Shown: piece after piece, positions 1 to 64,000 of the stretch | How positions within the stretch are numbered: position 1 is the first letter of the stretch | Layout: each line of letters starts with the position of its first letter | Assembly: GCA_023242925.1 (NCBI GenBank) | Contig: CP096134.1 | Coordinates: 1,941,501 to 2,005,500 of the forward strand | Length of the DNA stretch: 64,000 nt | Origin: Hyphomonadaceae bacterium JAD_PAG50586_4 | GTDB lineage: Bacteria; Pseudomonadota; Alphaproteobacteria; Caulobacterales; Aquidulcibacteraceae | Direction of reading: 5' to 3' | The notes under the pieces: generated by a model | What the model saw: only the letters and a program-made list of their open reading frames with translations | Databases searched by the model: none | What the model was told of the DNA's origin: nothing | Position numbers and translations under genes: made by a program

Positions 1-149
1 TCGAACGACACGCAGCGGATCCATTCGGTGGCGGTGAATTGACCATCACGACCTTCGACGATCCGATCGGCGGCGAGAGAGATCGAGACGGTGTTGTTCT
101 TGTATTGGTTGATCGAGCCTACGCGGCCGTTGGCGGTGAAGCGGAACAT
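1..149 (-). CDS. SSB-like single-stranded DNA-binding protein, N-terminal part (cut by window edge)
   Basis: The minus strand encodes an N-terminus beginning MFRFTANGRVGSINQYKNNT, followed by VSISLAADR and TEWIRCVSF, running off the left edge. The pattern (N-terminal beta strand, NGRVGSI, then a strand with a polar ADR turn, then TEWIRC) matches the short OB-fold SSB-like proteins common on alphaproteobacterial plasmids and ICEs. Such proteins bind single-stranded DNA during transfer or replication. Only 49 residues are visible, so the C-terminal tail is unknown. The start is the first ATG, and the gene is transcribed away from the structured region at 168-290. Confidence 0.6.
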   Translation of the reverse strand, partial: MFRFTANGRVGSINQYKNNTVSISLAADRIVEGRDGQFTATEWIRCVSF

Positions 150-167
150 GAGGATTTCTCCCAGAGC

Positions 168-183
168 GCCGGAGAGCTCCGGC
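168..183. repeat. Short perfect hairpin upstream of SSB-like gene
   Basis: GCCGGAG at 168-174 and CTCCGGC at 177-183 are perfect inverted repeats separated by two bases. They lie in the untranslated leader of the minus-strand SSB-like gene, about 20 bases before its start, so a regulatory or transcript-structure role is possible. Confidence 0.4.
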
Positions 184-234
184 AGGCGCTGCGGGCCTCG
201 CCCGCGATGGTGATGCGGGCGCTTGTGGGTATGA

Positions 235-290
235 GGAGGCTGGCAAGGGGTCGTGGGACACGACCGAAGGCTTGCCCCTTGCCAGCCTCC
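235..290. repeat. Nested inverted repeat (16-bp arms enclosing a 7-bp hairpin)
   Basis: GGAGGCTGGCAAGGGG at 235-250 is the exact reverse complement of 275-290. The spacer holds a second perfect hairpin, GGTCGTG (249-255) with CACGACC (259-265), which shares two bases with the outer left arm, so the two folds compete. This lies in the otherwise gene-free 150-549 stretch between the divergent SSB-like and XRE genes. The rest of that stretch shows no convincing coding region. A cis-acting role (regulator operator, transfer or replication site, attenuator) is inference. Confidence 0.6.
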
Positions 291-549
291 GCCCACATGC
301 GATGCGCGCTCACTGAAGCGGGAAGGACCGCCCGCGTCGGCGGGGTCGTGCGGGTGGGGACAGCATCAGAAATCAGCGTGACGGATCGTGCCCGCGCTGC
401 ACGCATCAATCCAAGAAACACGGGGCTTAAAGCGTTCGTGGACGCAAGCTTTGGTGAGGAATTTGGTTCGAAGGTTCTGTTGCAGCGTAGGGTTGCTTCA
501 CGCCGGGCGCGCATCAGATCATTGCCGCGCTGAGGGAGAGTAACGCGCT

Positions 550-837
550 GTGGCTAAAGCAAATAAGAAGCAGGCAAAGGCGAAACCCGCAGCGAAGACG
601 CGACCTGTCGGGCCGCGCACAGCGGGTTCTGTCGATGCGAAAATCGGCGCGCTGATCCGCGAACGACGCTTAGCGATCGGTGTTTCGCAGATGCGCCTTG
701 CCGAGGCGCTTGGGATCACGTTCCAGCAAATTCAGAAATACGAAAAGGGCGTCAATCGCGTCGCCGCCAGCACGCTGATGCGGGTTGCGCGCACACTGGA
801 GTGCAAAGTCACGGATCTCTTGCCTGACGAAGCATGA
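550..837 (+). CDS. XRE-family helix-turn-helix transcriptional regulator
   Basis: 95 residues from a GTG start; a GAGGGAG stretch lies about 10 bases upstream. A lysine/alanine/proline-rich N-terminal tail (about 1-27) precedes a canonical cro/cI-type helix-turn-helix at about 30-90: IGALIRERRLAIGVSQMRLA, then EALGITFQQIQKYEKGVNRV and an ASTLMRVARTL helix. The form with FQQIQKYEKG is widespread in alphaproteobacteria. It probably binds an operator nearby, possibly the inverted repeats at 168-290 upstream of it; that link is inferred from position only. Confidence 0.85.
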   Translation: MAKANKKQAKAKPAAKTRPVGPRTAGSVDAKIGALIRERRLAIGVSQMRLAEALGITFQQIQKYEKGVNRVAASTLMRVARTLECKVTDLLPDEA

Positions 838-904
838 AAGGTGGAGATTGCGCGCTGATTTTAGTCGTCTTCAGGTAGTCGCCTGCGCACTATTTCTCTT
901 GAGG

Positions 905-1168
905 CTAAATCCGAGCGGTCAGTCTTGGGGGATTTTCCAAGGGCCCCCAGGCCCACGCCATCACACAGGCTTCTTTCGCGCCGCATCGTGAACATTTGAG
1001 CGAGCGCGTCAGATCGCGCGTGTAAGTGCCTGCACGCCAGGTTTGCGCGACGCGGCCCCAAAGCCATTTGTCGCTGTGCTTGCAAGCGGTGCAGCTGATC
1101 CAAATTCCCTTGGTCCCGCTTTCGAGACTGATCGGATAGCCACGGTCTTTGTCGTTCCAATAGATCAT
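905..1168 (-). CDS. Small zinc-ribbon-like hypothetical protein
   Basis: 87 residues from the ATG at 1168, preferred over the upstream ATG at 1192 because GGGGA lies about 8 bases before it. Two cysteine pairs are visible, CTAC near residue 25 and CSRCG near residue 62, followed by another Cys, consistent with a four-Cys zinc ribbon. Tryptophan-rich spacing (KWLWGRVAQTW) separates them. No family is recognised. Similar short Cys4 proteins occur as accessory genes on mobile elements. Confidence 0.5.
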   Translation of the reverse strand: MIYWNDKDRGYPISLESGTKGIWISCTACKHSDKWLWGRVAQTWRAGTYTRDLTRSLKCSRCGAKEACVMAWAWGPLENPPRLTARI

Positions 1169-1201
1169 GGTCGCGTCCCCACGCGACCCCATGCGGCGTC
1201 T

Positions 1202-1378
1202 CTATAGGAAACTCAGCGAGGGCCGGCAAACCCAGGCGGTGCCGAGCCGAGACACGTGACACGTTGCGCAGCACGAGAGCCGGGCGACGCCTGAGCGCCG
1301 CGACGCCCGAACCTTCACCTCGCTCAAATCAAGGTCCTCGCCGCGAACCAAATTTCTCCGCTGCTCATATTGGCTCAT
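1202..1378 (-). CDS. Small hypothetical protein
   Basis: 58 residues starting MSQYEQRRNLVRGEDLDLSE; an AAGGG motif lies 7 bases before the ATG at 1378. The C-terminal half contains several cysteines (LSCCATCHVSR). The frame extends further upstream without a good start. No homologous family is recognised and function is unknown. Support is the ribosome-binding site and position only. Confidence 0.3.
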   Translation of the reverse strand: MSQYEQRRNLVRGEDLDLSEVKVRASRRSGVARLSCCATCHVSRLGTAWVCRPSLSFL

Positions 1379-1925
1379 CGTGTCGCCCTTCAGACTCGGG
1401 CCATTCGCACCGCCGATTTCGCAGCGCGTCGAAAACCCATCCAAAGGCGGGGCTTTAGTTCGCCTTGGGCGGCGCGCCCAAACGAACGGCGCCACATTTA
1501 CTCGTCCTTGAGGCGCGGGGTCTTGCGGCCGACGAGCACGACACATCGATACTTGATCAGCGCATAAGAGCTGCTTGCTTTGATTGCGTGAAAATCTCGC
1601 CAAGGCGAGGCCCGTGCGCGTGAGCCATTCATGCTAAGAATATCCGGCGTTCATTATGAATTGGACGGGAGCAAGCGCGCATGGTCGTCTGTGCGCGGAA
1701 GATTTGATGCTCGACACATTTGGCGAAGCAAGCGGACTATTCGCCGGTTTGCGCATCTTTGAGATGGCGCTGGCGTCGCCTCCGATGTGGCGTTCCAAGG
1801 CTTCAGGCCTGGCGTCATGGAGCGACGAGAGTTGCAGCCGGTGTTTCAGGGCCAGGCGCAAGCAAAAGTCGCCAGTTTACGTACGTATAGCGTGTTCGGT
1901 TGAACTCGTCTGAAGGAGAATTGAG
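1379..1925. other. Gene-free stretch upstream of the thiolase operon
   Basis: About 550 bases with only short, mutually overlapping open frames on both strands and no recognisable protein. It should contain the promoter for the operon that begins at 1926. The ribosome-binding site of that operon is visible at its end (GAAGGAGAATTGAG before the ATG). No clear -35/-10 pair was identified. Confidence 0.4.
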
Positions 1926-3113
1926 ATGTCTGAGCGCAAGGTTGTTGTCGCTGGCGTAGGGATGATTCCATTCGCCAAGCCGGGCCAGAGCGCTCCCTAT
2001 GACGAAATGGGCTGCGCCGCAATTCTGCAGGCGTTGAAGGATGCTGGCGTCGATTATGCGCTCGTGGAGCAAGCCTACGCAGGTTTTGTCTTTGGTGCGA
2101 GCTGCGCAGGCCAGCGAACGATTTACAAGGCCGGCATGACCGGCATTCCAATTGTGAACGTCAACAACAATTGTTCGACAGGCTCTACGGCGCTTTTTCT
2201 TGCGCGCCAAGCGGTTGAAAGCGGCGCAGCCGAATGTGTTCTCGCAGTTGGTTTCGAACAGATGGTTCCTGGGGCAATTGGCTCGGTCTTTACCGATAAA
2301 GTCAGCCCCTTTGAGGATTTCGATCGCGCGTGCGATGAACTCGTCGATGTCGATCTGCCGCTGGCGTTGCGCTATTTCGGCGGTGCTGGACTTGCGCATA
2401 TGAACAAATATGGCACCACGCTTGCGGACTTCGCCAAGGTGCGCGCCAAAGCAAGTCGGCATGCGGCGCGCAATCCGTTGGCCGTGTTCAAGAACATTCT
2501 TACAGAAGATGATGTGCTCAATGCTAAGGTCATTTGGCCGGGCGTGATGACGCGGCCAATGGCCTGCCCGCCAACCTGCGGTGCAGCGGCGGCAATTCTG
2601 GTGTCAGCGGACTTCGCCAAAAAGCACGCAATAAGCGCGCAGGTCCGCATTGCCGCGCAGGTTATGACGACAGACCGTCCGGTGGCGCTGGCGGCAAAGG
2701 ACATGATGGAATTGGTCGGTCGTGACATGACCACGCGCGCATCCAAGGCCGTGTATGAGAAAGCCGGAATAGGCCCAGACGACATTCGCGTCGCCGAATT
2801 GCACGATTGTTTCGCCCAAAATGAGGTTATCACATATGAGGGACTTGGCCTTTGTCCCGAAGGCGGCGCGCAGAAATTTATCGCCGATGGCGACAACACT
2901 TACGGTGGAAGAGTGGTCACCAATCCTTCGGGTGGACTCCTTTCAAAAGGCCATCCGCTTGGCGCCACGGGGCTAGCGCAGTGCTACGAGCTGACACATC
3001 AGCTACGCGGCGTCGCGGGCGACCGCCAAGTCGACAACGTGCGTCATGCTTTGCAGCATAATCTGGGCCTTGGCGGAGCCTGCGTGGTGACGCTCTATGA
3101 AAATGCGTCGTGA
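1926..3113 (+). CDS. SCP-x/SCP2-type thiolase (acetyl-CoA acyltransferase)
   Basis: 395 residues with the lipid-transfer-type thiolase architecture. The nucleophilic Cys is Cys83 in NNNCSTGST; a histidine lies in VAELHDCFAQNE, and the C-terminal SKGHPLGATG carries the second catalytic histidine. The enzyme would cleave a 3-oxoacyl-CoA with CoA in beta-oxidation; SCP-x-type thiolases favour branched or steroid side-chain-like acyl groups. A strong Shine-Dalgarno (AAGGAG) sits before the ATG. It leads an operon with two MaoC-type proteins, an SDR and a crotonase, which together supply the hydration, oxidation and cleavage steps of a beta-oxidation spiral. Confidence 0.9.
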   Translation: MSERKVVVAGVGMIPFAKPGQSAPYDEMGCAAILQALKDAGVDYALVEQAYAGFVFGASCAGQRTIYKAGMTGIPIVNVNNNCSTGSTALFLARQAVESGAAECVLAVGFEQMVPGAIGSVFTDKVSPFEDFDRACDELVDVDLPLALRYFGGAGLAHMNKYGTTLADFAKVRAKASRHAARNPLAVFKNILTEDDVLNAKVIWPGVMTRPMACPPTCGAAAAILVSADFAKKHAISAQVRIAAQVMTTDRPVALAAKDMMELVGRDMTTRASKAVYEKAGIGPDDIRVAELHDCFAQNEVITYEGLGLCPEGGAQKFIADGDNTYGGRVVTNPSGGLLSKGHPLGATGLAQCYELTHQLRGVAGDRQVDNVRHALQHNLGLGGACVVTLYENAS

Positions 3114-3223
3114 CCACGGGCGCGCGTACGCCAGCAGCATTCAGAGCAGAGTGCGTTTTCGTCGATGATTCATGCGGCGCCGGGCGCGCGAACGGAATTC
3201 CGAGCATCAAAGGGAGTTTCACC

Positions 3224-3730
3224 TTGAACACGGAAGCGTCAGCGACCCGCCGCGGTATTTTTGACCGAAGTACGAAGGGCAAAACGATTGAACCCGTTTC
3301 GGTGTTCATCGAGCGCGGCCGTATAAGATTTTTCGCCCAGGTGCTGGGCAATCATGATCCGATGCACGCGTCGTTCGAAGCAGCGCGTGCAGCGGGTCAT
3401 CCCGATCTTCTGGCGCCGGCATCTTTTTTCGTCGTCGCTGAAGCGCTCGCCGACGAGGAGCGTGCGCGGCGTGCGCTGCCAAGCGCGGCGCAATTGGTGA
3501 AGTGCGATTATCGCTACCTTTTGCATGGCGACGAACGCTATTTCTACGCGGGGCCCATTTATGCCGGAGATGAGGTCGTTCACGCAACGACCGTTCTCGA
3601 TTTTTACGACAAGAAGAACGGCGCAATGGAATTTGTTTCTCTCGAATCCACCTTAACGCACCCGACCCGCGGCGTTCTTCTGCGCACCACCCGCACGTTG
3701 TTGCACCGTCTGCCAGCACAAGAGGGATAG
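3224..3730 (+). CDS. MaoC-like N-terminal (FAS1-type) dehydratase domain protein
   Basis: 168 residues from a TTG start, chosen because AAAGGGAG precedes it by the right distance. A GTG at 3110 overlapping the thiolase stop is in frame but has no ribosome-binding site and would add 38 atypical residues. The fold signature is the hot-dog N-terminal half of MaoC-type hydratases: TIEPVSVFIERGRIRFFAQV, then LGNHDPMHAS, which replaces the canonical GDxNPxH active-site motif. Such proteins usually pair with a catalytic MaoC partner, which is the next gene (gap of 4 bases), to form a heteromeric enoyl-CoA hydratase. Confidence 0.8.
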   Translation: MNTEASATRRGIFDRSTKGKTIEPVSVFIERGRIRFFAQVLGNHDPMHASFEAARAAGHPDLLAPASFFVVAEALADEERARRALPSAAQLVKCDYRYLLHGDERYFYAGPIYAGDEVVHATTVLDFYDKKNGAMEFVSLESTLTHPTRGVLLRTTRTLLHRLPAQEG

Positions 3731-3734
3731 AGCT

Positions 3735-4154
3735 TTGAGCTTGGTTGATCTTAAGTCGTTGCAGGTTGGCGACGCGCTGCCCGAATTGGAGTTCGGACCA
3801 ATTACGCGCGCGATGCTTGCGCTCTATGCAGGTGCGTCGGGCGATCACAACCCAGCGCACATCGATATTGATTTTGCCAAGAGCTCAGGTCTGCCGGATG
3901 TGTTTGCACACGGTATGCTTTCATACGGCGTGCTCACGCAGGTGGTGACCCGTTGGGCGGGGCCCGACCGTCTACGCGATTTTGGCGCGCGCTTCGTCTC
4001 GATCACACAGGTGCACGACAAAATAACGTGCAGAGCCGTTGTCACCGATGTGTTCCAGGTAGGTCACGAAACACGCGCGCGTATTGGCGTTAAAGCGATT
4101 GCGCAAGATGGCCGCGAGACCTTGATTGGAGACGCTGTCGTTGCATGCGCTTGA
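3735..4154 (+). CDS. MaoC-family (R)-specific enoyl-CoA hydratase
   Basis: 139 residues from a TTG start with GAGGG upstream. The hydratase-2 motif is intact: YAGASGDHNPAHID at about 36-49, providing the Asp and His catalytic pair, followed by the conserved FAHGMLSYG. It would hydrate a trans-2-enoyl-CoA to a 3-hydroxyacyl-CoA. It follows its probable non-catalytic partner at 3224-3730 and precedes the hydroxyacyl-CoA dehydrogenase-like SDR, so the three probably act in sequence before the thiolase. Confidence 0.85.
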   Translation: MSLVDLKSLQVGDALPELEFGPITRAMLALYAGASGDHNPAHIDIDFAKSSGLPDVFAHGMLSYGVLTQVVTRWAGPDRLRDFGARFVSITQVHDKITCRAVVTDVFQVGHETRARIGVKAIAQDGRETLIGDAVVACA

Positions 4155-4181
4155 TTGATTGCACCATTTTGGAGTGTGAAT

Positions 4182-5099
4182 ATGTCGCTTCGTTTTGATG
4201 ATCGCGTGGTGATCGTGACAGGCGCCGGCAACGGGTTGGGGCGCAGTCACGCGCTTGAATTTGCTCGCCGCGGCGCGAAGGTGATTGTGAATGATCTGGG
4301 TGGCGGCGTTGCGGGCGCAGGAGCCAGCACATCCGTTGCGCAAGGGGTCGTCGATGAGATCAGGCGGGCCGGCGGTGATGCTGTGGCCAATACCGACAGT
4401 GTCGAGGAAGGTGACAAGATCGTCCAAACAGCGATGGATGCCTATGGACGCATCGATGTCGTTGTGAACAACGCCGGCATCCTGCGCGATTCCTCGTTTG
4501 CGAAGATGACTGACGAGGATTGGGATCTGATTTATCGCGTCCACCTTCTCGGTAGTTTCAAGGTCACGCGCGCGGCGTGGCCGCACATGCGCGCTGCGAA
4601 TTACGGCCGTATTGTAATGACCACCTCGGTGGCGGGAATCTACGGCAATTTTGGTCAGGCCAATTACGCCGCAGCCAAACTCGGCCTCCATGGATTGGCG
4701 CAGACGCTGGCGATCGAAGGTGGGTCAAAGAACATCCTGTGTAACACGTTGGCTCCCACTGCATCCTCGCGCCTTACCGCCACGGTGCTGCCGCCGGAGG
4801 TGCTTGAAGCTTTGAAACCGGAATACGTGTCGCCGGTCGCGATCCTCTTGGGGCATGAGACCTGTCCCGTGACGGGAAAGCTGTTTGAGGTTGGCGGTGG
4901 CTGGGTGGCGCAGACGCGTTGGGAGCAGACACAAGGCGTCTTCTTCAAAGACGATTATTGCGCCGAGGATTTGGTGAACATGTGGGACCAAATCACGAGC
5001 TTCGAAAATTCACGCCACGCCGCCAAGGTAACGGAATCCAAGAGCGGTATCGAGGAGCGATTGGGTCGTAAGCTCGAACTCGCGCCGCAAAAGACGTAA
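4182..5099 (+). CDS. SDR-family 3-hydroxyacyl-CoA dehydrogenase (multifunctional-enzyme type 2-like)
   Basis: 305 residues from the ATG at 4182 (TTGGAG upstream); an in-frame ATG at 4155 lacks a ribosome-binding site. It is a classical [11 protein letters not shown] cofactor motif, NNAG, the serine in TTSVAG and YAAAK as catalytic Tyr/Lys. The long insertion [14 protein letters not shown] after strand 2 and the C-terminal extension ending in [19 protein letters not shown] are typical of the dehydrogenase domain of peroxisomal multifunctional enzyme 2 and its bacterial relatives. It probably oxidises the 3-hydroxyacyl-CoA made by the adjacent MaoC pair. Confidence 0.85.
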
Positions 5100-5180
5100 A
5101 GCGCGACAAGGCGGCGGCTCATGAAAACGGTTTACAGGTCCAGAGCGTTGATGCGCATGATCCCCGGGGGGCAAGATCTG

Positions 5181-5933
5181 ATGAGCAACGAACCGATACT
5201 CAAAGTGTCGAGAATAGGCGCCGTCGATGACCTGGTGCTCAATCGGCCAGGCCTTTTGAACGCAATAAACCAGCCCCTTGCCGAGAGTTTGCTCGCGTAT
5301 TTTGAAAGCAAAAGGCGAGACGACGCGACACGTGTTATCATTCTGCGCGGGGCGGGGCGCGGATTTTGCTCAGGCGCTGACCTCAAAGCCATCGGCGAGC
5401 ACGATGCGCTTAAGGATGGCCCGCACGGAGACTGGGTTCTTCGCGACACTCTGAAAGCGATGCGCGAATGTCCGCAACCGATTATTGCTTTGGTTCACGG
5501 GGCGGCGGCTGGGGGTGGTTTCGCCCTGGCGTTGGCGGCAGATGTCATATTGGCGGGTGAGAGTGCGACATTTCACCCGGCCTTTATCAAGATAGGTTTG
5601 TCGGCGAGTGAGTTGGGGGTGAGCTGGCGATTGCAACGGACGATCGGCATATCCCGCGCGCGCGAAATGTTGTTGACGGGAAGGGCGCTGAACGCCGCTG
5701 CAGCACTCTCGGCCGGCTTAGTCTCGCACGTGGTCCCCGATGCTGATTTGTTCGCTTATGGCGTGGATCTCGCCAACGAAATGCAAGAAGCTGCGCCTGA
5801 TGCGCTGCGAATATCCAAGCGCAGCTTCGATGCGTCACTGGAGATCAACGCCTACAATGTTGCGCTCGAGTTCGAGGAACGCGGGCAGATGCTCATGGTG
5901 CGCGCCGGCAACGTGACCTTCAGGAAGGATTAG
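5181..5933 (+). CDS. Crotonase-family protein lacking both canonical hydratase glutamates
   Basis: 250 residues from ATG 5181 (GGGGGGC upstream; an ATG at 5121 is also in frame). The crotonase fold is clear: LNRPGLLNAIN, RGFCSGADLKAI (oxyanion loop) and AAAGGGFALALAADV. At the two positions where enoyl-CoA hydratase has catalytic Glu, this protein has Ala (GGGFALAL and FHPAF). An acidic residue appears later in SASELGVSW, as in a subgroup of actinobacterial crotonases that usually has Asp there. It may therefore be an isomerase, a thioesterase or a hydrolase rather than a hydratase. It ends the plus-strand operon. Confidence 0.85.
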   Translation: MSNEPILKVSRIGAVDDLVLNRPGLLNAINQPLAESLLAYFESKRRDDATRVIILRGAGRGFCSGADLKAIGEHDALKDGPHGDWVLRDTLKAMRECPQPIIALVHGAAAGGGFALALAADVILAGESATFHPAFIKIGLSASELGVSWRLQRTIGISRAREMLLTGRALNAAAALSAGLVSHVVPDADLFAYGVDLANEMQEAAPDALRISKRSFDASLEINAYNVALEFEERGQMLMVRAGNVTFRKD

Positions 5934-5993
5934 TTTTTGCAGCGAGCAAGTTGTTCGCGCAGGGTTTGTGCGTGGTGCCGCGGATATGCGCAG

Positions 5994-6905
5994 CTATACT
6001 TCATTGCGGCTTCTTCGCGCCTGAAGGATGTTGATGAGCGCCTTTACCGCAGGACGGAGGTCCCATCGCGCGCGAACCGCGCAACACATCGGCGATGGTT
6101 CGGCAAACATCTTGATTGAATCCAGCGTGACGAAGAGATTTTTGAACGCCTGGCTTTGACTGGCTTTGGGCGTCATTGTCACGCCGATCCCGTTTGTTGT
6201 CGCGACGATCTTTCGAACCAGTGGAAAGAAATCCACGACGTGAATGCGTTTTCGCCAGTCGACACCTTGATCCTCATAAAGCGCCCGGATGATCGTGCCA
6301 TAGGGGCGAGAGTCGGACGCGCTGACGAAGTCATACTGAGCGAGCGCGCGTGGCGTGATCTTGCGAAGCTTCAGCAAAGGATGCTCGCGCCGAACGAAGA
6401 GCGATCCTGCGTGATAGTTGGGGATATCGAAGCGTCGAAGATCAGGCCAATCCGAGAAGGCGGCGTCAAACCCGACCGCCACATCGATGCTGCCGGTTCT
6501 AAGCTGCTGTACGATGCGTTCAAAGTTGGATCCGTTGACGTCAAGCCGGATCGGCGGGTGCTTCTTCAGCAGACGCGCGATCGGCTCAATCAGCATAAAC
6601 TCCATCGAGGCCGGGCACACGCCCACGCGCAATATGCCAGCATATGGATCCTCGTCGGCGTGAGGACGGCGCAGGAGATCCTTAGTGTCGTCGATGAGTT
6701 TTTGCGCGCGATCGGCAAAATCGCGTCCTTGCTCAGTAAGTATGGCGCCACGTGAGGTGCGCAGGAATATTGAATAGCCGATCTGGCGCTCCAAGTCCGC
6801 GATGCTGCGCGTAATCGCTGATTGGGTGACGCCGACAGCGATTGCAGCCCCAGTGAAGGAGCCAGCGCGTGCGACGGCCACGACATGATTGAGACGATTA
6901 TCCAA
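5994..6905 (-). CDS. LysR-family transcriptional regulator
   Basis: 303 residues. The N-terminal winged helix-turn-helix is textbook (VVAVARAGSFTGAAIAVGVT, QSAITRSIADLE, LRTSRGAILTEQGRDF), followed by a periplasmic-binding-protein-like effector domain from about residue 90. It is divergent from the acyl-CoA ligase gene at 7144 and convergent to the crotonase, the usual arrangement for a LysR activator of the neighbouring ligase. Its inducer may be a pathway intermediate such as an acyl-CoA; this is inference. Confidence 0.92.
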   Translation of the reverse strand: MDNRLNHVVAVARAGSFTGAAIAVGVTQSAITRSIADLERQIGYSIFLRTSRGAILTEQGRDFADRAQKLIDDTKDLLRRPHADEDPYAGILRVGVCPASMEFMLIEPIARLLKKHPPIRLDVNGSNFERIVQQLRTGSIDVAVGFDAAFSDWPDLRRFDIPNYHAGSLFVRREHPLLKLRKITPRALAQYDFVSASDSRPYGTIIRALYEDQGVDWRKRIHVVDFFPLVRKIVATTNGIGVTMTPKASQSQAFKNLFVTLDSIKMFAEPSPMCCAVRARWDLRPAVKALINILQARRSRNEV

Positions 6906-6977
6906 GCCTCATATTCTTACAAAGAATGTCAGTGGCAGACAATGCATTGGACGCAGGTTGCGGCGGCGTGCTTCGTT

Positions 6978-7001
6978 GCGAGCGTGGGCCCCAACGCTCG
7001 C
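6978..7001. promoter_or_regulatory. Inverted repeat in the lysR / acyl-CoA ligase intergenic region
   Basis: GCGAGCGT at 6978-6985 and ACGCTCGC at 6994-7001 are perfect inverted repeats with an 8-base GC-rich spacer. They sit between divergently transcribed genes (lysR start at 6905, ligase start at 7144), so they may be an operator or a hairpin in the ligase leader. No promoter elements were assigned with confidence. Confidence 0.35.
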
Positions 7002-7143
7002 GTGCGAGTCTGGGGCGATGCCGTATTCGCCCGCGCGCGAACTGCACAGGCTGGAGGCCATAGCGCCTGCGGCGTCTCTGGGTCGCCAACCGATCGGATA
7101 CGGGCGCGCCGGGTCCGTTCGACCCCAACTAGGGAGACGAATT

Positions 7144-8705
7144 ATGTCGGACGCACCCAGCTATAGCGCATTCCCAGCGAGCAAGGCGGCCCTGATCATG
7201 GGCGAGTCTGGTCGGGTCATCACCTATGGTGAGTTGGAGGCGCGGGCCAATCAAGGTGCGCATCTGCTGCGGGCGGAGGGATTCAACAACGGCGACGTAT
7301 TGGCGGTCTACATCGACAATTGTGCGGAGTTCTTTGATGTGGCGTGCGCCGCGCGACGCAGCGGTCTCACAATCGTTCCAGTGTCGACCAAGCTCACTGC
7401 GGGGAAGTTGCGTTCATCGTGCGAGATTGCGGCGCAAAGGCGTTGGTTCTCTCGGCTCACACGGAAGCGTCCATTAAAGACATCGCTGTGGCGCTTGGCG
7501 AAACGCCGCTGCTGAGCGTAGGCGGCGGTTTGCCCCACGCGCGTCCCTGGGATGAGTTGCGCGCAGCGCAACCGACAACACCGATCGCGGACGGACGCGC
7601 GGGGCGGGAAATGCTCTATTCCTCGGGCACCACGGGTGTTCCCAAGGGCATTACCTACCATGGTGTGGACGGCATGAGCGGTGCGGCAAGCAGCGCTGTG
7701 CGTTTTATTGAGCGCGTAGGCGGGGGTCCAAACACTGTCTATCTGTCGTCGGCCCCGCTCTACCACGCGGCGCCCTTTGCGTGGGCGATGGCAATGCTCA
7801 CAATTGGCGCCACGACCGTCGTCATGGAGCATTTTGAACCCGAGCAGGCGCTTCGTCTTATTGAGCGCTACCGTGTTGCAATCACCCAATGGGTGCCAAC
7901 GCATTTCGTGCGTATGTTGAAACTGCCGGAAAGCGTGCGGCGCGATTACGATCTCTCTTCGCTGCACCTGGCGGTTCATGCGGCAGCGCCTTGTCCCGTG
8001 GCCGTCAAACGCGCGATGATCGAATGGTGGGGTCCCATACTCCTTGAATATTATGGTTCAAGCGAGCAGACGGCGCTGACGATCATAACGTCGGAAGAAT
8101 GGCTTGCCCATGAGGGCTCTGTGGGGCGGTGCATGCTTGGGAAGCTGCACATCTGCGATGACGACGGGAACGCACTGCCGACGGGCGAAATTGGCCTAGT
8201 CTATTCTGAGGGCGGGATGGCGTTCTCTTATCACGGCGATCCGATTAAGACTGCAGCAGCCCGCAATGCGCAGGGTTGGACAAGTGTAGGCGACATCGGC
8301 CGATTGGACGAAGAGGGCTATTTATATCTTACAGATCGCAAGAGTTTCATGATCATATCTGGCGGCGTGAATGTCTATCCGCAAGAGATCGAAGACTTGC
8401 TCATTTCCCATCCCCAAGTCGCCGATGCGGCGGTGGTTGGCGTTCCAGATGAAGACCTGGGCGAAGCCGTTACAGCTGTAATTCAGCTGATTGAGGCGAC
8501 CCAAGCCAGCGCGGCGCTCGCGCGCGAGCTGCAACATTGGCTCCGCCAGTCATTGTCGGCGATCAAAACTCCCAAGCACATTGTTTTCCGCGCCACTCTG
8601 CCGCGTTTGCCAACTGGCAAGATGGCAAAGCACATTTTGAAACGCGAGCTGGCCGAAGAGCGAGATCAAGCTGGCCTACGCAACGCAAATGGCCCGCCAG
8701 TATAG
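7144..8705 (+). pseudogene. AMP-forming acyl-CoA synthetase, single frameshift (probably a sequencing indel)
   Basis: The start ATG 7144 has GGGAGA upstream. The first 85 or so codons read as an ANL-family N-terminus (VITYGELEARANQGAHLLRA). The frame is then lost at the four-G run 7401-7404 and continues in another frame as GEVAFIVRDCGAKALVLS. One extra G restores a continuous protein of about 520 residues. Downstream are the P-loop SSGTTGVPKG, YGSSEQT, VGDIGRLDEEGYLYLTDR and the C-terminal LPRLPTGKMAK lysine. It would activate a carboxylic acid to its CoA thioester for the surrounding beta-oxidation genes. The 3' end overlaps the convergent acyl-CoA dehydrogenase by 40 bases. Confidence 0.85.
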
Positions 8706-9871
8706 ATGCGATTAGCCAAGGCGTGACGGTGTACCTCGGAAGGGCCGTCATAGATGCGGAACGGTCGGATATCGCGATAGATTCTCTCAACCACGGTGTC
8801 GCGTGTCACACCGATTGCGCCGAGCACCTGTAGGCTTCGGTCCACAATTTGGCCGAATGCTTCCGAGCAGAAAACCTTGCACATGCTGGTTTCGTTGCGC
8901 CCATGCTCGCCTTGATCGAGCAACCAGGCGGCATGCCAAATGGCCACGCGAGCATGATGCAACGCGATTTCATTGTCGGCGAGCATGAAGCCCACGCCTT
9001 GATGTTGACCGATGTGTTTCCCGAAAGCGTAGCGCTGTTGTGCATGCGCACTGGCGATGGCGTGGGCGCGTCCCGCGAGCCCGAGCCAGCGCATGCAATG
9101 GGTCAGCCGCGCCGGGCCCAGACGCACCTGAGCGTTGCGAAGGCCATGCCCGACTTCGCCGAGGACGTCTTCTCGAGGCACAAAGAGATTCTCGTATGTG
9201 ATTTCTGCGTGGCCGCCGACCTGATTGGTATCGAGTGTATGCAGCATGCGATCAATGCGAATGCCTGGCGCGTCCATGGTCGTCAAAAACATGGTCGCGC
9301 CCAGATCCACGCCCGCTGAACTTATGGTGCGGGCCATGATGATGTTAAGGTCGCCGCCGGCTGCGCCGCTGATCATGTATTTGCGACCAGATATGATATA
9401 GCCCTGATCGGTTTCGTGGGCCTCGGTCAGCAAGTGTGAGGGATCGGAGCCGGCGCCGTTGGTGCTCGTTTCGGTCATCGAAAACACGGAACGGGATTCT
9501 GCGGAGATCAGGCGCGGGAGCCATTTGGCCTTTTGTGTCTCCGTGGCGACTTTGCTCAAGAGGTTGATGTTGCCCTCATCCGGGGCCGCGATGTTGAGCG
9601 CTAATGCTCCAAGCGTGGACCAGCAGGCGGCCTCAAACACGACGGCGCAATCACGATGATCGAGCCCGAGCCCGCCATAGGCTTTGGGCGCATGGGGAGC
9701 CAATAGTCCGGCTTCTTTGGCCTTGGCGTTGAGTTCGCGGCGCAGCGTATCGTCGATGAAATCTCCGTTGCAGCGTGGATCGTCTTCAAACGGCGCCACA
9801 TGTTCGTGCACAAAGGCCGACACACGATCGCGCAGATCGACAACAGAAGCAGGCAGGGAGAAATCAATCAT
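8666..9871 (-). CDS. Acyl-CoA dehydrogenase, ACAD10/11-like
   Basis: 402 residues from ATG 9871, 5 bases after the kinase stop. The acyl-CoA dehydrogenase layout is complete: helical N-domain, AKEAGLLAPHAPKAYGGLGL, the beta domain with SMTETSTNGAGSDPS and the flavin-binding C-terminal helices. VRLGPARLTHCMRWLGLAGR and YDGPSEVHRHALANR resemble the ACAD10/ACAD11 subgroup rather than classical fatty-acyl dehydrogenases. Pairing with an APH-type kinase immediately upstream mirrors the fused kinase-dehydrogenase of animals and the lvaA/lvaC pair of pseudomonad levulinate catabolism, where a phosphorylated 4-hydroxyacyl-CoA is processed. The substrate here is not known. Confidence 0.85.
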   Translation of the reverse strand: MIDFSLPASVVDLRDRVSAFVHEHVAPFEDDPRCNGDFIDDTLRRELNAKAKEAGLLAPHAPKAYGGLGLDHRDCAVVFEAACWSTLGALALNIAAPDEGNINLLSKVATETQKAKWLPRLISAESRSVFSMTETSTNGAGSDPSHLLTEAHETDQGYIISGRKYMISGAAGGDLNIIMARTISSAGVDLGATMFLTTMDAPGIRIDRMLHTLDTNQVGGHAEITYENLFVPREDVLGEVGHGLRNAQVRLGPARLTHCMRWLGLAGRAHAIASAHAQQRYAFGKHIGQHQGVGFMLADNEIALHHARVAIWHAAWLLDQGEHGRNETSMCKVFCSEAFGQIVDRSLQVLGAIGVTRDTVVERIYRDIRPFRIYDGPSEVHRHALANRIYTGGPFALRRPA

Positions 9872-9876
9872 TTGGT

Positions 9877-10890
9877 CTATCTCAGCACTGAGTTCGCGAG
9901 CTCTGCGCCGCGAGCAAGCATGAAAGGGACAGAAGCGTAGAAGCGCTCCCATATCGGGTCGATGCGCCGTCCCTGGCGGTGAAGCTTCAGATTGAGGCCG
10001 GTGATCGCCGCCATCCGAAAATGTGCAAATGCCTGGTGCCAAGAGACGTCCGGGCAGGGCGGACCCCCGGCGGCGTAATAGATTTGCAGTAAGGCGTCGC
10101 GCGAGAGAGGCGCGTGCGGTCGCCAATCTATCGCCCAGCCATGATGGTCAGCGATCATCAAGAGCCAGCCGACGTCAAGCCCGACGGGGCCGATTGCGGC
10201 AAGATCCCAATCGATCAAACCGCTCGCTTGGCCGCTTTCAAATAAGACATTGCCTGGCTGGAGATCGCCATGAACCAGGCCGGTCGGGCCAGTATCGGGT
10301 ATCGTGGGCTTAAGAGAATTGGCGAGCGCGCACGCGCGCGCGCGCGCATCACAATCGGGCATATGGCGCAGCAAACGCTCCCAGCGTTCAAGCTCGACGG
10401 TTAGGGTGGTTGGTTGTTGCCAGGACGGGATTTGCACGCGCCAATCGAAAGCGTGCAGCGCACCCATGAGACGCGCGCTCTCTGCCCACATCTTTGATGC
10501 GTCGGTGAATTGCGTGAGCGCTGCAGGTGATGGAGCCCACACGATGACGCTGCGGCCAGGCAATTTCTCCATGATAATGAAAGGCGCGCCGAGTACATCG
10601 TCGCCGTTGTGCGCCCAATGTACAGCCGGTACTGGAAACCCTGAGCTATGAAGCGTGCGCAGCAGAGCGGACTGTCGATAGATGTCGGCGCTTCCGCTGC
10701 GGGGCACGCCAACGGGAGCCTTCTTGAGAATGTAGGGCGTGGCGTTGCCGGCGGCGTCTACAAGATCGAAGCCGAAGGTCAATCCAGCGTGGCCGTCGAC
10801 CATGATTTGAAAATTCGCGACCTGTCCTGTTTGGGCGAGAAAATCCTGCAATCGTCTAGAAAGCTCCGCGTATGGGTTCGGCGTATCCAT
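9877..10890 (-). CDS. APH-family phosphotransferase (LvaA / ACAD10-kinase-like)
   Basis: 337 residues from ATG 10890 with GGGGAT upstream. Kinase hallmarks are visible: an ATP-pocket lysine in PYILKKAP, catalytic loop HGDLQPGNVLF and metal-binding GLIDWDLAAIGPVGLDVGWL. This is the family misnamed aminoglycoside phosphotransferase; its metabolic members phosphorylate the 4-hydroxyl of hydroxyacyl-CoAs. The dehydrogenase that follows 5 bases later supports a metabolic role rather than drug resistance. The neighbouring SDR, alcohol dehydrogenase and esterase would form and oxidise the hydroxyacid. Confidence 0.82.
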   Translation of the reverse strand: MDTPNPYAELSRRLQDFLAQTGQVANFQIMVDGHAGLTFGFDLVDAAGNATPYILKKAPVGVPRSGSADIYRQSALLRTLHSSGFPVPAVHWAHNGDDVLGAPFIIMEKLPGRSVIVWAPSPAALTQFTDASKMWAESARLMGALHAFDWRVQIPSWQQPTTLTVELERWERLLRHMPDCDARARACALANSLKPTIPDTGPTGLVHGDLQPGNVLFESGQASGLIDWDLAAIGPVGLDVGWLLMIADHHGWAIDWRPHAPLSRDALLQIYYAAGGPPCPDVSWHQAFAHFRMAAITGLNLKLHRQGRRIDPIWERFYASVPFMLARGAELANSVLR

Positions 10891-10993
10891 CTTGGTATCC
10901 CCGAGCGCACGGTCTGCTGTTCGTCTGAAGGCGTCCAATTCATTCGAACGCGATACGATGACTTCAGAGCATGGATCGGCGCTGCCCTGTTGG

Positions 10994-11797
10994 TCACAGG
11001 GTCTGGCCGTCATCTATTGTAAACACAGAGCCCGTGATGCCGCGGGCGGCGTCGGACGCAAGCAGCAGCAAGGCGCCGTCGAGGTCTGACGCTGTCGCAA
11101 GGCGGCGGCGAGGAAAACGCGCAATCTGTGCGGCGCCTATTTGTGTCTCAAACCAAGCTTGGTTGATCTCAGTGCGGATGTAGCCAGGGCTGATCACATT
11201 GACGTTTACGCCTTGGCGCGCCCACTCGACAGCTAAGGCTTTGGCCATCGCGGATACGGCCGCTTTGGAGGCTGCATAAGCGGCGATTCCGGCCTCTGGG
11301 CGATTGGCGGTCACAGAGGAAACGAGAATGATGCGTCCGCGTCCGTGCTGAGCGGCGCCGCCTGCAATGAGCCGCCGTCCGCCTTCTCGCGCTGTCAAAA
11401 ACGCACCCCGAAGGTTGACGGCCATGACTTGATCAAATGCATCGAGCGGCATTTCGGTGGCGCGACCAGACCATGTGACGCCTGCATTGGCGATAACAGT
11501 ATCGACCAGCCCGAAGGCGGTTTCGCCGGCGGCAAAGCACGCGGCGACCGAAGCCTCGTTCGTCACGTCAAGCTCTGTCGCAATGGCTTGACCGCCATCG
11601 CGCATGATGGCCTCAGCAATTGCAGAAACACGATCGCGGCGACGTGCGCCAAGCACCACTTTGGCGCCCGCCCTCGACAGCACTGTCGCAAAGTGTGCGC
11701 CCAGCCCTGAGGATGCGCCGGTTACAAGCGCAACGCGACCGGACAAATCAAAATTGGTCGGTTCATCTTTTGCGCGCCCCTCCGTGATGTTTTGCAT
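10994..11797 (-). CDS. Short-chain dehydrogenase/reductase (classical SDR)
   Basis: 267 residues. Cofactor motif GASSGLG near residue 27, ANAGVTWSG, serine in ILVSSVTAN, YAASK as catalytic Tyr/Lys, and the C-terminal GSVFTIDDGQTL typical of 3-oxoacyl reductase-like SDRs. An Arg-rich turn after strand 2 (LGARRRDR) suggests NADP(H). It lies in the minus-strand operon between the alcohol dehydrogenase and the kinase, a position similar to LvaD in the levulinate cluster. Exact substrate unknown. Confidence 0.85.
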   Translation of the reverse strand: MQNITEGRAKDEPTNFDLSGRVALVTGASSGLGAHFATVLSRAGAKVVLGARRRDRVSAIAEAIMRDGGQAIATELDVTNEASVAACFAAGETAFGLVDTVIANAGVTWSGRATEMPLDAFDQVMAVNLRGAFLTAREGGRRLIAGGAAQHGRGRIILVSSVTANRPEAGIAAYAASKAAVSAMAKALAVEWARQGVNVNVISPGYIRTEINQAWFETQIGAAQIARFPRRRLATASDLDGALLLLASDAARGITGSVFTIDDGQTL

Positions 11798-11806
11798 CGG
11801 TGTCCT

Positions 11807-12865
11807 TCAGGCGGTCAGGGCGATTTTGAGCACGCCATTTTCTCGCTGGGCGAGCAAACGGTAGGCTTCGGCCCCGTGTTGCAGGGGCATGCGATGCGTG
11901 ATGTAGCGCTCAGGCTTGAGCCTGCCTGCTCGAACCAGCGCAAACAATTCGGTCAATTGATCATGCATTGAACACGTGCCCAGACGAAATGTCAGGCCTG
12001 CGGCGAATGCGCGTTCGAGTGGAAATGCGTATCGTTTCGCCTGGTGAGCGCCAATCACAGACACTGTACCGCCCCGGCTCACCAGCCTGAGCGCCATATC
12101 CAGTGCGGCTTGGTTGCCGGCGGCCTCCACCACAGAGGGAAGTTTATGGCCGCCGCTCTGTTCACGTATTGCTTCGATAGCGACGTCAGGATGCAGCGGT
12201 ATCGCTCCGGCTCGCGCCGCACACGCACGCCGTTCTGCAACAGGGTCGACCGCGTAGACGATGGAGGCCCCGCGCACAAAGGCGCTATCCACCGCCATAA
12301 GGCCAATTGGGCCCAGGCCGACCACAGCCACTTGGTGTCCTGCAAGCACATCAGCATTCTTCACGCCATACCAAGCCGTCGCCATTGCATCGGTCAGCAT
12401 AAGCGCTTGGTCGGAGGTCACGCCCTCGGGCACCTTTATCGCATGCATGTCGGCGACAGGGACGCGGAAGATGTCGCTTTGCAGTCCCTGCAGTTTCGAG
12501 GACAAGCCGTAATAAGCACTGGCCTTTGCCTCGCAGCGCATCATTGCGCCAAGAAGACATTGGCGGCAGGCGCCGCATCCGACTGCGGCGGGAATCATCA
12601 CTTTATCGCCTCGACGAAGGCGCCGCACCGAGCGCCCTATATCGACAATTTCCCCCACCGCCTCATGGCCGACACAAAAGCCGACATCGTCGGAAAAGCC
12701 GTGTCCGTCGTAGATGTGCAGGTCGCTTCCGCAGATGGAGCATGCCTCCATTTTGACGAGTGCGTCGTCGTCTGTCTCCAAGGTCGGGTCGGACATGGGC
12801 TCGTAGCGCACGTCTTTAGGACCAAAATAACGCAAGGCCTTCACGTCGCGCATCCTCTTGGGCAC
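11807..12865 (-). CDS. Zinc-dependent medium-chain alcohol dehydrogenase
   Basis: 352 residues. The catalytic zinc site is intact (Cys in CSICGSDLH, His-Glu in GHEAVGEI), as is the structural four-Cys lobe (CGACRQCLLGAMMRC). The Rossmann motif is VVGLGPIGLMA, and an Asp in YAVDPVAERR suggests NAD specificity. It would oxidise a secondary alcohol or polyol-like substrate. The gene lies 9 bases upstream of the SDR and downstream of the esterase in the same operon. Confidence 0.88.
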   Translation of the reverse strand: MPKRMRDVKALRYFGPKDVRYEPMSDPTLETDDDALVKMEACSICGSDLHIYDGHGFSDDVGFCVGHEAVGEIVDIGRSVRRLRRGDKVMIPAAVGCGACRQCLLGAMMRCEAKASAYYGLSSKLQGLQSDIFRVPVADMHAIKVPEGVTSDQALMLTDAMATAWYGVKNADVLAGHQVAVVGLGPIGLMAVDSAFVRGASIVYAVDPVAERRACAARAGAIPLHPDVAIEAIREQSGGHKLPSVVEAAGNQAALDMALRLVSRGGTVSVIGAHQAKRYAFPLERAFAAGLTFRLGTCSMHDQLTELFALVRAGRLKPERYITHRMPLQHGAEAYRLLAQRENGVLKIALTA

Positions 12866-12936
12866 ATGTGCAGCGCAGCGCTCACGCTGCCGATCGCCAC
12901 AAATTGATCCTCAGCAAATCTCAGCACAGGTCCAAT

Positions 12937-14321
12937 TCATGTTCGGATGCGGCGGTAGATATTGGCGCCATTGCAGAGCAATTCGCCGGCGCCGTCCGGG
13001 TCTCGCGTGAGCGTGAACTTGCGCACCAAATCGCACGCGATATCGCCTGCGGGTGGGTAAAACACCGCAGCAGCGCCCGTAACAAAAAACTGTCCTCACC
13101 GCACGGATGAATGTCGAAAACCGAAGCTTTGGCGCCATGCAGCGCGCTGCCGCCGCTTGGCTGAACTCTCAATTGCGCGCGATCGCGGGTGATCTCGACC
13201 TCCTGGCGCAAGAGCGTGTCCTCGTAAACGCCAGCGCACCTGCTGATTGAATCCAGCGCCGCGACCGGCATGTCCCGTGCACGCGGTTCGTAGACCTTTG
13301 TGAATTCATTCAGAATGAGGTGCGAGACGTCGTCGTAGAGCGCAATGCCGCTTGGTGCGTTGACGAGAAGTGCGAATGCAAAATGTTCTCCTGGGACTAC
13401 GCGCAAGAAAGCTTTCGTGCCGAAGGTTGCTCCATCATGGCTTATGACGCGCTGGCCGCGCCAATCGTTGACCTGCCAGCCAAGGCCCCAACCCAGCAAT
13501 GCGCCGGGGGTGAGGGTGGGTTGTTGTAGCGTCCACGCCAGCTCGGCCACTTCTTTTGAAATGAACGCACCACCGTCGAGATAGGCGCGCGCCAACGCGA
13601 TCAGATCGCTGGCTCTTCCGCCCATTGTCGAGCCTGCGGGCCCATGTCCAGGAAACATGAACGGCATGGGCTCGACCCGCCATTGCGCGGACGCTGGATC
13701 ATAGACATGACCGACGGCCGCGTGCTGGCGCAGGGCCTGCTCGGGACGTGTCACAATTGTGTCGAGGCCAAGCGGGCGTGCAAACCATTCTTGTACAGCT
13801 TGGTCCCAGTCGAGCTTTGTCGCCACCTCAATCGCTCGCCCGAGCAGCAACATGCCGTTGTTGCTGTAGCAAAGCATCGCACCTGGTGCGTGATAGGCCG
13901 GGGCTGCATTGATGATCGACATTTGTCGCGCCAAAGCGTCGGGATTCCTCCCAGTGTCGATGAACAATGTCGGTGAGACGCCGCTTGAGTGGGTCAGCAG
14001 GTGACGCAGCTGAACCTGATCGTAATGGATCTGGCTTATAGGCCGATACTCGGGCACGAGGTCGCGCACCAGCGCATCCAGCCTCAATTCTCCTGCCTCG
14101 ATGAGCCGTAATGCAATAGTCGAGGTGATGGTCTTGGTGACTGATCCGAAGGGAAATACAGTCTGTGTTGAGCATGGCGTCCGGGTATGGGCATTGGTCA
14201 CGCCGGCCGCTGCGGCGTAAGTCTCATCCCCGATGAGCATTGCAATTGATGCGCCTGGCATCCCACGCTTGGCCAAGCAATCTTGCAAGATTTCTTGTAG
14301 TCGTGCCTGCGTCCCATTCAT
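12937..14321 (-). CDS. Class C beta-lactamase-like serine hydrolase (esterase), C-terminal frameshift
   Basis: Start ATG 14321 with AGGCGG upstream. Penicillin-binding-type active site: Ser and Lys in FGSVTKT, YSN in LCYSNNG and a C-terminal HDG. Family members include EstB-type esterases and lactone or ester hydrolases. The frame is intact until the six-A run at 13084-13089 (plus strand). One extra A gives a natural C-terminus reading EDSFFVTGAAAVFYPPAGD and ending at 12937; as sequenced, the frame ends at 12921 with an atypical Cys/Ser-rich tail. First gene of the operon under the palindrome at 14401; it could release the acid substrate from an ester or lactone. Confidence 0.82.
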
Positions 14322-14400
14322 TACTAACCGCCTTGGCCTGAACTTGGTCGCCAGTGCGCGCATTCAGAGAATGCCGCCTCACAAATCTATCCTCAAATAA

Positions 14401-14414
14401 GTTGCGAATGCAAC
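14401..14414. promoter_or_regulatory. MarR-type operator copy 1 (GTTGCGAATGCAAC)
   Basis: Perfect GTTGC-N4-GCAAC palindrome, 79 bases upstream of the esterase start at 14321, so it probably controls the esterase-ADH-SDR-kinase-ACAD operon. Its last base overlaps the stop codon of the upstream ornithine-cyclodeaminase-like gene. The same core recurs at 18844, 21396 and 34586, with degenerate versions at 21947 and 24874. Confidence 0.65.
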
Positions 14415-15379
14415 TAAATGTCCCGCAAAGGCGTCGTTTCAGGTGAAGCGTATAATAGCCAAGCGCTGGCCAGATCTTGCACAATGTGACCCAGGGATTT
14501 GTACGCGGTGAGCCCATCGCTTGATTGGCGGCCTTCAACGCGACCCGAGAGGATATCTCCGATCTCTGCGACGACATGATCGTCGCTTATGAGGCCCGCG
14601 CGCTTTGCCCGAAGAAATTCTGCGCCCTGATTGAGTACGCCTTCGCGACTGTCGGCGATGAAGCGAGCGCGCGTGACGAGGTCGTTGTCTACTTCGACCG
14701 GGCCATCATAGCTTGAGCCAACAATGTTCACATGCGCCCCAGGGCGCACCCATTTGCCCTCGAGGATGGGTTCTTTGGCTGCCGTGACAGTGCATATGAT
14801 GTCGGCGTCAATGACGCATGCGCGTGCGCTGGTAAAAGCCATGACCGGAATGGTGAGTTCGTTTTCCATTTGGGTCGCGAAAGCTTGCGCACGCTCGGTT
14901 GAGCGGCCCCAGACACTGATGCAATCGAGCTTGCGCACCAAGGAGATTGCGCGCGCATGCGCGACGGCTTGTTCGCCGTAGCCCAAAATGGCAAGGCGGC
15001 GCGCGTCTGGCCTGGCGAGTGATTGGGTGGCGACGGCGCTGGCGGCGGCGGTGCGGATGGCGGTGATTTCCCCTGCATGAGCGATGCAGACCGGCGCGCC
15101 TGTCACAGGGTCAAACAAAACCACCACGCCCTGATGTGATTGGGCGCCGCTTGCCGCGTTTTCTGGAAATACGCTGACAAGTTTGGCGCCGAATGTGGCG
15201 CGGTCGCCCATTGCTCCAGGCATGATTCCGAATAAGCGCCCGTTCGCGAGCGGGATAATGGAACGCAATAATTGTTGGGTCTGACCAGAGGAGAGCGCAA
15301 TCATAGCCTCTCGTACGACGGGGATGCAGCGCTGGAAGGTGAGCCGCTGGGCGACCTCTTCGCGATCTATGAGGCGCAT
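14414..15379 (-). CDS. Ornithine cyclodeaminase / mu-crystallin family protein
   Basis: 321 residues. Recognised by the N-terminal RLIDREEV, the substrate-side LFGIMPGAMG and AKLVSVFPEN, the LAILGYGEQAVAHARAI nucleotide-binding turn, and IVGSSYDGPVEVDNDL. The family includes ornithine cyclodeaminase, ketimine/pyrroline-2-carboxylate reductases and the hydroxyectoine protein EutC. The neighbourhood (PLP lyase, Ldh-type reductase, sarcosine oxidase) favours imine or N-substituted amino-acid chemistry over ornithine. Co-transcribed after the M19 dipeptidase with a 12-base gap. Confidence 0.85.
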   Translation of the reverse strand: MRLIDREEVAQRLTFQRCIPVVREAMIALSSGQTQQLLRSIIPLANGRLFGIMPGAMGDRATFGAKLVSVFPENAASGAQSHQGVVVLFDPVTGAPVCIAHAGEITAIRTAAASAVATQSLARPDARRLAILGYGEQAVAHARAISLVRKLDCISVWGRSTERAQAFATQMENELTIPVMAFTSARACVIDADIICTVTAAKEPILEGKWVRPGAHVNIVGSSYDGPVEVDNDLVTRARFIADSREGVLNQGAEFLRAKRAGLISDDHVVAEIGDILSGRVEGRQSSDGLTAYKSLGHIVQDLASAWLLYASPETTPLRDI

Positions 15380-15391
15380 ATCCTATGCCTC

Positions 15392-16471
15392 CTAGGGGCG
15401 GCCATCCTTGGCCAACGCCTCTGCTAGATCACTTGTCCGGACGGGTTTCCACACCTGTTCGCACACGCGTAGCCAGTTCTCACCAAGGATCTTTTGCACA
15501 GTGTCTTCGCCATAGCCGCGGTCGAGCAGGCTTTGTGTGAGCTGGGGGAAGTGCTCGGGTTCGACCAGCGGCATGTTTGGCTTGTATCCCGATCCGGGCG
15601 GAAAGGCGCCGCCCGCAGCCGCAAGCGCGATGTCGAAGATAAAGCCCTGATCGTACACGTAATCGAGCGAGAGGCCGACATAATCGGGGCCTACGCGCTG
15701 CACGACATAATCAATGTGTTCAACCACGCGAGCAGGCGAGATGTCATAATCGGCGTTCAACATGTTTGAGATGCCGTTGATCCCGATGACGCCGCCGCTT
15801 TGCGCACAGGCGTCAATTTGCTCATCGCTGATATTGCGTGGGTGGGGATGCACGCCCGCGATGTTGGCGTGAGAATAGATGAAGGGCGCATTCGATAATT
15901 CGGCGACGTCGCGGGCGGTGCGCGCGCCAGTGTGAGAGCAGTCCACGAGCATGCCAACGCGGTTCATCTCGGCGACCACCCGGCGACCATAGGCCGACAA
16001 TCCGGCGTTCTCTGGCTCCATACATCCGTCGCCGACCTCGTTGCGGGTATTATAGGCCATCAACATGTGTTTCACGCCGAGTACGTAATACACTTCGATC
16101 ATGGCGACGCTGCGTTCCAGCGGCCCTGTGCCCTGCAAGTCGAATGCAAGGCCGACACGGCCTTGCGCTTTTGCTGCCCGCATGTCCGCTGCCGTAGCGA
16201 TGAGCGCGTAGCGGTCAGGCGCCTGAAGGATGCGGGCGCGCTCCTGGGCGATGATCTTCACCGTGTCCGCAATGAGCCCGCCATCGCCGCCAATAGAGAG
16301 CGACACGAAATCCACCGCGTTTGCCGCAAAGCGCGGCAACAGCGCGCGCTTCAATGCGTGCGAACCGAGGTCGGTATAGGGCAAAGTAAAGTCGGCGACG
16401 AAGGCTTGTCGGTGCAAACGGGCGGCCTGTTCACTCACGCCCCAGGCCGCCGCGTCCTCGCTCATCGTCAT
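15392..16471 (-). CDS. Peptidase M19 (membrane dipeptidase-like), atypical N-terminal metal motif
   Basis: 359 residues. M19 signatures: FDLQGTGPLE, GVKHMLMAYNTRNEVGDGC, VDCSHTG, IYSHANIAGVHPHPRNISDE, GIDYV-like VGPDYVGLSLDY, and KILGENWLRV at the C-terminus. The usual N-terminal HxD zinc ligand motif (as in DGHNDLP) is not present; the equivalent position reads VADFTLPYTD. Renal dipeptidase relatives cleave dipeptides with a D- or dehydro residue. With the altered ligand set, substrate and metal use are uncertain. Lies between the TonB receptor and the ornithine-cyclodeaminase-like gene in one transcription unit. Confidence 0.85.
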   Translation of the reverse strand: MTMSEDAAAWGVSEQAARLHRQAFVADFTLPYTDLGSHALKRALLPRFAANAVDFVSLSIGGDGGLIADTVKIIAQERARILQAPDRYALIATAADMRAAKAQGRVGLAFDLQGTGPLERSVAMIEVYYVLGVKHMLMAYNTRNEVGDGCMEPENAGLSAYGRRVVAEMNRVGMLVDCSHTGARTARDVAELSNAPFIYSHANIAGVHPHPRNISDEQIDACAQSGGVIGINGISNMLNADYDISPARVVEHIDYVVQRVGPDYVGLSLDYVYDQGFIFDIALAAAGGAFPPGSGYKPNMPLVEPEHFPQLTQSLLDRGYGEDTVQKILGENWLRVCEQVWKPVRTSDLAEALAKDGRP

Positions 16472-16526
16472 CCGTTCGATCCTCGCGCTTTCGGTTATCG
16501 TCCGTGCGCGCCCTTAATGGCAATCT

Positions 16527-18786
16527 TTAGAAGCGGAACGCCGCCTGCACACCCCATGTTCTTGGCTCGCGCAGATTGACGACAATACGCGAACCGCCAG
16601 GCGTGAAGGGCGCGGTCGCCTCTGAGGGGACCCCGGAAACGGCGCTGACCACCACGTCCTCGTCCGTGAGATTGCGTCCCCATAGACGCAAGGAGATTGC
16701 GCCATCGTTCGTTTCAAAGCCGGCAAGCGCATTCACCAGCCAATAGTCCGGTTGCTTGAATCCGGGTGTGTTGGCGTCGTCGAAGAAATAGCTCTGAGCC
16801 CAGCGCGCGTCGCCGCCGAGACGGAAGCTCCAATCGCTAGAGACGGGATGCACCCAGTCAGCCGTGAGGCCAATCGTGACCGGAGAGACGCGAGAGAATT
16901 CGCGTCCTTCCAAAGCAGGGTCGTCGCTTTCGGTAAACTCTGTTTCTTGCACGCCGAGATTGGCGCCGAAACTGAGTTCTTGGGTGGGGCGATACTGAAG
17001 TTCCGCTTCAAGGCCGTAGATTACGGACTCAGGATCATTGAACAAAATATAAGTCGGAACGCCCCCGATAATTTCGACACGGAAAGATTGTCGGTCCTGC
17101 CAAACTGAATAGAAGGCTGTGGCGTTGAAGATCAGACTGCGCTCAAGCGCAGTTGAGCGAAACCCGATTTCGTAGGAATCCACAAATTCGGGATCGACAA
17201 TATCCCCAAGCGCTGTCGGGAGCGTGGGCAGGCCGGTCTGGAAGCCGCCCGCCTTGTAGCCGCGGGCATAACGTAAATAAGTCGAGACGTCGTCTGTCCA
17301 ATCATAGGTCAAGGATACATCGCCAGTCAGCGCCGTTTCCTCAGCGCTGCTCGTGGGTGCGCCGACGGCAAGGGAACAGCCGTCAATCCCGCCAACGGCG
17401 CGAAGGGCTCTCCGACCGCTGGAGCATCGGAAAAACCAGTTCCGCCATTGATCAGACTGAAGGCGCTCGAGACGATGTCACGTTCGTCTCGTGTCACGCG
17501 CGCGCCGGCAGACAATGTCCAAGCATCGCTGAGTTCGGTCGTGAACGACGCGAACGCCGCGTAGCTGGTGGAGGTCGTCTCGCTGCGCGACGAGAGAATC
17601 GCCGGGGACGACGAAAGGGGGAAGAGGATGCCGGCTATCAAAGGCACGTTAATCATCGAGCGCGTTTCGTCTTCGATGGTTTCGCGCATGTAGTACGCGC
17701 CCGCAATCCAAGCGAACGCATCCGTGCCGTAGGTCAGGCGCAATTCTTGTGAAAACTGTGATTGGTCAAGGTCGGTGCCGGTATTCACGAGTGGCGCCGC
17801 TAGGCCGTCTTGTTCATTGAATTGGACGATCTCAAAAGTTCGGTAGGAGGTGAGCGATGTGAGATCGAGAGAGGGCGATAATTCATAGTTGAGGCGCAAG
17901 GCCGCGCCAAACGTGTCGCGTTCACCGGTTCCGTTGAAGTCCCCTGAGACCTCGCGGTCCAGACCTGCGGTGGTGAACGGTGTGGTGACTTCACCTGGCG
18001 CTGTATAATCGGCGCTGTTGTCATTGACATCGTCAGTTGAGCTATCAACCGTCAAGAGCGCTTCAAACCGTTCTGATGGCGTCCACAAAAGCTGCGCGCG
18101 GCCAGAGACGTTGTTGTCTTCACCGAGCGTGTCGCCGGTGAAGGCGTTCTCTGTAAAGCCGTCACGCACGCGACGGGAAAGACTAAGTTTGCCGGCAAGA
18201 GTGTCAGTCAACGGGCCGCTGATAAATCCAGCGACGTTGAACAATCCGTCAGATCCGCCCTCGATTGAGAGCGCCCCATCGAATGTTTCACTCGGACGCC
18301 GGGTAACAATGTTCAGCGCGCCGCCGATAATGTTCTTGCCCTGCAGCGTGCCCTGGGGGCCGCGCAGAACTTCGATACGTTCAATATCGAGCAGGGCCGC
18401 ATTGAATGCAGCAGAACGTCCGACAAAGACTTCATCAAGGATGACGCCATTGGCTGTCTCAAAGCCGGAAAAGACATCGCTTGACCGAACGCCGCGAATT
18501 GTCAGCAACGCGTTAGAGATGACGCCGCTGGGATTATACTCAACGTTCGGCGCAACGCGGTAGACGTCCGCAGGCGCGCTAATGCCGCGCAAGGCCATGG
18601 TTTCCGCATCGAGAACAGTGATCGAAAGGGCACGTCTTGGACGTTTTCTTCGATCTTTCTGGCCGTAACCACGATTTCGTCGGCTTCGACAACAGAGGTG
18701 GCGGCGTTTTGCGCGAAGGCCACATGGGGCGCGCATGTGATCAGTGCGGCCGAAGCCCATACGATGTTGCGAAATCCGGCCATCAC
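16527..18786 (-). CDS. TonB-dependent outer-membrane receptor, two frameshifts
   Basis: Start at 18786 or the next codon, giving a signal peptide (hydrophobic ASAALITCAPHVAFAQ) and a TonB-box/plug start DEIVVTARKIEENVQDVP. The frame shifts at GGG 18628-18630 (one C missing on the coding strand), after which LSITVLDAETMALRG continues the plug, then at about 17354-17362 before TSSAEETALTGDVSLTYDW. Plug motifs LRGPQGTLQGKNIIGGALNI and the terminal aromatic FRF are present. About 750 residues if corrected. It would import a pathway substrate with TonB energy. First gene of a unit with M19 and OCD; a MarR-type palindrome lies 57 bases upstream. Confidence 0.88.
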
Positions 18787-18842
18787 AATTCTCCCCTTTG
18801 CGATCAGAGCCTGCTGATGGTTGCAATGTTAACCATGCAATA

Positions 18843-18858
18843 GGTTGCGAGTGCAACC
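18843..18858. promoter_or_regulatory. MarR-type operator copy 2 (extended palindrome)
   Basis: GGTTGCGAGTGCAACC, a 16-base palindrome containing the GTTGC-N4-GCAAC core at 18844-18857, 57 bases upstream of the TonB receptor start. A related partial match, GGTTGCAATGTTAACC, lies just downstream near 18822-18837 and could be a secondary site. Confidence 0.65.
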
Positions 18859-18905
18859 ATTATTTATCAGCGCCTCTTCGAATTGTCGCTTTCGTCGCCA
18901 GCGCA

Positions 18906-20038
18906 TTAGGAGACGCGCGCCTCGCGGGCCTGTGAGCGGGTGCGGAAACGCAATGGCGACAGCGGGCCTGGGTCGAGTTCAGGCTCGGTATTGCAGATCA
19001 ACGCCGCTGCGATGCGGGCGAGTGCGGGCGCGGTCTGGACACCCGCGCCACCCTGTCCGGCAAGCCAGAAGAAGCCGTCGCCGCCGCATGAGTGTCCTGC
19101 GACCGGGTTGCGATCAGGGCTGAAAGTGCGCAGGCCTGCCCACGTTGAACGGACGCGGCGCACATCGATCTTGCAGGCATCGGTCAGTCGATTGATGGCG
19201 ACGGCGACGTCGTAATCGTCCGCGGCGGCATCGGTAGGCGGGCTCAGTGTTTCGTCCGCGGGCGAAACCATGATGCGGCCCGCGTCGGGTTTGAAGTAGA
19301 AATCCTCGGCGACGTCGATGCAGGCCGGCAATGCGCGCATCGGCCAGGTTTCAGGCGCGTCGACGATGACGCCGGTGCGTCTCATCGGCGTAAACCCCAG
19401 TGGCGCAACATCGCAGGATTCGGCGACGACATCCGCCCACGCGCCCGCTGCATTCACCAGGATGGATGCTGTGAGTGGGCCTTCGCTTGTCTGGAGCCGC
19501 CAAAGACCGCGGCTGCGTTCGCCTCTTTCAAGCCGCGCATTGAGGCGGAACTGAGCACCGTTTGCGCGCGCGATGCGCGCGTAACCTTGCAGCAGGGCGT
19601 CTACGTCGATGCTGGCGCTGTCTGGCATCAGCAAGCCACCGCCGAGATAATCGTCACGAAACACCGGCGCGGACTTTGCTGTTTCGGCGGCGTTCAGTCG
19701 TTCGAAACGGACATCGGTGGTGCGGAGTTCTTCTGCAATGGCATCGAGCTGTGAGACCTGATCGCTGCGGCCGAAAAAAGAATAGATTGGGGGTCCAGTA
19801 AGGGATGCTCAGCGAACCCTGCAGGTGGACGACGCAAGTGGCGTTCGCTTGCCGCTGTCAATGCCGCAAGCAGCGGGCCGCCATAGTTTGGCGCAAACAG
19901 AGCAGCAGATCGCCCGGTGGCGTGATAGCCGGGAGCGTGCTCTTGCTCGAGCACAACCACGCTGCGTCTGGATGCAAGCTCTGCGGCCAGCGAGACGCCC
20001 GCGATGCCTGCGCCCACGATGGCGACATCGGTTTCCAC
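18906..20038 (-). CDS. DadA/GlyOx-like FAD-dependent amine or amino-acid oxidoreductase, one frameshift
   Basis: GTG start at 20038 with GGGAGG upstream. The N-terminus ETDVAIVGAGIAGVSLAAEL is a dinucleotide-binding fold, followed by GYHATGRSAALFAPNYG. The frame breaks at the six-A run 19774-19779; one extra base gives ILFFGRSDQVSQLD and continuity into VFRDDYLGGGLLMPDSASID. The C-terminal WAGLRTFSPDRNPVAG and WLAGQGGAGVQTAPA are typical of the DAO/glycine oxidase family. Oxidative deamination of an imino or D-amino acid is the likely reaction. Downstream of the MFS gene by 4 bases, same unit. Confidence 0.85.
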
Positions 20039-20042
20039 GCGA

Positions 20043-21371
20043 CTAACCTCCCGCGGCGCTGGCAAGGCTGCGCCGAAAGACATTGATCCCGATCCACAAC
20101 AGCAGCGCCATGAGCGTAGAGAAGATCGCCGCTGTGGTTGCGAGTGATGAGCCGAGCGCTGCCTCATTGCGGAAGACCTGATCGGTCAAGAGCGCGACGC
20201 AGGTGGGGCCAGCACCAGCACCCAGCACGCCGACGACGAGAAGAAAAAGCGCCGTGACCTGCGCGCGTTGGCGATTGGGGGTCAGCATTTGAATAGCGAC
20301 GGCGGGTACGATGTTAAGGCAGCTGCCGACAAACACGAACAGGCACATCATCGCGCCGAAGGCGATGATGTTTGGCATGAAGGGCGCGATTGAGCCGATC
20401 AGGGCGAGCGACGCCGCCGAGCCAATTGAAAGCAATACGGGCGCGTCGGTCGCGCCGCGTCGAAAACAATGATCGTTGAAGGCTCCTGCAAACAAAACTC
20501 CGGCGCTGCCGAAAATGGCGAAGGCGACCCCGAGCACGGCGGCAGCCTCACTCGGCGTTGCCAAATAGTGTCGCATCAAGAACACCGGGCTCCATGCGAT
20601 CCAACCACTGAAAACGAGAGCGCCAAGAGGGTAGGCGGAGAAGAGTAAGGCGTAAGTTTTGGGTTCTGCCCGCAACGCCGCGAGGACCCCGCCCTGTTCG
20701 ACCGTCGTGGCGCGCCACTCACGGCGCTTTGGCTCACGCACCGTCAAGGCAAACAAGAGGGCCATAACAATGCCGGGCGCAGCCACGAGTACGAAGGCCG
20801 ATTGCCAGGGACGTAGGTGCCCGACAATAGGAAGCACCAAGCCGTTGCTTCGGTTCAGAGTCTCAATCAGCACGCCGCAAATCGCCAGGCCCGCTCCGGC
20901 GCCGATGGCGCCGCCCATATTGAAGACCGCGAGTGCTTTGCCGAGTCGTTCTTTGGAGAATAGGTCCGAAAGCAGTGAGAATGCTGGCGCCATAAGGGTC
21001 GCATCGCCAATACCAACGGCCATGCGTGCAGCCATTAAGGCGCCAAAACTGCCTGCCGCGCCGCAGCTCGCGGTGGCCAAGCTCCATAGGCCGAAACCGC
21101 CTGCAATGACGCCAGTGCGCGTGGTGCGATCGGCTAGGTTTGCGAGTGGCAGCGCCGCGAGAGCGTAGAGAATAACAAAGGCGAAGCCTTGCAGAAGGCT
21201 AAATTGCGTGTCGCTCAAGCTCAGATCGGCTTTGATCTGCGGCGCGAGCAGACTGAGTAGCGAGCGGTCGAGATTGGAAATGACGTAGGCGATGCAAAGC
21301 AGCGCCAGCGCGTATATTGACGGCGATAGCGCGGCGCTTGAAGCGCCGGGCGTCTTTGCGACCTCTGACAT
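20043..21371 (-). CDS. Major facilitator superfamily transporter
   Basis: 442 residues from ATG 21371; the TTG farther upstream would run into the operator region. About twelve hydrophobic segments are visible, starting IYALALLCIAYVISNLDR, with the MFS loop-2 motif in LANLADRTTRTGVIAGG and an acidic DATLMAPAFSLLSD in the fifth helix region. It resembles the Spns/organic-anion type transporters found beside TonB receptors in alphaproteobacteria, so it probably moves the imported compound across the inner membrane. A perfect MarR-type palindrome lies 24 bases upstream. Confidence 0.88.
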   Translation of the reverse strand: MSEVAKTPGASSAALSPSIYALALLCIAYVISNLDRSLLSLLAPQIKADLSLSDTQFSLLQGFAFVILYALAALPLANLADRTTRTGVIAGGFGLWSLATASCGAAGSFGALMAARMAVGIGDATLMAPAFSLLSDLFSKERLGKALAVFNMGGAIGAGAGLAICGVLIETLNRSNGLVLPIVGHLRPWQSAFVLVAAPGIVMALLFALTVREPKRREWRATTVEQGGVLAALRAEPKTYALLFSAYPLGALVFSGWIAWSPVFLMRHYLATPSEAAAVLGVAFAIFGSAGVLFAGAFNDHCFRRGATDAPVLLSIGSAASLALIGSIAPFMPNIIAFGAMMCLFVFVGSCLNIVPAVAIQMLTPNRQRAQVTALFLLVVGVLGAGAGPTCVALLTDQVFRNEAALGSSLATTAAIFSTLMALLLWIGINVFRRSLASAAGG

Positions 21372-21395
21372 GGCGCCGACGCTATCACCCAACAG

Positions 21396-21409
21396 GTTGC
21401 TTACGCAAC
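21396..21409. promoter_or_regulatory. MarR-type operator copy 3 (GTTGCTTACGCAAC)
   Basis: Perfect palindrome between marR and the MFS gene, 24 bases before the MFS start, where it would overlap the promoter or ribosome approach. Identical at all 14 bases to the copy at 34586. Confidence 0.68.
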
Positions 21410-21438
21410 TAAATGCGCGCCCGCCTTACAATCTGGGT

Positions 21439-21894
21439 CTACATCTCGTCGGCGATCTGGTGCAGCCGGTCCAAAATCGCACTGAAGTGGGTCACGTCAG
21501 CCTGGCTCAGCGGCTTCAGCAGGCGCTTTTCAAGCGCCACTTCTTCGGGCCAAAGCGCCCGATAAATTTTGTAGCCCGCCGGCGTCAGCCGCAAATGAAG
21601 CAGGCGCCGGTCCACATTGTTTACTTCGCGCGCGATCAGGCCGCGCTCCATCATACGCGAGACGGCGCGACTGACTTGGGGCTTATCGAGATCGGTGCGG
21701 TCTACAATCTGTTTGGCGGAAATTCCGGGCTCCGGACCGATGACCGCCATGACGCGCCAATCAAGCACGGAGAGGTCGTATTTTTGTCCGTAGCGCGCCA
21801 GGAATTTGGCAGCCAGTCGGTTAGAGAGGACCGTGATCTTATAGGGGATAAGCTGTTCTAAAGCGGCCTCGGCGCGCCGTGCGGGCTTTTGCAT
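21439..21894 (-). CDS. MarR-family transcriptional regulator, probable repressor of the catabolic regulon
   Basis: 151 residues from ATG 21894 with GGGAGC upstream. A TTG at 21972 in the same frame coincides with the predicted -35 box and is rejected as start. Winged-helix MarR fold: LSVLDWRVMAVIGPEPGISA, KQIVDRTDLDKPQVSRAVSR recognition helix and NVDRRLLHLRLT wing. Located centrally in the catabolic island and flanked by GTTGC-N4-GCAAC palindromes upstream of itself and of the MFS gene. Autoregulation and control of the other palindrome-bearing promoters is the simplest reading. Confidence 0.88.
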   Translation of the reverse strand: MQKPARRAEAALEQLIPYKITVLSNRLAAKFLARYGQKYDLSVLDWRVMAVIGPEPGISAKQIVDRTDLDKPQVSRAVSRMMERGLIAREVNNVDRRLLHLRLTPAGYKIYRALWPEEVALEKRLLKPLSQADVTHFSAILDRLHQIADEM

Positions 21895-21946
21895 TCGAAT
21901 GCGCGCTCCCTGTGCGCTCGGGAAAGTCGTCTTGTAGCGGGATATA

Positions 21947-21971
21947 GTTGCAACTGCAATTGAATCTGTCA
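21947..21971 (-). promoter_or_regulatory. marR promoter with overlapping degenerate operator
   Basis: On the minus strand TTGACA at 21971-21966 is a consensus -35 box; 17 bases later AACTAT/CTATAT forms a plausible -10. The palindrome GTTGCAACTGCAAT (21947-21960 on the plus strand, one mismatch in the second half-site) lies between the two boxes, so binding there would block RNA polymerase. Confidence 0.6.
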
Positions 21972-22979
21972 AAGCGCGGGAGGTCGGGAGGGCGCGCGCT
22001 CCGTGATATTCGCAAACATGGGCAGATCGATATTGGAACCGCAGACAATTGCGAGCACCCGCTTGCCTGCAAGCCTTGACCGAAGCGGACCGAGCACTCC
22101 GGCTATCGCTGCAACGCCCCCTGGCTCCACAACCAGCCTCAAATCGTCGTAGACGAGGCGCATGGCTTCGCGCATGGCGTCGTCGTCGATGGTGACAACG
22201 TCAGTAAGGTTGTCGCGGCAAAGCGCAAACGTGTGGGGCCCCGTGAAAGGCGGCGCTAGACTGTCAGCGATGGTGCGCATCTGCGTGAGCGTTACCGGTT
22301 CGCCCGCGTCGAGCGAGCGGCGCATGACGTCGGAACCCATGGGCTCCACGCCGAACACCTCGATTTCGGGGCGGCACAGTTTCAACGTTGCCGAAACGCC
22401 GCCGGCCAGACTGCCTGCGCCAATGGCGATGACGACGGCGTCGAGTTCATTAAAGTCTTCATGAATTTCGAGCCCTAGAGTGCCGGTCCCGAGCGTGGAA
22501 AACGGACCCTCGAAGGGATGGACGAACGTCATTCCGGATTCGGCGGCAATTGCCTCGGCGGTCGCTTTGGCGGATGCGGCGTCGGGTGCGAAAACGAGCT
22601 CGGCCCCGTAGCGACGTGCGCGCTCGCGCCGTGCAGGATTGGCGGTCTCGATCATGGCCACCTTAACAGGTATGCCCAGCGCTTGTCCGGCATAGGCCAA
22701 AGCGACTGCGTGATTGCCTGAGCTGAAGCCCGTGATGCCGCGCGCACGAGCGTCGGCGCTCAGTCTACACACGTTCGAGAGCACGCCGCGCGCCTTGAAG
22801 CTGCCGCTGACTTGGAAGAGTTCGAGTTTGAGGTGCAGGTCAATGGGGCCCAAACGCTCCTGTACGCCGCCATGGCGCCAATGCAGGTTGGGCGTTCGAT
22901 GTAGGTGGGGGCAAATGAGCTGCGCGGTGAAGGCCACCGCCTCTAGCGTATGCCCTATGGCGCTACTCGGCTGTTGCAT
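21969..22979 (-). CDS. PLP-dependent threonine/serine dehydratase-like ammonia-lyase
   Basis: 336 residues. Fold-type II PLP enzyme: lysine in [27 protein letters not shown], glycine-rich phosphate loop in [12 protein letters not shown] and a C-terminal VCGSNID serine/asparagine. Similar to threonine dehydratase, hydroxyaspartate dehydratase and EutB of hydroxyectoine utilisation. With the EutC-like protein at 14414 it hints at dehydration of a 3-hydroxy amino acid, but a complete ectoine pathway is not present. Its stop lies at the marR promoter; its start overlaps the ferredoxin gene by 17 bases. Confidence 0.85.
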
Positions 22980-23319
22980 TGTCCAACGATGTCCAATCGG
23001 GTGCGATGAATTGCTCGAATTTTTCTGTCATCTCAGCATGCGCGTCCGCATCCGGAGGGACTGGGCCTTTACGCGTGATGTTTGGCCATATGCGCGAGAA
23101 ATGAGTGTTGATGTGAAGCCATTTGCCGGAAGTATCGTCTGTATGTGGCCCAATAGCTGACACGGGGCATTCTGGTTCGCAGACGCCACAATCGATGCAT
23201 TCATCAGGGTGAATGACCAGGAAGTTCTCGCCTTCATAGAAGCAATCGACTGGACAGACTTCAACGCAATCCATGTACTTGCATTTGACGCATGCGTCAG
23301 TGACTAAGAATGTCATCAC
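22963..23319 (-). CDS. fdxA: FdxA-type 7Fe ferredoxin ([3Fe-4S][4Fe-4S])
   Basis: 118 residues. Cysteine pattern [20 protein letters not shown] followed by [12 protein letters not shown] is the classical seven-iron FdxA arrangement, and the C-terminal helix with TEKFEQF is also typical. It carries electrons in the cytoplasm. The ferredoxin reductase gene follows 6 bases after it, so the two form an NADPH-to-acceptor chain. No Rieske oxygenase or P450 acceptor is found in this window. Confidence 0.92.
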
Positions 23320-23325
23320 TATTCC

Positions 23326-24117
23326 TCATGAATCCACAAAGGCACGCTCCACGACGTAGTCGCCTGGGCGCGATAGCGAGCCTTCTGTGAAGCCTTTTGT
23401 TTCGAGCAGTGCGCGCGTATCGCGCAACATGTCGGAACTGCCGCAAATCATGACGCGATCGTTGTCTGGATTGAGTGGTGCAAGCTGGTGCGCAGCCGCC
23501 AGTCGGCCAGATGCGATGTGGTCTGTGAGGCGGCCATTGTTGATGAAGGGCTCGCGGGTCAGGGTCGGAAAATAGAGGAGTTTGCCGCTGATGATGGGGC
23601 CGAGTTCGGGGTCGGTCGGCCATATGTCGCTCAGTAAGTCATGATAGCTCAGGTCCTGCTCTTGGCGGCAGCCGTGCGCGAGTACGACATGATCAAAACG
23701 CTCATAGACTTCGGGTTCGCGCACGAGCGCCAGAAATGGCGCAAGTCCGGTGCCTGTGGCGAGCAGATAAAGCGTGCGTCCAGGTCGTAGCGCGCTCAAC
23801 ACAAGTGTGCCTGTGGCCTTGCGTCCTATCAGCAGGCGCTCGCCCGCCTCGATAGAGCGCAGGCGCGAAGTGAGTTCTCCGTCGGCGACCTTGATGCTGT
23901 AGAATTCGAGTTCGTCGGCCCAACTTGGGCTCGCGATGGAATAGGCGCGCATGACTGGCCGGCCCTCAATTTCAAGACCGATCATCACAAATTGGCCGCT
24001 CTCGAAACGGAACGAGGGATCTCGGCTGGTTCTAAAGCTGAAGAGTTCATCGGTCCAATGATGGACCGCCAACACTTCAACCGACATCCGACCCGGTGCA
24101 GGGTCTGTCTGTTTCAT
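23326..24117 (-). CDS. fpr: Ferredoxin-NADP(+) reductase
   Basis: 263 residues. FAD-binding [10 protein letters not shown], the [10 protein letters not shown] turn, nucleotide motif [37 protein letters not shown] and ICGSSDML, ending in VERAFVDS, as in the proteobacterial short-form Fpr. It passes electrons between NADPH and the adjacent FdxA. Overlaps the nitroreductase stop by 4 bases (ATGA), so it is translated with it. Confidence 0.9.
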
Positions 24118-24782
24118 CGAAAGCTGGCGATCTGTTCGAGGGGCTTTTTCATCGTTGCGTGCAACGGAACTGTAGCGTCAGACGCTGGATGGCCCACCAC
24201 AAGCAGGATGTAGGGCTTTTCCCAATCGGGTCGGCCGAGCGCCTTGTTGAGGAAGCTCATCGGGTTCGGGGTGTGCGTCAGTGTGGCAAGGCCAGCGTGA
24301 TGTAGCGCCGCGATCAAAAACCCAGTGGCTATGCCGATGGATTCGGGCACGTAATAATTCTTATAGGCGTTACCGTTCTCGACGGTCTTGCGTTGGCCGA
24401 AGATTGTGATGAGCCAAGGGGCCGTTTCCAAGAACGGTTTGTTGGCGTCAGTGCCGATCGGCTCCAGAGCCGACAGCCACTCCGCGCCCGCGCGTCCGGC
24501 ATAAAACTCTTGCTCTTCCTTTTCAGCGGCAAGGCGGATTTCCCGCTTGAGGGCAGGGTCGCTCACGGCGGCAAAGTGCCAGGGTTGTTGGTTGGCGCCG
24601 CTCGGGGCCGTGCCTGCCGCCATAAGGCAGGTCTCAATGACTTCGCGCGACACAGGTCTGTCGGTGAAGTGACGAACCGTGTGCCGCGTTTTTATTTCTT
24701 CGTAGAATGCGTGGGCGCGCGCGTGAATCTCGTCCTCGGCAAAATTCATGCGATGCGGCAACGGCACGGCGACGTAGGACAT
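24114..24782 (-). CDS. Nitroreductase-family flavoprotein, iodotyrosine-deiodinase-like
   Basis: 222 residues. FMN-binding [28 protein letters not shown] and [13 protein letters not shown] place it in the nitroreductase fold. [20 protein letters not shown] and [18 protein letters not shown] resemble the IYD/BluB branch rather than NfsA/NfsB. Family members reduce nitro groups, quinones or halogenated phenols; reductive dehalogenation is possible but unproven. Divergent from the amidohydrolase at 24920 across a degenerate MarR-type palindrome. Confidence 0.82.
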
Positions 24783-24873
24783 GATCCCTCTCCAAACCTG
24801 AACACATCATCGATAGTCTGCGCCAATCGGTTAGCTCTAGATTGGCTTGCCAAGGCGGCAGATTGCTTTAATG

Positions 24874-24887
24874 GTTGCGTACCGAAC
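24874..24887. promoter_or_regulatory. Degenerate MarR-type operator (GTTGCGTACCGAAC)
   Basis: First half-site GTTGC is exact; the second reads CGAAC instead of GCAAC. It lies in the divergent region between the nitroreductase (start 24782) and the amidohydrolase (start 24920). A nearby GGCTGCGCAACC at 24895-24906 adds a further partial match. Confidence 0.4.
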
Positions 24888-24919
24888 TTTTATTGGCTGC
24901 GCAACCCCAAGGTCTGTGA

Positions 24920-26143
24920 GTGTCTCAGATGATGCGGAATTTTGAGGGGTGGCTCGCCGCCGCAGAAGCGATGCAGCCTCAGACGGTGGCGTTGCGTCGT
25001 GCAATCCACCGCGAGCCAGAGCTTGGTCTTGATACACCCAAGACCATCGCAAAGGTCAAACAAGCGCTCCATGGTCTGCCATTGCAATGGAAGGAGGGCA
25101 GGTCCAGCAGTGGCCTGGTGGCCGTGCTTGAAGGCGCTTCACCCGGTCACACAGTGCTGCTGCGCGGCGACATGGATGCGCTGCCTATGCCCGAAGACAC
25201 GCCGCTCGATTTCCGTTCAGCGCTGGACGGTGCGATGCACGCGTGCGGACATGACGCCCATACAGCGATGTTGGTCTCGGCGGCAAAGATCTTGTGCGCC
25301 CGGCGTGAACACATTGCTGGACGCGTGCTCTTCATGTTCCAGCCAGGTGAAGAAGGCCATCACGGCGCGCGCTTCATGATCGAGGATGGTTTGCTCGACA
25401 ATCCCAAACCGGATGCAGCGTTCGCATTGCACGTGATCCCTAATGTGGCGACAGGACACTTTACGGGCCGCACAGGGGCGGCTTTGGCCTCTGACGATAC
25501 GTTTCAGGTTGTCTTACGCGGCAAGGGTGGGCATGCCTCGACGCCCTCCCTCGCCGTCGATCCAATTCCTGTCGCGTGCGAAATCGTGTTGGCGTTGCAA
25601 TCACTCATCACGCGTCGCGTCGACGTGTTCGATCCGGTGGTCGTTACAGTTGCCGAGTTGCGGGCGGGCACGGCGCACAATGTTATCCCTGAAACCGTAT
25701 ATCTTGCGGGCACGATCCGCGCATTGTCTGAACAAGCTCGCGGATTTGTCGGCGAGAAGGTACGCCATGTCATAGAGGCTATTGCCGCCGCCCATGATTG
25801 CACCGCTGAAATCGACATTTTAGCGGGTTATCCTGTCACGCTGAACGATGCGCGTGTGATGGCGCTGGTCGGGCGTGTCATCACAGAGACTTTCGGGCCC
25901 GCGTCTTGGACAACGGCAGCGGCGCCGGTCATGGGCGCGGAAGATTTTTCCTATGTCCTCCAGCGCGTGCCGGGCGCGATGATTTTTCTCGGAGTCTGCC
26001 CGGAAGGGCAGGATCATCGTTTGGCCTGTCCGTGCCATTCCAACAAGATGATGCTGAGCGAAGCGGCGCTCGCGCGTGGGGTTGCTGCCCATTGCGCGGT
26101 GGCTGAAGCCTTCCTGATCGACGGGTTCGACCACGCATCATGA
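24920..26143 (+). CDS. M20-family amidohydrolase (hippurate/N-acyl-amino-acid hydrolase-like)
   Basis: 407 residues from GTG 24920 (an ATG follows at 24929). Metal-site motifs RGDMDALPM, AMHACGHDAHTAML, QPGEEGHHGARFMI, ALHVIPN and a C-terminal GAEDFSYVLQRVPGAM identify the hippuricase/IAA-amino-acid hydrolase branch, with the Cys-ligand ACGHD form. It hydrolyses an N-acyl amino acid, or a similar amide, to acid plus amine. First gene of a plus-strand unit; its stop overlaps the Ldh-type gene start by 4 bases. Confidence 0.9.
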   Translation: MSQMMRNFEGWLAAAEAMQPQTVALRRAIHREPELGLDTPKTIAKVKQALHGLPLQWKEGRSSSGLVAVLEGASPGHTVLLRGDMDALPMPEDTPLDFRSALDGAMHACGHDAHTAMLVSAAKILCARREHIAGRVLFMFQPGEEGHHGARFMIEDGLLDNPKPDAAFALHVIPNVATGHFTGRTGAALASDDTFQVVLRGKGGHASTPSLAVDPIPVACEIVLALQSLITRRVDVFDPVVVTVAELRAGTAHNVIPETVYLAGTIRALSEQARGFVGEKVRHVIEAIAAAHDCTAEIDILAGYPVTLNDARVMALVGRVITETFGPASWTTAAAPVMGAEDFSYVLQRVPGAMIFLGVCPEGQDHRLACPCHSNKMMLSEAALARGVAAHCAVAEAFLIDGFDHAS

Positions 26144-27138
26144 AAACGGTTGACCTCTCGATCGAAGAAATTGGTTCTTTGGCGCGTGATGTGTTCAGGG
26201 CCAATGGTTGCGACAGTGCAAATGCGGATGCGTTGGTCCGCACAATTGTGGGGGCCGAGCGCGACGGTTCTCATTCACACGGCCTGTTTCGAGTGCCGGG
26301 CTATGTTGCGTCTTTGCGCAGTGGCAAGGTGAATGGGCAGGCGCGCCCCCGTGTCGTCGCCACAACGCCCGCGATCATCAAAGTTCATGGCGACGACGGA
26401 TATGCGCCCTTGGCGATCGAGCGCGGCATACCGGCGCTTACACAAGCTGCCAAACAGATCGGTATTGCGGCGATGGCGATGACGCATGTGCATCATTTTG
26501 CAGCGCTGTGGCCCGAGACCGAGGCGATTGCCGCAGAAGGCCTCATCGGTCTTGCGTGCGTTTCCTATCTGCCTTGCATGGCGCCCGCAGGGGGCAGAAG
26601 CGCACTCTTTGGCACCAATCCCATTTCCTTCGCCTGGCCACGACCGGGCAAAGACCCTGTTGTGTTTGATATGGCGACAGCGGCGATGGCGATGGGGGAG
26701 GTGCAGCTTGCGGCCCGCGGCGGCCGTGACGTGCCTCCTGGCACGGGGCTCGACGCAAATGGCGATGTCAGCACCGATCCCAACGCGATTCTCAAGGGCG
26801 TCCTGTTGCCGTTTGGCGGCTACAAGGGCTCGGCCATCGCGTTGATGGTGGAATTGCTCGCCGCCGGCGCCGTCGGCGAGCGCTTTTCCTTTGAAGCGGC
26901 GGAGGCGGATGTCAAGGATGGCGGCCCGCCGCGCGGCGGCGAATTCATGCTCGCCATCTCGCCTGAACTCTTGGCTGGATCCGATTGGGCTGCGCATAGC
27001 GAGCTTTTCTTTGAACGCTTCGAGCGCATTGAGGGTGCGCGTCTTCCCGGTCTTAGGCGTCATCGCAACCGCAGAGCGGGTGCGATGCGGCGGGTCGATG
27101 CGGATCTGATTGCGCGCATCCGCGCGCTGGCAGGCTGA
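26140..27138 (+). CDS. Ldh-family (malate/L-lactate/ureidoglycolate) NAD(P)-dependent oxidoreductase
   Basis: 332 residues. Family marks: AERDGSHSHGLFRVPGY with the catalytic His, VHHFAALWPETE, LFGTNPISFAWP, VVFDMATAAMAMGEV and LLPFGGYKGSAIALMVE. Members reduce 2-oxo acids or cyclic imines (Delta1-piperideine-2-carboxylate/pyrroline-2-carboxylate reductase DpkA), including N-methyl amino acid synthesis or oxidation. Next to amidohydrolase and sarcosine oxidase genes, an imino-acid or N-methyl-amino-acid role is plausible. The C-terminal 40 residues are unusually Arg-rich. Followed by about 210 bases with no gene. Confidence 0.85.
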   Translation: MKTVDLSIEEIGSLARDVFRANGCDSANADALVRTIVGAERDGSHSHGLFRVPGYVASLRSGKVNGQARPRVVATTPAIIKVHGDDGYAPLAIERGIPALTQAAKQIGIAAMAMTHVHHFAALWPETEAIAAEGLIGLACVSYLPCMAPAGGRSALFGTNPISFAWPRPGKDPVVFDMATAAMAMGEVQLAARGGRDVPPGTGLDANGDVSTDPNAILKGVLLPFGGYKGSAIALMVELLAAGAVGERFSFEAAEADVKDGGPPRGGEFMLAISPELLAGSDWAAHSELFFERFERIEGARLPGLRRHRNRRAGAMRRVDADLIARIRALAG

Positions 27139-27349
27139 GGGCAATGACAATGGAGCGCGAGCCCAAAAGACCACTTCGGCCGCGTCTATCAAGATGTGAT
27201 GCGGCTCTGCGTGGATGTGTCCGCAGACCTGGCGCGTTCATGTGTTCTGCGCGCGCCGATTTGATCAAGGTCGCTGTTGAACTGAGGTCAAGCTTTAGGC
27301 CTGGCGTTCGGCTCAACTCCGCCATGGCGCATTGAAGTAAAATAAGCTC

Positions 27350-28604
27350 ATGAAACCCTATTCTGCTTGGCGGGTGTTTAGAGAAGGATTGCGCGGGCAC
27401 ACCGGCTGGGAGCCTGCATGGAGATCTGCTGAGCCCAAGCGGCGCTACGATGTCGTTATTGTTGGCGGCGGCGGGCACGGACTTGCGACGGCATATTACT
27501 TAGCCAAGCATCACGGCGTCACCAATGTCGCGGTGCTTGAGCGAAATTGGATTGGCGGCGGCAACACCGGCCGCAACACCACCGTGGTTCGCTCGAACTA
27601 TTATTATCCTCAGAGTGTCGCGCTCTATGATTTGGCGGTGAGGCTTTATGAGCGTCTGTCGCTTGAGCTGAATTACAATGTGATGTTCTCACAGCGCGGT
27701 ATGGTGACCTCCGCGCATTCGCGTCACGACATGGAGAATGCAGAGCGGCTTGTGCGCGGCATGCAGGCCAATGGTGTTGATGTTTGCATGCTTGATCGCG
27801 CCCAGATCGCCGCGAAGGTGCCTGCGCTTGATACCTCGGCGAGCGCGCGGTTTCCCGTGCTGGGTGGATTTATGCAAGGTCGCGCCGGACCGGCGCGACA
27901 TGATGCGGTTGTGTGGGGTTATGCCCGCGCCGCCGATAAGCTTGGCGTCGATATAGTGCAAGATTGCGAAGTGACGGGCTTTAGGAAGCATGCGTCAGGT
28001 AGATTGCAGGGTGTAGAGACGTCGCAGGGCTACATCGAAGCGGATAAAGCCGCGATCGTAGTGGCGGGTCACTCAAGCGTTCTGGCCGCGAAGGCTGGAT
28101 CTCGATCTGCCCATCACGTCTTACGCGCTCCAAGCGTTTGTAAGTGAGCCGCTAAAGCCGGTGTTAGACGTCGTGTCGTGGTCGCTCTCAACAGGGGTCT
28201 ATATCAGCCAATCGGACAAGGGCGGCCTCGTTTTTGGCGGCGGTTTGGATCATTATCCTTCCTATGCTCAAAGAGGAAATCTTGCGACGGCGATTGATGT
28301 GGTGGGCGCTGTGGCCGAGACCTACCCTTCGTTTGGGCGGGTGAGGTTATTGCGGCACTGGGCCGGTATCGTCGACATTGTTCATGATTCAAGTCCGCTG
28401 ATTGGAGAGACGCCGCTGGCGGGTCTTTACATGAATTGCGGCTGGGGCACTGGCGGCTTTAAAGCGATCCCAGCAGGGGGCTATCTGCTCGCGCATCATT
28501 TGGCGACTGGGCGCCCGCATCCGATTGCAGCGCCGTTTCATCTCGATCGTTTCCGCACCGGCGCTCTCATCGATGAGGCGGCGGGCGCTGGCATAGCCCA
28601 TTGA
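27350..28604 (+). CDS. soxB: Sarcosine oxidase subunit beta, one frameshift
   Basis: The N-terminus YDVVIVGGGGHGLATAYYLA and WIGGGNTGRNTTVVRSNYYY are diagnostic of the heterotetrameric SoxB. The frame is lost at about 28098-28101 (one surplus base in GGCTGGATCTC). Correcting it joins AAKAG to LDLPITSYALQAFVSEPLKP and on to HWAGIVDIVHDSSPLIG and NCGWGTGGFKAIPAGG. About 417 residues. Binds FAD and covalent FMN and demethylates sarcosine or another N-methyl amine, handing the one-carbon unit to tetrahydrofolate via SoxA. First gene of soxBDAG-purU. Confidence 0.9.
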
Positions 28605-28614
28605 GGAGGCGCGC

Positions 28615-28899
28615 GTGCTCTTGATCAATTGTCCCTGGTGTGGGCCACGTGACGAAATCGAATTCCGCTGCGCTGGCCAAAGCCACATCGCTCGGCCTGG
28701 ACCGTATGATCGGGTGAGCGACGAGGAATGGGCGCGCTATTTGTTCTACCGCAAAAACCCAAAGGGCCTGCACAGCGAGCGTTGGCTCCATGACGTAGGT
28801 TGCCGGCAATGGTTCAATATTGCGCGCGATACGCGCACCCATGAAATCAAGGTGATTTACGCGATGACGGATCCAAAGCCCGAGGAAAGTACGCCATGA
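28615..28899 (+). CDS. soxD: Sarcosine oxidase subunit delta
   Basis: 94 residues from GTG 28615 with GAGGAGGCG upstream. Begins LLINCPWCGPRDEIEFRCAG, the zinc-binding CPWCG motif of SoxD, and contains RWLHDVGCRQWFNIARDT, matching the conserved C-terminal cysteine/tryptophan region. Structural subunit of the heterotetramer. Overlaps the soxA start by 4 bases (ATGA). Confidence 0.95.
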   Translation: MLLINCPWCGPRDEIEFRCAGQSHIARPGPYDRVSDEEWARYLFYRKNPKGLHSERWLHDVGCRQWFNIARDTRTHEIKVIYAMTDPKPEESTP

Positions 28900-31828
28900 G
28901 CGGCGTGCGTTTAGCTGCGGGGGCGCGTGCATCGATCGGAGCCGACCGCTCGGCTTCACCTTTGAAGGGCGCGCTTATGCAGGGTATCTCGGCGATACGC
29001 TTGCATCCGCGCTGCTCGCGAACGGCGTTTCGGTCGTCGGCCGTTCGTTCAAATACCATCGTCCCAGAGGATTGCTGTCGGCGGGCGTCGAAGAGCCTAA
29101 TGCGCTGATGGAGATTGGCGTCGGCGCAGAAATGGAGACCAATATTGTCGCCACCCAGGTGACGCTGCAAGAGGGGCTGCAGGCGCGCGCCGTCAATTGT
29201 TGGCCAAGCGTCCGTTTCGATATCGCCGCAGCAAACAACGCCTTGGCGCGCTTTATCCCCGCAGGCTTCTATTACAAGACGTTCCTCTGGCCGAACTGGC
29301 GCGTCTACGAACCCTTTATTCGTCGCGCCGCGGGGCTTGGGCGACCCGCGCGTCATCCTGATCCAAATAGCTATGAGATGCGTTACGCGCATTGCGATGT
29401 GCTCATTGTCGGCGCAGGGCCAGCGGGGCTTGCGGCGGCGGCCGCAGCGGCGTCTTCGGGTGCGCGCGTCATGCTTGTTGAACAAGATGCGACGCTTGGC
29501 GGAAGTTTACGTTGGCGCAGCGGCGAGGTGGATGGCGCACCGGGAGCGGTTTGGATCGAACGCCAGCGCACCGCGCTTGCCGCCAGCCCCGAAGTTCGCG
29601 TGCTCACGCGTACCGCGGCGATGGGGTATTTCGATCATAACGCACTGGCATTGCTTGAAGAGGTGGATGCTTCCACCGCATCAGCCCCGCGCGCAAGGCT
29701 CTGGCAAGTCCGCGCCAAACGCGTGGTGCTGGCGACCGGCGCAATTGAGCGGCCCATCGTCTTTGCCGGCAATGACAGACCCGGTGTGATGCTTGCTTCA
29801 GCGGTTGCGCAATATATCGGCGATTTTGGCGTGCTCAGTGGACGACGAGCCGTCTTCTTCACCAACAATGACTCTGCATACGCAAGCGCGGAGGCGTATT
29901 TGGCGGCGGGTGGCGCAATCGCAGCCATCGTTGACTCGCGCCCGACAAAAAGTGAGCGAGGCGCCGGCATAGAGGCGAGTGGCGTACGCGTGATCTGTGG
30001 CGGCGCCGTCGTTGCGACCCATGGGCGTCCTGCGCTCTCGCGCCTGAGTGTCCGCAAGGCTGGAGGCGACACGATTGAAATCGCCGCAGACCTTCTTGCA
30101 ATCTCCGGCGGCTGGTCGCCTACACTACACCTTCACTGTCAGTCGGGCGGTGCGCCACGATGGGATGAGGGGCTTGCATGCCTCGTGCCGGGCGCCTCTG
30201 TGCAATCAGAGAATTCGGTTGGCGCATGTGCAGGTGAGTTTTTGCTGTCAGAGGCGTTGGCGCATGGGGCGGCCACGGGCGCACTGGCGGCGCATTTAGC
30301 GGGATTTCGGTTCGCCCCTTCGCCTGCGCCCCAAGCGATTTCCAGCATTGGTTTTTCCATTGAGCCGCTTTGGCGTGTGGGCGGGCGCGGTAAGGCCTTT
30401 GTGGACTTTCAAAATGATGTCACGGCGGATGATTTGGCGCTGGCGCAGCGCGAGAACTTCATCTCTGTTGAGCATCTGAAACGGTACACGACTTTGGGTA
30501 TGGGGACCGACCAGGGCAAGACGTCGAACGTCAACGCCATCGGCATTATGAGCGAGTTGCGTCAACAACCTGCGGCAGTCTCCGGCGTCACGCGCTATCG
30601 ATTTCCTTATAAGCCCATCGCATTAGGCGCGCTGGCTGGCATGCGCCGCGGCGAGAAGTTCAAACCAAGGCGGCGCCTTACGCTCCATGATTGGCACCAG
30701 GCGAACGGCGCTGTGTTCGAGGAATACGGACCATGGACCCGGCCAGCCCACTATCCGCGCGCTGGTGAAACCGGGTGGATGGCCGAGCAGCGTGAAGCAC
30801 TCGCTGTTCGCAACAAGGTCGGCATCTTTGACGGTTCGCCGCTTGGCAAGATCGAAGTGCTGGGGCCGGACGCCGCTAAATTCCTCGACCTTGTCTACGC
30901 TAACCGCATGTCCAATCTGGAGATCGGCAAGTGCCGCTATGGCCTGATGCTCAACGAGCTTGGCGTCATCATCGACGATGGTGTGTGTTCGCGCTTGGCT
31001 GATGATCACTTCCTGGTTGGCACAACGAGCGCAGGTGCTGGGCGCATCGCTGCTTGGCTGCAGGAATGGCTGCAGTGCGAGTGGGTAGATCTCGAGGTCC
31101 TCGTCGCACCGATCACCCAGTGTTTTGATGTGATCACCTTGTCTGGTCCGAATGCGCGCGACTTGCTGAGCGAGGTCGGCGTCGACTTTGATATCTCAGC
31201 TAAGATGATGCCGCACCTGACTTGGTCTGGCGGCAAGGTTGGCGGCATGAATGCTCGTGTGTTTCGGGTGAGCTATACTGGCGAGGTGTCATTTGAGATC
31301 AACGTCGCGCCCTCGGACATGTCAAAGCTCTGGCATGTCTGTTTCGAGGTTGGTCAGCAATTCGGAGTGACGCCGGTCGGTATCGACGCTTGGTCATTGC
31401 TGCGAACCGAACGCGGCTTCCTACACATCGGCGCCGACACCGATGGCACGACAACGCCACTCGATATTGGGTGGGGTCGTGTGTTGAAACGCAAGACTGA
31501 TTTTATCGGTCGTCGATCCTTACTTCGGCCGGCCGATCAACGTGAGGACCGGCTCAACTTCGTTGGCCTTGAACTTATCAATAGAGAAGACACCGTTCGG
31601 GTAGGTTTTCCGGTTCGCTCAAAAGACGCCGCAAAAGCGACGGACGGATACGTCACCTCGGCCGGGTTCAGTCCAACGCTCAAGCGCCACGTCGCACTTG
31701 GCATGCTTGAGCGGGGTCGCGCACGCGTTGGCGAGGTCGTCGCGCTGATCGGCGATCGTGGCGATATTAGCGCGCGCGTGACCGAACCTGGCGCCTTTGA
31801 TCCGAAAGGGGAGCGGGTGCATGGTTGA
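28896..31828 (+). CDS. soxA: Sarcosine oxidase subunit alpha, frameshift near the start
   Basis: The ATG at 28896 overlaps soxD. Eight codons later the five-G run 28919-28923 puts the reading out of frame. With six Gs it reads LAAGGACIDRSRPLGFTFEG, the normal SoxA N-terminus, then LASALLANGVSVVGRSFKYH. Domains in order: ferredoxin-like N-domain, NAD-binding dinucleotide fold (VLIVGAGPAGLAAAAAAASS), FAD region, then a C-terminal aminomethyltransferase (GcvT-like) folate domain from about residue 590 (HDWHQANGAVFEEYGPW). About 977 residues, the usual length. It transfers the methyl-derived carbon to tetrahydrofolate. Confidence 0.92.
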
Positions 31829-32374
31829 GGCGACGCACATCCTTCGCGGTGAAGGCATAGAGGTGCGCGAAGACGCTCCATCTCTCCTTGTTGTGCGCAC
31901 ACGACGGCTTGAAAAGCATCAGCTGGACGGTCTTGAAGATGCGTTGGGCGTTTCGTTGCCGCAGACGCCGAGCGCCTGCGGGCTCACCGGCGACATTGAA
32001 GTCTGCTGGATGGCGCCGGGGAGTGGGCTCTGATCGGCATGGCGCCAATTGAAGCGCGCCGTCGCCTTGAACGCGTGCGCATCGATATGCTCCTGCATAT
32101 TGCGGATTTTACAGACGCTTGGTCGCGTTGGCGCGTCGATGGCCCCCGGGCGCGCGATGTGCTGGCCAAAGGCTGCAGTCTCGATCTTCATCCCCGCGCG
32201 TTCCAGGACGCCACGTGCGCTGGCACGCAGCTTGACCGAATCCATGTCCTTTTAGTTCGTCAGGGCGATCAATTTGCGCTCCATGCAGAGCGCGCACTTT
32301 CGCGCCACATTTGGCTCTGGTTTCAGCAAGCGACAGCGGAATTGTGCGTTGACGCTGCTGAGCAAAGACAATGA
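31821..32374 (+). CDS. soxG: Sarcosine oxidase subunit gamma, one frameshift
   Basis: The ATG at 31821 overlaps the soxA stop. The first half reads through EVCWMAPG. The four-G run 32018-32021 then needs a fifth G, giving EWALIGMAPIEARRRLERV and continuing to DFTDAWSRWRVDGPRARDVL and GCSLDLHPRAF, which are SoxG features (C-terminal GcvT-like fold). About 184 residues. Accessory subunit binding alpha and beta. Followed by purU with a 4-base overlap. Confidence 0.88.
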
Positions 32375-33225
32375 GGCGCGACTACATCCTTATTGTGCAG
32401 TGTCCGGATCGTCGCGGCATCGTCGCGGCGGTATCGAGCTTTCTCAGTCAAAAGCATGCGAATATTGTCGAAGCCAGCCAGTTTATGGACGAAGCGGCGG
32501 GCCAATTCTACATGCGCGCGCGGTTCAGCTTGGACGGTCATTTGCCGACAATTACCGAACTTGAGAACGGGTTCTGCGAGATCGGCGAGTGCTTCAGCAT
32601 GAGGTGGGAGTTTCACGACCTCGCAATCAAGCCTAGAGTGCTGATCGCAGTATCGAAGATCCCCCATTGCTTGACCGATCTGCTGGGGCGTTGGCGCGCC
32701 GGGCTCTTGCCGATCGAGATCCCTGCGGTGATCTCTAATCACGAGGATATGCGCGCATTCGTGGAATGGCATAATATTCCATACTATTGCCTCCCCGTCA
32801 CTGCAGCGACAAAGACGGGCCAGGAGGACACGTTCGCAAGACTAGTCGATGATCTCGACATCGATCTTGTCGTGTTGGCGCGATATATGCAGGTGCTGTC
32901 CTCGAGACTGTGCGCGAGGCTCGCGGGCAAATGCATCAATATCCATCATTCATTTCTGCCAAGCTTCAAGGGCGCTGGTCCTTACAGCCAGGCGCATAAG
33001 CGAGGCGTCAAGCTCATCGGGGCCACGGCGCACTACGTAACTATGGATCTGGACGAGGGGCCGATCATTGAGCAGGACGTACAACGCGTAACTCACGCCC
33101 ACACGCCGGCGGACCTCGTCAGAATTGGACGCGACGTCGAGAGTGTTGTGCTCGCGCGAGCGCTGACATGGCACGTCGAACGCCGCGTCGTGCTAAACGG
33201 CGACAAGACGGTGGTCTTCCCCTAG
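32371..33225 (+). CDS. purU: Formyltetrahydrofolate deformylase
   Basis: 284 residues. N-terminal ACT domain (YILIVQCPDRRGIVAAVSSF) followed by a formyltransferase-like domain with catalytic INIHHSFLPSFKGAGPYSQA and GATAHYVTMDLDEGPIIEQD. Hydrolyses 10-formyl-THF to formate and THF. In sox operons it recycles the folate that accepts the methyl carbon removed by sarcosine oxidase. Last gene of the soxBDAG-purU unit; about 110 bases of non-coding DNA follow before the convergent hydrolase. Confidence 0.95.
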   Translation: MRRDYILIVQCPDRRGIVAAVSSFLSQKHANIVEASQFMDEAAGQFYMRARFSLDGHLPTITELENGFCEIGECFSMRWEFHDLAIKPRVLIAVSKIPHCLTDLLGRWRAGLLPIEIPAVISNHEDMRAFVEWHNIPYYCLPVTAATKTGQEDTFARLVDDLDIDLVVLARYMQVLSSRLCARLAGKCINIHHSFLPSFKGAGPYSQAHKRGVKLIGATAHYVTMDLDEGPIIEQDVQRVTHAHTPADLVRIGRDVESVVLARALTWHVERRVVLNGDKTVVFP

Positions 33226-33336
33226 GTCGGAAGCGTCGACGGCCTCGCTCACGCAAGACATATCCCTGTGAAAGGGGGGCGGACGTTTGGCGCTTCAACG
33301 TAAGAAGTCAGCATCCGCAGGTGCGCAATGGCTGGG

Positions 33337-34470
33337 TCAATCGCCTGATCGCTCGGATGCGTTCGTTGCGTATGTCGCAGCGTGCGGTCTGGCGTCTTCT
33401 AGCAAGGCGGCAAGAATTTGTCCGGGTGCTTCCCACACTGCCGCGTGCGCGCTGCCACGCAGCACGCGAAACGCTTTTCTCGGCGCTTCGATTTGGGCGG
33501 CGTAATCGCGAACCAGCGCGTGCGGCGATTGTTGGTCATGTTCGCCGGATATGAGGATTATTGTTGTCTCGAAACGTGGGCCAAGCACCTCCGGCAAGTA
33601 CATGTCGTGAATCTCGCGAAACAAGGGAAGCACATAAGAGGGACTTGCGCCGAGCGGGTGGAAAACCTGGCCAAGTTTTAGGTCGGGCGAGAGGAAAGAG
33701 ATGGTGAGGATGCGCATCAGCAAAGCGACGCCGCTTCTTTGATTGCGCCACGACATGCCGTATTCGGGCAATAGCCCAAGTACGGCGCGCAGCGTGGGCA
33801 GATAGCTTGCATCTGTAGGGTTTGGGATCTCCGATCCGGCTTTGCGCAAGCGTGTCAGCGCGCGTTTGTCTTCGGCCTTGCTTGCGGCCTCCGTGAGGAC
33901 GCGATGCGTTTCGCGGTAGCCGGGGCGGATGCCGAGCAAAGGCGCAAGCCCGACAAATGCGTGAAGAAGGTCGGGCCGCCGACGCGCGACATTGAGGCCT
34001 AAAAAGCCGCCCCATGAGTGTCCGAGTAAAATGACCTTCTCGTGGCCCAGTTCGCGTCGCAGATAATCAATCAGTTCGATGGTGTCGCCGACCAGCGTTT
34101 CAAACTCAACCTTATCGCCTTTGGCGACAGGCGATCGTCCCGCTCCGCGCTGGTCCCAATTTACGACAGTGAAGTATTCTTCCCATGGCGTTTGGTAGCT
34201 ATAGGCAAGACCGCTGAAGACGCTCCCTGGACCCCCATGCAAAAACAGCAGGACCGGGTTGCTCCGGTCGCGCCCGCGAATGCTTACCCATTGCTGGATG
34301 CCGCCAAGCGGTATCAATCCTGCCTGATCAATGGCGTAAGGTTTTTCCAGTCTGTTCAAGAGCCGGAAATGTTTGCGGAGGAATCCGCGGCACGCTAACA
34401 CGCCGATCGCGAAGGCGATCAGGGCAAGCAAAGCAAATATTGCTAAAGTCCAGCCCACCAAATCATCCAT
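33337..34470 (-). CDS. Membrane-anchored alpha/beta hydrolase (proline iminopeptidase-like, S33)
   Basis: 377 residues from ATG 34470. An N-terminal membrane segment (LVGWTLAIFALLALIAFAIG) precedes the hydrolase domain. The oxyanion motif HGGPGSVFSG, NWDQRGAGRS, nucleophile elbow LLGHSWGGFLG and a C-terminal acidic ISGEHDQQSP with a histidine in GSAHAAVWE complete the triad. Could be a peptidase, amidase or ester hydrolase. A perfect MarR-type palindrome 115 bases upstream ties it to the catabolic regulon. Confidence 0.85.
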   Translation of the reverse strand: MDDLVGWTLAIFALLALIAFAIGVLACRGFLRKHFRLLNRLEKPYAIDQAGLIPLGGIQQWVSIRGRDRSNPVLLFLHGGPGSVFSGLAYSYQTPWEEYFTVVNWDQRGAGRSPVAKGDKVEFETLVGDTIELIDYLRRELGHEKVILLGHSWGGFLGLNVARRRPDLLHAFVGLAPLLGIRPGYRETHRVLTEAASKAEDKRALTRLRKAGSEIPNPTDASYLPTLRAVLGLLPEYGMSWRNQRSGVALLMRILTISFLSPDLKLGQVFHPLGASPSYVLPLFREIHDMYLPEVLGPRFETTIILISGEHDQQSPHALVRDYAAQIEAPRKAFRVLRGSAHAAVWEAPGQILAALLEDARPHAATYATNASERSGD

Positions 34471-34585
34471 CCAGGTTTCGAGTGAAGATACACTTGCTCG
34501 CCTCAAGCATTTCGATCGCTGGGCGCTTATGCCCTGGGCGCTACCCATTAGGGGCATCCGAAGCGACCAATATGCAACGACAAAA

Positions 34586-34599
34586 GTTGCTTACGCAAC
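34586..34599. promoter_or_regulatory. MarR-type operator copy 4 (GTTGCTTACGCAAC)
   Basis: Identical at all 14 bases to the copy at 21396, 115 bases upstream of the alpha/beta hydrolase start at 34470 and downstream of the luxR stop at 34687. It marks the right boundary of the palindrome-bearing region. Confidence 0.62.
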
Positions 34600-34686
34600 T
34601 GTATTCCGGGACCTTTGGCGGCTAGATGCAAGCGGCGCCCGGGCCATTCCAGGAGAGCCCGAACGGCGTCATGCATCTGGGTGCGT

Positions 34687-35418
34687 TCAAGGCTCGATCT
34701 GGCCGCTCAATTGGGCCCGGAGGGCTGCCTGCAATCTGCTTGAGACGCCAAACCGCGCTCTGGCGGATTCGATATGGCGGCGCACGGTGGCGATGCTGAT
34801 GGCGAGTTCGCGCGCGATTTCAGCATCGGTGCGGCCATGTGCGCAGAGTTCGAGACATTGGCGCTCGCGTGGCCGCAATTCCGGAATCTCTGGGCGCTGC
34901 GGCGCGCACAATAATGCTGCCCGATGGTGCGTTATGACATTGACCAGCTTGGCTGTGGCATAGGCGGCCGGATCGACGTCGAGGCATTCCGAGACCAGCG
35001 AGGACGAAGCGGCGAGATAGAGCGTGGGCGCCAACGCATGCGTGCGGCCAAAGCGCAGCCCACACTCGCGTGCTTCTGCCAGAATACGCCGCTGGCGCCA
35101 GGGCAGGGCGTCAGAAAAATCAGGATCATTCCAGAGAAAGTCTGACCAGCCCGCTTCGACGGCGCGATAGACCGGATCGATCAAATGATAACGCTGCGTC
35201 GAAAAATGCGCGAGCCATTCGCCTGGATAATCGCAAAAGACATAGGTGGTGCGATCGGGATGCAGCGGATCGACATGGCCGCCGAGCGCTGCGAAGGCAA
35301 AGCCCAGCTCTCGCATGCGGGCGCGCCAGATAAGCTCGAGGTCTGCCAAGGAGGCAGCGTCCTCGCAAGCCTGCGCATAAGCCAGCATGGCGTCGTTGAT
35401 CAAAGGCGCAGGATTCAT
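34687..35418 (-). CDS. LuxR-family regulator with acyl-homoserine-lactone-type binding domain
   Basis: 243 residues with GGAGGG before the ATG. The N-terminal autoinducer-binding domain keeps the usual ligand contacts: Trp and Tyr in WLAHFSTQRYHLIDPVYR with the Asp, and FLW downstream. The C-terminal GerE-type helix-turn-helix reads LRPRERQCLELCAHGRTDAE, then AISIATVRRHIESARARFG. No luxI synthase is present, so it is a solo or answers a distant synthase. Divergent from traG, resembling TraR-type quorum control of conjugation. Confidence 0.88.
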   Translation of the reverse strand: MNPAPLINDAMLAYAQACEDAASLADLELIWRARMRELGFAFAALGGHVDPLHPDRTTYVFCDYPGEWLAHFSTQRYHLIDPVYRAVEAGWSDFLWNDPDFSDALPWRQRRILAEARECGLRFGRTHALAPTLYLAASSSLVSECLDVDPAAYATAKLVNVITHHRAALLCAPQRPEIPELRPRERQCLELCAHGRTDAEIARELAISIATVRRHIESARARFGVSSRLQAALRAQLSGQIEP

Positions 35419-35595
35419 CGGCCCTCCAATTTCAACTCAGTCGAGCCTATCATACCTCCGGTTGTGTGCCCAGACGCGTAGATTCACCCAATCCTGGTGA
35501 CGATTCTCGCAAGGTGGCAGCCATGGTCGAGCGCGTGTGGGCTGTGATGGTTGCAATGACTCGCAGCCGGTTTCGCCGCGGACGCAGATGTCCCC

Positions 35596-37613
35596 ATGGC
35601 GATGCAATTTTCCACTCAGCAAGTCGTGCGCATGTCCTTGCTCATGTTGTGTGTGGGCGTACTGGGCTCAGTGGGCGCAACGCAAACACTCGCGCACATC
35701 TTTCGCTATCAGCCCGCCCTTGGTGATGCGTTCAGCTTGGGCGGCGCGCGGATCTACGCGCCATGGGCGTGGCTTCAGTGGGAAGGCGCATGGGGCGCAG
35801 ATTATCCGCGTCCCTTTGCAATCGCACGGCTTATGGGCGGTGCGGGGCTCGTCTTGGCGTTTGTGGGGCCAGCGCTGACGCTTCGACGCGCGCAAGCGCT
35901 GCGTCCCTTTGGCGAGGCTGCATGGGCGAGCTTCGCTGACATTGAAGCTGCTGGGCTCTTTGCTAAGGGCGGCACGATCCTCGGTAAGATCGAGGGCGAG
36001 ATCATCGCCTTCGATGGTCCAGAGCATCAGCTGCTCATCGGCGCTTCGCGCTCTGGCAAGGGCCGGGGTCAAGTGGTGCCGACCTTGCTCGCCTGGAACG
36101 CATCGGCGCTGGTTCTCGACATCAAGGGCGAGCTCGATCATGGCGATCCGCGTCATGGCTTTCCGGGCACTTCGGGGTTGCGCGCGACGCTTGGCCCGGT
36201 GCTGCGCTTTGCGCCCACCGATCCAAACTCCAATTGCTTCAATCCCTTGTTTGAAGTGCGGCGCGGATTGAACGAGATCCGCGACATCCAGAATATTGTT
36301 GAAGCCCTGGTGCATCCTCAAGGAGAGACGCGCGGCGCCGAGCTCTTCTGGAACAACAAGGGCAAGGAGATCATCACCGGCCTCATCGTGCACGTGCTCT
36401 ATAGCGAACCGGTGGCGCGCAAAACTTTGGCGCGGGTACGCGAAAAGCTACGTGACCTCGATTCCACCGCCGAAGAGATGCGCACAAGTCTGCATCGCTT
36501 CAATCCGGAGACGGGCCTGGCCGAAGTACATCCCGAAGTGCTGCACGCGGCCCAATCTTATCTCGCCAGCGAAGAGCGGCTGCGTTCAGGGATCAAGGCG
36601 ACGGCGGAATCCTTCTTCGGCATCTTCGCCGATCCGGTGGTGGCGGAAAAACCGCGCATTCGGATTTCCGCATCGGCGATCTCATGTGCTTGGATCGCCC
36701 GGTCACGCTCTATCTGCAACCGCCGCCCTCGGATGCGCCGCGCCTGATGCCGCTGATGCGGCTCTTCATCAATATCACCGCGCGCACCCTGATGGAGGAT
36801 CAGACCAGGGATGGCGAGGGCCGGCAAAAGAAGCATCGCCTCTTGTTGCTGCTCGATGAATTTCCCCAGCTCGGACGGCTCGACTTCTTTGAGAAGATGA
36901 TGGGCGCGATGGCGGGCTACGGGGTCAAAATCTACCTCGTCTGCCAATCGCTCAATCACATCATCGCAGCCTACGGCCGCGACAATGTCATCATCGACAA
37001 TGCGCACATCGTGACGGCGTTCTCGGTCGCCGACCCCGAGACGGCCAAGCGCATCGCCGACATGGCGGGCGAGGTGTGGGAGATGCGCCCGCATGAAAGC
37101 GAGCAGCGGCCGCGCGCCATGCTGGGCGCACGCAAAGGCACGATCACCTATCGCGAAGAGCGCCGTCCGCTCTTGCTGCCGGGCGATGTGCGTGCGCTGG
37201 GGCGCGATCAGCAACTCATCTTCGTCGCAGGCGTAAAGCCCATCCGCGCCAAGAAGCTGCGCTTCGACCAGGAGCAGCTCTTCGCAAAGCGCATGCGCCC
37301 GCCAGCGCCGAAGGCTGACGGACACAAAATTGCGCACGATTGGGAAGACGTGCGGCTGGTCGGGCGACTTCTCCCCACACCCAAGCCCCGCACGAATGCA
37401 AAGGCCGAGCCTCGCGCAATCCTGACCCGTCCGGCGCCAGCGACAGCGCAATCTGATTTGTTCGAACACACACAAGCTGTCGCGTCGGCATCGGCGCCGA
37501 ATTCGCCGACGATTTCAGAACTGGCGTCGGCTGGCCTGCGGGCCCCGCATGCAAATACGCCCGAGGCTCATGACAGCGAACCGCTCAAGCGGTCGCGCGC
37601 GACAGGAGTGTAG
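35596..37613 (+). CDS. traG: Conjugal transfer coupling protein TraG/VirD4, one frameshift
   Basis: The ATG at 35596 gives two N-terminal membrane segments (MSLLMLCVGVLGSVGA and GGAGLVLAFVGPALTL). Walker A is GASRSGKGRGQVVP; Walker B HRLLLLLDEFPQLG and MMGAMAGYGVKIYLVCQS are in the second half. The frame breaks at the five-A run 36647-36651; six As give AEKTAHSDFRIGDLMCLDRP and a protein of about 672 residues. It couples the relaxosome to the type IV secretion channel at the inner membrane. First of the tra/trb block; no relaxase gene is visible in the window. Confidence 0.92.
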
Positions 37614-37617
37614 CACG

Positions 37618-38085
37618 ATGTCGCGCGCACCGGTGAAGACCTATCTCGATGCAGGGCTGGCCGCGGCCGTGGCGCGTCTGGCGGCGGTGCAGAAGCGCTC
37701 GGAATCCGCGGTGATCGCTGACGCGGTGCGGGCGCGCTTTGCCCATGCATCGGATGCGGCGGGCAAGGCTGATGGCGAAACGCAAAAGCGCCAGCTCAAT
37801 CGCTTGGAAGCGCGCTTCGACAAACTGATCTGGGATATGACCCAGACCAAGCAGGCGATGCTGCTCTTTGTACGCGTCTGGCTTGAACATAATCCGCCAC
37901 TCGATCCCGAGATCGAAGACAGTGCGGCCGCCAGCGCTGCAGCGCGCTTTGAACGCTTCCTCGATCTCTTGAGCCAACGTCTGATCGCGCCCGAGCCAGG
38001 CGATGATCTGCTGGATCGCATGGATGGGGAACTTCAATCGGCCAACGGCCATGAGCACACAAAAGCGGGGGCGGAGAATTCATGA
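37618..38085 (+). CDS. Ribbon-helix-helix (CopG-like) protein of the trb operon
   Basis: 155 residues from ATG 37618 (CAGGAG upstream), 4 bases after traG. The N-terminal VKTYLDAGLAAAVARLAAVQ, RSESAVIADAVRAR is a ribbon-helix-helix pattern, followed by a longer alpha-helical region (RLEARFDKLIWDMTQTKQAM). A gene of this type is regularly found between traG and trbB in alphaproteobacterial conjugative elements and is usually annotated as a CopG-family regulator. It may autoregulate the operon or assist transfer. Overlaps trbB by 4 bases. Confidence 0.8.
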   Translation: MSRAPVKTYLDAGLAAAVARLAAVQKRSESAVIADAVRARFAHASDAAGKADGETQKRQLNRLEARFDKLIWDMTQTKQAMLLFVRVWLEHNPPLDPEIEDSAAASAAARFERFLDLLSQRLIAPEPGDDLLDRMDGELQSANGHEHTKAGAENS

Positions 38086-39050
38086 GCCACGCGCACGCCC
38101 TCGTACAAACCCGGCGCCGTTCTTCGCTGGCGCGCGCCTTGGGCCCGGCGATCGCTGAGGCCTTGGCCGCAGCCGACGTTGTGGAGGCGATGGTCAATGT
38201 CGATGGCAGACTTTGGCTCGATCGTGTCGGCCATGGCTTGGAATGCACGGCGCACACGCTCTCGGTGTCGGATCGCGAAACCGCGATCCGGATTCTGGCG
38301 CATGAGGCCGGCGAGATTGTCGGTGAGGCGCGTCCCGCGCTGGCGGCGATTTTGCCAGAATCTGCGGCCCGGGTGCAGGCCTTGTTGCCGCCGCTGGTGG
38401 AAGCGCCGATCCTCGCCATCCGCAAACGTCCAAGCCGGATTTATCGGCTGAGCGATTATGTGGACGATGGCATCGCCACGCCCCGCCAAGCGGACGTGCT
38501 CGCTAAGGCCGTGCACGCGCGCGCCAATATTGTCGTCGCCGGCGGCACGGGCTCGGGCAAGACCACCTTGCTCAATGCGCTGCTGGCGGAGCCCGCCTTC
38601 CGCGACGCGCGGATCATCATCTTGGAAGACACAGCCGAGCTCCAATGCAATGCGCCCAATTGCCTGCAGCTTTTGACCAAGCGCGCCAACCCCATCATCA
38701 GCATGCGCGATCTGGTGCAGATGAGTCTGCGTCTTAGACCCGATCGGATCGTCGTCGGTGAAGTGCGCGATGGCGCAGCACTTGAAGTGTTGAAGGCCTG
38801 GAACACGGGCCATCCCGGCGGGCTCTTGACGCTCCACGCCAATTCCGCGGCCGACGCGTTGACGCGGCTTGAGGATTTGACGCTCGAGCAATCGGCGCAT
38901 GCGCCGCGCCGCCTGATCGCCAGTGCGGTCGATCTCGTCGTCTTCATCACACGCACCGAAACCGGTCGCGCCATCACCGAGATCGTAGAGGTGCGCGGTC
39001 AAACCCACGGCGCCTACGACATCCAATCCATCGAGGGGACCAAGCCATGA
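38082..39050 (+). CDS. trbB: P-type conjugative transfer ATPase TrbB (VirB11-like)
   Basis: 322 residues. Walker A IVVAGGTGSGKTTLLNALLA, Asp box IIILEDTAELQC, Walker B LRPDRIVVGEVRDGAALEVL and His box HPGGLLTLHANSAADAL, exactly as in the VirB11/TrbB hexameric ATPases that energise pilus assembly at the inner membrane. Overlaps both neighbours by 4 bases, indicating translational coupling. Confidence 0.96.
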   Translation: MSHAHALVQTRRRSSLARALGPAIAEALAAADVVEAMVNVDGRLWLDRVGHGLECTAHTLSVSDRETAIRILAHEAGEIVGEARPALAAILPESAARVQALLPPLVEAPILAIRKRPSRIYRLSDYVDDGIATPRQADVLAKAVHARANIVVAGGTGSGKTTLLNALLAEPAFRDARIIILEDTAELQCNAPNCLQLLTKRANPIISMRDLVQMSLRLRPDRIVVGEVRDGAALEVLKAWNTGHPGGLLTLHANSAADALTRLEDLTLEQSAHAPRRLIASAVDLVVFITRTETGRAITEIVEVRGQTHGAYDIQSIEGTKP

Positions 39051-39379
39051 GAAGGGCACATCATTTCATTCTGCGAACTCTGGCGCGCAGCGGCGCCTGC
39101 GTCATCGTGCTGCTCGCACTTATCGGGCCTGCACACGCGTCAGGCTCGGGCATGCCTTGGGAAGGCCCGCTCGAACAGATCGTCGATTCCATTACGGGTC
39201 CGGTCGCACGCGCGGCCGCGGTCATCGCCATCGTCATCGCCGGCGTCACGATCATTTTTTCCGAGGGTGGCGGCGGGGTGAGGAAGCTCGCCTTCGTCGG
39301 CTTAGGCATCGCTGTGATGTTTGCGGCGGTCTCGTTCTTTCTCGATTTCTTCGGCTTTGCCGGCGGTGCGCTGCTGTGA
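39047..39379 (+). CDS. trbC: TrbC (VirB2-like) conjugative pilin
   Basis: 110 residues with a signal-like N-terminus (ACVIVLLALIGPAHASG) and two membrane segments (AAAVIAIVIAGVTIIFSEGG and FVGLGIAVMFAAVSFFLDFF). Size, topology and position between trbB and trbD are those of the prepilin TrbC, which is processed and assembled into the conjugative pilus. Confidence 0.92.
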   Translation: MRRAHHFILRTLARSGACVIVLLALIGPAHASGSGMPWEGPLEQIVDSITGPVARAAAVIAIVIAGVTIIFSEGGGGVRKLAFVGLGIAVMFAAVSFFLDFFGFAGGALL

Positions 39380-39421
39380 CTAAAGCCGCCAAGCGCCACG
39401 CTCAACAAGAGAGACGCCAAC

Positions 39422-39685
39422 ATGCTCGAAGAGCTGGAAGGTTATCGCACCCCTTTGCGCACCTCGCTCACACGCCCAATCCTGCTGGGCGGCGTGCCGC
39501 GCGCGTTTGCAATTCTCAACGCCACGATTGGCGCTGCGATCGGCTTTGGCCTGCAGCAGCCTTTCATCGGCTTGCCGCTCTGGGCGCTGTTGCAGGGGGC
39601 GGCGGCCTGGGCTGCGGCGCGCGATCCCTGGTTTTTGGAAACCTGGCCGCGACACCTGGCCAAGCCGCTCTTCTTCCAAGCGTGA
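39422..39685 (+). CDS. trbD: TrbD (VirB3-like) conjugal transfer protein
   Basis: 87 residues with two hydrophobic segments (AILNATIGAAIGFGLQQPF and GLPLWALLQGAAAWAAARDP) and the RTPLRTSLTRPILLGGVPRA start typical of TrbD/VirB3. It is an inner-membrane partner of the TrbE ATPase encoded next. Confidence 0.92.
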   Translation: MLEELEGYRTPLRTSLTRPILLGGVPRAFAILNATIGAAIGFGLQQPFIGLPLWALLQGAAAWAAARDPWFLETWPRHLAKPLFFQA

Positions 39686-39697
39686 GTGCGTGACCTC

Positions 39698-42142
39698 ATG
39701 ATTGATCTTCGCCCTTACAGAAGCAATTGCGCCAAGCTTTCGGATTATTTGCTGTGGGCGGCACTCATCGCCCCAGGCATTGTGCTCAACAAGGACGGCG
39801 CCTTTCAGCGCACGTTGCTGTTCCGCGGTCCGGATTTGGATTCCGCGACCCCATCGCAATTGCTGGGCGCGAGTATCCGCATGAACAATGCGCTCCGACG
39901 CTTTGAGGGCGGTTGGTGCATCCATGTCGAGGCGCGTCGCGCACCTGCGCCTGGGTATCCGGAGAGTGATTTTCCTGATGCGCTCTCCTGGCTGATCGAC
40001 GAAGAGCGGCGCGCCGTGTTCGAGACCGCCGGCGCGCGCTTCGAGAGCGCCTATTATTTGACGCTGACTTGGCTTGCGCCCGCCGAACAGCAGGGCCGGC
40101 TTGAGAGCCTCCTGTTCGAAGGCGGTGAAGTGAGTGGCGCAAACGCGGTCGATTATCGCCATCACCTTGGGCGCTTTATTGAAGAGAGCGACCAGATGTT
40201 GGCGCTGCTTGAAGCCTTGATGCCGCAAGCCCGCTGGCTAAACGATGAAGAGACGCTCACTTATCTGCACGATTGCATTTCCGAGCGCCCCCATCGGGTG
40301 ACGCCGCCCACAACGCCTTTCCACCTCGATACGCTTTTGAGCGACACCAATCTCATCGGAGGCTTGGCGCCCCGGCTTGGGACCAAGCACCTGAAGATCA
40401 TTTCGGTCAGAAGCTATGTCGCCGAGACGGAGCCCGGTCTGCTCGACGCGCTCAATCGCCTGGCCATCTCGTATCGCTGGGTGACGCGGTTTTTGCCGAT
40501 GCCACGCCAGGAGGCGCGCCGCGAATTGGAGAAAATCCGCAAACGCTGGTTCTCCAAGCGCAAGGGTCTGATGACCATGCTGCGCGAGGCGCTCTTCAAA
40601 GAAGAATCCGCGCTGCAGGACAATGACGCCGCCAATCAGGCGGGCGATGCCGATATCGCGCTCCAGGAATTGGGCGCCGATGCGGTGGGCGCGGGCTTTG
40701 TCACGCTGACCATAACAATCGCTGAAGCGGACGAGCATGCCGCCAACGAAGCCGTGCGTCAGGTGCAGCAGATCGCCGACGGCCTGGGCTTTGTCACGCA
40801 AGTGGAAACCGTCAATGGCGTCGAAGCGTGGCTCGGTTCGTTGCCTGGGCACGCCTATGCCGATGTGCGCCGTCCCATTCTCCTGACGCCCTCGCTCTCG
40901 CATCTTTTGCCCACGAGCGCGGTCTGGGCAGGGCCGCAGCGCAATGCGCATCTCAATGCGGCGCCTTTGATGCTGACCGCGACCGATGGGGCGACACCCT
41001 TTCGCTTGAACCTCCATGTTGGCGATGTCGGCCACACCATGATCGTGGGCCCAACAGGGGCTGGCAAATCTGTGTTGCTGGCGACGCTCGCTGCGCAATG
41101 GCTGCGTTATGAGGGCGCGCAGATCTATCTCTTCGACAAGGGACGTTCGGCCCGCGCCACGATCCTAGGTCTCGGCGGCGATTTCTTCGATTTAGGAATT
41201 GAGGGTGCGTTGGGTCTCACACCCTTGGCCGACATCGATCAGGACGATGAACGCGCCTGGGCGATCGATTGGATCGCTGACATCCTCAAGACTGCGCAGG
41301 TCGCGGTGACGCCGGAACGTCGCGCAGAAATCTGGCGCGCGCTCGACATCTTAGGCGCACGCGAGCCAGAGGATCGCACGCTCTCGCTCTTCACAGCTTT
41401 GGTTCAGGACGAAGAAGTGCGCGCAGGTCTCGCCCCCTTCACACAGGGCGGACCGCATGGGCGGCTTCTCGATGTGGACCATTCCACTTTGGGCGAGGGG
41501 CGCATCCAGGCCTTCGAGATGGATGATCTGATGCGTCGTCCCAATGCGGTGGGTGCTGTGCTCGCAGCACTCTTTCATGCGCTTGAACGGAGGTTCGACG
41601 GCAAGCCCAGCTTGCTCATCCTCGATGAAGCCTGGCTCTTTTTGAAAGACAGCTTCTTTGCCGCGCAAATTCAGGATTGGCTGAAGACACTGCGCAAAAG
41701 CAACGTGGCGGTTTTGTTTGCGAGCCAGGAATTGGCCGACGTCGAGGCAAGCCCGATCGCCTCGACCATTATCGAGGCCTGCCCGACGCGTATCTTCTTG
41801 GCCAACGATCGCGCCCGCGAGCCAAGATCGCGCGCCTTCTATGAAGCGCTGGGGCTCAATGCGCGCCAGATCGAATTGATCGCCGGCGCTACGCCTAAGC
41901 GCGATTATTATCTGGTCTCTCGCGATGGCGCGCGTCTTTTCGAATTGGGGTTGGGTCCGGCCGCACTCGCCTTTGTCGGCGCCTCACGCCCCGAGGACCA
42001 TGTGCTGATGGATCGCGTGCTCAAGGAGCGCGGCCGCGAGAACTTTGCCGCGGCCTGGCTCGACATCAAGGGCCTGAACGCCGCCGCCGACGCCATCCGC
42101 CGTTTCAATGCAGCACAACCATCGCTGATCGCCGCTGAATAG
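39698..42142 (+). CDS. trbE: Conjugal transfer ATPase TrbE (VirB4-like)
   Basis: 814 residues from ATG 39698 (a GTG at 39686 in frame is equally possible). Walker A MIVGPTGAGKSVLLATLAAQ near residue 450, Walker B SLLILDEAWLFLKD, VLFASQELADVEASPI and CPTRIFLAND are VirB4/TrbE signatures. The CagE/TrbE N-terminal domain fills the first 400 residues. The largest T4SS ATPase, energising channel assembly and substrate transport. No frameshift is seen in it. Confidence 0.96.
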   Translation: MIDLRPYRSNCAKLSDYLLWAALIAPGIVLNKDGAFQRTLLFRGPDLDSATPSQLLGASIRMNNALRRFEGGWCIHVEARRAPAPGYPESDFPDALSWLIDEERRAVFETAGARFESAYYLTLTWLAPAEQQGRLESLLFEGGEVSGANAVDYRHHLGRFIEESDQMLALLEALMPQARWLNDEETLTYLHDCISERPHRVTPPTTPFHLDTLLSDTNLIGGLAPRLGTKHLKIISVRSYVAETEPGLLDALNRLAISYRWVTRFLPMPRQEARRELEKIRKRWFSKRKGLMTMLREALFKEESALQDNDAANQAGDADIALQELGADAVGAGFVTLTITIAEADEHAANEAVRQVQQIADGLGFVTQVETVNGVEAWLGSLPGHAYADVRRPILLTPSLSHLLPTSAVWAGPQRNAHLNAAPLMLTATDGATPFRLNLHVGDVGHTMIVGPTGAGKSVLLATLAAQWLRYEGAQIYLFDKGRSARATILGLGGDFFDLGIEGALGLTPLADIDQDDERAWAIDWIADILKTAQVAVTPERRAEIWRALDILGAREPEDRTLSLFTALVQDEEVRAGLAPFTQGGPHGRLLDVDHSTLGEGRIQAFEMDDLMRRPNAVGAVLAALFHALERRFDGKPSLLILDEAWLFLKDSFFAAQIQDWLKTLRKSNVAVLFASQELADVEASPIASTIIEACPTRIFLANDRAREPRSRAFYEALGLNARQIELIAGATPKRDYYLVSRDGARLFELGLGPAALAFVGASRPEDHVLMDRVLKERGRENFAAAWLDIKGLNAAADAIRRFNAAQPSLIAAE

Positions 42143-42151
42143 GAGGCATGC

Positions 42152-42874
42152 ATGTCCGTTAAAATGTCACGTCGCGGCTTTGCCGCCACGTTGGTGCTCG
42201 GTTTGAGCTTGGTGCCGACGCGCGAAGCCTGCGCCATCACGGTCATCGATCCGAGCAATTTGGCGCAAAACATCCTGCAGGTCAGTCACATGATCGAACA
42301 GGTGCGCAATCAGGTGCAGCAGATCGAGCAGGCAAGTGCGATGCTGCGACAAAATCCGCTGCAGCTTAGTCCCGAATTGACCCAATCGATCGGTGAGGCG
42401 CGGGCGCTCTTTCAAAGCGTTGAGGGCCTTGCCTTCGAGGCCAATCAATTGGGCGAGGAACTACGCACGCTCTATCCCGAAACCTGGGAAGGGTTCGAAC
42501 TGGACGAGGTGCTCGCGCAATCCGATCATTGGATGCGCGAAAGCCGGGCAAGTCTGGAACGCGCCATAGAAGCGGAAGCGCGCGCGGCGGAACGGCTTGG
42601 CCAGACGCAAACCCGCGTTGATCGCGCGCTCCAATCCTCGAGCGGCGCTGAAGGTCAGACCAGCGCCATCCAGGCCAGCAATCAGCTCCTCGGCATCCAG
42701 GCTTCGCAACTCGCCGAAATTCACGCGCTGCTGATCGCACAGGGTCGCGCCCTTCAAACGGAGCGGTTCGAGCGCATCGCACGCGAAGAGCGCGCGCGCG
42801 AAATCCAGCGCCGCGCTTTCCCAAGTCAAAACTCCACGGCCACGACGCCTGCGCGTTCGGCATTCGGGAACTGA
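42152..42874 (+). CDS. trbJ: P-type conjugative transfer protein TrbJ (VirB5-like)
   Basis: 240 residues. N-terminal signal peptide (RRGFAATLVLGLSLVPTREACA), then ITVIDPSNLAQNILQVSHMI and long coiled-coil helices rich in Gln and Ala (RNQVQQIEQASAMLRQ; EIHALLIAQGRALQTERFER), as in TrbJ. Periplasmic/pilus-associated component. TrbK, usually next, is absent; trbL follows directly. Confidence 0.92.
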   Translation: MSVKMSRRGFAATLVLGLSLVPTREACAITVIDPSNLAQNILQVSHMIEQVRNQVQQIEQASAMLRQNPLQLSPELTQSIGEARALFQSVEGLAFEANQLGEELRTLYPETWEGFELDEVLAQSDHWMRESRASLERAIEAEARAAERLGQTQTRVDRALQSSSGAEGQTSAIQASNQLLGIQASQLAEIHALLIAQGRALQTERFERIAREERAREIQRRAFPSQNSTATTPARSAFGN

Positions 42875-42875
42875 C

Positions 42876-43922
42876 ATGGACCCGACCCAGGTCAATTCCT
42901 TCCTCGACCAGTTCCTGGCTGTGGCCGATTCCGGCTTTGGCCTCATCCAGGGCGATGTGAGCTATGTGCTGAACGCGCTGATCGTGATCTCGATCTCTTT
43001 GGCCGGCGCACAATGGGCGCTGGCAGGCGAAGCGCCGATGGCGCCGTTTTTCCGCAAGGTGCTGTTCGTCGGCTTCTTTGCCTTCCTCGTGAACAATTGG
43101 CCGACGCTCTCCAACATCATCGTCCGCTCGGGCGCCCAGCTTGGTCTCAATGCCGGCGGCGGCGGGCTGAGCATGGCCGAACTCCATAATCCAGGGCGCG
43201 TCGGCCAGATCGGCATCGAGATGTTTGGGCGCACCATCGCCCTTTCGGGCGGCATGAATTTCTTCACCGACACGCTGACAATGCTGCTCATCTTCATTGC
43301 CGCTCTCTTTGTGGCGTTGGGCTTCTTTGTTCTCGCACTGCAGCTCTTCGTTTCGCTCATCGCTTTTAAGCTTGGCGCGCTTGCAGCGTTCGTTGCTTTG
43401 CCGTGGGGCGTGTTCAACGGCACGGCCTGGGTAGCCGAGCGCCCGCTGGGCTGGGTCGCGGGCTGCGCTATCAGGCTTTTTGTGCTGGCGCTGATCGCCT
43501 CGGTTTCGATCAGCTTCGTTGAAACGCTGCCGCCGCAATTCGTGCTCGATGATGGCGGGGGATTGCAGGTGCTTTTCTTCGGCTTGACGGTGCTGTCGCT
43601 TGCCTGGTTTGCGCCGATGCTCGCCAGCGAAGTGGTGCAGGGCCAGCCCCAGCTTTCAGGCGCCGACACGATGCGCAGCGCCATTGGCGCAGGCTTCACC
43701 ACGATCGCGGGCGCCATGGTGGCCTATCAGGTGGGCAAGACCAGTCTCAAAGTCGCCGGCGCCTTGGGCGGCTCGGCCATGCGCATGCTCGGGGCCCCAC
43801 GCAATTCGGGCGGCGGACAAAGCGGCGGCGGCCAAAGCGGCGCCCAAAGCGGGGGTCGCCGTCCCGCCATCAATTATGCGGCGATGCAGCCGCCGCAAAA
43901 GCCCTCTGGAGGACGTCCATGA
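42876..43922 (+). CDS. trbL: P-type conjugative transfer protein TrbL (VirB6-like)
   Basis: 348 residues. Polytopic membrane protein with at least six hydrophobic segments (for example VLNALIVISISLAGAQWALA and LTMLLIFIAALFVALGFFVL). A Gly/Ser/Gln-rich tail follows after residue 305. The start MDPTQVNSFLDQFLAVAD and the SLIAFKLGALAAFVALPWG region match TrbL. Forms the inner-membrane channel. Overlaps trbF by 4 bases. Confidence 0.92.
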   Translation: MDPTQVNSFLDQFLAVADSGFGLIQGDVSYVLNALIVISISLAGAQWALAGEAPMAPFFRKVLFVGFFAFLVNNWPTLSNIIVRSGAQLGLNAGGGGLSMAELHNPGRVGQIGIEMFGRTIALSGGMNFFTDTLTMLLIFIAALFVALGFFVLALQLFVSLIAFKLGALAAFVALPWGVFNGTAWVAERPLGWVAGCAIRLFVLALIASVSISFVETLPPQFVLDDGGGLQVLFFGLTVLSLAWFAPMLASEVVQGQPQLSGADTMRSAIGAGFTTIAGAMVAYQVGKTSLKVAGALGGSAMRMLGAPRNSGGGQSGGGQSGAQSGGRRPAINYAAMQPPQKPSGGRP

Positions 43923-44602
43923 ATATGCCCTTCCGTGCGCCGGCGCGCTCGTTTGCGCCTGAGCAAGCAGAGACGCCATATCAGCGCGCGCGCCAGGAAT
44001 GGGATGCGCGCATGGGCTCGGCCGTGCTCTCAGCGCGCGCCTGGCGCGCCATGGCCTTTGGCGCGCTGGCGCTCTTAGGCGTCAGCGTCGTCTCACTTGT
44101 CATCGTGGCGCTGCAGCAGCGCAGCTTCGTCCATGTGGTTGAAGTCAGTCCCGAAGGACAGGTGATGAATGTGCGCGCCGCGGACGGGCGCTGGTCGCCC
44201 AATGAAGCGCAGATCGCTTATCATCTGGGACAGTTCATCAGACTGGTGCGGTCACTGCCGACAGACGGCGTCGTGCTGCGCGAAAATTGGCTACAGGCCT
44301 ATCGCTTTCTGACACCGCAAGCGGCCGCACAACTGACAGAGATCGCCCGCCAGGACGATCCGTTCTTGAGCCTCGGCCGTGTCGGTCGCACCGTGCACAT
44401 CCGCTCGATCATCGCCCGCTCCAACAGCGCCTGGGAAGTGACCTGGGTTGAGCGCGCCACCAATGCGAGCGGCACGACAGACCCTGAGATTTATTCGGGC
44501 GTCTTTACGCTGACGACGCGCCCACCGCGCAATGCCGACGAGATCGCCAACAATCCCTTGGGTCTCTTGATTTCCGACTTCTCCTGGAGCCGGCAGCGAT
44601 GA
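43919..44602 (+). CDS. trbF: Conjugal transfer protein TrbF (VirB8-like)
   Basis: 227 residues. One membrane segment at about 42-63 (MAFGALALLGVSVVSLVIVA) followed by a periplasmic domain containing IAYHLGQFIRLVRSLPTDGV, VTWVERATNASG and the C-terminal NNPLGLLISDFSWSRQR, which is highly characteristic of TrbF. Bridges inner-membrane and core complexes. Overlaps trbG by 4 bases. Confidence 0.95.
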   Translation: MNMPFRAPARSFAPEQAETPYQRARQEWDARMGSAVLSARAWRAMAFGALALLGVSVVSLVIVALQQRSFVHVVEVSPEGQVMNVRAADGRWSPNEAQIAYHLGQFIRLVRSLPTDGVVLRENWLQAYRFLTPQAAAQLTEIARQDDPFLSLGRVGRTVHIRSIIARSNSAWEVTWVERATNASGTTDPEIYSGVFTLTTRPPRNADEIANNPLGLLISDFSWSRQR

Positions 44603-45450
44603 CATCGATCAAGTCATTTCTCGCCGCCGCCGCCGTTGCGATCACGCTCGCCATCCCGGCGCAAGTCGACGCCCAGACACGGCGCACACGTGCTGAAACG
44701 CCATTGGAGCTTCTAGCCTCAGCCAATGATGCGTCACGCCAGCGCCCGAGCCGTGAGGGCTTCCAGGCCGCGCGTCATGTCTACAATTTTGAGCCGGGCG
44801 CGATCTATGAACTCTACACCAACCCCAATTACGTCTCGACCATCCTGCTCGAGCCCGGCGAGAGCTTGACCAATATCGCCGCCGGCGACACCGCGCGCTG
44901 GATTGTCAGCCAAGCTGACGCCGAAGCGCAAGGCGAGGGGCGCACCATCGTCCTGGTGAAACCTCAAGAGGCGGGGCTGCGCACCAATGTCGTGCTGATC
45001 ACCGATCGGCGGACTTATCTGATCGAAGCGATCTCGCAAGCGGGTGCGGCCTATTCTGCGCAGGTGGCCTGGTCCTATCCGCAAACCGAGCACGCACCGA
45101 ATACGGCAACCCCGCTCGATGCGCTCAATTTCAATTATCGCATCCGCACCACACGCGGACCCGCACCTCAATGGGCGCCGGTGCGCGTGTTCGACGATGG
45201 GCGCCGCACCTGGATTGAATTCGCCAGCGCAGTCGAGGCCGGCGATTTGCCACCGCTCTTCGTCATCAGCGGCGAGGGTGCGGAGCTGGTCAATTATCGC
45301 GTCATCGCCGCCCCCAACGGCCCGCGTTACATGGTCGACCGCATTCTCGACGTGGGCGAATTGCGCCTCGGTACACGCGCACCCATCATTGTCCGCATCG
45401 AGCGCAATCCGAGCCCGCCCGTGCGACGCCGCCGGAGTGCGCGGCCATGA
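44599..45450 (+). CDS. trbG: P-type conjugative transfer protein TrbG (VirB9-like)
   Basis: 283 residues. N-terminal signal peptide (SFLAAAAVAITLAIPAQVDA), VirB9 N-domain around LEPGESLTNIAAGDTARWIV and C-domain with YRIRTTRGPAPQWAPVRVFD and VDRILDVGELRLG. Outer-membrane core-complex subunit. Overlaps trbI by 4 bases; trbH is not present, as in several alphaproteobacterial trb operons. Confidence 0.95.
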   Translation: MTSIKSFLAAAAVAITLAIPAQVDAQTRRTRAETPLELLASANDASRQRPSREGFQAARHVYNFEPGAIYELYTNPNYVSTILLEPGESLTNIAAGDTARWIVSQADAEAQGEGRTIVLVKPQEAGLRTNVVLITDRRTYLIEAISQAGAAYSAQVAWSYPQTEHAPNTATPLDALNFNYRIRTTRGPAPQWAPVRVFDDGRRTWIEFASAVEAGDLPPLFVISGEGAELVNYRVIAAPNGPRYMVDRILDVGELRLGTRAPIIVRIERNPSPPVRRRRSARP

Positions 45451-46547
45451 GTATCGATGCCCACACCACCAACACCGACACCGGCACAGGCGCCGGCGCG
45501 GACGCCGTCCCGTCGCTCGATATTCGCACCAAGCCGCCATCGCCCAAGCGTCTGTCGCGCAAGGTGCTCTTGTCGGCCTGTCTGAGCGCGGGCGCCATCA
45601 TCGCCTTTGCACTGGTCAATGGTCTCTCCGAACGCGATCGCACGCGCGATGAAAACCAAAACGCCGTCCAAGCCGCATCGGGCCCACCTGAAAACATCGC
45701 TCAGGCGTCGGCCGATTATGACGCAAGCACGATGGACTATGGGCGATACGACCTCGCCAACGCCGATACACTTCAGCCTCCCGACGATCCACTTTGGACC
45801 AATGGCGAGACGGAGGCCGAACCATCTCCCACAGAAGTGCGTGCCCCCAATGATCGAACCGAAGTCGCGCCAGATCCCCAGCAGATGGCGCGCGCTGCAC
45901 CTATCCTGTTTGCGCGCGACGCGGAGGCGGGCAGAGGCGAGGATGATGAAGTCACGCTCAATGCACGGCTGACGCCGCCCCGCGCGCGCACCACGCTGCA
46001 AGCAGGCCATGTCATTCCGGCGGCTTTGATCAGCGGATTGAATTCCGATCTGCCAGGGCAGGTGAGCGCACAAGTGACCGCACCTGTGTTTGATTCCATC
46101 ACCGGGGAACATCTTTTGATCCCGCAGGGCAGCCGCCTTATTGGGCGATACGACAATGCGGTGCGTTACGGCGATCGACGTCTCTTTCTGGTGTGGACGC
46201 GGCTCATCTTGCCGAACGGCTGGAGCATCAATTTAGAGGAGATGGCCGCAAGTGATCCCTCGGGTGCGGCTGGCCTCACCGATCGCACCGATCATCATTT
46301 CGGTCGGCTGGGTGTGGCGATCGGATTGTCCGCGATCATCTCGGTCATCGCCAATGAAAGCGAAGACGAGGACGAGGAGGGCTCACTCTCACAAAGCGTC
46401 GGCGATGCAGCCGCACAACAAGCGGCACAAAGCGGCGGACGTATCGTCGATCGCGAACTCAATGTGCGCCCATCGCTGACGATCCGGCCCGGCGCTTCGG
46501 TGCGCGTTCTGGTGACGCGCGATCTTGTGCTTCGAGCTTACCGATGA
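45447..46547 (+). CDS. trbI: Conjugal transfer protein TrbI (VirB10-like)
   Basis: 366 residues. Membrane anchor LLSACLSAGAIIAFALVNGL near residue 40, acidic/proline-rich linker, then a VirB10 beta-barrel domain: LQAGHVIPAALISGLNSDLP, GQVSAQVTAPVFDSITGEHL, LIPQGSRLIGRYDNAV and the terminal IRPGASVRVLVTRDLVL. Spans both membranes. Its stop overlaps the ATG of the interrupted AlpA-like gene, so that gene belonged to the same operon. Confidence 0.95.
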   Translation: MSIDAHTTNTDTGTGAGADAVPSLDIRTKPPSPKRLSRKVLLSACLSAGAIIAFALVNGLSERDRTRDENQNAVQAASGPPENIAQASADYDASTMDYGRYDLANADTLQPPDDPLWTNGETEAEPSPTEVRAPNDRTEVAPDPQQMARAAPILFARDAEAGRGEDDEVTLNARLTPPRARTTLQAGHVIPAALISGLNSDLPGQVSAQVTAPVFDSITGEHLLIPQGSRLIGRYDNAVRYGDRRLFLVWTRLILPNGWSINLEEMAASDPSGAAGLTDRTDHHFGRLGVAIGLSAIISVIANESEDEDEEGSLSQSVGDAAAQQAAQSGGRIVDRELNVRPSLTIRPGASVRVLVTRDLVLRAYR

Positions 46548-46579
46548 AGCTCAAAAATTATCTGCCGCTCAAAGCCGTG

Positions 46580-46595
46580 TGGAGTGCTGCCGGTT
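46580..46595 (+). repeat. Left terminal inverted repeat of the IS3-family element
   Basis: Perfect 16-base match to the right end at 47819-47834 in inverse orientation; flanked outside by the target duplicate GTG. Confidence 0.9.
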
Positions 46596-46642
46596 TCACG
46601 GACACCGAGTTAAGGTGTTTAAGGTGAGATCGGAGGTGGGCG

Positions 46643-46941
46643 ATGGCCCAGAAAAAGCGTCGGATACATTCTCGAGAGTTCAAGCTTGAGGCGGTGCGGC
46701 TGATCCGTGAGCGCGGCGTGTCGGCAGCGCAAGCGGCCCGCGATTTGGGCGTGCACGAAAATTTGCTGCGGCAATGGGCGAAGGATTTCGCGGCCGACCC
46801 TCAGCACGCCTTCCCAGGCCAGGGGCAAATGAAGCCCGAGCAGGCCGAGATCGAGCGATTGCGCAAGGAAGTGACTAAGCTCAAAGCCGAGCGCGACATC
46901 CTAAAAAAGCCGCGGCCTACTTCGCGAAGGACCAAGCGTGA
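46643..46941 (+). CDS. IS3-family transposase OrfA (helix-turn-helix subunit)
   Basis: Begins MAQKKRRIHSREFKLEAVRL; contains the HTH GVSAAQAARDLGVHENLLRQ and the leucine-zipper-like IERLRKEVTKLKAERDILKK typical of OrfA. As sequenced, the six-A run 46903-46908 sends the frame to a stop at 47068. With seven As it ends ILKKAAAYFAKDQA at the TGA 46939-46941 overlapping the orfB start, the standard IS3 layout. The same A-run is where programmed -1 slippage to an OrfAB fusion normally occurs, so the run matters for function. Confidence 0.85.
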
Positions 46942-47804
46942 TGTTTGGCTTCATTGCGAAACACCGGGGGATCTGGCCGCTGGCGTGGATGTGCGATGCG
47001 CTCGGTGTATCGCGAAGCGGATTCTTCGCCTGGCTGACGCGGCCCAAGGCCGCTCGGGCCAAGAGTGACGAAGCGATCGGGGCCAAGGTGCGCGAGAGTT
47101 TCATCCGGAGCGACCGTACCTATGGCGCACGCCGCGTTTGGCGTGATGTGCTCGAAGAAGGGTTCTCCTGCGGCTTACACCGCATTGAGCGTTTGATGCG
47201 CATTCAAGCGTTAAAGGCGCGGCCTCGCCGGCGACGCCTGCCGCCCGACACGGGCGATCGCAGCAGCGGCGCCATCGCGCCCAACGTTCTCGATCGGCGT
47301 TTCGTGGCGACGGCGCCCAACCAAAAGTGGGCTGCGGACTTCACGTACATCTGGACGGCCGAAGGCTGGCTCTACGTGGCGGTGGTGATCGACCTCTATT
47401 CGCGCCGCGTCGTCGGCTGGTCGATGCGCGCAACGATGACAGCCGAGCTCGTCGGCGAAGCATTGACGATGGCGCTCTATCGGCGCGGACGTCCGGCGGC
47501 GCTGATGCACCACTCAGATCGTGGCAGCCAGTACACCAGCGATCAATTTCAACGGTTGTTGGCCGAGCACGGCGTCGCCTGCTCGATGAGCCGCGCAGGC
47601 AATTGCTGGGACAATGCGGCGACCGAGAGCTTCTTCGCGTCGCTGAAATCGGAGCGCATCGCGCGCAAGACTTATCGCACACGCGACGAGGCCAGGGCGG
47701 ACGTGTTCGATTACGTTGAGCGGTGGTACAATCCTCAGCGGCGGCACTCGACGCTCGGCTATCTCAGCCCAATTGCGTTCGAGCAACAGGAGGCGTTAGC
47801 TTAG
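46938..47804 (+). CDS. IS3-family transposase OrfB (DDE catalytic subunit)
   Basis: 288 residues from GTG/ATG at 46938/46941. N-terminal HTH_21-type region (GIWPLAWMCDALGVSRSGFF; TYGARRVWRDVLEE) then an rve integrase core with the catalytic triad: Asp in KWAADFTYIWT, Asp in HHSDRGSQYTS and Glu in WDNAATESFFASLKSE, plus the C-terminal RRHSTLGYLSP. Catalyses excision and insertion, usually as an OrfAB fusion. Confidence 0.95.
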   Translation: MMFGFIAKHRGIWPLAWMCDALGVSRSGFFAWLTRPKAARAKSDEAIGAKVRESFIRSDRTYGARRVWRDVLEEGFSCGLHRIERLMRIQALKARPRRRRLPPDTGDRSSGAIAPNVLDRRFVATAPNQKWAADFTYIWTAEGWLYVAVVIDLYSRRVVGWSMRATMTAELVGEALTMALYRRGRPAALMHHSDRGSQYTSDQFQRLLAEHGVACSMSRAGNCWDNAATESFFASLKSERIARKTYRTRDEARADVFDYVERWYNPQRRHSTLGYLSPIAFEQQEALA

Positions 47805-47818
47805 GCGGGCGTCCACTG

Positions 47819-47834
47819 AACCGGCAGCACTCCA
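47819..47834 (-). repeat. Right terminal inverted repeat of the IS3-family element
   Basis: Reverse complement of the left terminus at 46580-46595; followed directly by the second GTG target copy at 47835-47837. Confidence 0.9.
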
Positions 47835-48157
47835 GTGATGGAGGATCTGGGCGTCAGTCGGTCGACACTCTGGCGCGCGGCTGGGAGCGATATCCCGGGC
47901 TTCCCCAGCCAACCAAAGTGGGCGGACACCTCTATTGGAAGAAGTCAGAGATGGAGCAATTAGAAGCCGCACTCATAGACTTTAGGGGCCGTTGTGTGTT
48001 CGACCGCAAGCGCAAGCACGAGAAGAAGCTTCGAGCACTCAAACGCTCACGGGCAAAAGCCGCGCCCCGCAAGCAAGCGCAGAAGGGAGTTCAACGGGAT
48101 CTCTTTGGTCCCTCGTGAAAGACCAATAGAGCGGCCTCGAAGAAGCCCAAGCGTCTC

Positions 48158-48712
48158 TCAGAGGCGCTTTCTGGCGGTCCGGCCAGCGCTACACGCCTCG
48201 GTCGCTTCAGCGCGCTCAAACGCTGCCCGCGCCGCAGCGATTTTGGCGAGCCCGCGAGACAAATAGTACGGCACCGTGTGGCGCGACACGCCCAAACGCT
48301 TGGCGATCTCGGCGTGCGACAGTCCCTTCAGCTTGAACCACAAAAGAGCCAGCCGCTCCCTTTCGGGCAGGGCCAGCACAGCCCCCGTCATGAAGGCAAA
48401 GCGTTCGCCCTCGATCAGCATCTGCTCTGGCGTCAGCACCGTCTCAGAGCCCACTCGTTCAAGCCGCTCTTCGCTGACAGTAGTGATGCCCGCGCGGGTT
48501 TGGCGACGCACTTCATCGACAGCCAGGTTTTGTGTGAGGCGCGCCAGATATGCGCGTGGGTTATCGACCTTTGACATATCCACTTCCAGCATCTTGGCGA
48601 ATGCGCTTTGCACCACATCCTCGCTCGCCACCTGTCCACGAAAGCGGCGCAGGCGACGGACCAGGCGCGGCGCCTCATCGGCAAAGAGGCGCGCCAGTTC
48701 AGCCGGCGTCAC
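48158..48712 (-). CDS. ECF-type RNA polymerase sigma factor (FecI-like)
   Basis: 184 residues. Region 2 reads ASEDVVQSAFAKMLEVDMSK with NPRAYLARLTQNLAVDEVRR; region 4 is LPERERLALLWFKLKGLSHA then EIAKRLGVSRHTVPYYLSRG. Length and layout fit an ECF sigma factor. No FecR or other anti-sigma is adjacent; instead the start overlaps a small upstream gene by 14 bases. Position next to the trb operon suggests control of element functions, but the target promoters are unknown. Confidence 0.85.
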   Translation of the reverse strand: MTPAELARLFADEAPRLVRRLRRFRGQVASEDVVQSAFAKMLEVDMSKVDNPRAYLARLTQNLAVDEVRRQTRAGITTVSEERLERVGSETVLTPEQMLIEGERFAFMTGAVLALPERERLALLWFKLKGLSHAEIAKRLGVSRHTVPYYLSRGLAKIAAARAAFERAEATEACSAGRTARKRL

Positions 48713-49055
48713 GATGCGCCTCCTGGAGTTTCAGCAAATGGGCTACGAGGCGGTCGAGTTCGCCGAGGCCATAGCGCGCGACCCGACCCTCGTGATCAGA
48801 GATTGCATCCCCACCAGAGACGATCGCCGCCCAGACGAAATCGCCCTCGGCAACCATTGTTGCGAGGGCGGCATGGTCTTCGAGGCGCGCTTCCTCGGCA
48901 CATCGCACGACGGTCATGCGCGAAGGGGAGAGCGCAATCGCCAGATCAACAGCGTGATCAGTGACGAAGACGCGGGCGATTATCCTGAGCCCACCCTTAA
49001 GGAGGGTTGTGGAGAGCGCTTTCTGCGCGGCGTGCTGCGCTACCGAGTTGCCCAA
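48699..49055 (-). CDS. Hypothetical protein co-transcribed upstream of the ECF sigma factor
   Basis: 118 residues. Mixed alpha/beta composition with DHAVDLAIALSPSRMTVVRC and a C-terminal helix GLGELDRLVAHLLKLQEAHR. No recognised domain. The 14-base overlap with the sigma factor shows coupling, so it may modulate the sigma factor or share its regulon. The start has no strong Shine-Dalgarno. Confidence 0.55.
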   Translation of the reverse strand: MGNSVAQHAAQKALSTTLLKGGLRIIARVFVTDHAVDLAIALSPSRMTVVRCAEEARLEDHAALATMVAEGDFVWAAIVSGGDAISDHEGRVARYGLGELDRLVAHLLKLQEAHRDAG

Positions 49056-49125
49056 TCTGCACCCTATTAGGGTGCAACCTTAAATGTGCTTAGCCGGGGT
49101 GTCCATCAGTTTTGGTTGGACATCA

Positions 49126-49386
49126 GTGCGAAACAGTCTTCGTGACGCGAGATACAGAGCCGTAATCACGCGCCTAGTCGAGCTACGGCATGACCTCGAA
49201 GTAAATCAGCGCGAGTTGGCCGAACGCCTTGGTCAATCGCGATCATACGTAAGTAAAGCAGAGATATTTGAGCGCCGGCTTGATTTTGTACAGCTTGTCG
49301 ATTGGCTACGCGCCCTCGGCTTAGATGAGCGCAAATTTCTCACCGACATGCTCAAAGATATTCCTGCGTTAAAGCGTAAGCGCTGA
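49126..49386 (+). CDS. XRE-type helix-turn-helix protein
   Basis: 86 residues from a GTG start, chosen because RNSLRDARYRAVITRLVELR begins the usual N-terminus; a weak TTGGA lies upstream, and ATG 49084 is in frame with 14 extra residues. HTH: VNQRELAERLGQSRSYVSKA followed by ERRLDFVQLVDWLRALGLDE. Related small repressors are common near integrative elements. Its operator is unknown. About 250 bases after it show no gene. Confidence 0.75.
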   Translation: MRNSLRDARYRAVITRLVELRHDLEVNQRELAERLGQSRSYVSKAEIFERRLDFVQLVDWLRALGLDERKFLTDMLKDIPALKRKR

Positions 49387-49636
49387 GGTCGACTCCGGGG
49401 CAGAAAGAGACATGCCGCGTGGGTGAGGCATCCAAAGAATCGGCCATTGGTAGCCCAACCCTGTTGTTGTGTGCGGATTGATCCAGCCTACTGGCGGCGC
49501 GCGAAGCACGGTCTCAAAGCCGACCGTGGTTGTTGCGGAGTCGGCGTCACTGAACCAGTAACTCCAGAGCGACAGGTCTACGCATGCGAGACCTCTTGGA
49601 AATCAATCAACATGTCGGCGATGGCAGGCGAGGCGG

Positions 49637-52600
49637 TCACGCCTCAGTAGCGTTTGGCTCGGGCGGCAATTCCAATTCGTAGCGGCGTCCGTGCCGATCG
49701 CCTGCTTGCTTCAACAGATTGATTAGGCGACGTCGTTCAACGCCGGTGGCAGCTCGAGCGAGCGGCAAGACTCGTTCATGAATAAAACGCTCGGAGGCGA
49801 TCGAGCCGGGGCTTGCCGATAGAGATGCAAAATAGCGCGGCGTATGCAAGAACCGGCGCAGCAACGCATCCTGACCCTTGGCAGACAGAAGATCGGTGGA
49901 GATGCTCGTGGAGGGCAGCAGCGTCGAGATGAGGTATTGCGATACAATCGTGTCATCGTCGGCGTTGACGATCTCGATAAGCCGTGCGCGAGCACGGTCG
50001 GTCAGATTGCCTGCTACGAAATTTTTGATGTTGAATGGCGCTACCACGAACTCATCAATGTCGGTTGCCGCCAAGGCCTCCGCCCATGCTTCGAGGTCGT
50101 CGCACGTCGGCGGGAAGGATACGCTCTCATTCAGAAGTTCAATTGTGTAACCGGCGCCCGCGCGAGGATTGGCAGTACGTCTTCCTCGGACACTCGAGGC
50201 GCGCGCTCATATGCGCGGAACGCGAAATAGCGGAGGTCCGTCTCAAGGTTGATGGGCTCCTTGAGGCAAGCCGCCCAGAACGCGTTACGCTCGTCTTGTG
50301 CCTCAGGCATGAGCATCCGCAACGCCAGAGCCTCGTCCGCGTCTTGTGAAGCTGCTTTCGTAGCAATAGCCTCGCCCCAAGAGGGGGCGAGCGTGATCAG
50401 TCGGGCGAGAAGCGCGAAGGTCCAACGTGAACTCGCGTCACTGGTACGGCGTGCGGCAGCCAGCAGCGCGTCCAACAAAGCGTCACTGACCGGTGGAGCG
50501 GCGAAGAGTTCCTTGTCGTTTTCGACATGCTCCTCCAGAAATGAGGGGAGCCGCAAATAGAGCTGAAAGATCGCCGCTTGGCTGCCTCGCGCGATCGCCC
50601 GTGCGAAAAATGCATCCACCGCGGCGCCTTTTCTTGTGCAAAGCGCTTCAGGGGCGATCGCATCGGAAATTGCCGCGTTTGAGTCCGCCCAGGTGATAAC
50701 GTCCGCGACGAGTGGGTCCGCGATACCCGAGAGAATGCTGCTGTATTTGTGGGCTACATGTACGTTGTCGTTTGCCTCACTCTCGACGTCTGACGCCCAC
50801 CGTTCAAGTACCTGCGCGAGTGTCGCTTTGTCGAGGCGTCCTCCAAGCACCGGGCCCACTCGCGTCCAAAAATTGTAGCGATCTGCTGCCGAGAGGTTGA
50901 TCCAATCGTGTACATCTACAGCGTCTGAAGTTGCCAGGTAAGCTAGGGCCGCCCCCGTGGCCGCCTGAGAGAGCGACATTGCCAACGTCAGGAGCTCCGG
51001 CTTTGCACCCGGCGGCACGCGCGAGTTCTCCAGCCGGCTGTTGACTGCATGACCAAAGGTTATGTCCGGTTTTAATTGCCGCAGCTCACCCAGGGCAAGC
51101 CGCCAGAGCGCCTCGCTCTCCATTTCAGCGTTTTCGGCCACGCGAATGCCCAGAACGGGATCGACCGCCATGACCTCGGTGAAGAAACGCTGGCGTTCGC
51201 CTTGCGGTAGACGCGCGGTACACCAGACCACGGCATCGTCCCACCGGTTGGAGTTCAGCACGTCGCGGACCCGCGTTTCTTTCCTCTCCCAGGCGCCGGT
51301 GAACCAGCCCGACGCCAGATACTCTGTGATGATGCGGTGATGAAACCGCACGGCGCCTTCCACTTCGGAAGCGAACAACCCCGAAGCGACGAGCTGATCG
51401 AGCGCATGGGCTCCGCCAACGCGATCTGCAGCAAACGTGCGATCAATATTCTCTTTGCCGCTATTCAGCACTTCAACGGCGATATTTTCAAGTTCGGTCA
51501 AGTGTGACGCGATCGCGACGCCAAACGCCTGTTCAGCGCATTCCTCGACAAAGCTTTCGATGAGCAAAGGCGCCGAGGAAATGCTTGGCTGACGAGGCAA
51601 GTATCTGCGTGCAAGCGAAAGCACAAAAGGCGTGCGCAAAGATTGGCGCAATAGAGGAGAAGCGCTAGCGCCGACCTCATGCAAGTTCGCGTCAATGGTC
51701 TCATCGCTGAGCGGGTTGATATAAAGCGTAACCGCATCACGCTCACGCAACATTTCCGCACGGCGCGTGAAGAAGATGGTCTTGGTGCGAGCGTAAGGCG
51801 CGCACATTCGTTCGAATTCGCCCTGCCAAGTACCCGATTCGAGGTGCTCGGCCGGAATCTCGTCGATGCCGTCAACCAAGAACGTGATTTCGTGAGATTT
51901 AGCGAGGCCGAGAAGGTCGAGTCCGGCTGGCAGAAAATTGTCCACCACAGCTTTGAGGTCGCCGGCGTAGCCGCGAACGTTCAACAGGACAGGGATTGCG
52001 GGCGCTGTGCTTGCAACGGGTTGATCAGAGCTGCACCAATCTAGCAAGTCGCGTGCAAGCTTGCTCATAAAGCGAGCGACCGCGAATGTTTTTCCAGCGC
52101 CTGCAGACCCCTGAACGATCATGTTTCGTGGAACCGCCATCATGAGATCAGATATCTCGCCATGATGTGGGAGTTGCTCGGCCTCGTTCAGCCAGTAGGG
52201 GTAGCTGTCGGCCGTAACCGCAATGATGTGCGCGGGCCCCGTGTAAGCCCAGCGCGCTGCATAGCGCATTAGCTGATACGTCGTTTGCAGGCGATCGAGC
52301 GTCGCGTGGGGTGCTGTGGGCGCAGGCGCTCTAACGATTTCTTCCAGCAGATCGGCGAGCGCGGCATGGCGTGCCGCGCCTTCGCCATCTCGCGTTTGGT
52401 AGGCGACTACATCGATGTTATATTGCCGGCGCCAATAACCGCGTTCTTCTTCATCGGCGTCGGCAAGGATGGCCCAGAAGTCGCCGACGCCTTTATTGTG
52501 CCGCGCTTGAAGCGTTTGCAGAACCAGCAACGTGTCGGGATCTTTGAGGCCGTAGCCCAAAAAGAGCACGGGCCGGGTCACCATTAACGTCTCAAGCACG

Positions 52601-53298
52601 CGAAGAACTGAATTGTTCTGTCCGGCGAGCACCGAATTATAGTGGGACCGGCTGAGCACGAGCGTCTCAGCGTCATTCATGTCGCCGTGCGGCTTGAAGA
52701 TGAAATTGTCGGCGCTCGCTTTTTGAATGTCAGCAAGTTCAGACACCTGACGGTTTGTAACCGTCCTGAATGCGGCGCTGCGTCCCGTCAGACCCAATTG
52801 TTGCTCGATCAGATTATCATAATTGGTCGAGACGTAGCGTTGTGGGCCGAGGCGGGTGATGAGATCGTGAATACGTGAGGGGCGGGCGGCGGCGAATTTC
52901 TGGCGTTCGCGGATCACGACGCCAATCTCTGCCTGCGTGATGGAATCTGAAAGCTTGTCGGCAGCGTCGAGAAGGTCACCCGCGGCGAATGCGCTCCGGG
53001 CCAGCCGCGTCGGACGCCCGCGTTCTTCGCAATAGTCGATTAATCCGCCGATGAGCCGCGGCCAAGTCGGCAGAAGCGACCAAGTAGAGATGCCGGACCC
53101 AACAAAGAGAACCGTGTCCGGATCGCGAACGACGTCGACCAACACGCGCGCTGAATCGGATAGAGCCAAGGAACGCCGACCACTCTGTGACTTTGAGAGT
53201 CGCTTATCCGATTTTGGTGCGCTTAGCCAAGCTATGGTTGTACACGGACCTTGTTGGCCAGCGCATTGACGACCCGTTTTCATGCAGTCGGAGCTCAC
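49637..53298 (-). CDS. SIR2-STAND (NACHT-type) protein, Avs5-like antiviral candidate, probable frameshift near the C-terminus
   Basis: SIR2 domain about 50-300: LFVGSGIS (65-71), VSTNYDNLIE (157-165) and FKPHGD (201-206) keep NAD-binding and catalytic His positions; FLGYGLKDPD follows. The STAND NTPase has Walker A QGSAGAGKT (397-404) and Walker B FLVDGIDE (473-480), then a long helical repeat-like sensor region. Such proteins degrade NAD upon phage recognition. As sequenced, a stop falls at 50131; one base added near 50151-50160 continues as GYTIELLNESVSFPPTCDDL into the frame ending at 49637 (about 1,220 residues). The start is uncertain; an internal TTG at 53169 is possible. Confidence 0.82.
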
Positions 53299-53747
53299 GG
53301 GGGCAACGACCGGAAATATCCGGTCCTTGCGTCCCTCGACCTTTTTTAAACCCAGGCGCTTTGGGCCGCGTGCGGTGAGTGGAGCACGATGAGCGTCTCG
53401 CTCCCTCGAGGATGGTCGCCATGCGTTGTTTACCCTCCTGGCCCTCGAGCCAATCTCTAGTCATCCCGATAGAACTCGCCGTTCCTCGAAAGGCCCGCAT
53501 ACGCCGGCAACCCGTCGATGCCGGCGCCATTGGCGCCGGGTGTGCGCATTCCTAGCGTTGGGGGCCTTGCTGCAGAGGCGTCAACGCTCAAGTCTCCTTA
53601 AATCATTGGCCCAGTGGGCAACTCGCTCCTGGACCCCACTGAGGGTTCATGCTATGTTCCGATCGGGTTTGGAAGGTGTCACATGGTGCTCTCAATTCCC
53701 ACGTCTAAACTGCTCGGGCGTGGGGTTTGTGAGTCGCGGGAAGCGAT
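53299..53747. other. Gene-free divergent region with an inverted repeat
   Basis: About 450 bases between the minus-strand SIR2-STAND gene and the plus-strand DUF3850 gene. GACCGGA (53308-53314) and TCCGGTC (53319-53325) form a perfect 7-base inverted repeat 10 bases upstream of the SIR2-STAND start, which could be an operator. A six-T run at 53342-53347 is not adjacent to a stem and is not called a terminator. No convincing coding frame. Confidence 0.45.
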
Positions 53748-54086
53748 ATGATTGGTGTTGAGGAAGACCTACGGCCCGAGAGTCTGCGTAAGAGAGACAA
53801 AGGCAAAGATGTTCGAGCGGCCGATCACGAACTGAAATGCTGGCCCGAATTCTTCGATAAGATTTCGAGCGGCGAGAAGCGTCACGACCTTCGCCGTTCA
53901 ACCGATCGAGATTTCAAAGTCGGCGACCTAATGAAGTTACGTGAGTTCGACCCAGTGGCGGAGAGATACACGGGGCGAGTTCAGTATGTCGAAGTGACGT
54001 ACATTACGTCCTCAGATTTGCCGTGCGCGCTGTCCAAGGGTGCGCTGCATTCCGATTTCTGCATCCTGAGTATCAAAATGATGTGA
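53748..54086 (+). CDS. DUF3850 (ASCH/PUA-like) domain protein
   Basis: 112 residues. DHELKCWPEFFDKISSGEKR, HDLRRSTDRDFKVGDLMKLR, EFDPVAERYTGRVQYVEVTY matches the DUF3850 pattern (HELKxWPxYF, DRxFxVGD, YTGR), a PUA-like fold linked to RNA or modified-nucleotide binding. GGGAAG precedes the ATG. Followed 7 bases later by a P-loop kinase-like gene, with which it is probably co-transcribed. Confidence 0.78.
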   Translation: MIGVEEDLRPESLRKRDKGKDVRAADHELKCWPEFFDKISSGEKRHDLRRSTDRDFKVGDLMKLREFDPVAERYTGRVQYVEVTYITSSDLPCALSKGALHSDFCILSIKMM

Positions 54087-54093
54087 GGCGTGC

Positions 54094-54639
54094 GTGCTGC
54101 TGATGGTCACGGGCTTCAGCGGCGCCGGGAAGTCCGCAGCAATAGATATCCTGAAAGACCTGACTGGTGGTCACGTAATTTATCTCGGCGGTGAAGTCAT
54201 TCGTGAAGTGGAGCGGAGGGGATTGCCTTCCGGCGCCGCCAGCGAACGCGCGGTCCGAAAGGAGCTTAGGCAAGCCAAGGGCGACGCTGTTTTTGCAGTC
54301 AACGCCACTGACGAAATCCGCAGCGCACGTGCGGCCGATCGAGCGGCTTTGATAGACGCTGTTTTGTGTCCGGATGAGCTCAAATACTTCATCGCGCTTG
54401 GCCGGGATCTTGGCGGGACGTGTCTCTTGCTTCTCGATACCAAGTTTGACCTGCGTGCCGAACGTCTAAGCAGGCGGCAAAATCGTCCGTGTGACGTAAC
54501 GGCTCTTAGATTGCGCGACGAATTGGAGCGTGAGTCTTTGTCGATTGAAGCGGTCTTTGCCGAAGTCGACGCGCGCATAAACAATGACGGCGACTTTAGC
54601 CAGTTGCGAGCGGCGCTGGCCGTCCTCGCAAAGCGCTAA
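54094..54639 (+). CDS. P-loop kinase-like (nucleoside-monophosphate-kinase-fold) protein
   Basis: 181 residues from GTG 54094 (or ATG 54103). Walker A VTGFSGAGKSAAIDIL; GHVIYLGGEVIREV resembles the substrate-binding turn of NMP/dephospho-CoA kinases, and a lid-like RLSRRQNRP follows. No exact family is recognised. Neighbouring NUDIX and deoxynucleoside-kinase genes make nucleotide metabolism plausible. Its stop overlaps the convergent NUDIX stop. Confidence 0.65.
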   Translation: MLLMVTGFSGAGKSAAIDILKDLTGGHVIYLGGEVIREVERRGLPSGAASERAVRKELRQAKGDAVFAVNATDEIRSARAADRAALIDAVLCPDELKYFIALGRDLGGTCLLLLDTKFDLRAERLSRRQNRPCDVTALRLRDELERESLSIEAVFAEVDARINNDGDFSQLRAALAVLAKR

Positions 54640-55063
54640 GCCCGGGCGGCTTTTTCGGGGGCGCACAGTTCGCCAGCGGCTACAAGGTAGGGCAAAATTT
54701 GGTTGGCGATGCTGGGGGCAAGCGCGTGGCGTTGTGCTTCCCCGGCGCTGCACCAGACGAGCTGTTCTATTTCAGATGACGGGATCGGACTCCTGCAAGT
54801 TCGGCCTTAAACAATTTCACGCGAACCACGTCATGTGCGCTGCCGGCGCGACGATCCTCGAATGTCGACATATAGAACAGGGAGTGCAGCACCACTTCGC
54901 ACTCCAGTTCCTCACGAATTTCTCGGACGATTGTTTCGGTGTCAGTTTCATCGCCCTCCGGTTTTCCACCTGGCAGGATGAGCTGCTCAAGTCCGGCCTT
55001 TCGCACCAGCAGCAGTCGATCATCCTCGATAATGGCGAGACCGATTTTGTTGACCATGCGCAT
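54636..55063 (-). CDS. NUDIX hydrolase, one frameshift
   Basis: Begins MRMVNKIGLAIIEDDRLLLV. NUDIX box GGKPEGDETDTETIV plus REIREELECEV follows Gx5Ex7REUxEExGU closely, with Cys in place of the usual glycine. The sequenced frame stops at 54767; a single missing base at GG 54787-54788 diverts it. Corrected, it continues AELAGVPIPSSEIEQLVWCS and ends at 54636, about 142 residues, normal for the family. Hydrolyses a nucleoside diphosphate-X compound or a non-canonical NTP. It ends within the kinase stop codon and faces the dNK-like gene. Confidence 0.82.
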
Positions 55064-55144
55064 TGTTCGTCGCTCTCTAGGCCGTGCTTAATCCTATCTT
55101 ATTCCGATTCTAGGGTCCGCCCGTAGACGCGGTTCTGCGAGGAA

Positions 55145-55762
55145 TTGGCGAATGGTCGTAAGCGCATGGTGACCCTCGGAAGAGAGCAGCCGTCTGTCGG
55201 CGCCGCGCCGCGTGTTGAAATTCTTGGGCTCTTCGGCTCGGGCAAGAGCACGCTGGCGCAGCGTCTCGCGGAGGCACCGTGCCGTCTCGCGCTCGAGCGT
55301 CACGAGCACAATCCATTTTGGGGAGATGAGCATGGAGTATCGATCGTGGGCAGCCTGGCCTACGATCTCAACTTTCTGCTTCATCACACATATTTGGCCA
55401 CTCGCAAGACATCACCGATGCCGTTGCTTTGCGATTGGTCGTTCGCGACGGATTTACTTTGGGCGCGCATGCGTCTGGGCGAGGACTTCGGAGTATATAA
55501 ATCAGCCCACGAGGCGCTTACGCAGCGACTAGGGCCTGCGATCGGGTACCTGCACCTCTCCACACCCCCAGACCTCGTAATTGATCGGATCAAAAGACGC
55601 GGCCGCGTCCCCGAGCGAGGCCTGGTCGCGTTTGTACAAGAGGCCTCAGTCGCGTTGGAGCACGTTTCGTCGTCACTTCCACAAGAGCGGGTATTGCGTG
55701 TTGACGATCTATTCGGCCTAACTGCCTTCAGGGAGGCGTTGAGGCTATGGACCGGAATGTAG
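55145..55762 (+). CDS. Deoxynucleoside-kinase-like P-loop protein
   Basis: 205 residues (an internal ATG at 55166 is possible). P-loop EILGLFGSGKSTLAQRLAEA, acidic ERHEHNPFWGDE at the nucleoside site, CDWSFATDLLWARMRLGEDF and IGYLHLSTPPDLVIDRIKRR with the lid RGRVPERG resemble dAdo/dGuo kinases. It would phosphorylate a (deoxy)nucleoside. It overlaps the FAD/GAF-like gene by 16 bases, so both are made together. Confidence 0.75.
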   Translation: MANGRKRMVTLGREQPSVGAAPRVEILGLFGSGKSTLAQRLAEAPCRLALERHEHNPFWGDEHGVSIVGSLAYDLNFLLHHTYLATRKTSPMPLLCDWSFATDLLWARMRLGEDFGVYKSAHEALTQRLGPAIGYLHLSTPPDLVIDRIKRRGRVPERGLVAFVQEASVALEHVSSSLPQERVLRVDDLFGLTAFREALRLWTGM

Positions 55763-57846
55763 AAAAAGATCCAAAAATTGTATTGGATACATTTTCGCTG
55801 GGATGCGCACCGATCTTCGTGATCGGATCATTCACTAAGGGAGTTACGGTCTATTCGCAGCAGGTCCGGGCCCTCAACTTGATCTGGTCCTTAGTGGAGG
55901 CGGGTGGCGTCGCGGACGGAGGTTCGAAAAGGATCGCAATCGTGGGCGGTGGGTTTGCCGGCCTTACAGCGGCCGCTGCGCTGTTGAAAAAGCTCCCCGA
56001 TGCTCAGATTACGATCTTTGAAAAATTCGACACTTTACTACCGCTCCAGCACGGATGTGATGCGCGCTGGCTTCATCCCAAAATTTACGACTGGCCAGCA
56101 GAGGGGAGTGAGGCGAGCGTCGCCATGCTGCCGCTGCTAAATTGGCGCGCCGCTCGCGCATCGGACGTTACCGCGGAAGTCATGGGTGAATGGCAAGCGC
56201 TCATGGGCGCGGAGGCCAAAGAAAGTGAAAAGGCCAAGAGGGCGGAACGCGTCAAAGTGTTCTGTAATACACGACATCTCCAAATCGAGACGCAGAGAAC
56301 AGAAGAAAAGGTTCTTCTTGAGTGGATTGGAGAGCCGCGCCACAGCGATGGCGGCAGTCGAGAAGAGCCCTCGCATGGCGGAAAAGGGCGTTTTGACTAC
56401 GTATTGCTTGCGGCCGGATTCGGCATAGAGCGGGCAACCCCGTCGTACTGGCGCAATGATGAGTTTGCGCAAGCGAGTTTAAGCGCGCGCCAGTCTTACA
56501 TCGTTTCCGGTGCGGGCGATGGAGGGGTGATTGACTTGCTTCGCTTGCAAATCTCCCAGTTTCGCCAGGACCGTATCCTCAACGAATTGTTCGATGATGT
56601 CACCGCGCTGCTTGATGCCTTTAAGAAGGCGCAAGCGGACAAGGTGGAGGATCTCTTCGTTGAGTTCGAGAGAATCGCCGACGCACATCCTAAAGAGTTC
56701 AAAGCCGTGCTGGAAAAGCTACGGCGGCGAATTCGACGCGATACAGAGGTTATCTTCAAGTATCGCACGGAGCGCCTGAGCGACCTGATCGGCAAGGACG
56801 CCCGCCTCTCATTTCAGAACAGAGTGTTATTTTTCCTGCTTTACCAGTGCGGGGCGTTTACGCCGAGCCGCAAGAAGCTGCGCCATCTTGCAGATCACTA
56901 TTTTGTGGGCCCTACGCATATCATTCGTCGTCACGGTGTTCGCCCTGAGGAAGCGCTCAGTGCGGTCCTGTCTAAAGACTTGATGGAAGCGGTCGAGAAG
57001 AGCCGCGATGCACTCGAAAAGCAGACATCACAAATTCAGTGGCGGGGCGGCTATTTCGCCTTTGCGGGAAAGTTAGGCGCCGCGAAGCAGAAACCCGATG
57101 GGGAGAAAGCGAAGTGGCGTAAAGAATATCTCCCAGGTCCGACCGCGCTTATGGCGCGTTCGTTCTGTTCCACGGTTGCGAGCATTTTGGAGAAGCGGAA
57201 TCAATCGGATCGCCGACTTCGTGTGACGCTGCATCGTGCCCTGATCGTCGGCGAGGAAGAGTTTCTTCAGCAGACGTGTCGGTATGCCGGATTTAATCTA
57301 AAGGGTGGTGACCAGGATGGAGCGGGGCGCACCTTTTCAAAGGAGCACGCCAGCATTGGCCTTGCGTACAGATCACGCAAGATCGTGCGCAGCCACGAAA
57401 ATGTACCAAATGAAGTGCTCGCCGCGGCCATGGCAGAGCTCAACTTGGAGGAGGAAGCGCGGCAGATGGATGACCGGGTGGGGTTCGTTCTGGCGATCCC
57501 GTTTCTTGAACCACTCACGGAGTTCACTGCGCCTAATCCGGTTTCGGCGGTGCTGTACATCGATACAACGTCGCAAATGCATCTCAGTGATGAGGAGGTC
57601 CGTGAGATCGTAAAAATCTGCAACAACTGGCTTGCAGATATCGTCAATAGTTCAAAGGATCTCGATCGCGTTTACAATTTGCGCCTTTCGGCGATCGGCC
57701 GGAATGCTCCTCCGCCGGCCGAGGTCAGTTACGCGATTACCAGGGCTTTTGAATTGATGGATGGGGTGCTTCCGCCAGAAACGAAAAAGCCGTTTCAACT
57801 GAATTACGACTATAACGATTTCAGACCGGTGGGCGGACCTAGCTAG
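55747..57846 (+). CDS. Large FAD/NAD(P)-binding protein with C-terminal GAF-like domain
   Basis: 699 residues; no known family recognised. A short N-terminal segment (APIFVIGSFTKGVTVYSQQV) precedes a dinucleotide-binding fold, RIAIVGGGFAGLTAAAALLK (67-72 core), and YDWPAEG. A second phosphate-binding turn, IVSGAGDGGVIDLLRLQ, is near 258-275; a helical middle (290-400) follows. From about 440, MARSFCSTVASILEKRN, EHASIGLAYRSRKIVRSHEN and VGFVLAIPFLEPL then VSAVLYIDTTSQMHLSDEE look like a GAF sensor domain. A ligand-sensing flavoenzyme is suggested. It is translationally coupled to the nucleoside-kinase-like gene and lies in a defence island. Confidence 0.7.
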   Translation: MDRNVEKDPKIVLDTFSLGCAPIFVIGSFTKGVTVYSQQVRALNLIWSLVEAGGVADGGSKRIAIVGGGFAGLTAAAALLKKLPDAQITIFEKFDTLLPLQHGCDARWLHPKIYDWPAEGSEASVAMLPLLNWRAARASDVTAEVMGEWQALMGAEAKESEKAKRAERVKVFCNTRHLQIETQRTEEKVLLEWIGEPRHSDGGSREEPSHGGKGRFDYVLLAAGFGIERATPSYWRNDEFAQASLSARQSYIVSGAGDGGVIDLLRLQISQFRQDRILNELFDDVTALLDAFKKAQADKVEDLFVEFERIADAHPKEFKAVLEKLRRRIRRDTEVIFKYRTERLSDLIGKDARLSFQNRVLFFLLYQCGAFTPSRKKLRHLADHYFVGPTHIIRRHGVRPEEALSAVLSKDLMEAVEKSRDALEKQTSQIQWRGGYFAFAGKLGAAKQKPDGEKAKWRKEYLPGPTALMARSFCSTVASILEKRNQSDRRLRVTLHRALIVGEEEFLQQTCRYAGFNLKGGDQDGAGRTFSKEHASIGLAYRSRKIVRSHENVPNEVLAAAMAELNLEEEARQMDDRVGFVLAIPFLEPLTEFTAPNPVSAVLYIDTTSQMHLSDEEVREIVKICNNWLADIVNSSKDLDRVYNLRLSAIGRNAPPPAEVSYAITRAFELMDGVLPPETKKPFQLNYDYNDFRPVGGPS

Positions 57847-58154
57847 AGGTGAGCCGCAGAACGAGTGTCTGTGTTGAGCACCGGTAAGGCGCGCGCAAGT
57901 GATTGTTCGTCCGGGCTCGTTTATCTTTGACGTGACCCCCGTTTCTCATCTGGCCGGGACTGGAGTCCGGTCGTCATTGGACTGCACCCCGAATTGCCAC
58001 CGGCCCGGCCCCACAACTCGCGAAAGCGTTTCGGCTTGCTAACGATGCGCGCAGCCGGCGTGACAGGTTACAACCTCTGCTATAAGCCTAGATCTCGCTG
58101 CATGAATCGGTTAGAATTCGAAACAATCGCGACATCAAATTCAGAGGGCATCTT
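57847..58154. other. Gene-free gap upstream of the methyltransferase operon
   Basis: 308 bases without a plausible coding frame. It should contain the promoter for the five-gene operon starting at 58155. AGAGGG lies 7 bases before that ATG. A small imperfect hairpin (GGACT-GG-AGTCC, near 57958-57969) is the only structure noticed. Confidence 0.4.
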
Positions 58155-59060
58155 ATGCCGGCCGAACGTGCCAAGAAGCGAGTGAACACTACCGCCAACA
58201 ACGTGCTGCCCTTTCGCAAGAAGGGCGGGCCCACGGCGACGATTGAGTGCGAAGACAATCTGAGCTTTATGCGAGCGCTAGATCCAGGCTCGATGAAGCT
58301 CATTGTTACCTCTCCGCCCTACAACATCGGCAAGGAATACGAGGAGCGTCGGAGCCAAGAGCGTTACATCGAAGAGCAAGCAGCGTGCATCGCTGAGGTA
58401 GTGCGGCTCTTGCATCCTAAAGGCTCAATCTGCTGGCAGGTAGGCAATCACGTTCAAGGAGGCGAAATTTTTCCTCTCGACGTGTTGCTTTACCCGCTCT
58501 TCAAGAACCACGGCCTCCAGCTACGCAATCGTATCGTCTGGACCTTCGGCCACGGCCTTCATTGCCAGAAGCGCTTTTCGGGTCGACACGAGACCATCCT
58601 GTGGTTCACCAAGTCCGACGACTACACCTTCAATCTCGACCCGGTGCGTGTGCCGTCGAAGTATCCCGAGAAGAAGCACTTCAAGGGACCCAACAAAGGC
58701 AAGATATCAAGCAACCCGCTGGGCAAGAATCCGACGGACGTGTGGGACATCCCGAATGTGAAGTCGAACCACGTCGAAAAGGCCGACCACCCTTGCCAAT
58801 TTCCGGTGGGGCTCGTTGAAAGACTCGTGTTGTCGCTGACCGACACGGGCGACAACGTGCTGGACCCCTACATCGGAGTGGGATCGTCTGCGATCGCCGC
58901 GCTGAAGCACCAACGACATGCCTACGGATGCGACACCGACTACGGATACGTCAAAACGGCGCTGGCTCGCATCGAGCAGTTGCACGCGGGCAAGCTGCGC
59001 ACGCGGCCTATGGATAAGCCCATTTATCAGCCCCCGCCGAAGAACCGAGGCGGCCAATGA
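58155..59060 (+). CDS. Beta-class site-specific DNA methyltransferase (N4-cytosine or N6-adenine)
   Basis: 301 residues. Catalytic motif IV VTSPPYNIGKEYEE (51-64) near the N-terminus, target-recognition region in the middle (RFSGRHETILWFTKSDDYTF) and SAM motif DNVLDPYIGVGSSAIAALKH at the C-terminus: the beta-class order. TSPPY is more often N4-cytosine, but N6-adenine cannot be excluded. It protects host DNA from the endonuclease encoded next (4-base overlap). First gene of the five-gene operon. Confidence 0.92.
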   Translation: MPAERAKKRVNTTANNVLPFRKKGGPTATIECEDNLSFMRALDPGSMKLIVTSPPYNIGKEYEERRSQERYIEEQAACIAEVVRLLHPKGSICWQVGNHVQGGEIFPLDVLLYPLFKNHGLQLRNRIVWTFGHGLHCQKRFSGRHETILWFTKSDDYTFNLDPVRVPSKYPEKKHFKGPNKGKISSNPLGKNPTDVWDIPNVKSNHVEKADHPCQFPVGLVERLVLSLTDTGDNVLDPYIGVGSSAIAALKHQRHAYGCDTDYGYVKTALARIEQLHAGKLRTRPMDKPIYQPPPKNRGGQ

Positions 59061-59518
59061 AGTTCGCCGGCGCCTTCTCGCTTCACAACGGCGATGCCGA
59101 ATGGGATCGCCGTGATCTGAAGGAATGGCTGACCGATTTGTTCGAGGCGCCCGCGATCCAAATCGGGGTAGGGTGCACGAGCGCGATCCGTTCGCACCTT
59201 CGCACCGAACTCACCAATGCAGGCTGGGCCTCCAACGTCCGGATCAATTCGGCATACGACCTGACGGTTACAGGCATGTCCGGCGATCTCGCGTTCCAAA
59301 TTCAGACCGGCAACATCAGTCGGGCGATGTATGATCTCTTAAAGCTTGAATATCTCTACAAGGAAGAAAAGATTGCGGCTGCAGCGCTTGCGCTCCCCAC
59401 TAGAGTCGCGGCCAACGCGATCGCCTCCAACGTAGCGCACGTCGAACGGGTCTGGAGCGAACTTCAGCTGCTCCACCATATCATCAATGTGCCGCTACTT
59501 CTCGTGTCGTTCGAATAA
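59057..59518 (+). CDS. BglII/BstYI-like type II restriction endonuclease, altered active site
   Basis: 153 residues. INSAYDLTVTGMSGDLAFQI, then QTGNISRAMYDLLKLEYLYK, is the BglII-family core, in which the (E)-V-(E/Q)-F-G-N strand is followed by a DLLKLxYLY helix. The position of the catalytic Glu is Gln81 here (AFQIQTGN), with Gln83 as the third residue; Asp68 and Asp77 remain. So either it uses a variant site or it is a weak or dead nuclease. It overlaps the methyltransferase by 4 bases and precedes the ParB-like gene by 6. Confidence 0.75.
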   Translation: MKFAGAFSLHNGDAEWDRRDLKEWLTDLFEAPAIQIGVGCTSAIRSHLRTELTNAGWASNVRINSAYDLTVTGMSGDLAFQIQTGNISRAMYDLLKLEYLYKEEKIAAAALALPTRVAANAIASNVAHVERVWSELQLLHHIINVPLLLVSFE

Positions 59519-59524
59519 GAGGCC

Positions 59525-60967
59525 GTGGTGAGCAAACATAAGATTGAGGTTCAGCCTCAGCACCAAAGAACGCAAGTGATCGCGGGGCTGGATACGCAGA
59601 AGGCGAAGAAAGCGGATAATTGGTTCGTACACGAAGGCAAGAACACGCCTTTAAGCGTCATCACGCTGCCGATCGGCACGCCAATTTATCGCATGGGCAA
59701 TGGTCGCACGCAAACTGATCAACTTGCCTATATCGCGGCCGCCAACGCCGCCGGCGGAGTGGGCGCGAAGGTCGGCGCGGACTTTTTTAGCGCCCATGAA
59801 GAGGATGTGGCCGCACAAACAGAGCAGCACAAGATTTTGATTAAGCTGGCCGAGACCGGCACAGATTCAATCACACCTATCATCGAAGAGCTCAGCCGCA
59901 CCGGGCAGACGAAGAGCATTCTCATTACGCCGACTGGCGTCGTCGTCGATGGTAATCGCCGATTGGCGGCCATGCGCGAGCTATTCGCCAGCGGGAAGTT
60001 TCCGAAATTTGCGACCATCGAATGCGAAGTACTTCCCCAACTAACTCCAGATCAGCTGGACGATATTGAAGATCGTCTGCAGATGCGCCCTGAGACGAAG
60101 CTCCCGTACACGTGGGTCAATGACGCCATTCGCGTGCAAAAGCGCTTGAAGTCGAAGAACGAGCAACAGGTTTCTCGCCTGATGCGGCGGGAAAAAGCCG
60201 ACATCAAGAAGGCGGTGCAGGCACTCGCCTTCGCCGACATCTATCTCACGGAATGGCTCAAAGCGCCGAATGACTACGCGCGCGTGGCGGACGGGCGGCA
60301 GTTTTTCTACGACCTCGTCGGGCGCATCAAGGACGAGGCCGGACCGCTGCGCGAAGTGAATATGCGCATCGCCTGGATGATGTTCGACAATCGCAAAAAC
60401 CTCGGCAGCCGCGTGTACGATTTCAACAAATTGCTAGGCAATCCAGAGGTCGCCGAGCGGTTGCTGGAGCATTTTCTCGACAACGAGGACGACGGCGACG
60501 ACGAGGCCGAAAGCGAGGCGAACGAAGGCGGTAACGAAGCGGAGACGCCTATTGTTGACCATGCTCCGGTGCCGACGGAAGGTGCGTCGGAGAGCGGGCC
60601 CACGCCGTCGGAGCCTGGAGATGGACTCGAGATAGATTTCGGGGAGGACGCAGCGCCTGCGTCTCCGTACACCGGCCTCATTTCCGCGTTGGACGATAAG
60701 GACCGGCGGGAAGACTTGACCGAAGATTTCATCTCGGTTGCTCAATTTGTCATCGACGCCGGGAAAGTGAAGCAAAAGGGGCAGGCGGCGCTCTCTGCCG
60801 CGAAGGACGCGAACAAGCGCTTAACAGAGCTTGATCTGACCGAGGCCGACGCGAAAACCTGGGACGGCCTTGAAAAGCAATTGGGCGCAGTCGCCAAGCG
60901 CTCAACCGAGCTCTTGGAGGCGTTGCAGGATATCCGCAAGAAGGCGGATCAAGCTAAACCCACGTGA
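59525..60967 (+). CDS. ParB/sulfiredoxin-fold nuclease-like protein
   Basis: 480 residues from GTG 59525 (or 59528). The ParB-like core is at about 125-155: KSILITPTGVVVDGNRRLAA, matching the V-DGN-RR motif of ParB/DndB-like NTPase-nucleases. Helical regions with QVSRLMRREKADIKKAVQAL resemble the ParB HTH part, followed by an acidic linker (DNEDDGDDEAESEANEGG) and a C-terminal helical bundle. Probably recognises or nicks DNA as part of the operon's restriction activity. Overlaps the helicase start by 4 bases (GTGA). Confidence 0.75.
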   Translation: MVSKHKIEVQPQHQRTQVIAGLDTQKAKKADNWFVHEGKNTPLSVITLPIGTPIYRMGNGRTQTDQLAYIAAANAAGGVGAKVGADFFSAHEEDVAAQTEQHKILIKLAETGTDSITPIIEELSRTGQTKSILITPTGVVVDGNRRLAAMRELFASGKFPKFATIECEVLPQLTPDQLDDIEDRLQMRPETKLPYTWVNDAIRVQKRLKSKNEQQVSRLMRREKADIKKAVQALAFADIYLTEWLKAPNDYARVADGRQFFYDLVGRIKDEAGPLREVNMRIAWMMFDNRKNLGSRVYDFNKLLGNPEVAERLLEHFLDNEDDGDDEAESEANEGGNEAETPIVDHAPVPTEGASESGPTPSEPGDGLEIDFGEDAAPASPYTGLISALDDKDRREDLTEDFISVAQFVIDAGKVKQKGQAALSAAKDANKRLTELDLTEADAKTWDGLEKQLGAVAKRSTELLEALQDIRKKADQAKPT

Positions 60968-62860
60968 CCGGAGCGCCATCAGTCTATCTCGAATGCGGCG
61001 CCCGCGGTTCGTACGGATTGCTTACGATCGATCCGCCGCACGACACTTTGCTGGGCCGCTTTCAGCAAGCGGCCCTCAGCTCGGGTATCGATTTCCAACT
61101 GCGTCCCGACGGATTGGAAATGCCTTGGGTCGGTCTGTTGTCGCTGTTGCGAGAATTTGGCCCGCAACAGCGATCGCTGGGCTTCCAGTTTCGGCCCAAG
61201 GGCGACGAGGCGCGCGACCGCATCGCGCTTTTCATGCGGCAATACAAACAAGTCCAAGCCGCACAGGGGGACCTTACACTCACGCTGTCGGAGGATGACG
61301 TTGATCGGCGCCTAGCCGAAGAGGGTTTCACGCTTCATGCCTTGAAGTCGTTCCAACGCCGCGACCTGGCGCGTCTGCTAAGTCTTTCGAACGGGGCCAA
61401 CTTCTCGGTGCCGGGGGCGGGCAAGACTGCCGTTACGTTGGCGATGCATCTGCTTACGCGCCGACCGGGGCAGCACATTCTCATCATCTGTCCGAAGGCC
61501 GCGTTTCCAGCGTGGCGCACGGTGGTCAAGGATTTCGTCGCGCCGGACGCGCCAAACGGCAATGCCGAAGAGTTCACGATTCTCTCTGGGACTGGCGAAG
61601 ACGTCACAAAGGCGCTGTCCAGCGGCAAGACCCGATCTCGTCATCAATTACGACCTGATCATCAACATGCCGGATGTGATCGGCCATTATCTAGCAACGA
61701 AGCGCGTCCATTTGGTTTTAGATGAAGCTCACCGCATGAAGGCGGGCTTGGGTTCGCTGCGCGGTGCGCTCTTGCTCAATGTTTCGCCGCTGCCAATTAG
61801 GCGGGACATTCTGACAGGCACGCCGATGCCGCAAAGCGCAGCGGATCTGCAATCGCAATTGGACTTCTTGTGGCCCGGCGGCGGATTAGGCGCGCGGATT
61901 GCGCGCGGGGCTTCGCCGCGATTAGTTCTCGGCAATCTCTTCGTGCGCACAACGAAGGCCGATCTAAAATTGCCCAAGCCGAAGCGCCACTTCAAACAGG
62001 TGCCAATGGCGAAGGGTCAGATGGCGCTCTACGGCGTAGTCAAGAGCGAGTTTGTGAGGCACGCAAGCGCGTTGCGCACGGATTCGCGCGTGGACCTGCA
62101 GTCAGCCAAGCGGACCATCATGCGGCTTCTGCAATTGTCAGCAAACCCGCTGCTCGCGCTGAAGGGGATAGCAGCTGAAGCTGCTTATTTCGATCAAGGC
62201 ATTTTGGAACAGGTAGTCGCCGAGGGCGCTTCGACGAAGATGCGGGCGGTCGCGGACTTCGCGCGTGAGCTTGCCGCTCAAGATCGCAAATCCGTGATCT
62301 GGACTATCTTCACCGATACCATCCTCCAAATGGAGCGTCTGCTCGCCGATCTCAATCCAGTGACGATTTACGGCGCGACGCCGACGGGCGAGCCGAGCGA
62401 TCCTCAATCGCGCGAGGGCAAACTCGCTCGCTTTCATGCCGACCCTGCTTGCAAGGTCCTGATCGCAAATCCCGCCGCCGCTGGTGAAGGGATCAGCCTG
62501 CACAAAGTCTGTCACGATGCGATCTATCTCGACCGCAGCTATGTCAGCACGCACTATCTGCAGTCGATCGACCGTATCCATCGGCTCGGCCTGCCCGAGG
62601 GCGTCGAAACCAATATTTGGATATACCAGACCATGGCGCCTGCTGGTTTGGGCTGCATCGATCATTCGGTAAGTCGCCGTCTGGCGCACAAGCTCAGAGC
62701 GTTGCAGCTGTTGCTGGACGATGAAGATCTGCACGATTTGGCTCTTGATGAGGAAAACGCGGACGATCCCATCGCATGGGACATCGATCTTGAAGACGTT
62801 CGCGATCTCGTCGAAGAACTCGAGGGCAGGGCTGTCTGGGTGGAAGAGGAAGCGGGCTGA
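60964..62860 (+). CDS. SNF2-type DEAH helicase/translocase, one frameshift
   Basis: About 632 residues when corrected. Walker A FSVPGAGKTAVTLAMHLL (149-155 core), Walker B VHLVLDEAHRMK, motif III LTGTPMPQSAADLQSQLDFL, C-terminal lobe with VIWTIFTDTILQMERLL and motif VI YLQSIDRIHRLGLPEG. The frame breaks at 61627-61628, where one A is surplus (or two bases are missing); removal gives SSGRPDLVINYDLIINMPDV. Likely an ATP-driven DNA translocase serving the nucleases. It overlaps the following gene by one base. Confidence 0.85.
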
Positions 62861-63699
62861 TGCTCGCGCCGAGCAGGCATTTCTCCGTCAGTGCGTTCAC
62901 CGCCGTCGAACTCATTCGTGCGTACAAGACGACATACAACGTCGACGCCGTGGCGGCGGCAAGCGCTCTCAATCGGCTCGACGCGTCATTTGCTGCAGCC
63001 GACGTCGAGGCGGGCCTCTCGCTCGACCAATTGCTGCCTGCCGACATCGATTTCGTAGACACCGTCGCCTCACTGCGGCGCGCGATCTGTTTTTTGATCG
63101 AGCATCATCGACCGCACTGGCGGCCCTACTGTGCCAGTGGCCGGCGCGCTCTCCTCGAGGCGCTTTCGTTGTCGGAGCTCCAGCTCTTCGACAATGCGGC
63201 GCTCACTGCGACCATTCCGTGCTTGGAAGCGCTCGAATGGTGGTATCGCCTACAAGCGCTTGTGCGCGGGCTCGAAAACTCGGCCAAGTCGCTGCAAGGC
63301 GGGAAAGCCGAAATCCTCACGCTCATGTACGAGCGTGAGCGGCTTCAGGCATTGGGTATCGGTCTGGAGCCGGAGTGGGTTGGTTTCGAAACTTTTGGCG
63401 TAGGCTATGATGTGCGTTCCTACGATCCCGGACCTTATGGACCTGTAGCGCGTCTCATCGAGGTGAAGTCGTCAAAGCGAAACCCGCCCCGAATGATTCT
63501 GACCCGAGGGGAATGGGACGCCGCGAAAAAATATGGCGACAGCTTTGTCTTTCACTTGTGGCGTTTGCCGAAAGAGGAGCGCGTAGAATATTCGGTCGCG
63601 GAGATCGCTGCGCACGTCCCCGATGACAGCGGGCAGGGGCGATGGAGCTTCTTGGAAATCGTTTTCGCATCGACTGCGCCAAACGAGACGATACCTTAG
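62860..63699 (+). CDS. DUF3883-type (Mrr/PD-(D/E)xK-like) nuclease-domain protein
   Basis: 279 residues. N-terminal helical region; the C-terminal domain has GFETFGVGYDVRSYDPGPYG then ARLIEVKSSKRNPPRMILTR, GEWDAAKKYGDSFVFHLWRL, which is the DUF3883/NO VEIN C-terminal nuclease pattern with Asp and Glu-x-Lys of a PD-(D/E)xK site. It could be a second, DNA-end or modification-dependent nuclease working with the SNF2 helicase. Last gene of the operon. Confidence 0.78.
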   Translation: MLAPSRHFSVSAFTAVELIRAYKTTYNVDAVAAASALNRLDASFAAADVEAGLSLDQLLPADIDFVDTVASLRRAICFLIEHHRPHWRPYCASGRRALLEALSLSELQLFDNAALTATIPCLEALEWWYRLQALVRGLENSAKSLQGGKAEILTLMYERERLQALGIGLEPEWVGFETFGVGYDVRSYDPGPYGPVARLIEVKSSKRNPPRMILTRGEWDAAKKYGDSFVFHLWRLPKEERVEYSVAEIAAHVPDDSGQGRWSFLEIVFASTAPNETIP

Positions 63700-63730
63700 G
63701 AAGCGCAACCAAGCATGTCATGAGCCGCCA

Positions 63731-63761
63731 ATTGAAGGTTCGAGTCCTGCCGGGGTTACCA
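63731..63761 (+). other. tRNA 3'-end fragment (T-arm, acceptor strand and CCA): possible attachment site
   Basis: GAAGGTTCGAGTCCTGC followed by CGGGGTT and ACCA reproduces the T stem-loop, 3' acceptor strand and CCA end of a tRNA. No 5' half with a matching AACCCCG strand lies within 76 bases upstream, so this is a remnant, as left at an attachment site by integration into a tRNA gene. It sits 30 bases after the defence operon. Confidence 0.5.
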
Positions 63762-63789
63762 CTCAATCATCGCCGGAAACGCGCGCTTC

Positions 63790-63975
63790 GTGGCCATAAA
63801 ATCGGAGAGGGTAAAGGAAGCTCCGCTCGACATCAGCGCACTCTATCCGCAAACGCCACCCCGCGTCGCCGCATCAGCGATCGAAGCCCGTCAGGGCCGA
63901 GACGCAACGCGGCTCGGTCGCGCAGCGCGACGAGAGCGCGGCCCGCGCGCTGAGCGCGGGCGACGCCCAAAATAA
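63790..63975 (+). CDS. Uncertain small basic protein or gene fragment
   Basis: 61 residues from GTG with an Arg/Ala-rich C-terminus (ATRLGRAARRERGPRAERGR). The N-terminal half (SERVKEAPLDISALYPQTPP) looks like ordinary protein, but no family is recognised. It could be a small hypothetical or the 3' part of a frameshifted gene. No good ribosome-binding site. Confidence 0.2.
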   Translation: MAIKSERVKEAPLDISALYPQTPPRVAASAIEARQGRDATRLGRAARRERGPRAERGRRPK

Positions 63976-64000
63976 ATCTCCGCCCCATTGCCAATCCCAC

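Follow-up and report, generated by a model that had tools for sequence, protein, structure and literature searches.

A minus-strand gene of the genome of JAD_PAG50586_4, lying in the window (the whole 64,000-nucleotide stretch of DNA analysed), seems to encode a single-gene STAND (NLR-like) phage sensor with a ligand-activated SIR2 NADase, a reading to which we assign a probability of about 0.72. What the sequence itself shows is the order of the domains, catalytic motifs that are intact, a three-member family and a conservation falling along the protein; that the protein senses a ligand, oligomerises, hydrolyses NAD and defends the cell is proposed by analogy with characterised systems. The gene is probably a functional-type member of a rare family of phage-sensor NADases. 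A SIR2-STAND antiphage NADase sensor had already been proposed in a sequence-only reading of this DNA, and this proposal is supported by the domains, the motifs, the full-architecture relatives and the defence-island setting, with the activity itself presumed.

Gene boundaries and the SIR2 effector domain

The gene at 50131-53298 is real, and its main ORF comprises 1055 codons with the GTG start as listed (Table 1). The sequence-only reading had given the gene as 49637-53298; a large minus-strand ORF indeed occupies this region, but these limits do not enclose a single ORF: a stop at 50131 ends the main frame, and another open segment lies in the -1 frame. The annotated start at 53298 is doubtful, because both relatives described below begin at the equivalent of residues 47-51 and because codons 1-46 have a GC content by codon position of 0.52/0.63/0.46, a non-coding pattern unlike the rest of the gene. 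To judge from these features, GTG 53298 is probably too early, and the true start is probably TTG 53169 or GTG/TTG 53145/53142. The 7-bp inverted repeat pointed out earlier upstream of the start does exist, but repeats of the same kind occur 62 times in the 64-kb window against 38-58 times in shuffled sequence. Its frequency being at chance level, it was rejected as an operator and carries no weight, still less if the gene starts ~130 bp further in.

Table 1. Features of the gene and its upstream region, in window coordinates
Feature	Position	Strand	Remarks
Inverted repeat, 7 bp	53308..53325	.	GACCGGA-AATA-TCCGGTC; chance-level
Main ORF	50131..53298	-	1055 aa as listed, GTG start; relatives begin at ~residue 47-51
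SIR2-like NADase effector domain (predicted)	52333..53157	-	residues ~48-322; Pfam SIR2_2, motifs, PDB matches
N159 codon	52822-52824	-	SIR2 STNYD motif
H204 codon	52687-52689	-	SIR2 HG motif
STAND NTPase, NACHT-like	51199..52311	-	residues ~330-700; sub-threshold NACHT, HyoA/EruA models
Walker A GSAGAGKT	52087..52110	-	residues 397-404
Walker B FLVDGIDE	51859..51882	-	residues 473-480; NACHT-style D-G-h-D-E
FHHRIITEYLA motif	51313..51345	-	conserved, after NTPase core; matches HyoA/EruA models and L010
Helical C-terminal presumed sensor, in-frame part	50131..51198	-	residues ~700-1055; no Pfam match
Remaining C-terminus, -1 frame	49637..50161	-	174 codons open; G715 match, coding GC bias

The N-terminal SIR2 domain with intact NAD motifs stood as first described. 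Pfam SIR2_2 (PF13289) matches residues 154-297 with E 2.2e-26, and the motifs GSGIS (67-71), STNYD (157-161) and HG (204-205, within KPHGD) are all present. Loss of the catalytic residues upon alignment had been named as a refutation; aligned with the two relatives described below, N159, D161, H204 and G205, which belong to the TNxD-type and HG (or NG) motifs of defence SIR2 NADases, are invariant across all three family members. In the PDB, the proteins most similar in sequence are three defence NADases, DSR2, ThsA and KomC, whose SIR2 domains carry the same motifs; PADLOC reports the SIR2 domains of ThsA, LmuA, PDC-S25 and Dsr1. The likeness to DSR2, ThsA and KomC is, however, limited to the SIR2 domain; full-length similarity to Thoeris ThsA or DSR2 was not found, and a scan of the adjacent genes in the window recognised no ThsB-like TIR partner.

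C-terminus and frame break

The frame break cuts off ~170 residues from the assembled main ORF. A problem with the C-terminus had been suspected at 50140-50165, rightly so, since beyond this point the coding signature and the match to a relative continue in the -1 frame. GC by codon position in this segment is 0.62/0.47/0.63, against 0.65/0.47/0.64 in the main gene, and its end aligns with the final 41 residues of G715, a relative whose ORF is unbroken (41% over 41 aa; E 1e-7 in a single pairwise comparison). The gene therefore continues to 49637, and with this tail the protein would be about as long as its intact relatives (1188 and 1180 aa). As for the long helical sensor proposed at this end, the length of the C-terminus holds, but the helicity comes from a low-confidence AlphaFold model, in which the C-terminal half is all-helical; built from a two-sequence alignment, with a mean pLDDT of 38, the model is too poor to test folds. 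No repeat families (TPR/Sel1/PPR) were found by family matching in either C-terminal piece.

The break is most likely an assembly indel. This is the simplest explanation, because other genes of the window are split alike and the genome is less complete than most of its well-assembled congeners. Frame splits affect at least four further genes of the 64-kb window: VirD4/TraG (35596-36747 and 36684-37613), an AMP-ligase (6889-7515 and 7344-8705) and a TonB receptor (17327-18856 and 16527-17312), each with adjoining Pfam coverage, and an SNF2 helicase (60964-61725 and 61562-62860) with adjoining ORFs. The genome consists of one contig and is 92.8% complete, whereas most well-assembled members of the genus reach 97-100%. 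Taken by themselves, the clean splits at 35596-37613, 6889-8705, 16527-18856 and 60964-62860 suggest assembly indels across the genome.

That a true mutation broke the frame, leaving a decayed copy now inactive in this genome, is rather unlikely. The stop at 50131 does remove a tail kept by the intact relatives, and Avs5, a characterised SIR2-STAND system, no longer defends once 17 or more C-terminal residues are deleted (PMC12931631); against decay, the four genes above are split in a like clean manner, the completeness suggests assembly indels, and the coding bias holds on both sides of the break. A programmed -1 frameshift yielding a short and a full-length form, which the continuation in the -1 frame might suggest, is very improbable because the junction shows no slippery heptamer and both relatives are unbroken ORFs, and other genes of the window are broken too.

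NTPase region, relatives and classification

Of the NACHT-like NTPase with good Walker motifs claimed by the sequence-only reading, both motifs are present, and NACHT (PF05729) is the best NTPase match, but at residues 392-483 (E 5.1e-5) it scores 23.6 bits, below the Pfam cut-off of 26.7. Pfam gave no PF05729 match in the two relatives. NCBIfam models of antiphage NACHT proteins also match the NTPase region, EruA in 3/3 family members as well as HyoA. A PDB search with the NTPase profile found no match below E 0.03, and in BLAST the NTPase region of the window protein alone matches only the two relatives.

These two relatives keep the whole order of SIR2, NTPase and C-terminus. The first, L001 in CP034120, was found in a scan of a genome contig collection and has 1180 aa, with 25% identity over residues 51-739; the second, G715, was the one further full-architecture relative in searches of ~1,680 whole genomes, and has 1188 aa, with 27% identity over 895 aligned positions, in another alphaproteobacterial family. 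The remaining matches in these searches cover the SIR2 domain alone or are weak matches to the NTPase region; a plasmid search matched the SIR2 region only, and viral and phage collections yielded no relative. Both relatives look like stand-alone genes, and IS transposase genes lie ~1.5 kb upstream of G715. CP034120 is labelled Glaciecola amylolytica, although the genes next to L001 give the impression of another phylum's, and the label may be wrong.

Among 67 SIR2 domains placed in a maximum-likelihood tree, those of the window protein and its two relatives form one clade (support 100/99), separate from the domains that are joined to nSTAND5 or NB-ARC NTPases. Identity between the window protein and its relatives falls from 43% and 35% in the SIR2 domain to 22% in the NTPase, and the C-terminus, searched separately against the relatives, gave no detectable match except for the final 41 residues. 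This drop from effector through NTPase to C-terminus would fit a fast-evolving sensor following changing ligands. The three proteins may, tentatively, represent a family of SIR2-NACHT-like sensors, ~1180 aa long, that is small and horizontally scattered, is distinct from Avs5 and from the described bNACHT clades and has its own phage trigger.

As the window protein gave no nSTAND3 match, and as the EruA and HyoA models match the NTPase region, the protein is provisionally best filed, as far as sequence goes, with bNACHT-type sensors bearing a SIR2 effector, the NACHT assignment being itself provisional, as it lies below the curated Pfam threshold. The window protein and its relatives share with bNACHT proteins the tripartite order of effector, NTPase and sensor in one polypeptide, and the NTPase region matches the EruA/HyoA models; the differences are the sub-threshold NACHT match of the window protein and the effectors of the experimentally studied bNACHT clades 6 and 14, which have a nuclease or no discernible effector domain (PMC12169576). 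A SIR2 effector on a bacterial NACHT protein has already been mentioned as a combination (PMC10952713). Fusions of SIR2_2 to other STAND NTPases, namely nSTAND_NTPase5 (L008, L018, L071 and L072) and NB-ARC (L064 and L025), are alike in general build but differ from the window family in the NTPase family and occupy separate branches of the SIR2 tree. In a further protein (L062, 73-2406, minus strand), SIR2_2 is joined to a hybrid histidine kinase (HisKA, HATPase_c and response regulator), an uncommon pairing which may sense via two-component signalling.

The description of the protein as Avs5-like held for its general architecture only. Avs5 proteins such as PaAvs5-1 likewise combine, in a single gene, an N-terminal SIR2_2 (PF13289), a central STAND NTPase and a C-terminal helical sensor, the last predicted here, its helices in a low-confidence model. 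Avs5, however, is made up of SIR2_2, nSTAND3 (PF20720) and TPR/Sel1/PPR repeats in ~830 aa (PMC12931631), whereas the window family is NACHT-like, ~1180 aa long and has no recognised repeats. A bona fide nSTAND3 protein, L082 (family match E 1e-41), aligns with the window family only at Walker A, with a probability of 16%, which is weak evidence as the template was a single sequence. Pfam gave no PF20720 match in the window protein at E<=0.1, and none of the PADLOC Avs models matched at E<=0.1; the library version used presumably contains an Avs5 model. Avs5 membership is not supported by Pfam, PADLOC or profile comparison. It is improbable that the protein is a true Avs5 (AVAST type 5) member whose NTPase has diverged beyond recognition, even though the overall order is the same, Avs5 clades themselves share only 18-21% identity (PMC12931631) and nSTAND3 weakly matches 30 residues of L001 (E 7e-4). 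That match is confined to the Walker A region, NACHT matches the window protein at 5e-5 where PF20720 and the Avs models do not match at all within the above limit, the three proteins have ~1180 aa against ~830 for PaAvs5-1, and Walker B is of the DGIDE type.

Genomic setting and proposed mechanism

The setting fits a defence island on a region that is, or once was, mobile. Conjugative type IV secretion genes form a cluster upstream in the window at 35.6-46.5 kb, and the nearby genes encode DUF3850, two P-loop kinases, a NUDIX protein and an FAD-binding LmuA-like protein, which bears out the nucleotide-metabolism-type neighbours noted at the outset. The LmuA-like gene (55747-57846, plus strand) encodes an FAD/NAD-binding protein of 699 aa with a PADLOC LmuA match at residues 23-382 (E 5.5e-70), and no SMC-type LmuB turned up in the scan of the adjacent genes. 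Farther along, a plus-strand row at 58155-63699 with an N6/N4 DNA methyltransferase, a 480-aa protein, the frame-split SNF2 helicase and NOV_C is a candidate restriction/defence set. Just past the window (L081, 1000-8222 and 15523-16824), the conflict island continues with an AAA ATPase, a 1697-aa WD40 and TIR_2 protein and a patatin.

Bacterial STANDs are able to sense non-phage cues, and the gene lies only ~3 kb from the conjugative cluster, so that, instead of sensing phage, it might protect this mobile island from rival plasmids or elements or respond to a stress other than phage. This is also quite improbable, since the neighbourhood is rich in antiphage-type genes and the characterised SIR2-STANDs are antiphage (PMC12931631).

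For a phage sensor, the following course can be proposed. At rest, the helical C-terminus would keep the NACHT-like NTPase in a monomeric state. Binding to the C-terminus, either of a phage product or of something that the phage alters in the host, would bring about oligomerisation through the NTPase, and the SIR2 domains thus clustered would deplete NAD+. Oligomerisation and NAD+ depletion are proposed because of the analogy with Avs5, in which the SIR2 domain hydrolyses NAD+ when triggered by the phage protein JADA, and which requires its Walker motifs and C-terminal helices (PMC12931631).

If this reading is true, NAD depletion would be the means of killing in a wider range of NLR-like bacterial sensors, and one SIR2 effector would be paired with several distinct STAND NTPases (NACHT-like, nSTAND5 and NB-ARC). 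Because the principle is already established, the gain would be a further receptor family and, with it, a new trigger.
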